Shown here: in pieces, positions 1-32,367 of the stretch
Layout of the letters: each line of letters begins with the position of its first letter
Numbering within the stretch: the first letter of the stretch is position 1
Source: Flavobacteriaceae bacterium
Lineage (GTDB): Bacteria; Bacteroidota; Bacteroidia; Flavobacteriales; Flavobacteriaceae
Direction: 5' to 3'
DNA length: 32,367 bases
Assembly (NCBI GenBank): GCA_023260435.1
Contig: JALQVG010000051.1
Coordinates: 1-32,367, forward strand
The notes under the pieces: model-generated
The model's database searches: none
The model's input: only the letters and a program-made list of their open reading frames with translations
What the model was told of the DNA's origin: nothing
Position numbers and translations under genes: made by a program

Positions 1-2468
1 TAGGCAGACTTCCAGAATCTTCTGCGGCACAAACGCACATACCAGTTGCTCAAGTGCTCTTGAACAAAATCACTGATCGCGCGTGCAGCGCGCGTAGGCT
101 CGTATTCGCCATAGGCTTGATCTACGGTCTGTACCAAAGAATGCAATTCAGAAAGGATCCATCGGTCAATTTCTGGACGTTCCCCTACCGGGATCTGATC
201 CTCTTGGTTGGTCCACTGATCTACATTGGCATACAAGGCCAAAAATGAGTACGTATTGTACAACGTGCCAAAGAACTTGCGCTTCACCTCTGCCACTCCT
301 TCAGGATCGAACTTGAGGTTGTCCCATGGATTAGCGTTAGCAATCATATACCATCTAGTCGCGTCTGGTCCGTGCTCGTTGATTATCTCAAATGGGTCGA
401 TCGCATTGCCCAAACGCTTGGACATTTTCTTTCCGTCTTTGTCCAGCACCATGCCATTAGACACGACGTTTTTGTAGGCTACACTGTCAAAAACCATGGT
501 GGCAATCGCGTGTAACGTATAAAACCAACCCCTGGTTTGGTCTACGCCTTCCGCGATGAAATCCGCTGGGAATTGATCGTTGTTGTCGATTAACTCTTTG
601 TTTTCAAAAGGATAGTGCCACTGAGCATAGGGCATAGAGCCTGAATCAAACCAAACATCGATCAAGTCGGACTCACGGTACATCGGACGTCCATCGGGGG
701 CAGCCAAGACTATTTGATCCACAAAGTTTTTGTGTAGATCTAGTTTAGCGTAGTTCTCCTCGGAATAATCCCCAGGAATAAAGTCTCCGTAGATGTTTTT
801 TTCCATCAAGCCCAGCTCCACCGAATGATTCATGGCTTCGATCAGTTCCGCCACAGAGCCGATAATACGCTCATGTGCTCCGTCTGCGGTGCGCCAAATA
901 GGCAAAGGGATCCCCCAGTACCTCGATCTGGAAAGGTTCCAGTCGTTGGCGTTGGCTAGCCAATGACCAAATCGTCCCTCACCAGTAGCCTTGGGTTTCC
1001 AGTTGATGGTTTGGTTGAGCGCATGCATGCGCTCACGCACCTGAGTCGCCTTGATAAACCAAGAATCTAGGGGGTAATATAAAATAGGTTTGTCGGTACG
1101 CCAGCAATTGGGGTACGAGTGGACGTATTTTTCAACTTTAAAAGCCCTGTTTTGGGTCTTTAAGGCAATCGCAATTTCTACGTCCACGGACTGTTCGGGA
1201 GCCTCACCCTCAGGGTAATAGGCGTTTTTGACGTATTTGCCAGCGAGGCCCAAGCCCACCTCGGGACGAAAACGCCCTTGAAGATCGACCAATGGCACCA
1301 GCTGCCCGTGCTCGTCCTGGACCAACATGGGAGGAATTTCTGGGACCGCTTGTTTGGACACCAGGGCGTCATCCGCTCCAAAAGTAGGTGCAGTATGCAC
1401 TATACCCGTTCCGTCTTCAGTAGTGACAAAATCTCCTGAAATCACGCGAAAAGCGTTTTCTGGATGGTCAAATGGCAACACGCCTGGGATTAACTGAGCA
1501 TAGCGGATGCCCACCAGCTCTGTGCCCAAGAATGTGTCGCCCACCCAATAAGGGATTTTTGGATCGTTAGCGTTATATGTTGCAAGGGCTTCGCGTTGTT
1601 CCACCTGAACGTATTTGCCAGTAAACTGCTTGGCGATGAGTGGCTCCGCCAAAATTACGGCCATAGGAGCAAACGTGTATTGGTTGTAGGTGTGCACCAC
1701 CGCGTATTTTATTTTGGGTCCCACGGTCAGCGCCGTATTGCTGGGAAGCGTCCAAGGCGTTGTGGTCCAGGCCAATACGTACAATTCCTCAATGCCGGAT
1801 AAACCTTGGGGCAACCCTTCAGGCAACACCTCAAACATCGCGGTGATTGTAGTGTCCGTCACATCTTGGTAGGTGCCTGGCTGATTGAGCTCGTGGGAAC
1901 TCAATCCCGTCCCAGCCTTTGGCGAATAAGGCTGAATGGTGTACCCTTTGTACATCAAGCCTTTTTCGTAAATCTGCTTTAAAAGCCACCACACCGACTC
2001 CATGTACTTGGGCTCATAGGTCACGTAAGGGTGGTCCATATCCACCCAATACCCCACTTGTTGGGTCAACTCATTCCACACATCGGTGTAGCGCATTACC
2101 GCTTTGCGACAAGCCTCATTGTATTCGGTTACTGAAATCTTGGTGCCGATATCTTCCTTGGTAATCCCCAGCTCCTTTTCTACGCCCAATTCAATGGGTA
2201 ACCCGTGGGTGTCCCAGCCCGCTTTGCGCAAAACTTGGTACCCCTTCATGGTTTTGTACCTCGGAAAAATATCTTTAATGGTGCGGGCCATCACGTGGTG
2301 AATGCCTGGCATGCCGTTGGCGGAAGGAGGTCCTTCAAAAAAAACGTAGGAAGGGGCTCCCTCACGTTGGTCGACACTCTTCTGGAATAAGCCTTCAGCC
2401 TCCCATACTGCCCTTTGATCGCGGGCGGTTTGGGCCAGGTCCAATCCCTTGTATGCTGCAAATTTCAT
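1..2468 (-). CDS. ileS: Isoleucyl-tRNA synthetase, partial (C-terminus beyond left edge)
   Basis: Own reading of the minus strand from ATG at 2466-2468 ([31 protein letters not shown]...[34 protein letters not shown]). Class I signature GMPGIHH and KMSKRLGN (around 410-440), [18 protein letters not shown], and [15 protein letters not shown] are present. No in-frame stop to position 1, so the ORF track does not list it. Confidence 0.97.
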
Positions 2469-2528
2469 GGTTGTGTATTCTGGGTATAGAAAAGGCCAAA
2501 AATACACATTTCCACCGACATACAGGCG

Positions 2529-4757
2529 CTAAATACGCATACCCAACCGTAGCAAAAGATTCCTTCCTGGGGCGCTGATACCGGAAGAATACGTCCGGTA
2601 GCGACGGTTGGTTACATTCTCCAAACTACACCCTAAGGTGAGGTGGTCATTCCACTGATGGGCCAGCCTTAATCCCCATGTTGACCAGGAAGGGCTGTAG
2701 GGCAAGCCCTGTTGGTCCAAAGCGTAGATATACGGCTTGGAAACCTCGCTCTCTGGGAGCCTTGACGCACTGATTTCCCCTTGAACGTCCCAAACAATGG
2801 AAGCGTTCCACTGCTGGTGCGCGTACCCTAGTCGCATCTGACCAAAACTAGGGGGAATGTGCCTGCCCCTGGTGAGTGCTCCTCCCTCGGGTCGCTCTCC
2901 TCCAGTGGCTGTACTGTACTGTGCTTGTGCGCTCCATCGAGCATCGATCTGCCAATCCACACTGGCCTCCAATCCGTAGTAATAAGCGAGGTCAATATTT
3001 TCCAAGCGTTGCTCCAAAAACTTTTCCCCTTGATAGATCACCTCAGTCGAAGAGGAATTCCACTGACGAATCATCGCCTGCTCCATTCGGGTGTAAAATC
3101 CAGTAACGCGCACGAGCCAATCAGATCCCCAGCCCTGTTGCACACCGAGATCAAAACCCGTGGCGTATTCCGGTTTTAGTTTCGGATTAGGGACCACTAC
3201 AAAAAGGGCATCGGGATCGAAAATCTTGGCGTAATCATCGATGTTGGGCGCTCTAAATCCGCGGGAGATATTCGCGCTCCATTTTTGGCGGTTGTTTGGC
3301 TGGAAGGTTGTCCCAAGCTGCCCTGTGAGCGCGTTGGCCTTGAACGAAACGTCGCCAAAATCATACGCGTCCCATCTTGGGTCAAATGCCGCTTTTGAAA
3401 ACACGCTGGAGTAGCGCAAACCTACCGTTGAATGCCAGCCAGGGCTCCATTGTCTTTGTTGGCTGACATAGAGGGCTGAGGCATTCCAAACTGCCCCATC
3501 AGGGTATCTAGAAATCTCTGGCGCCTCAGATCTATCTCGTAGATCAATCGCTGAAGCCCGAGAGGATATTTGGTTCCAAATCTGTTCAAATCCCCAATTC
3601 CACTGAGTGGCCTTGCCCGTAGCTTTAATAAAATCTGCACTGACGGTCTGCATGTAGACGTTTTCATCTGAATGGTGCCGGATGGGATTGTTGAACTTTC
3701 GGTCGTTGCGGCTTTCACTGAAGTACTGTTGGGCGACATGTATCTTCATCTGATCGTACCACCCTGTTTTTCGGCTGTTTTGAGCCCAACCATGAGCCAT
3801 GCCCCAAATTTGTGGGCCGTAATACCATTGAGCGTAGCGCGGTGACCCATCAGAGTTGGGCTGTAATAGTCGATCGTAACGGGCGTATTCTCCTGTTTCA
3901 CTCCAGTAGGTATCCAAGCCAAACATCCATGAATCACTGGGCTTGAAATGAAGTTTCTGCGTGGCATTCCATTGACTATATCCAGATGGTTTTTGTCGTT
4001 CACTACGGGTATTGGGCGCCCATTGATCCCGTATTCCGCTCACTAGACTTGGGTGAGGATCTGGGGTCACTTGGAAGGGCTGTAAGTAGTCTTCAGGGCC
4101 AAACCTGCCCATCCGCAAATCCCCAAAATCAGTTTGGCTAAAGTCCGCAGACCACGCCCAACGACTTCCGCTGTGGGATACCCTGAAGTGAGCGGTTTGT
4201 TCTTGGTTGGCGGAAGAGCTCCTTAGGTCCGCGTCCCCATGCCATACCCGGCCGCTTTCCTGATCCATAAATGAAGGCTTTTGGGTGTAATAGTGAATTA
4301 CCCCACCTAAGGCATCGCTGCCATATACCGCGGAACCTGCCCCGTAAAGCACTTCTACCCGATCTAGTGTAAAGGGATCAACAGATATGCTATTCTGCAA
4401 ATTACCGCTGCGAAAAATAGCACTGTTCATTCGAACACCGTCAACAGCCAGCAATATTCTGTTGGCTGAAAATCCTCTAATCATGGGACTCCCTCCCCCT
4501 AACTGACTTTTTTGGACATAAACCTGTCCGCTTTGTTGCAATAAATCCGCGGCAGTTTGAGGCGCTCCGAGAAGAAAAGATTTTTTGGAGAGCACCGTGA
4601 CTTTTTGGGGTACTTTGAGTTGGTTTTGTTCCCAATTAGAAGCGGACAAAACCACCTCATCTAATGAAATAGAGCTGGGCTTCACCAAGGTGTCCTGCGC
4701 GTACAAAGGGTGCGCCAAAAAAAAGACAACAATAAAAAGTTTAGGCAAATAATTCAT
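2529..4757 (-). CDS. TonB-dependent outer-membrane receptor (plug plus barrel)
   Basis: 742 aa; signal peptide, plug motif (LLQQSGQVYVQKSQLGGGSPMIRGFSANRILLAVDGVRMN, DRVEVLYGAGSAVYGSDALGGVIHY), C-terminal barrel ending in an aromatic-rich strand (NLLLRLGMRI). Overlaps the 3' end of recO by 17 bp. Confidence 0.93.
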   Translation of the reverse strand: MNYLPKLFIVVFFLAHPLYAQDTLVKPSSISLDEVVLSASNWEQNQLKVPQKVTVLSKKSFLLGAPQTAADLLQQSGQVYVQKSQLGGGSPMIRGFSANRILLAVDGVRMNSAIFRSGNLQNSISVDPFTLDRVEVLYGAGSAVYGSDALGGVIHYYTQKPSFMDQESGRVWHGDADLRSSSANQEQTAHFRVSHSGSRWAWSADFSQTDFGDLRMGRFGPEDYLQPFQVTPDPHPSLVSGIRDQWAPNTRSERQKPSGYSQWNATQKLHFKPSDSWMFGLDTYWSETGEYARYDRLLQPNSDGSPRYAQWYYGPQIWGMAHGWAQNSRKTGWYDQMKIHVAQQYFSESRNDRKFNNPIRHHSDENVYMQTVSADFIKATGKATQWNWGFEQIWNQISSRASAIDLRDRSEAPEISRYPDGAVWNASALYVSQQRQWSPGWHSTVGLRYSSVFSKAAFDPRWDAYDFGDVSFKANALTGQLGTTFQPNNRQKWSANISRGFRAPNIDDYAKIFDPDALFVVVPNPKLKPEYATGFDLGVQQGWGSDWLVRVTGFYTRMEQAMIRQWNSSSTEVIYQGEKFLEQRLENIDLAYYYGLEASVDWQIDARWSAQAQYSTATGGERPEGGALTRGRHIPPSFGQMRLGYAHQQWNASIVWDVQGEISASRLPESEVSKPYIYALDQQGLPYSPSWSTWGLRLAHQWNDHLTLGCSLENVTNRRYRTYSSGISAPGRNLLLRLGMRI

Positions 4758-5457
4758 AGAGCACGGGCAAGGATTTGGGTGCGCGAAACTCTGGGATATG
4801 CATTTTATAATAAGCCATTAAAAGTTCCAGCACCTGTTTTTTGGTTGTTTTGGTCAGTGTTATCTGCCCAAAATCATCAAATTCCGTGCCTAATAATTCA
4901 TTCAGCGCATCCACAGCAGCGCCCGTATAGGTATGGGCGGTGGGATCAGCCACAAATGCACCTTCCAACAAATCAAAATATCGGGAGGCCCCAACCGTTT
5001 TATCTGGGTAAAAACCGAGAAATCTGGTCAGTTCCAGCAAAAAATGAATGTGAAAAACACCCATAGAAGCTCCTTGGTCCAAAGCGATTAGTCGCTGAGA
5101 AATGAACGAATAAAGCGCCTCGTTGCGTTCCTCTTCTTTGATGGCCATACCCAAAACCTCGGACAAGAAAAGCACCAAAGCATTGAGGTAAACGTCCGTG
5201 TGTAACCGCTGGTAAGGATAGTCAATATGGGCCTCTGAAATGGTGTGTAGCCCCTTGTTGGGACGGTGAACAGCGACTAATGCCAACTGGGATAAAGGAA
5301 AAAACAGGGCTGGTTTCAGCCCTGTTTTTCTTTTGGCCAAAAGGCCTTTTAATATATATGAGCAGATGCCCTCGCTTTCGGTGAACACCTTGATGATCAA
5401 GCTCTGTTCTCCGTATTTTATTTGAGAAAGGACGATCCCTCGGGTGCGTAGTTGCAT
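4741..5457 (-). CDS. recO: DNA repair protein RecO
   Basis: MQLRTRGIVLSQIKYGEQSLIIKVFTESEG N-terminal OB-fold signature of RecO. Start placed at the internal Met (5455-5457) rather than the ORF-track start at 5493, which would overlap gdhA. Confidence 0.9.
   Translation of the reverse strand: MQLRTRGIVLSQIKYGEQSLIIKVFTESEGICSYILKGLLAKRKTGLKPALFFPLSQLALVAVHRPNKGLHTISEAHIDYPYQRLHTDVYLNALVLFLSEVLGMAIKEEERNEALYSFISQRLIALDQGASMGVFHIHFLLELTRFLGFYPDKTVGASRYFDLLEGAFVADPTAHTYTGAAVDALNELLGTEFDDFGQITLTKTTKKQVLELLMAYYKMHIPEFRAPKSLPVLYELFA
5299..5329 (-). terminator. Intrinsic-terminator-like hairpin inside recO (possible gdhA terminator)
   Basis: Minus strand AAAAACAGGGCTG-aaac-CAGCCCTGTTTTTT: 13-bp perfect stem, 4-nt loop, six T residues. 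Confidence 0.7.
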
Positions 5458-5458
5458 G

Positions 5459-6826
<1,368 letters not shown>

Positions 6827-6840
6827 TTAAAACGTAAGCT

Positions 6841-6864
6841 CAAAATTATGTTATTTTCATAATT
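6841..6864 (-). promoter_or_regulatory. Candidate gdhA -7 element (TAATTTTG) overlapped by an inverted repeat
   Basis: Minus strand TAATTTTG (6841-6848) matches TAnnTTTG; inverted repeat AATTATG-N7-CATAATT spans 6844-6864; gdhA ATG ends at 6814. Confidence 0.45.
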
Positions 6865-6899
6865 CGGAGGCCTGTATTTTTAGAAATCTTCAAATGTGG

Positions 6900-7370
6900 T
6901 TAAGCGATGCCCAAAACACGTCTTAGTGCCAATACGCTTCCTAGGTGAATCCCTTCGTGAAAGTTATTAAATCCAATCGACTCTTCCGCTGAGTTAAGCG
7001 TCACTTTGGTACTCGTGGTATACGGAGTAAATTGGGTAAACAAGCCTGACTTGTAGTCGTGCTCGCACCGATCAATCAGCTCGATCAAGTGCTGCTTGGT
7101 GTAGGCTAAATCCTTTTTTTCTTGGGCATCTCCTGCGGGAAAGCTGCCTTTGCTGTAGCGAGAAATAAATTGTTCGTCCAGATACATGGGCAAACCACTG
7201 AGTTTATACACCAACAATTGTTGAGTGACCACCACATGGGCAATGTTCCAAAAAATATGGTTATTAAACCCTTGCGGGACTTCAAATAATTTGGATTCAG
7301 GTATTTGTTCTAAGAACTGTAAAAAAAGTTTTCGGTGTTGGCGTGTAATTTGAAGTTGTTGAGCGACCAT
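6900..7370 (-). CDS. DinB-family (YfiT-like) putative metal-dependent protein
   Basis: 156 aa; four-helix pattern with conserved His (NHIFWNIAHVVVTQQLLVYKLSG ... NNFHEGIHLGSVLALRRVLG) typical of the DinB_2 superfamily. Confidence 0.8.
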   Translation of the reverse strand: MVAQQLQITRQHRKLFLQFLEQIPESKLFEVPQGFNNHIFWNIAHVVVTQQLLVYKLSGLPMYLDEQFISRYSKGSFPAGDAQEKKDLAYTKQHLIELIDRCEHDYKSGLFTQFTPYTTSTKVTLNSAEESIGFNNFHEGIHLGSVLALRRVLGIA

Positions 7371-7433
7371 AAGGATTAGGTTGTGGGTTTATTTCCTGTA
7401 CTTTTACACAAAGTTAACGAAACCCTGCTTGCG

Positions 7434-8348
7434 TTGCGCACGTTTTTAAATCCACGTACCCTAGCCTACCTATCTGCCCTTGGCGCAACTATCATCTACG
7501 GCCTAAACCACACGATTGCCAAGGTGGTCATGCCCCAGTACATCCAGCCTTTTGGATTTATTCTGCTTCGAGTCATGGGGGCCTCCGCCATTTTTTGGCT
7601 GATTTCTCTGGCTTATCCCCAAGAAAAAATAGAAAAGAAGGATTGGAAAATCTTTGTTTTAGGGGCTGTATTGGGCATGGTCATCAACATGTTGGCCTTT
7701 TTTAAAGGGTTGTCTCTTTCAACGCCGATACAAAGCAGTCTTTTGGTGACCATGACTCCTATTATTGTGGTGGCAATGTCAGCGCTTTTGCTCAAGGAAC
7801 AAGTGGGTTGGGTAAAAACCACAGGAATCGCCTTAGGATTTGGGGGTGCCATGACTTTGGTGGCTTATGGAGCTGATTTATCTGAGGACGCCGCATTGGT
7901 AGGGCGAGGGAATCTGTTGTTGTTGATCAATTCCATCAGCTTTGGGGGGTATTTAATCGTCACCAAGAAAATCATCCACAAATACAAACCGATCACCTAT
8001 TTAAAATGGCTGTTCACCATCGCTACGGTGATCAACGCACCTCTTTGTTTTCAGGAACTATCCCAAGTGTCCTGGAATACATTGCCCCTGTGGGCTATTG
8101 GCTCCATGACTTTTGTGGTGGTGGGAACCACCTGTATGACCTATTTGTTTAATGCCTACGCCTTAACACAACTGAAAGCTTCTTCGGTCAGTACGTTTAC
8201 CTACATTCAACCCTTGGTGGGGATTCTTTTCGCCCTCGCAGTAGGTCAAGATCAAATGACTGAAATAAAAGCCTTGGCGGGCGTCCTGGTTGTTGTCGGT
8301 GTATACTTGGCCACCAAAAAACAAAAAGAGTTTAAAAAAAGTCGTTAG
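7434..8348 (+). CDS. EamA/DMT-family transporter (start uncertain; ORF track uses GTG at 7383)
   Basis: About ten hydrophobic segments in two EamA repeats (GATIIYGLNHTIAKVVMP..., SSVSTFTYIQPLVGILFALAVGQDQ). No ATG near the N-terminus; TTG at 7434 or GTG at 7383 are candidates. Confidence 0.88.
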   Translation: MRTFLNPRTLAYLSALGATIIYGLNHTIAKVVMPQYIQPFGFILLRVMGASAIFWLISLAYPQEKIEKKDWKIFVLGAVLGMVINMLAFFKGLSLSTPIQSSLLVTMTPIIVVAMSALLLKEQVGWVKTTGIALGFGGAMTLVAYGADLSEDAALVGRGNLLLLINSISFGGYLIVTKKIIHKYKPITYLKWLFTIATVINAPLCFQELSQVSWNTLPLWAIGSMTFVVVGTTCMTYLFNAYALTQLKASSVSTFTYIQPLVGILFALAVGQDQMTEIKALAGVLVVVGVYLATKKQKEFKKSR

Positions 8349-8391
8349 CTCAGGTTTTTTGTACCTTCAAGGGCAAATAATTTCCTGCACT

Positions 8392-9366
8392 ATGGCTCAA
8401 AAACCTCCTTTTTACGATCGCTTGCGTTTGCCTGTAGTGGCAGCGCCCATGTTTTTGATTTCAGGCCCAGAACTCGTTATCGCCTGTTGTACTCAGGGTA
8501 TCGTCGGAACCTTTCCGGCCCTCAACCAGCGAACCACCGAAGGCTTTGAGGCATGGGTTGTTGAAATCAAACAAGCGTTGGCGGATTTTGAAGCGCGTAC
8601 AGGTAAAAAACCCGCACCATTTGGGGTCAATTTAATTGTACACCCCACCAATCCGCGATTATTGGCCGATCTTCAAGTATGTATCAAACACCAGGTCCCA
8701 CTGATTATCACTTCGCTCGGCGCCGTTTCAGATTTAGTGGATGCGGTGCACGCCTATGGCGGATTGGTCTACCACGACATCATTAAAAAGAGGCATGCAG
8801 AAAAAGCTGCTGAGGCTGGCGTGGATGGACTCATTTTGGTGAGTGCCGGTGCTGGCGGTCACGCCGGCAATCTGAATCCCCTAGCCTTGATGGCTGAAGT
8901 AAAGCAGGTATTTAACAAAACCATTTTACTGGCTGGTTGTATATCTACAGGAATCGATATAGCTGCGGCGTTACAAATGGGCGCTGATCTAGCATACATG
9001 GGCACAAGGTTTATCAATACCCGAGAAAGCAACGCCCCAACAGAATACCAAACCATGATTGAGCGCGCTGGGGCCAATGATATAGTGTATACCGCTGCTG
9101 TATCAGGAGTACACGCCAACTTTTTGGGGCCTTCTCTGGCTGCTGCTGGCTTAGAAGGAGAGGCCTTAAAAGCTGACCACAAAGTAGATTTTGGAAAAGA
9201 ATTGGATCACGAAGCCAAGGCATGGAAAACCATTTGGTCAGCGGGTCAGGGTGTGGCCTCCATCGACAAAACAGTCTCTGTTGCCGAGCTTGCTGCACAG
9301 CTAAAAACGGAACTGAATCACGCACTAGGGCAGCAAGTGTCCCAAGCAGAGCGCTGGAAAGTTTAG
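8392..9366 (+). CDS. Nitronate monooxygenase / 2-nitropropane dioxygenase family
   Basis: MAQKPPFYDRLRLPVVAAPMFLISGPELVIACCTQGIVGTFPALNQR; GVDGLILVSAGAGGHAGN and MGADLAYMGTRFINTRES FMN-binding motifs. ORF-track start (8290) overlaps the EamA gene; ATG at 8392 preferred. Confidence 0.92.
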   Translation: MAQKPPFYDRLRLPVVAAPMFLISGPELVIACCTQGIVGTFPALNQRTTEGFEAWVVEIKQALADFEARTGKKPAPFGVNLIVHPTNPRLLADLQVCIKHQVPLIITSLGAVSDLVDAVHAYGGLVYHDIIKKRHAEKAAEAGVDGLILVSAGAGGHAGNLNPLALMAEVKQVFNKTILLAGCISTGIDIAAALQMGADLAYMGTRFINTRESNAPTEYQTMIERAGANDIVYTAAVSGVHANFLGPSLAAAGLEGEALKADHKVDFGKELDHEAKAWKTIWSAGQGVASIDKTVSVAELAAQLKTELNHALGQQVSQAERWKV

Positions 9367-9405
9367 GGAAAATGTTTGTTTTTTTGGTGTCAAATTTCAC
9401 GTGAC

Positions 9406-9437
9406 TTGGATTGTTGCCGGTGTTTTTGCTACATTCG
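9406..9437 (+). promoter_or_regulatory. Candidate Bacteroidota promoter TTG-N21-TACATTCG upstream of the cytochrome gene
   Basis: TTG at 9406-9408 and TACATTCG at 9430-9437, close to the TTTG/TAnnTTTG consensus described for Bacteroidota; ATG of the gene at 9458. Confidence 0.5.
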
Positions 9438-9457
9438 TGAAACTAAATAGTACACTG

Positions 9458-9940
9458 ATGAATCGATTGTTATTATTCGGATTGGCCGCGGCAATGACGC
9501 TTTCATGCTCGGGAGGAAAAAAAGAAGAAGCAGCGGAGACAGGATTTCAAATCTCGCGCACTCAAGAGGCAGCCCCTGCGGCCCAAATAGCGCAAACCCC
9601 TGTTGATCTTTCCAATAAAGGGATAGGCCCCATCAAAAAGGTTACCTTCAGCACCGAGGTAGACACCAAAAAAGCAGCTCTAGGACAAGATATTTTTGAA
9701 AGCAAATGCACCATGTGCCATGAAGTAGGTCAACGAATGATCGGTCCTGCAGTACAGGGAACTTTAGCGCGCAGAAGCCCAGAATGGGTCGCTAACTTAT
9801 TGCTCAACACCCAGGAAATGCTCCAAAAAGATCCTATTGCCAAAGCCTTACTCAAAGAATATAACAACGCCATGATGATCAACCAAAACCTGACTGAGCC
9901 TGAAGCTCTGGCCGTTTTGGAGTACCTGAGAACGCTTTAA
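9458..9940 (+). CDS. Monoheme c-type cytochrome, probable lipoprotein
   Basis: MNRLLLFGLAAAMTLSCSGGKKEEA lipoprotein-like signal; heme motif CTMCH with distal Met region (FESKCTMCHEVGQRMIGPAVQGTLARRSPEW). Confidence 0.88.
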   Translation: MNRLLLFGLAAAMTLSCSGGKKEEAAETGFQISRTQEAAPAAQIAQTPVDLSNKGIGPIKKVTFSTEVDTKKAALGQDIFESKCTMCHEVGQRMIGPAVQGTLARRSPEWVANLLLNTQEMLQKDPIAKALLKEYNNAMMINQNLTEPEALAVLEYLRTL

Positions 9941-10944
9941 TGGCGACCACAAAAAAAATAATCGGCGTTTTAGGCGCTGGAAGTTGGGCGACCGCTCTAG
10001 TCAAAATTTTAACCGACAATGGGCATACGGTCCATTGGTACGTGCGCAATCCTGACCACATCGAATCCATTGAGCGCTTCGGCAATAACCCGCGTTATGT
10101 AAGCTCTATAGATCTGCCTTTACACCTGCTTCGCATGAGCAGCGACATCAACGAAGTGGTTGGCACGTGTAACTTGTTGGTTATTGCCATTCCTTCCGCG
10201 TTCTTAAACCAGGCGTTTGGCGCCTTGACGGTCCCTTATCAAGACAAGGTCTTCTTCTCAGCCGTTAAAGGAATTATTCCAGAAACTGAATTGATTGTCG
10301 GTGAGCACCTCAACCAGGTGATGGGCGTCCCGATGAAAAATATCGGGGTGATCACGGGTCCTTGTCACGCAGAGGAAGTCGCTCTTGAGCGGCTGTCCTA
10401 TTTGACCATTGCGTGTTTAGATCTGAAAAATGGCCGGGCTATGGCCGGGCTTCTGGCCAATAATTACATCAAAACTCAAGTATCTAGAGATGTCATCGGT
10501 ACGGAGTACGCCGCCGTGTTTAAAAATATTTACGCCTTGGCCGCTGGGATTGCCCACGGTTTGGGATACGGAGATAATTTCCAGGCTGTTCTGATGAGCA
10601 ATGCCATCCGCGAGATGAAAAAAATCATCAAATCCGTACACAAACTCAAGCGAAATATCAATCAATCCGCCTATTTAGGAGACCTATTAGTCACCGGTTA
10701 CTCCGTGTTTAGCCGCAACCGTATGTTTGGCAATATGATCGGTAAAGGATACACCGTAAAAAGCGCTATGGCTGAAATGAGTATGGTCGCTGAGGGGTAT
10801 TACGCATCAAAAAGCGCTTACAAACTGATCGAGTGTAAAGGGGCGCATGAAAAAGCTCCTATAGCATGCGCTGTATACCGCATTCTTTACGGAGGCGAAT
10901 CCCCAAAAAAAGTCTTTAAAGCGCTGACGGATAAGCTGGACTAA
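9940..10944 (+). CDS. gpsA: NAD(P)-dependent glycerol-3-phosphate dehydrogenase
   Basis: GVLGAGSWATALVKILTDNGHTVHWYVRN Rossmann motif; VITGPCHAEEVALERLSYLTIA; GTEYAAVFKNIYALAAGIAHGLGYGDN. Confidence 0.96.
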   Translation: MATTKKIIGVLGAGSWATALVKILTDNGHTVHWYVRNPDHIESIERFGNNPRYVSSIDLPLHLLRMSSDINEVVGTCNLLVIAIPSAFLNQAFGALTVPYQDKVFFSAVKGIIPETELIVGEHLNQVMGVPMKNIGVITGPCHAEEVALERLSYLTIACLDLKNGRAMAGLLANNYIKTQVSRDVIGTEYAAVFKNIYALAAGIAHGLGYGDNFQAVLMSNAIREMKKIIKSVHKLKRNINQSAYLGDLLVTGYSVFSRNRMFGNMIGKGYTVKSAMAEMSMVAEGYYASKSAYKLIECKGAHEKAPIACAVYRILYGGESPKKVFKALTDKLD

Positions 10945-11300
10945 TCCTCAAAAAAATCTCTCTCTTGAAAATACTGCACCAGGGCTTCTTTCATCAGTAA
11001 GGTTTGTTCCCCAGCCTTCAGTGGGGGCAAGGGTTTAACAACCTGGTAGTGCGGCCACCCCTGGTCGTCTACAAAATCGAAAGCGTAAAATCCATAGGGC
11101 TCCAACACCCGACAAATCCCGACATGCATCAGATTTACCTTTTCGTCTTTTTGAAATTTTTGGTGGTATTTACCCAGTTCTTGTAGCCCTACCAAATAGA
11201 TAATTGCATCCAGGTCCAACGGGTCTCCGTCTGAAAATCGATCGGATAACGAGCTGACCAGCAACTCCCATTTTGCTTTTAATTCAGGGTCTCTTGACAT
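10941..11300 (-). CDS. Conserved Bacteroidota protein of unknown function
   Basis: 119 aa, compact, no signal peptide or TM; motifs VNLMHVGICRVLEPYGFYAFDFVDDQGWPHYQVVKPLPPLKAGEQTLLMKEAL recall a small conserved Bacteroidota family. Confidence 0.8.
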   Translation of the reverse strand: MSRDPELKAKWELLVSSLSDRFSDGDPLDLDAIIYLVGLQELGKYHQKFQKDEKVNLMHVGICRVLEPYGFYAFDFVDDQGWPHYQVVKPLPPLKAGEQTLLMKEALVQYFQERDFFED

Positions 11301-11305
11301 GGGCG

Positions 11306-11332
11306 CAAAGATAGTCCAAAAATGTATCTTTG
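11306..11332. promoter_or_regulatory. Back-to-back divergent -7 elements (CAAAGATA-N11-TATCTTTG)
   Basis: Perfect 8-bp inverted repeat; each arm reads outward as TATCTTTG, an exact match to TAnnTTTG. The minus-strand copy also has a TTG (plus CAA at 11335-11337) at 21-bp spacing. Confidence 0.6.
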
Positions 11333-11347
11333 GTCAAAACGACTACT

Positions 11348-11860
11348 ATGTTAATCTTAGACATTGTACTGGGACTTATCGTGCTTTACGGAGCCTATAG
11401 AGGGTTTAAAAACGGACTGATTGTCGAATTGTTTGGGATATTGGCCTGGGCCATAGGAATATACGGCGCCTTACACTTTTCTGACTGGACAGCTGATCAA
11501 CTAAAGCCTTATGTGTCTTGGTCGGAAAACGCCACGAAAACCGCCTCGTTTGTACTCACCTTTTTGGTGCTGTTATTGATCACTCATTTGTTGGCAAAAG
11601 CATTGACTAAAATAGCTTCTCTGATGCTTTTGGGCGGCATCAACAAGATCTTTGGGGTGCTTTTTGGGGTGTTAAAAACGGTGGGCTTGCTCGCTTTATT
11701 GCTGGCCTATCTCGCAGAACACAGTCCCCTTGATCAATGGGTCAGTCAAGAACAAGAGGATCCTTCAAAACTATATGAACCGATCAAATCAGCTGGCCAA
11801 ACCCTTTTAGAAGCTTGGGATTTTGTCGCTGAAAAAGTGGATGAAATCGATTATATTTGA
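11348..11860 (+). CDS. CvpA-family membrane protein
   Basis: MLILDIVLGLIVLYGAYRGFKNGLIVELFGILAWAIGIYGALHFSDW matches the CvpA pattern with four TM segments. ATG at 11348 preferred over the upstream alternative start. Confidence 0.9.
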   Translation: MLILDIVLGLIVLYGAYRGFKNGLIVELFGILAWAIGIYGALHFSDWTADQLKPYVSWSENATKTASFVLTFLVLLLITHLLAKALTKIASLMLLGGINKIFGVLFGVLKTVGLLALLLAYLAEHSPLDQWVSQEQEDPSKLYEPIKSAGQTLLEAWDFVAEKVDEIDYI

Positions 11861-11895
11861 TAAATACAACATTTACACCCTAATAAGTTATAAAA

Positions 11896-13446
11896 ATGCA
11901 AAACATCCCTTCTGTTTCCGATATGTTATCCCAGTTGGGTATTTCCTCCGTTAACCCTGGTACTTCTACGGGCAGTGACCAACACACCAGTGACGAACTG
12001 CTTACGAGCTACTCCCCTGTAGACGGGTCTCAAATTGCTCAAGTAAGTGTAACCACCCAAGGGCAAATGAACCACGTAGTAGAAACTGCGCAGCGCGCAT
12101 TTGTCGCATGGCGAGAAATACCTGCCCCCAAAAGAGGTGAGGTTGTGCGTCAATTCGGCATGGCGTTGCGCGAAAAAAAAGACGTACTCGGTGCTTTAGT
12201 CTCCTATGAGATGGGCAAATCCTACCAGGAAGGGTTGGGGGAAGTACAAGAAATGATTGACATCTGTGATTTTGCCGTGGGCTTATCGCGTCAACTGCAC
12301 GGATTAACCATGCACTCCGAGAGGCCCAAACACCGCATGTATGAACAATACCATCCGTTAGGTATTGTAGGAATCATTTCCGCATTTAATTTTCCCGTGG
12401 CCGTATGGGCTTGGAACACTGCCCTAGCTTGGGTTTGCGGAGACGTATGCATATGGAAGCCCTCAGAAAAGGCCCCTTTGTGTGGTATTGCTTGTCAAAA
12501 CATCATCGCAGAAGTGCTGAAAAAAGAAGGTTTGCCCGAGGGTATATCTTGTTTGATTAACGGTGATGCACGGGTAGGTGCTTGGATGACCGAAAACCAC
12601 CAAATACCACTCATATCTGCTACAGGCTCTGTACGCATGGGAAAAATAGTAGGTGCCGCCGTAGCGCAAAGACTAGGGCGCTCCTTATTGGAATTAGGGG
12701 GAAACAATGCCATTATTGTCACGCCGAGCGCTGATCTAAAAATGACGGTTATCGGAGCTGTATTTGGGGCTGTAGGCACTGCAGGTCAGCGATGTACTTC
12801 GACCCGAAGACTGATTGTTCACCAAGATATCTATGAGCAAGTTAAGGAAGCCTTGGTCAAAGCCTATGGGCAAATACGCATTGGCAATCCACTCGATGCG
12901 CGCAACCACATGGGGCCGCTGATCGATAAGCAAGCAGTGGCTGCATATGAAAAAACTCTCGCTTATGTAGTCGCCGAGGGAGGTTCATTGTTGGTGCCCG
13001 GAGGAGTGCTCAACGGAGAGGGATACGAGAGTGGGTGCTATGTAGCGCCTGCTATTGTGGAGGCAGAACCTCATTACGAGATGGTACAACAAGAAACATT
13101 TGCCCCGATTTTATACCTGATGAGCTATACAGGCAGCATAGAGCAAGCCATTGCGATACAAAACGCAGTGCCTCAGGGACTTTCCTCTGCCGTGATGACA
13201 TTGAATATGCGTGAGGCAGAACTATTCTTGAGTGCGGCCGGCTCAGATTGCGGTATAGCCAATGTGAATATAGGCACTTCTGGAGCAGAGATCGGAGGAG
13301 CATTTGGTGGAGAAAAAGAAACCGGTGGAGGACGAGAATCCGGATCTGATGCTTGGAAAGTATACATGCGTCGACAGACCAACACCATCAACTACAGCAC
13401 AGAACTTCCGCTCGCTCAAGGAATACACTTTGATTTAGACGCTTAA
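11896..13446 (+). CDS. Aldehyde dehydrogenase family 7-like (putative aminoadipate-semialdehyde dehydrogenase)
   Basis: 516 aa; FNFPVAVWAWNTALAWVCGD, LLELGGNNAIIV, GTAGQRCTSTRRLIVH, FGGEKETGGGRESGSDAWKVYMRRQTNTINYS, typical of ALDH7/AmaB-type enzymes. Confidence 0.92.
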   Translation: MQNIPSVSDMLSQLGISSVNPGTSTGSDQHTSDELLTSYSPVDGSQIAQVSVTTQGQMNHVVETAQRAFVAWREIPAPKRGEVVRQFGMALREKKDVLGALVSYEMGKSYQEGLGEVQEMIDICDFAVGLSRQLHGLTMHSERPKHRMYEQYHPLGIVGIISAFNFPVAVWAWNTALAWVCGDVCIWKPSEKAPLCGIACQNIIAEVLKKEGLPEGISCLINGDARVGAWMTENHQIPLISATGSVRMGKIVGAAVAQRLGRSLLELGGNNAIIVTPSADLKMTVIGAVFGAVGTAGQRCTSTRRLIVHQDIYEQVKEALVKAYGQIRIGNPLDARNHMGPLIDKQAVAAYEKTLAYVVAEGGSLLVPGGVLNGEGYESGCYVAPAIVEAEPHYEMVQQETFAPILYLMSYTGSIEQAIAIQNAVPQGLSSAVMTLNMREAELFLSAAGSDCGIANVNIGTSGAEIGGAFGGEKETGGGRESGSDAWKVYMRRQTNTINYSTELPLAQGIHFDLDA

Positions 13447-14171
13447 TTTCGGCCTATTTCTCCCGGATAAAACTGGTAAACCGGATCGGACTGTATCCAG
13501 CTTTGTGTTTCCACGCAGAAGGCAGTAAGGGGGCCGCGAAAAGCGGCCCCTGTATCGACGTTCCAAACATTGGCAGCACGCACAGGTTCCGTATGTCCGA
13601 TGCGCGTAACCGGTGTATGACCGATGTAGATCTCCCGGTATTGCAAGAGTCTTTGGGGGTAGTCCGCATCCTCAGGCGTCAATCGAAATTTGACGGCCAG
13701 AGCCAGTTCCCAAAGGCTTCGATCCCAAAACAACAAATCGCTAAAGTATTCTTGCTCCACGCCTTTTACATGAGTAAAGCCGGCATGGACGAATAAACGG
13801 TTTTGATCATCTATCCAATGAGTGGGAAGGCTATTAAAAAACGCTAAGTGTTTTTGCTCCAGTGCGTTGTCCGCTTTTTCCGTGTAGTCTTTTACCGTGG
13901 CCGCCCCTCCATGACCCAACCAAAGCGGATTAGTCTTTTTGGTTTCCAACCACTTGCGACACAAATCATCGTGGTTGCCCTTGAGGGTGATTATGGTTCT
14001 TTTTGTCTGTAATTCGATTAAATAGTCGATTGTATCGCTGTTTTGAGACCATCCATCGACATAATCACCTAAAAAAACGAGCCGATCATCTGGTCCGATT
14101 TCTGGTCGAGCTAGCAACTGCGTCAGCGCGCGTAAACCCCCGTGAATATCCCCAATGACCCAAGTATTCAT
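13443..14171 (-). CDS. Metallophosphoesterase / serine-threonine protein phosphatase-like
   Basis: MNTWVIGDIHGGLRALTQLL (GDIHG), DDRLVFLGDYVDGWSQNS (GDYVD), LKGNHDD (GNHD), IGHTPVT, NVDTGAAFRGPLTAF. Confidence 0.93.
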   Translation of the reverse strand: MNTWVIGDIHGGLRALTQLLARPEIGPDDRLVFLGDYVDGWSQNSDTIDYLIELQTKRTIITLKGNHDDLCRKWLETKKTNPLWLGHGGAATVKDYTEKADNALEQKHLAFFNSLPTHWIDDQNRLFVHAGFTHVKGVEQEYFSDLLFWDRSLWELALAVKFRLTPEDADYPQRLLQYREIYIGHTPVTRIGHTEPVRAANVWNVDTGAAFRGPLTAFCVETQSWIQSDPVYQFYPGEIGRN

Positions 14172-14259
14172 AGTTCAAATTTCTGCAAAAATCGGAATTT
14201 TCAAATTGAGGTGGCTGTAAAGCGATGTGAATTAACAGAGAAATATCACAATCCCACTA

Positions 14260-14290
14260 TTGGTAAAGCCATCGGGTTTGTTTTTCTTTG
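14260..14290 (+). promoter_or_regulatory. Candidate promoter TTG-N~20-TTTCTTTG upstream of the sugar kinase
   Basis: ATTGG followed about 20 nt later by TTTCTTTG (one mismatch to TAnnTTTG) at 14283-14290; ATG at 14309. Confidence 0.4.
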
Positions 14291-14308
14291 GACCTCAAAG
14301 CAAATCAA

Positions 14309-15256
14309 ATGAAAAAGGTTTATTGCATCGGGGAGCTCCTGATTGATTTTGTTGCCGAAAACCAAGGAAAAGACCTCACCCAAGCCGTACAATTCACCAA
14401 AAAAGCGGGCGGTGCCCCAGCCAATGTGGCCTGTGCCATCAGCAAGCTCGGGGGATCTGCTGTTTTTGTGGGCGCTGTAGGACAGGATGCATTTGGCCAG
14501 TTTTTAGTAGATACGCTCCACGTTCACGGGGTGGACACATCAGAGGCCCAAAGAAGTCAAACCTTTACTACCCTAGCCTTTGTCTCCATTGCGGCTGATG
14601 GGGAACGCGATTTTGTATTTTCCCGAGGTGCAGACAAAACACTGACTTATCAATCTAGTTTGGGAAAACAATTAAACGAAGTAATTGTTCACTTCGGTGC
14701 TGCGACCTCTTTTTTAGGGGGCTCCCTCGAAGAGGCCTATGGGCGTTACCTGAGCGATGCAAAACAAGGAGGATGCACTATATGTTTTGACCCAAATTTT
14801 CGCACAGACTTATGGAAGAACAACGAGGAAACGTTTGTAACAAAATGTCATCCGTATATCGCCGCAGCGGACTTGTGTAAATTCAGCCACGAGGAAGCCT
14901 TGCTTTTGTCCGGTAAAAATGATTTGCCAGAAGCATGTGCCTACCTGCATCAACTAGGATGCCCGGTTATTTGTGTCACCCTGGGAGCTGAAGGCACCTG
15001 GGTAAGTACTCCAACCAGCGCTGTTATAGTGGCTTCAGTCCCCGCCCAAGCAGTGGACACCACTGGTGCGGGAGATGCCTTTATCGGTTGTTTGCTCCAG
15101 CAATTGGCAGAAACAAATGTGCCAAAAGAAATATTGCGCCAAGAGGAACAGCTGCTCAAAATGGTAGCAAAAGCTAATAAGGCCGGTGCGTTTACCACCC
15201 AAAAATTCGGGGCGATTGCAGCGCTGCCTACACAAGCTGACTTAGGCAATTATTGA
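14309..15256 (+). CDS. PfkB-family carbohydrate kinase (fructokinase-like)
   Basis: MKKVYCIGELLIDFV; AGGAPANVACAISKLGG; catalytic motif VDTTGAGDAFIGCLLQQL. Confidence 0.93.
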   Translation: MKKVYCIGELLIDFVAENQGKDLTQAVQFTKKAGGAPANVACAISKLGGSAVFVGAVGQDAFGQFLVDTLHVHGVDTSEAQRSQTFTTLAFVSIAADGERDFVFSRGADKTLTYQSSLGKQLNEVIVHFGAATSFLGGSLEEAYGRYLSDAKQGGCTICFDPNFRTDLWKNNEETFVTKCHPYIAAADLCKFSHEEALLLSGKNDLPEACAYLHQLGCPVICVTLGAEGTWVSTPTSAVIVASVPAQAVDTTGAGDAFIGCLLQQLAETNVPKEILRQEEQLLKMVAKANKAGAFTTQKFGAIAALPTQADLGNY

Positions 15257-16389
15257 TTGTACTTGACTTTGCGCAAAATCCTCAATGCCTCTTTCATAGC
15301 TCCGTAAACTTTAGGGTGGTCTGGACGCAACAAATCTTTGGCCTGTTCCATCAACTCCAACACACCAGGAAGCTCATTGAGATAACACAGCAACAGTATT
15401 TCCGGAACAGCCGATAACTCTTCCGATTCCAAAGGAGAAAAATTGGCTCCCTTTTCTACCTTGCGCACCAATTGAAGTGAAGTGTTTTGTAGGTGTAACA
15501 GCGTCTTTTTATTGTATTGAGGAGGCTGAAAAATCAAATCAGACAACAGGGTGTAACGTCCATTGTTTGAAAATTGCAATCGAGTAGTTTCAAAAGGAAA
15601 ATATTTTTTTTGAGGCCCTAATCCCAAGCGCACATACTCCGTAATGGTCAAGGAATTTTCATCGGCGGCAATCTCCACCTCATCCAGCGCCGAATAAAAC
15701 AACTTGACTTGTTCGGTAATCATCTCGATATCAACCCTGGAGTAATAAGTGATTCCTTTGACGGTCTTAGGGATTCCAGCCCAACAGACCACAAACTGCT
15801 CGACAAAAACCTTGTAGTGGCACTCGAGGTCTTTATGTCGGTGCACCATAAAGTCCATAACGCCGTCAAGTGTGAGCCCAATACTGTTTTGTGCTTGGAG
15901 CTCAATAGAGCTAACGACCGAGGTGTTTATATCCGGCAATACAACACCGGTGTCTTTGGGCAAGCTGATACTTCCCTCGCGTATGAACACCGTACCTCCC
16001 CAGTATTTCCATATGTTTTTGCGCAACGAGCAAACTGCTCCCAGAGAACGGATGGTCACCAACCCAACTACCTTACCGGGAGGCAGGGCTGGAAACAAAA
16101 TGTTTTCATAGATGATCTGGGGCGGATGATTGAGGTAAGCGTTGACCAGGTTTTGTATGCGGCTGTCGTCAAAAAAATCTACCCCAACCACTTCGTTGTT
16201 CTGGTCTTCAACTCCGATCAGAATATAGGCATTGTTGTTTGGGTTGCTATTGGCAAGGGCACAAACATGCTTTAAAAATTTAGCTTTCCCCTCTTTGGTA
16301 GCAATATCGATGCGTCGCTTCTTGTCGTAAAAACTGTTTTCCCCGTGGTGGGCCAGCAAGTTTTTAACAAGTAAGCGCTTGTTGATCAT
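15250..16389 (-). CDS. AlbA_2 (Schlafen-type) domain protein, putative ATP/nucleic-acid binding
   Basis: 379 aa; N-terminal part FLKHVCALANSNPNNNAYILIGVEDQNNEVVGVDFFDDSRIQNLVNAYLNHPPQIIYE matches the AlbA_2 domain pattern. Confidence 0.8.
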   Translation of the reverse strand: MINKRLLVKNLLAHHGENSFYDKKRRIDIATKEGKAKFLKHVCALANSNPNNNAYILIGVEDQNNEVVGVDFFDDSRIQNLVNAYLNHPPQIIYENILFPALPPGKVVGLVTIRSLGAVCSLRKNIWKYWGGTVFIREGSISLPKDTGVVLPDINTSVVSSIELQAQNSIGLTLDGVMDFMVHRHKDLECHYKVFVEQFVVCWAGIPKTVKGITYYSRVDIEMITEQVKLFYSALDEVEIAADENSLTITEYVRLGLGPQKKYFPFETTRLQFSNNGRYTLLSDLIFQPPQYNKKTLLHLQNTSLQLVRKVEKGANFSPLESEELSAVPEILLLCYLNELPGVLELMEQAKDLLRPDHPKVYGAMKEALRILRKVKYNQ

Positions 16390-17159
16390 AACTTTCTGGC
16401 TACAATAGTACTCGAGGCTTGGTCGGTGGGCATCACCACTAAATCAGCTATATTAACGTGGGAAGGCCTAGAGACTACAAAGCAGATTAGTTCGGCAATG
16501 TCCTGAGCCTGAAGCGGGTCAACTCCCTGATAAACGGCTTCAGCTCTGGCCTGATCTCCTTTAAAACGCACCGCGCTAAACGAAGTGTGTACCATCCCTG
16601 GGTGTATGGCCCCTACTTTTATGCCCGTTCCATTGAGGTCCATTCGGATACCTTGAGCCAATGCGTCTACTGCTGCTTTAGTAGCACAATACACGTTGCC
16701 TTTGGGGTAGACTTCTTTAGCTGCCGTAGAACCAATCATGAGTATGTGCCCTTGACCTCGCTGGATCATCTGGGGCAACACCGCCTGAGTCACGTACAAC
16801 ACTCCTTTGATGTTGCTGTCGATCATCGCGTCCCAATCATCTGAGTCGCCACCTTGAATGGGGTCCAGCCCATGGGCATTTCCGGCATTATTGATCAAAA
16901 TATCGATCGAGGCCCATGAGGATGGCAAACTGTCTATGGCTTTATGGACCTCAGACTTATCGCTTACATCAAAAACTAAGGAGTATACTTGAGTCATCGC
17001 AGAGAGTTCCCTCGACAATGAGTTGAGCGCAGCTTCGTTTCGGCCACAAATCACCAATCGGTAGCCCTTGTGAGCCAATTCTCTGGCTGTAGCCTGGCCA
17101 ATACCACTGGACGCCCCAGTAACTAGAGCGCATAAAGGTTGTTCTTTTGTGTGTTTCAT
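16386..17159 (-). CDS. SDR-family NAD(P)-dependent oxidoreductase (YdfG-like)
   Basis: ALVTGASSGIGQATARELAHKG (TGxxxGIG), LINNAGNAHG (NNAG), YCATKAAVDALAQGIRMDL (YxxxK), VGAIHPGMVHTSFS. Confidence 0.95.
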   Translation of the reverse strand: MKHTKEQPLCALVTGASSGIGQATARELAHKGYRLVICGRNEAALNSLSRELSAMTQVYSLVFDVSDKSEVHKAIDSLPSSWASIDILINNAGNAHGLDPIQGGDSDDWDAMIDSNIKGVLYVTQAVLPQMIQRGQGHILMIGSTAAKEVYPKGNVYCATKAAVDALAQGIRMDLNGTGIKVGAIHPGMVHTSFSAVRFKGDQARAEAVYQGVDPLQAQDIAELICFVVSRPSHVNIADLVVMPTDQASSTIVARKL

Positions 17160-17163
17160 CTGT

Positions 17164-18030
17164 TTATGGACAAGGTTTACCAGTGGCCGCCTCAGTGAGG
17201 GTAAACCACTCTGTTAGTGTCAATGTTGTTTCCATTGCTTCCATGGCTTGGGCCAATCGTTCCGGCCTAGTACTCCCCACCACAGGAACTATGCCTGCGG
17301 GATGTTTTGCCAACCAAGCCAAAGCTATTTGCGCTGTTGTCAATCCGCGCGCTGAAGCTATTTCCTCCAGGGCCCCGGTCAACGCATCTGGAATCACGGC
17401 GTTGGATCGAACCAAATCACCTAAAGGACTCCAGGCCATCGGGGTAATTTTATCTTTGATGCACTGATCCAACTGACCGTTGTACAACGCATCTCTCATA
17501 GTTAAGGAGATCTCGATTTGATTGGCCGAAACACCGCAGTACTTCTGAATCAATTCAACTTGGGTAGGTGTAAAATTGGACAAGCCAAAAGACTTGATTT
17601 TTCCGCTTTGAAGCAGCTTATCCACGGCCAGAACAACCTGTTCGGGATCTAAAAGTGGGCTGGGTCGGTGCAGTAAATAAAGGTCTAGGTAATCGGTTTG
17701 AAGTGCCTCAAGGGTAGCTTCACAAGCAGATACGATGTACTCCTGGCTGTAGTTGTAGTGTTTCACCTCAAAGGGACGTTGAGGGCACACATGGGCTATC
17801 CCACATTTGGAGATCAATTGAACTTGGTCTCTAGCAATACCTGTTTGAGACCAAGCGCGACCAAACTCTGTTTCGTTCGTGTAGTCCCCATAGAGATCTG
17901 CGTGATCAAAAGAAGTAATCCCTGTATCGATTACTTGATGGATTAGACGAACCATAGCTTGGGTGTCCAAGCGTTGGCCCCAAAGCCCCCAAGTCATGGT
18001 GCCGGCAATGATTTTTGAAAAAGAATTCAT
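17164..18030 (-). CDS. Aldo/keto reductase (YdhF-like)
   Basis: GTMTWGLWGQ, GITSFDHADLYGDYTNE, DYLDLYLLHRPSPL, KSFGLSNFTPTQVELIQ, VPVVGSTRPERLAQAM. Start could also be the Met at 18039. Confidence 0.94.
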   Translation of the reverse strand: MNSFSKIIAGTMTWGLWGQRLDTQAMVRLIHQVIDTGITSFDHADLYGDYTNETEFGRAWSQTGIARDQVQLISKCGIAHVCPQRPFEVKHYNYSQEYIVSACEATLEALQTDYLDLYLLHRPSPLLDPEQVVLAVDKLLQSGKIKSFGLSNFTPTQVELIQKYCGVSANQIEISLTMRDALYNGQLDQCIKDKITPMAWSPLGDLVRSNAVIPDALTGALEEIASARGLTTAQIALAWLAKHPAGIVPVVGSTRPERLAQAMEAMETTLTLTEWFTLTEAATGKPCP

Positions 18031-18129
18031 AGGCTTCACAAAGGGTGAAATTAGGGATTAAATCGGTAAAATGTTGATAAAAATAAGGGGGTTGTCGATT
18101 TTTTAACCTATCATTAACGGGATGGAGAT

Positions 18130-18147
18130 CAATTAATTTTTTAATTG
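18130..18147. promoter_or_regulatory. Inverted repeat CAATTAA-tttt-TTAATTG in the AKR/moxR divergent intergenic region
   Basis: Perfect 7-bp arms with 4-nt centre, 38 bp before the moxR ATG (18185). Confidence 0.4.
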
Positions 18148-18184
18148 CAGCCGTTTTGTACAACACGCATCAAATCAAACAAAT

Positions 18185-19186
18185 ATGCCGGAAAATACCC
18201 CTGTAGATATGCAGGCGATTCAAGAACAAATCGCCAAAGACAGCGCCTTCATCGGACTGCTCAAAATGGAGATGGACAAAGTGATTGTAGGACAAAAACA
18301 GATGGTTGAACGTCTGTTGATCGGTTTGCTCGGCCAGGGACACATCTTGTTGGAAGGGGTTCCTGGGCTAGCTAAAACACTAGCCATCAATACCTTAGCT
18401 AAAGCGGTGCAAGGTAGTTTTAGCCGAATCCAGTTTACCCCTGACCTGTTGCCGGCTGACGTGGTGGGCACGATGATCTACAACATCAAACAAAACGACT
18501 TTTCAATCAAAAAGGGACCGATATTTGCCAACTTTGTACTGGCCGATGAGATCAACAGGGCTCCAGCTAAAGTTCAATCTGCACTTTTGGAAGCCATGCA
18601 GGAAAAGCAAGTAACCATTGGAGATGAGACCTTTGTCTTGGATAAGCCCTTTTTGGTGTTGGCTACCCAAAACCCCGTAGAGCAAGAAGGCACCTATCCG
18701 CTTCCGGAAGCCCAAGTGGACCGATTTATGTTGAAAACGGTGATCACCTATCCCAAAATGAGTGAGGAGCAATTGGTGATGCGACAAAACCTGTCGGGTA
18801 CCCATGAGCCAGTAAAAGCTGTCGTAACAACCCAACAAATTTTAGATGCCCAGAAATCTGTGCGCCTGGTGTACATGGATGAAAAAATTGAGCAATACAT
18901 CTTGGATTTGATTTTTGCTACCCGATTCCCCGACAAATACAAGCTTGGGGATCTTCAACCGCTGATCAGTTTTGGTGCTTCGCCTAGGGGAAGTATCAAC
19001 CTGGCTATGGCCGCCAAGTGTTTTGCCTTTATCAAAGGTCGCGGTTATGTGGTGCCTGACGATGTGCGTGCTGTCGTGCACGATGTGCTCAGACACCGCA
19101 TTGGGCTCACCTATGAAGCAGAAGCTGAAAACGTGACCACTGAAGAAATCATCAACCGCATTGTCAATACAGTTGAGGTGCCGTAA
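18185..19186 (+). CDS. MoxR-family AAA+ ATPase
   Basis: GQGHILLEGVPGLAKTLAINTLA (Walker A), FANFVLADEINRAPAKVQSALLEAMQEKQVTIG (Walker B / MoxR signature), LATQNPVEQEGTYPLPEAQVDRFM. Confidence 0.97.
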   Translation: MPENTPVDMQAIQEQIAKDSAFIGLLKMEMDKVIVGQKQMVERLLIGLLGQGHILLEGVPGLAKTLAINTLAKAVQGSFSRIQFTPDLLPADVVGTMIYNIKQNDFSIKKGPIFANFVLADEINRAPAKVQSALLEAMQEKQVTIGDETFVLDKPFLVLATQNPVEQEGTYPLPEAQVDRFMLKTVITYPKMSEEQLVMRQNLSGTHEPVKAVVTTQQILDAQKSVRLVYMDEKIEQYILDLIFATRFPDKYKLGDLQPLISFGASPRGSINLAMAAKCFAFIKGRGYVVPDDVRAVVHDVLRHRIGLTYEAEAENVTTEEIINRIVNTVEVP

Positions 19187-19194
19187 ACCCTGGT

Positions 19195-20061
19195 ATGGAG
19201 ACCAAGGAACTGCTAAAAAAAGTACGCAAAATCGAGATTAAAACCCGCAGGTTGTCCGACAACCTTTTTGGGGGCGAATACCATTCTACCTTCAAAGGAA
19301 GGGGAATGACCTTTAGCGAGGTGCGTCCCTATCAATTTGGGGATGATGTTCGAGCGATTGACTGGAACGTTACCGCGCGCTACAACGAACCTTTTGTCAA
19401 GGTGTTTGAAGAAGAGCGCGAACTGACCATGATGCTTTTAGTAGACATCAGCGGGTCTGGTATTTTTGGTACAAAAGGTCAAAGCAAACGCGAAGTACTC
19501 ACTGAAATCGCTGCTACGCTGGCTTTTTCTGCCCTGCAAAACAACGACAAAGTGGGGTTGCTCTTGTTTTCTGACCGAGTGGAACGTTTTATTCCTCCCA
19601 AGAAAGGAAAAGGGCATGTGCTTCGAATCATCCGGGAACTTTTAGAGGCTGAACCGGTAGGTAAGGGCACCGACCTGTCTGCCCCTCTCGCCTTTTTGGG
19701 GAATGCGCTTAAAAAGAAAGCGATTGTATTTACCCTCTCAGATTTTATGTGTTCTGGCTATCAAAAAACACTGCAAATCACCGGAAAAAAGCACGACATC
19801 ACTGGAATCAGGGTGTATGATGCCTTGGATGCGCACTGGTTGAATTTGGGACTCATCCCTGTTCAAGATGCGGAAACCGGGGCTGTTCAATGGATGGCTA
19901 GCAGTTCGAAAGCGGTAAGAAAGGCCTACGAGGCGTCGTTTAGCGCTCAATCGGCCTATTTCCAGCAAGCCCACAAAAAGTCGGGTTGCGGCCGGGTTGA
20001 TCTTGAGTTAGGTCAAGACTATGTAGCCAAGCTTTTGGGATATTTTAAACAACGTCATTGA
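19195..20061 (+). CDS. DUF58 domain (VWA-like) protein
   Basis: RRLSDNLFGGEYHSTFKGRGMTFSEVRPYQFGDDVRAIDWNVTARYNEPFVKVFEEERELTMMLLVDISGS, the classic DUF58 signature. Confidence 0.96.
   Translation: METKELLKKVRKIEIKTRRLSDNLFGGEYHSTFKGRGMTFSEVRPYQFGDDVRAIDWNVTARYNEPFVKVFEEERELTMMLLVDISGSGIFGTKGQSKREVLTEIAATLAFSALQNNDKVGLLLFSDRVERFIPPKKGKGHVLRIIRELLEAEPVGKGTDLSAPLAFLGNALKKKAIVFTLSDFMCSGYQKTLQITGKKHDITGIRVYDALDAHWLNLGLIPVQDAETGAVQWMASSSKAVRKAYEASFSAQSAYFQQAHKKSGCGRVDLELGQDYVAKLLGYFKQRH
19249..19269 (+). terminator. Weak intrinsic-terminator-like hairpin inside the 5' end of the DUF58 gene
   Basis: AGGTTGTCCGACAACCTTTTT: perfect 17-nt hairpin followed by a T run. Confidence 0.35.
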
Positions 20062-21659
20062 TGAAACGCTTTGTGTATGTGCTCTTTGGTTTTTTTCTTT
20101 TGCTTGGGTCAATCCAGGCACAGACCACAGCGCCCAGCGCTGTAGGAAAACTGGACTCTACCGCGCTTAAAATTGGGGAGAAGCGCACGTATACCATTAC
20201 CGTATCTGTAAAGCCTGGTGACTCCGTACGTTTCCCTGAAGATCAAGCATTTGCCCCTTTTGAGGTGATCGGAACCTCCACTACGGACACGCTAAAACAG
20301 GAGCGCCTTTGGCAATTGATCAAACGCTACGCGATTTCTCAGTACGACTCAGGCACGTACAACCACCCTGGACTGCGCGTACAATTAGATACGCTTTGGC
20401 TGCAAACGGCGCCATTTTCGATGAACGTATTTGATGTGGCGGTGGATACCACCAAGCAAAACCTGTATCCCGCCAAACCCATTAGGGAAGTATCCTCTGT
20501 GTGGGTGACTCCCCTTTGGATGTGGATTTTGGGGGTTTTAGCACTCCTGGGCGCTGGAGTATACGGTTGGATACACTGGCAACGCAAGAAAAAACAAGAA
20601 GCAGAAGCCGTGCTCGATCCTTTAGAAAAGGCTTTGCTCGGCTTGGAAAAACTGGCCCAATCTCCGTATTTGATACGAGAGGAGTACAAAGCGTATTACA
20701 CGGAGCTCACAGGAATTGTTCGTGCCTACCTCGAAGACGAAGTGCACATCTCTGCTTTGGAAAGCACCAGTGAGGAACTCATGGAAAAGCTAGAGGACCT
20801 GCGCGAACAAGGGAAATTAACCCTGGATCAAGAAGCGCTAGCCACATTTGACCAGGTGTTGAAAACTGCGGATTTAGTCAAGTTTGCTCGGGCTACACCT
20901 GAGCGCAGACAGGCAGAATTAGATCGAGACATCTTGGCCCAATGGGTGGTGAAAGCCCAAGAAGCTTTGCCCGAACCGACCGAGGAGGAATTGTATCATG
21001 AGGCTCAGCGTTTGGCGGCTTTAGCTGAATACCAGAAGGCTCGCCGAAAAAAAATGGTATTGTTCGGAGGAGGTATTGCGGCACTGGGACTTTTTGTGGG
21101 ATTATTGATGTACACGGGGCCTGAACGATTCTGGGATACCGTTACCTTCAACAAATACAAAATACAAAATGAATCCCCCCGACTGATGAGTGGGTATGGC
21201 TTTCCAGCCGTTTGGATAGCTACGCCTGATGTATTGGTGCGTCAAGAAACAGCGCCCAAATACGCGGGTGCCACCCAGGCCCAATTGTTTGCCTACACGC
21301 CAGACCCTGAATTGGTCCATGTTTGGGTGCATACACTTCAATGGCCAGATGAAAAGACCCCTGACTTTGATGCGCTGGGCGAACAAGCGCTTAAAATGAT
21401 GGAAGATGTGGGGGCCAAAAACATATTGACCGAACAAACTCCCCACACCACCCAAGATGAGGTGCAAGGTGTGCAGGTATTTGGTCAAATGGATTTTGAA
21501 GAATCCGGAGACACCTATAAAAAATCCTACGCGCTTTTGCTGTTTGGCGGCAATGGTTTTGCGCAATTGATCTGGGTGCATTGGCCTAAGGATGAGCCCT
21601 ATGCAGCGCGTACGGCCCAGGAAATTATTCAATCCATTCAACTCAAAGAAACCCCATGA
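20058..21659 (+). CDS. Bat-operon membrane protein with BatD/DUF4381-like N-terminal part and extra C-terminal extracytoplasmic domain
   Basis: 533 aa; signal peptide; BatD-like beta region; TM about 20515-20575 followed by RKKKQEAEAV and a helical domain (YYTELTGIVRAYLEDEVHISALESTSEELMEKL); second TM (MVLFGGGIAALGLFVGLLMYTG) and about 150-aa C-terminal domain. ATGA overlap with the preceding gene. Confidence 0.8.
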   Translation: MMKRFVYVLFGFFLLLGSIQAQTTAPSAVGKLDSTALKIGEKRTYTITVSVKPGDSVRFPEDQAFAPFEVIGTSTTDTLKQERLWQLIKRYAISQYDSGTYNHPGLRVQLDTLWLQTAPFSMNVFDVAVDTTKQNLYPAKPIREVSSVWVTPLWMWILGVLALLGAGVYGWIHWQRKKKQEAEAVLDPLEKALLGLEKLAQSPYLIREEYKAYYTELTGIVRAYLEDEVHISALESTSEELMEKLEDLREQGKLTLDQEALATFDQVLKTADLVKFARATPERRQAELDRDILAQWVVKAQEALPEPTEEELYHEAQRLAALAEYQKARRKKMVLFGGGIAALGLFVGLLMYTGPERFWDTVTFNKYKIQNESPRLMSGYGFPAVWIATPDVLVRQETAPKYAGATQAQLFAYTPDPELVHVWVHTLQWPDEKTPDFDALGEQALKMMEDVGAKNILTEQTPHTTQDEVQGVQVFGQMDFEESGDTYKKSYALLLFGGNGFAQLIWVHWPKDEPYAARTAQEIIQSIQLKETP

Positions 21660-22657
21660 ATTGGAAGGATATTACATGGGCTGAGCCCCAATGGTTGTGG
21701 TTGGGATTAATACTCCCACTAGCGATTTGGTGGATGTGGTGGAGCCGCCACAAAACTAAAGCTCCCTTGTTGATTTCTGGACATCAGGGGCTCCCGGTGA
21801 GTCGTTGGGTATCCGGCGTGTCAATCGCATTAAATGTCTTGAGAATCGGTGCGCTTGCGGCCATGATTTTAGCTATGGCAAGGCCTCAGATCGTCTCCAC
21901 CCAGACCAAAACCAAAACCACCCGTGGAATTGACATCGTCATGTCTATTGATGTGTCATCGAGCATGCTGGCCAAAGACTTAAAACCTAACCGACTCACA
22001 GCGCTTAAAAAAATTGCAGCCACCTTTATCGAAAGCCGACCTAATGACCGGATTGGACTGGTCGTCTATGCAGGGGAAAGCTACACAAAAACCCCTATCA
22101 CATCAGACAAAGGACTGGTGCTCAGAGCGCTGGATGAAATTCAATACGGAGGTTTAAACGACGGTACCGCTATTGGTATGGGCTTGGCAACCTCAGTCAA
22201 TCGACTCAAAGAATCTAAAGCGCAAAGCAAAGTAGTCATTCTGCTGACGGATGGAGTCAACAATTCAGGCTTTATCGAACCCCTAACCGCGGCTGAACTA
22301 GCGGTAGAATATGGAATTAAGACCTATACCATTGGGGTAGGGACCAATGGTAACGCGCAATTTCCGGTGGCCATTAACCCGGATGGCAGCTTTCAATACG
22401 CGCTTCAACAAGTGGAAATCGACGAAAAGTTGATGAAGCGAATAGCAGAAAAAACGGGCGGCCAATACTTCAGAGCTCAAGACAATCAGGAGCTCGAAGC
22501 GATTTACAACGAGATCAACCAACTCGAAAAAACCGAGATCGAAGAATTTAAATTCACCACCACCCAGGAGCTCTATCGTCCTTTGGTATTCTGGGCATTA
22601 TTCATATGGGTGTTGTACTGGTTGGTACAACACACCTGGTTAAAAAGTTTTGTCTGA
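21656..22657 (+). CDS. batA: VWA-domain protein BatA-like
   Basis: GIDIVMSIDVSSSMLAKDLKPNRLTALKK (MIDAS DxSxS), LTDGVNNSG, N- and C-terminal TM. ATGA overlap with the upstream ORF. Confidence 0.92.
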   Translation: MNWKDITWAEPQWLWLGLILPLAIWWMWWSRHKTKAPLLISGHQGLPVSRWVSGVSIALNVLRIGALAAMILAMARPQIVSTQTKTKTTRGIDIVMSIDVSSSMLAKDLKPNRLTALKKIAATFIESRPNDRIGLVVYAGESYTKTPITSDKGLVLRALDEIQYGGLNDGTAIGMGLATSVNRLKESKAQSKVVILLTDGVNNSGFIEPLTAAELAVEYGIKTYTIGVGTNGNAQFPVAINPDGSFQYALQQVEIDEKLMKRIAEKTGGQYFRAQDNQELEAIYNEINQLEKTEIEEFKFTTTQELYRPLVFWALFIWVLYWLVQHTWLKSFV

Positions 22658-23703
22658 TGATCGTTTGGGATGAACCAACATACTTTTATCTGTTTGGGCT
22701 ATTGGTCCTCGTCGCTTTGGTGTTCTTTTGGCATCAATGGTGGCAGATCAAAACGCAAAAAGCCTTTTCAAAATGGGGCGATCTAGATCGATTATCGCCT
22801 GGCAGATCTGGACTTAAAGTGCGGTTAAAAGCGTTGGTGTTTGCCTTAATCATCAGCTGTTTGGTTGTCGCACTGGTCAACCCAAAAGCCGGTATTGCCC
22901 GAAAAAAAGTACAGCGAGAGGGCATTGATTTGGTATTTGCCATCGATGTGTCAAAGAGTATGCTTTGTGAAGATGTGGCCCCGAACCGTCTAGACCGAGC
23001 CAAACACCTTGTGGAACAAATAACCCAACAGCTTGCGGGCGACCGCATAGGGATCATTGCCTATGCCGCTTGGGCCGTTCCTCAGTTGCCCATCACTACG
23101 GATTACGGTGCGGCCCAATTGTTTTTATCATCGATCAACACCGACATGATCAGCTCCCAAGGAACGGCTTTGGGAGAGGCTATTGAACTGGCTTCGGGTT
23201 ATTTTATCGCCGAAGATCCAACCAGCAAGGTACTGTTGTTGATCAGCGACGGAGAGGACCATGAGGGGATTGATGTGGCGGAAGCTGTGGCTCAAGCTAA
23301 AGAAGCTGGGGTTCGTATATTTACCGTGGGAGTAGGAACCGAAAAAGGAGGCCCAATACCCATCAAAGAACGCGGCATTACCCAGCAACTCAAAAAGGAC
23401 GAGAACGGCGAGGTGGTCATTACTCGGAGAAACGAGACGTTGCTGAAGGCTTTGGCCGAACAAGCAGGAGGCCAATACTACGCATTTGACCAGACCGAAA
23501 CGGTGGTGAATGCCTTGATGGAAGATTTAGGGCAACTGGACAAAACCACTTTTGCCGCTGAGGAATTCTCGGACTTTGAGGACCAGTTTGGTTGGTTTGT
23601 AGGGATTGGATTAATTTTGATGATACTCGATGTACTGCTGCTCGAACGCAAAACGCCCTGGTGGCAAAAACTTAAACTCTTTGAACCCAATAAAAATGCG
23701 TAA
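22657..23703 (+). CDS. batB: VWA-domain protein BatB-like
   Basis: GIDLVFAIDVSKSMLCEDVAPNRLDRAKHLVEQ (MIDAS), LLISDGEDHEG, TM segments. Start set to ATG at 22657 (TGATG overlap with batA). Confidence 0.92.
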   Translation: MIVWDEPTYFYLFGLLVLVALVFFWHQWWQIKTQKAFSKWGDLDRLSPGRSGLKVRLKALVFALIISCLVVALVNPKAGIARKKVQREGIDLVFAIDVSKSMLCEDVAPNRLDRAKHLVEQITQQLAGDRIGIIAYAAWAVPQLPITTDYGAAQLFLSSINTDMISSQGTALGEAIELASGYFIAEDPTSKVLLLISDGEDHEGIDVAEAVAQAKEAGVRIFTVGVGTEKGGPIPIKERGITQQLKKDENGEVVITRRNETLLKALAEQAGGQYYAFDQTETVVNALMEDLGQLDKTTFAAEEFSDFEDQFGWFVGIGLILMILDVLLLERKTPWWQKLKLFEPNKNA

Positions 23704-24568
23704 TGCTTGGATACTCTTGGTGATTGTTCACGCGGCACTTTGGGGACAGACCCCTGAAGCAGTCAAACCTGAAGCGCCTGCACAAGTCGCCGCCCCGCTT
23801 CAGAAAAAAGCACAAAACTTAACGGCCAAGGCAGGAAAAAATTTAACTCAAGGAGCGTGGACAGCGTCAGAAGCGGATTGGCGCAGAGCTATGGCTATTG
23901 ACCCAGCCCAAAAGGATGCTCCCTATAACCTGGGCAATACGCTTTTGTCCAACAACAGTTTTGAAGAAGCTACCACGGCTCTAGTTCAAGCGACTAAAAC
24001 GGCCGAAACAGCCGACCAAAAACACCAGGCATACCACAACCTGGGCAACGCTCTCATGGCACAAAAGGCGTATGACCGAGCTGAAATGGCATTTAAATCA
24101 GCCCTGAAAAACAAACCTGAAGACGACCAAACCCGATACAACTACGCATTGGCCAAGTCTATGCGGGAGAAGCAGGAACAGAACAAAGACAAGAACAAGG
24201 ACAATAAAGACCAACAGGACAAAAAAGACCAACAAGATCAGCAGGATCAAAACCAAGGAGGTCAAAACGATCAAAACGAACAGGACCCGAAAAAAGGAGA
24301 TCAGGATCAAAAAGATAAAAACAGCAAACCCCAAGACCCTGGGGATCAAGAAAAAGAGGATCAAAAACAAGGGGATGGCGACAAGAAAAAAGAACAGCCA
24401 AAAAAACCTCAAGAAGCACCTCAACCGCCTAAGAAACAAAGTCAGCTCTCTGCACAGCAAATCCAAAACATGTTAGAGGCGCTGCAAAATGAAGAGAAAA
24501 AAGCAAAAGAAAAAATGGATAAACTCCAGAAAAAAGGAGTTAAATCCTCACAAAAAAAGGACTGGTAA
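23696..24568 (+). CDS. batC: TPR protein BatC-like with Q/D/K/N-rich linker
   Basis: MRNAWILLVIVHAALWGQT signal; TPR repeats (DAPYNLGNTLLSNNSFEEATTALVQATKTA, HQAYHNLGNALMAQKAYDRAEMAFKSALKNKP); low-complexity linker; C-terminal SAQQIQNMLEALQNEEKKAKEKM. Confidence 0.88.
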   Translation: MRNAWILLVIVHAALWGQTPEAVKPEAPAQVAAPLQKKAQNLTAKAGKNLTQGAWTASEADWRRAMAIDPAQKDAPYNLGNTLLSNNSFEEATTALVQATKTAETADQKHQAYHNLGNALMAQKAYDRAEMAFKSALKNKPEDDQTRYNYALAKSMREKQEQNKDKNKDNKDQQDKKDQQDQQDQNQGGQNDQNEQDPKKGDQDQKDKNSKPQDPGDQEKEDQKQGDGDKKKEQPKKPQEAPQPPKKQSQLSAQQIQNMLEALQNEEKKAKEKMDKLQKKGVKSSQKKDW

Positions 24569-26346
24569 TGCAACAGATCAGAGGTGTGCTATTGGGGATG
24601 CTGGCATTGGTTTGGGCCACAGGAATGTGGGCCCAAGACAAAGAAATCCTCTTTGAAGTATCCTTGAGCAAAGAAAAACTGGGGCTCAATGAACGATTGC
24701 GTGTAGATTTCACCATGAACCGTGACGGAGATCACTTTGAGGCACCAACGTTTAAAGGTTTTAAAGTACTCATGGGGCCCTCGCAATCCACCAGCTCATC
24801 TTGGATCAACGGTGTGCGCTCTTTTTCCAGAACCTTTTCATTCATTCTGCAACCCACCGCCAAAGGCTCCTGGACCATTGGACAGGCTGAAATCACGATT
24901 GATGGAACAGTTTATAAAACGGCAGCCAAAAAAGTAGAGGTCACCGAAGCAGTAGCCAAACCTAGCGATGAACAAACCGCCCAAGATGTAGCAGATCAGA
25001 ATGTTCGGGTCATTTCAGAGGTATCCAAAACAAATCCGTACCTAAACGAGGGCATACTGATCACGTATAAATTATTGGTTGGAAATGGTGTCAATGTCAC
25101 CAACTTTAATTCGGTAAACGCAGCAGAATACACCCATTTTTGGAACCAAGACCTACCTATAAACGCCTATAACTTTGAGCCTACTACGTATGAGGGGAAA
25201 TCCTATCAATCTGTGGTGCTCAAGCGTGTATTGCTCTATCCACAAAAAACAGGAAAACTCAGCCTGAAACCCTATACTTTTGAACTTTCGGTTGACGTCC
25301 CTACGAACCGTAGGGACTTCTTTGGCAGGCCGCTTTACGCCCCTGCCACCCGTGTAGCTTCAACGGCTGAAATCACCATAGACGTAAAAGAGCTCCCTGT
25401 AGAAAACAGACCAGCCTCATTCACAGGAGCTGTGGGTAGCTTCGACTTTTTTGTGACCCCCAACAAAACCGCCCTGGACACAGGCACTGCGCTTGAGGTG
25501 GAGGTGAGGGTAACCGGAAAAGGAAATCTGAAATTGTTTAGCCTGCCGGAACTAAAAGTCCCTGCTGCTTTGGAACGATATGCGCCAGAAAACAAACAAA
25601 AAATAAACAACAGCCGCTCAGGCATGGAAGGAACCATCTCTGATACCTACACCATCATCCCCAACTTTCAAGGAAGCTATCCGATCCCGGGGCTAGAATT
25701 TAGCTACTTTGATCCCAAAGCCAAAAAATACGTGACCCGCACCACGGAGGAAATTAATATTCAAGCGTTGGGTGGTGCCGTGAGCGGTGAATCCGAAAAA
25801 ACTAACAACACCCAAAGTCCAACGCCTACAGTGCGCTCAGAGGGATTTAGGTTTATCAAATTAACCCATCAGTTAGCGCCAACAGCAACCGCCTCGTTTA
25901 TTGAAGCATTGGATTTCTATTTGATTTGGCTCATGCCTCTTTTAATATTGCCCATATTGGGTTGGTGGATCCGATATAATGAAGCGCGCGGAAATGATTT
26001 AGGTGCCCTCAAGAGGAAAGCTTCTTCCCGAATGGCTAAAAAGTATTTAGGTCAAGCTCAAAAAGCACTCAAAACCCCGGACAGCTTCTATTTAGCCCTA
26101 GAAAAATCCATGCAGCACTTCCTGAAAGCCCGTTTATCGATAGAAACTGCCGATATGACACACGACACCATCGAAGAGTTATTGTGGGCTCAAGGGGTCT
26201 CTAAAGAAGTTTCTGGGCGTTTAATCGAGTTGTTAAACCGATGTGCCATGGCTCGATACAGTCCGAAAAAAATATCGGATATGCATGAGGATTACACAGC
26301 GGCCCTCGCTGTACTTACCGACCTGGATAAACAACACCAAAGCTGA
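24568..26346 (+). CDS. batD: BatD-like protein
   Basis: 592 aa; signal peptide; long beta-rich region; C-terminal TM (FYLIWLMPLLILPILGWWIRY) and helical tail. TAATG overlap with batC. Confidence 0.9.
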   Translation: MQQIRGVLLGMLALVWATGMWAQDKEILFEVSLSKEKLGLNERLRVDFTMNRDGDHFEAPTFKGFKVLMGPSQSTSSSWINGVRSFSRTFSFILQPTAKGSWTIGQAEITIDGTVYKTAAKKVEVTEAVAKPSDEQTAQDVADQNVRVISEVSKTNPYLNEGILITYKLLVGNGVNVTNFNSVNAAEYTHFWNQDLPINAYNFEPTTYEGKSYQSVVLKRVLLYPQKTGKLSLKPYTFELSVDVPTNRRDFFGRPLYAPATRVASTAEITIDVKELPVENRPASFTGAVGSFDFFVTPNKTALDTGTALEVEVRVTGKGNLKLFSLPELKVPAALERYAPENKQKINNSRSGMEGTISDTYTIIPNFQGSYPIPGLEFSYFDPKAKKYVTRTTEEINIQALGGAVSGESEKTNNTQSPTPTVRSEGFRFIKLTHQLAPTATASFIEALDFYLIWLMPLLILPILGWWIRYNEARGNDLGALKRKASSRMAKKYLGQAQKALKTPDSFYLALEKSMQHFLKARLSIETADMTHDTIEELLWAQGVSKEVSGRLIELLNRCAMARYSPKKISDMHEDYTAALAVLTDLDKQHQS

Positions 26347-27131
26347 TGAAAACACGTCTAATGATTTTAGGAATGCTCTTGGGAAGCTTCTGCCTGTCGT
26401 GGGGACAAACCAACATGCAGGATCAAACGGACGCCTGGTGGGCTGATGCGCAAAAAGCTTATCAAGAAGAGCGATATGCTGATGCTATTGAGCAGTATGA
26501 GAAAATACGCCAATCAGGACTTGCGGATGTAGCGCTGTACTTTAATTTGGCCAATGCTTACTACAAATCAAATCAGGTAGGCAACAGCATCTACTATTAC
26601 GAAAAAGCACTGCTCATCAATCCTAACGATGAAGATGTCGCGGCCAATCTAGCCTACGCACAAAAAATGACCTTGGATCAAGCAGTGACCCCTCTAGCGC
26701 CAACCCTAGGCGCTGCGATGGTGAGAAGTATTGTTCAATGGAATCCCACGTACCTAAAATACGGAGCATGGATAGGTATGTGGTTGTTTGTTGCTTTTGC
26801 GGCGCTGTATCGATTAGGCGGCACAACTCGTGTGAAGAAGTGGGGATTTGCCCTAGCTACCCTAAGTTTAATCACTGGATTCATGTCATATTCCGCTGAA
26901 TATTTGAGAGATCATTGGACCTCAAAAGATCAGCCAGCCATCGTTTTTGGTGTGGTCTCCGTTCGGGAGGCGCCCGCTGTTAGCGCTACAGAATTGTTTC
27001 CCTTAAACGAGGGCACCAAAGTTCAGGTACTGGAAGAGCTCGATGGATGGGGACACATTGCTTTGGCAGATGGAACTCAGGGCTGGATGGAGCTCTCAGG
27101 CTTAAAAAAACTGAGGGAATTGCCTGAATAG
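26346..27131 (+). CDS. batE: BatE-like TPR plus SH3b protein
   Basis: TPR (WWADAQKAYQEERYADAIEQYEKIRQSG, ALYFNLANAYYKSNQVGNSIYYYEKALLINP), two TMs, C-terminal SH3b-like segment (VSVREAPAVSATELFPLNEGTKVQVLEELDGWGHIALADGTQGWM). Confidence 0.88.
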   Translation: MKTRLMILGMLLGSFCLSWGQTNMQDQTDAWWADAQKAYQEERYADAIEQYEKIRQSGLADVALYFNLANAYYKSNQVGNSIYYYEKALLINPNDEDVAANLAYAQKMTLDQAVTPLAPTLGAAMVRSIVQWNPTYLKYGAWIGMWLFVAFAALYRLGGTTRVKKWGFALATLSLITGFMSYSAEYLRDHWTSKDQPAIVFGVVSVREAPAVSATELFPLNEGTKVQVLEELDGWGHIALADGTQGWMELSGLKKLRELPE

Positions 27132-27154
27132 ACTCAATAACCCTCCTATTTTTA

Positions 27155-27162
27155 TACCTTTG
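27155..27162 (+). promoter_or_regulatory. Candidate -7 element TACCTTTG upstream of pheS
   Basis: Exact match to TAnnTTTG, 29 nt before the pheS ATG; no TTG at suitable spacing was seen. Confidence 0.4.
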
Positions 27163-27191
27163 GAGGCTAAAATCCCTTTTCGCATAGAACT

Positions 27192-28211
27192 ATGTTGGAT
27201 CAACTGCAAAAACACTTGGATCAAGTGGCCGAATTCACTGCAGAAAATGCTGCTGCAGTGGAAGAATTTCGCATACAATACTTAGGTAAAAAAGGAGTCC
27301 TAGCTGCCTTATTTACCGACTTTAAGAATATACCCAACGATCAAAAAAAAGAATACGGCCAAAAGCTCAACGAGCTTAAAGAACGTTGTGCCGAAAAAAT
27401 TGATGGTTTTAAAAGCCAAGACTCTAGTTCTACAGACAAACTAGGCAGTCTGGGCGATTTGACAAGACCTGGATTTCCCCAACCTATGGGGGCTATTCAC
27501 CCGATTAGTGAGGTAAAAAACAGAATTGTCGAGATCTTTTCACGCATTGGATTTAATGTTTCTGAAGGTCCAGAGATGGAGGATGATTGGCACAATTTTA
27601 CGGCGCTAAACCTTCCTGAATACCACCCGGCCAGAGATATGCAAGACACCTTTTTCTTGCAAACAGATCCAGATTGGATGTTGCGTACCCATACCTCATC
27701 CGTTCAGGTGCGTTATATGGAAACCCACCAACCCCCTATTCGAACAATATCGCCTGGAAGAGTGTACAGAAACGAGGCGATTTCCGCTCGATCTCACTGC
27801 TTTTTTCACCAAATCGAGGGGCTCTACATCGATAAAAATGTGTCGTTTGCTGACTTAAAACAAACACTGGCCTACTTTACCAACGCCTTATTCGGCACTT
27901 CTAAAATTAGGATGAGGCCTTCATACTTTCCGTTTACTGAACCCAGTGCTGAAGTAGATGTTTATTGGGGCTTGGAAACAGAAACTGACTACAAAATGAC
28001 CAAAGGAACTGGTTGGTTGGAAATTATGGGTTGTGGTATGGTCGATCCTGAGGTCTTAAAAAATTGCGGCATTGATCCTGAAGAATATTCTGGATTTGCC
28101 TTTGGTATGGGTATAGACCGAATCGCCCTGTTGTTGCATCAGATTTCCGATATCAGGTTGTTGAGCGAGAATGATCTTCGCTTCTTAGAACAATTCCAGC
28201 CTAGATTTTAG
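27192..28211 (+). CDS. pheS: Phenylalanyl-tRNA synthetase alpha subunit
   Basis: [112 protein letters not shown]. Confidence 0.98.
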
Positions 28212-28690
28212 TGGGTGGAGCTTCCCCATTGATTGAATGGGAATTTGGTCAAATTGGCGTTGTAGTATCTGGGATCTCCGGTTACTTCTGATCCCAACCA
28301 CTCAGGATGTTGAAAAGCTTCATCCGCACGACTCAGTTCTATTTCAGCAATTACCAGACCGAGATTTTCTCCTGAAAAGACATCCACTTCAAACGTGTGT
28401 GCGCCTGCGGGCACGAAGTACCGAGTTTTCTCAATTCTACCGGGTAGACACAAACTAAAAAGGGCCTGTGCTTCTTCGCTGGACAAAGATTGCTCCCATT
28501 CAAACCTACTGGTCCCATCGACACTGGATTGTCCTTTAACGGTTAATTTACCTCCTTTATCCAGGACGCGCACGCGCACGACGCGGGCAGGATCAACAGA
28601 CAAAAAACCTTGAGCGATAAACTCGTGGTGGGTCGCCAGATGAATAAACTCTTGAGACTGAACCAAAAACTTACGCTCGATTTCTACCAT
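28208..28690 (-). CDS. CYTH domain protein (putative triphosphatase / adenylate cyclase-like)
   Basis: [10 protein letters not shown] at the N-terminus (EIERKFLV / ExExK motif), [16 protein letters not shown], typical CYTH. Confidence 0.93.
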
Positions 28691-28699
28691 AGCCTGAGG

Positions 28700-30130
28700 C
28701 TAAATGATTTCAGTCACTTTTAAAGAGTTGACCATACCTTTTTCCTTAAGCGGCATCGAAGTCAAAGTAATGGTATAGTCCCCGGGTTGAAGTATTCCTT
28801 GGTCTTTACCAATCTGGTTAAGATCAGCAATAGTTTGGTCTGTGGACTCTCGTTTATCGTAGTAAAACGCCTTTACCCCCCAAAGCAAATTCAGTTGAGA
28901 TAAGATGCGTTTGTTGGAAGTAAACACCAAAATATGGCAAGAAGGCCTGCACGCGGACACTTGGTAAGCGGTAAACCCACTGTTGGTCAACAATTGCAAA
29001 GACTTGGCCTCAATGTCTTTGGCCATGACTACGGCGTGATAACAAACCGATTTGGTGACAAATCGTTTGGTTTTTACCGACGGCGCTTCCGCAGGTACCT
29101 GAATGGAGTCTGCATCCTCAACACTTCTGAGGATTCTACTCATGGTCTCGATGACCTGAACTGGGTATTTACCCACGGAGGTTTCTCCAGAGAGCATCAC
29201 CGCATCCGCGCCATCCATCACTGAGTTGGCTACGTCATTCACCTCAGCTCGGGTAGGCGTTAAGCTGTCGATCATGGTTTCCATCATCTGGGTGGCGATG
29301 ATTACAGGAATACGCGCTTGTTTACACTTGCGCACCAATTGTTTTTGAATCAACGGAACCTCATGAGCGGGAATTTCCACACCAAGGTCACCACGAGCCA
29401 CCATTAATCCATCGCAATAAGCGATGATTTGATCGATATTTTCAATAGCCTCTGGCTTTTCAATTTTAGCTACAATAGGAATCTTATAGTCGGAGTGCTC
29501 CTTAATCAGGTTTTGCAAATCCATGATGTCCTGGCTGTGGCGTACAAAAGATAATGCGATCCAATCCACCTGCTGTTCGATGGCAAATACTGCATCTTCA
29601 ATGTCTTTCTCTGTAAGTGCTGGCAAGGATACATTGGTATTGGGCAGGTTCACTCCTTTTTTAGATTTAAAAGGACCTCCTTGAACCACCTTAGTCAATA
29701 CACTGTCTACCCCATTGGAGCTCACCACTTCAAACATCAGTTTTCCGTCATCGACCAACACTTTCTCTCCTGGCTTTACATCTTGAGGGAACTGAGTGTA
29801 GGTCATGTATGCCTTGGTCTTATTTCCTACAAAAGGGGATCCGGTCATAAAAGTTACCTCATCACCTGGAGCTACTACACTGCCCTCCTCCATCACGCCT
29901 ACGCGTAACTTAGGACCTTGAAGGTCTGCCAAAATCGACACGTGTAAACCGAGTTCTTCGTTTAAAGCGCGAATCATATCTATGCGCGCTTTCACGTCGG
30001 CGTAATCAGCGTGAGAAAAATTGACCCTAAAAACGTCTACCCCCGCTAGCATCATAGATTTGAGTACTTCAGGATTTTCGGTCGCTGGACCTAGGGTAGC
30101 GACGATTTTGGTCTTTTTGGTGAGTGACAT
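28700..30130 (-). CDS. pyk: Pyruvate kinase
   Basis: KTKIVATLGPATENPEVLKSMMLAGVDVFRVNFSHADY; IPIVAKIEKPEAIENIDQII; DGLMVARGDLGVEIP; MDGADAVMLSGETSVGKYPV. Confidence 0.98.
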   Translation of the reverse strand: MSLTKKTKIVATLGPATENPEVLKSMMLAGVDVFRVNFSHADYADVKARIDMIRALNEELGLHVSILADLQGPKLRVGVMEEGSVVAPGDEVTFMTGSPFVGNKTKAYMTYTQFPQDVKPGEKVLVDDGKLMFEVVSSNGVDSVLTKVVQGGPFKSKKGVNLPNTNVSLPALTEKDIEDAVFAIEQQVDWIALSFVRHSQDIMDLQNLIKEHSDYKIPIVAKIEKPEAIENIDQIIAYCDGLMVARGDLGVEIPAHEVPLIQKQLVRKCKQARIPVIIATQMMETMIDSLTPTRAEVNDVANSVMDGADAVMLSGETSVGKYPVQVIETMSRILRSVEDADSIQVPAEAPSVKTKRFVTKSVCYHAVVMAKDIEAKSLQLLTNSGFTAYQVSACRPSCHILVFTSNKRILSQLNLLWGVKAFYYDKRESTDQTIADLNQIGKDQGILQPGDYTITLTSMPLKEKGMVNSLKVTEII

Positions 30131-30131
30131 A

Positions 30132-30596
30132 TTAAAAAATTAAATTGTTTTTTGACTTTAATTGGTCGTAATCAACGGCAAACGCGGTCACGACTGAAGG
30201 GATTTGCAGCAGTGCCTCCAAGAGTTGTTCCTCTAAAGCTTGATCTGCTTCATCCACTTTGATAAAATAATCGACTTCTTTTAATTCTGGAACCAAGCAT
30301 GCCCTTGTGGCCACTGGGGTATATTGAAATAAATCTCCATACTTTTCTTGAGAGAATACTTCGGTTTGATTGGCGATTAATTGCCAATAAGCGTCAGCGC
30401 TTAAATCTTCCCAACCAAAAACAGAAAACCGAGCATCACGGCCAAATTCAACATCTTGTTCTAGTCGCGCTAGACGTGTATTTAGAGATTTGTTGATTTG
30501 GTAGGCCAATGTGTAGTCTTCTAAAGGGGTGTGAATGGCTATGAGCAGACAAGGCTCGTCGTAGTAATCAATCGACAATTTATGTACAGCACTCAT
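30132..30596 (-). CDS. IPExxxVDY-family protein
   Basis: 154 aa; VPELKEVDYFIKVDE matches the family-naming motif; C-terminal LKSKNNLIF; located between rnc and pyk. Confidence 0.85.
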   Translation of the reverse strand: MSAVHKLSIDYYDEPCLLIAIHTPLEDYTLAYQINKSLNTRLARLEQDVEFGRDARFSVFGWEDLSADAYWQLIANQTEVFSQEKYGDLFQYTPVATRACLVPELKEVDYFIKVDEADQALEEQLLEALLQIPSVVTAFAVDYDQLKSKNNLIF

Positions 30597-30612
30597 ATGG
30601 CCAAAATCGATA

Positions 30613-30620
30613 CAAATATA
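30613..30620 (-). promoter_or_regulatory. Candidate -7 element TATATTTG upstream of the IPExxxVDY-pyk pair
   Basis: Minus strand TATATTTG (plus CAAATATA) matches TAnnTTTG, 16 bp upstream of the start codon; TTTG copies occur upstream but at non-ideal spacing. Confidence 0.35.
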
Positions 30621-30669
30621 TAATTATTGCTGAGCAAACCCGGGCAAATCCACATATTCTGCACGACAA

Positions 30670-31446
30670 CTATCTTGATTTTGTTGTGTTTATCACGCTT
30701 GGGTGGGCTTTTCGTTGGATTTTATCTTGAAGTGAAAAATAGGCGCGTTTAGAGGCAATTTCCTCTGCCTTTTTCTTGGATGTTGCCCTTCCTTTTCCGG
30801 TCACCACGCCATCGACAACCAATTTGACACAGAAGTGCTTCTGAGCATCATTGCCGGAATCCACCGATATTTGATAGTCAAATCGTTTTTTTTCCTTTTG
30901 AAACCATTCAATCATCAAACTCTTGTAGCTGGCCACTTTACCTTCTAGTTGATCGAGATCAACATGTGGCTCAATAATTTTCCTGTAGATAAATTGAGAA
31001 CAGGTTCCGTATCCTTGGTCCAGATAAACGGCGCCGACCAACGCTTCAAATAAATTCCCAAAAATATTGTCTCCGAAATGTTGTTCCTGGACTTTGCTGT
31101 CCACAAACTGTATGAGCTTTAACTCCTTACCCAACTCATTGAGGTGTTCCCTAGAAACAATCTTGGACCTCATCTTGGTCAGATACCCTTCATCACCCCC
31201 AGGTACGCTGTCGTAGAGATACTTGGCGATGATGGTTCCCAAAATGGAATCTCCTAAAAATTCAAGACGCTCATAGCTAAATGGGTGGCCATGAGCGTCT
31301 TTTTTTTGGGCAGAACTGTGGGTAAATGCTTTGCGGTAAAGCTCTAATTGTTGGGGGGTAAATCCCAAAATAGGCTTAAGTGCTTGCGCTAACTCTTTAT
31401 CAGCTGCGCTTTGCTTGGTTGCCCTGGGCCAACGCAGTTTCATCAA
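30670..31446 (-). CDS. rnc: Ribonuclease III
   Basis: YERLEFLGDSILGTIIAKYLY (signature), NIFGNLFEALVGAVYLDQGY, C-terminal dsRBD with GKGRATSKKKAEEIASKRA. Confidence 0.97.
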   Translation of the reverse strand: MMKLRWPRATKQSAADKELAQALKPILGFTPQQLELYRKAFTHSSAQKKDAHGHPFSYERLEFLGDSILGTIIAKYLYDSVPGGDEGYLTKMRSKIVSREHLNELGKELKLIQFVDSKVQEQHFGDNIFGNLFEALVGAVYLDQGYGTCSQFIYRKIIEPHVDLDQLEGKVASYKSLMIEWFQKEKKRFDYQISVDSGNDAQKHFCVKLVVDGVVTGKGRATSKKKAEEIASKRAYFSLQDKIQRKAHPSVINTTKSR

Positions 31447-31448
31447 AC

Positions 31449-31997
31449 TTAGTCTTCTAAGGTTTTAAACAACACACAAGCATTATGCCCGCCAAAACCA
31501 AATGTATTACTCATCGCCACACGCACTTCTCTTTTCTGTGCTTTATTTAGCGTTAAGTTGAGTTCAGGGTTGATGTTTTCGTCCTGATTGACGTGGTTGA
31601 TTGTAGGTGGTACTATACCGTATTTCATGGATAAAATGGAAGCAATGGCTTCAATAGCTCCAGCGGCTCCCAACAAATGCCCCGTCATAGACTTAGTTGA
31701 ATTGATGTTGATCTTAGGCGCATGATCCCCAAATACTTTACTGATCGCTTTGAGTTCAGCAACATCACCTAGAGGCGTCGAAGTACCATGAGTGTTGATC
31801 GCGTCTACTTCATGTGGCTGCATGCCCGCATCTTTCAAGCAATTTTCCATAACCCGAACCACACCTAATCCTTCTGGATGAGGAGCGGTAATGTGGTACG
31901 CATCGCTAGACAATCCTCCACCGGCAACTTCCGCATAAATTTTAGCACCGCGAGCTTTGGCGTGTTCGTACTCTTCAAGGATAAGCGCTCCAGCTCC
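31449..31997 (-). CDS. fabF: 3-oxoacyl-ACP synthase II, C-terminal part only (5' part replaced by foreign sequence)
   Basis: GAGALILEEYEHAKARGAKIYAE..., catalytic His motifs NTHGTSTPLGD and KSMTGHLLGAAGAIEA, C-terminal NTFGFGGHNACVLF. Homology ends at GAGA; upstream residues in this frame (VARQRHPA...) are not KAS-like. Confidence 0.95.
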   Translation of the reverse strand, partial: GAGALILEEYEHAKARGAKIYAEVAGGGLSSDAYHITAPHPEGLGVVRVMENCLKDAGMQPHEVDAINTHGTSTPLGDVAELKAISKVFGDHAPKININSTKSMTGHLLGAAGAIEAIASILSMKYGIVPPTINHVNQDENINPELNLTLNKAQKREVRVAMSNTFGFGGHNACVLFKTLED

Positions 31998-32003
31998 TGC
32001 AGG
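31986..32003. other. Chimeric breakpoint with short microhomology
   Basis: fabF reading frame ends and TAXI-like reading frame begins here; the bases cgctccagctcc (31986-31997) fit both genes. GC content rises sharply to the right. Confidence 0.9.
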
Positions 32004-32367
32004 ATGCCGCTGCCGAGCGACGCCACCGCCGCGTCGGCGCGGCCCTCCATGATGGCGCGAACGCCTTCCGGGTAACTGGTGACGTTGACCGGCACCACGT
32101 CGTCCGGCGTCAGGCCCGCGTTGGCGAGCGCAGAGCGCGCGGTCAGCGTCGCGCCGGAGAAGGCCCCGTAGTTGACGACGACCCGCTTGCCGCGCAGGTC
32201 GGCGAGGGTCTTGATGCCCGAGTCCGGGGTCGTGATCATCGACAACCGGATCGGCGAGCCCAGCATGATGGTGGTCATGGCGTAGCCCTTGCCACCGTTG
32301 GCGCCTTCGAAGGGCCACACCGCCCGCGAGGCAAACAAGGCCTCGATCGGGTTGGCGATGCCCATGT
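31986..32367 (-). CDS. TAXI-family TRAP transporter substrate-binding protein fragment (foreign, GC-rich; truncated at both ends)
   Basis: IEALFASRAVWPFEGANGGKGYAMTTIMLGSPIRLSMITTPDSGIKTLADLRGKRVVVNYGAFSGATLTARSALANAGLTPDDVVPVNVTSYPEGVRAIMEGRADAAVASLGSGILQELE, typical of TAXI/periplasmic TRAP SBPs of Proteobacteria. Confidence 0.85.

Follow-up and report, generated by a model that had tools for sequence, protein, structure and literature searches.

The window analysed here was the entire contig C117 (32,367 bp), the end of the window being the end of the contig, and this end was almost certainly an artefact, namely a chimeric tip of an ordinary kind in a strain-mixed short-read assembly. Two parts of separate origins were joined within fabF, the intact continuation of the gene was located on a sister contig (C57) of the same bin, and the same kind of error recurred at other contig ends. 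The initial annotation had proposed such a chimeric contig end, and the sister contig, the related genomes and three further alien tails in the bin all agreed with this as the best reading. The bin holding C117 consisted of 121 contigs (1.75 Mb) with a completeness of approximately 92%. From the gene order and the sequences that we recognised, the host was presumed to be Bacteroidota-like; acpP, rnc and pyk were presumptively assigned in the same manner by recognising their sequences, and fabF was assigned by a family model.

Table 1. Parts of the C117 end and further alien tails at contig ends of the bin
Contig	Feature	Position	Strand	Basis or content	Normal continuation
C117	fabF 3' part (beta-ketoacyl-ACP synthase II)	31449..31998	-	TIGR03150, identity to C57, fabF matches of relatives	
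C117	Junction overlap fitting both genes, probable microhomology of ~8 bp	31991..31998		End of C57 identity, TAXI relatives	
C117	Foreign tail, internal fragment of TAXI-family TRAP solute-binding protein, Rhodobacterales-like	31999..32367	-	TIGR02122, protein matches, GC	
C61	Alien tail	1-199		76% GC	C14
C91	Alien tail	1-119		70% GC, hydroxymethylglutaryl-CoA lyase-like	C43
C103	Alien tail	12763-13065 (last 303 bp)		63% GC, TRAP DctM fragment	C91

The two sides of the junction differed markedly in composition. The GC content of the tail was 69.6% (257/369), against 47% (15030/31998) for the remainder of C117, and no 364-bp stretch on the left of the junction exceeded 56.3%. The GC content at the third codon position was 0.94 in the tail versus 0.49 in the nearby host pyk. 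The counts made by hand in the initial annotation (47/60 at 32101-32160 and 24/60 at 31681-31740) were exact. When the contigs of the bin were read in stretches, with 16 short contigs masked, the end of C117 and the start of C61 were the most GC-rich places.

Profile searches also separated the two parts. The left part matched positions 232-407 of TIGR03150 with an E-value of 1.4e-80, and its score of 271 bits was under the curated cut-off of this model (493.75), which the fabF copy on C57 surpassed with 570.7 bits. The fragment in the window was thus judged from its sequence to be the end of the true fabF of the organism of C117, and not a whole gene. The right part matched positions 120-199 of the 320 positions of TIGR02122 (E-value, 2.7e-15) in a frame different from that of fabF. 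Its score of 56 bits was lower than the curated cut-off (84.35), as the profile match was limited to these positions; the tail is a fragment, and full-length relatives showing 64-66% identity carry the TAXI annotation. These matches confirmed that the minus strand encodes a normal FabF C-terminus to GAGALILEEY and then a TAXI protein in another frame, as had been described. The open reading frames 31449..32318 and 31865..32365 do exist, and both are hybrids.

Querying the bin with the junction sequence revealed a second fabF copy at the end of C57, where acpP was followed by fabF from its ATG codon, codons 1-399 continuing through the place of the junction to the end of the contig. The overlap with window positions 31506-31998 was 96.3% identical (475/493), and the 18 differences were all synonymous substitutions at third positions, leaving the residues of the 164 overlapping codons identical. 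The probability that 18 of 18 random changes would be synonymous was approximately 3e-12, indicating that both copies descended from functional genes. C57 continued uninterrupted past the junction into the N-terminal half of fabF, reading LGEGAGALILEEY. Judging from these sequences, the fabF copies of C57 and C117 are two haplotypes of a single functional gene. The overlap with its uninterrupted continuation identified C57 to C117 as the natural join and the tail as extra. The natural gene order acpP-fabF-rnc would thus span the two contigs, which adjoin at fabF. As C57 and C117 represent different haplotypes, C57 alone was no proof of an intact fabF in the strain of C117 itself.

The protein search with the tail found counterparts on plasmids of Paracoccaceae. 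The protein of a Pacificitalea manganoxidans plasmid (WP_067919699.1) was 65.6% identical and that of a Paracoccus albus plasmid 63.9% identical, each over 122 of the 122 tail residues, and two further genomes of the same order matched at 66% protein identity. The nearest relatives of the tail, at 64-66% identity, thus belong to Rhodobacterales. The donor species was not found in the samples of the family, order, class and phylum, where the best protein identity was 66%, and the Rhodobacter genome G060 gave no match to the tail in the correct frame. The fabF half matched the genus of the host itself, and the two sides of the junction (47% and 70% GC) therefore came from unrelated genomes.

The junction was searched for in the bin itself and in 59 related genomes. 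Matches were obtained in 43 of the 59, no match extending beyond query position 302 (window position 32001), and the junction or the GC-rich part was absent from the matches in all 59 genomes. The same junction in related strains had been named beforehand as an observation that would speak against a chimera, and this test was negative. Normal LGEGAGALILEEY was found in all seven relatives that were read at the place of the junction, and the TAXI protein of the tail was found in none of 11 genomes of the same genus.

These results bear on the alternative that DNA of an alphaproteobacterial TRAP transporter was truly inserted into fabF of one strain. The assembled contig does include the tail, and some of its nearest relatives are genes carried by conjugative or mobilizable Paracoccaceae plasmids. 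Such an insertion would, however, have cost FabF approximately its first 235 residues, and the search of the bin found no other true FabF in the contigs of this strain; apart from the C57 copy, the family model matched at full length only a distant homologue of 405 aa on C72, which scored 118 bits against the same cut-off of 493.75. In addition to the absence of the junction and of the TAXI protein from the relatives, the foreign part began in the middle of a gene, no transposase, repeat or mobile-element features were present in the 369 bp that lay before the contig ended inside it, and unrelated alien tails were present at three other contig ends. A real insertion is therefore very improbable, in agreement with the opinion of the initial annotation, and a strain that harbors TRAP DNA in fabF and lives without normal FabF is extremely improbable.

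The end of C117 was not the only chimeric tip in the bin, as GC-rich alien tails were detected at no fewer than three further contig ends, on C61, C91 and C103, each with a sister contig that went on normally from the point concerned (Table 1). The searches gave no identification for the C61 tail. The C103 tail was possibly double itself, as the DctM fragment and a weak integrase match lay on opposite strands. A GC content of more than 60% was observed at 4 of 210 contig ends, compared with 12 of 10522 interior pieces of 150 bp (Fisher's test, P = 2e-4).

Unusual ends of other kinds were also observed. Tails of very low GC content (18-26%) were located beside sister overlaps on C110 (1-138), C38 (1-121), C105 (last 246 bp) and C89 (1-117), and could represent chimeric pieces of AT-rich genomes or, alternatively, strain variants of intergenic DNA. 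Many of the unmatched end tails, for example at C91, C33 and C18, were 104-138 bp long, and three were exactly 119 bp. The latter length equals one of the k steps in the MEGAHIT list, hinting that the assembler itself produced the short tails.

The position of the junction was refined by the comparison with C57, as the identity of the fabF fragment with the sister copy extended to 31998. In the other gene, the window read GSGILQELERL at the junction and the TAXI relatives read GSGILQQLNAAEG (ILQEL versus ILQQL), so that the TAXI homology extended to approximately 31991 and about 8 bp fit both genes. The initial annotation had considered CGCTCCAGCTCC, which is indeed present at 31986-31997, as a microhomology of 12 bp. 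A short shared sequence was plausible, although the comparison with TAXI relatives limited it to about 8 bp (31991-31998).

The recognition sequence of SbfI/PstI, CCTGCAGG, was also present on the junction (31996-32003) as claimed, which had raised the alternative of a ligation artefact, in which cloning or library construction would have linked two restriction fragments. At this position the sister fabF on C57 read CTCCTTCACC and not CCTGCAGG, indicating that the host side had no SbfI site to be cut. Moreover, CCTGCAGG was missing from the junctions of the other three chimeric ends, and a second CCTGCAGG in C117, at 6309, was no breakpoint. The ligation artefact was thus left without support and is extremely improbable.

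The pattern of overlaps in the bin pointed to the type of assembler. Overlaps of exactly 141 bp with 100% identity were shared by sixteen contig pairs, and imperfect overlaps by 55. In one of the 16 pairs, positions 1-141 of the window were identical, in inverted orientation, to exactly the first 141 bp of C106, which is likely the neighbour on that side. Contigs from MEGAHIT and metaSPAdes overlap at their ends by the largest k, and a de Bruijn assembler interrupts a contig where several paths exist; one MEGAHIT k list in use starts at 21 and ends at 141 (PMC10914622). The exact 141-bp overlaps would thus be the mark of a de Bruijn assembler with k = 141, probably MEGAHIT itself.

The chimeric tip is best explained if the bin is a short-read de Bruijn assembly of a Bacteroidota-like population comprising two or more strains. 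The two fabF haplotypes, approximately 4% apart, would have split the graph, and the contig would have broken at fabF owing to this difference. A chimeric molecule or read, presumably the product of a template switch within a short stretch common to both templates, would then have led the end of C117 into unrelated DNA of a GC-rich alphaproteobacterium in the same sample. We infer both the chimeric read or molecule as the cause and this order of events in the assembler. As a variant of the artefact, the join could have been made by the assembler only, for example through shared k-mers or local assembly, without a chimeric molecule. Contig breaks with strain overlaps were common in the bin, and shared k-mers are known to give rise to chimeric contigs (PMC7299287). 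The two genes could, however, have at most 13 bp in common (31986-31998), less than 21, the smallest k of the cited MEGAHIT list (PMC10914622), and a shared k-mer alone would be no explanation if the smallest k was indeed 21. This variant is rather unlikely, and the preferred cause of the tip is a chimeric read or molecule.

The relevance of the finding is limited to quality control: annotation should omit the two hybrid open reading frames, counts of horizontal transfer must omit the tail, and errors of this type affect other contig ends of the bin as well.

Compared with the TAXI TRAP subunit WP_067919699.1 (TIGR02122), the tail corresponded to an internal third only, cut on both sides. The join resembled the chimeric reads formed by template switching in multiple displacement amplification, in which two templates are joined at a short overlap, but the cited study treats chimeras within one genome (PMC6515389). 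It also resembled the chimeric contigs of short-read metagenomes, which contain more than one genome where related strains tangle the graph (PMC7299287). In contrast to these contigs, the partner here came from another phylum and the join was very short, which argues for a chimeric read rather than for shared k-mers.
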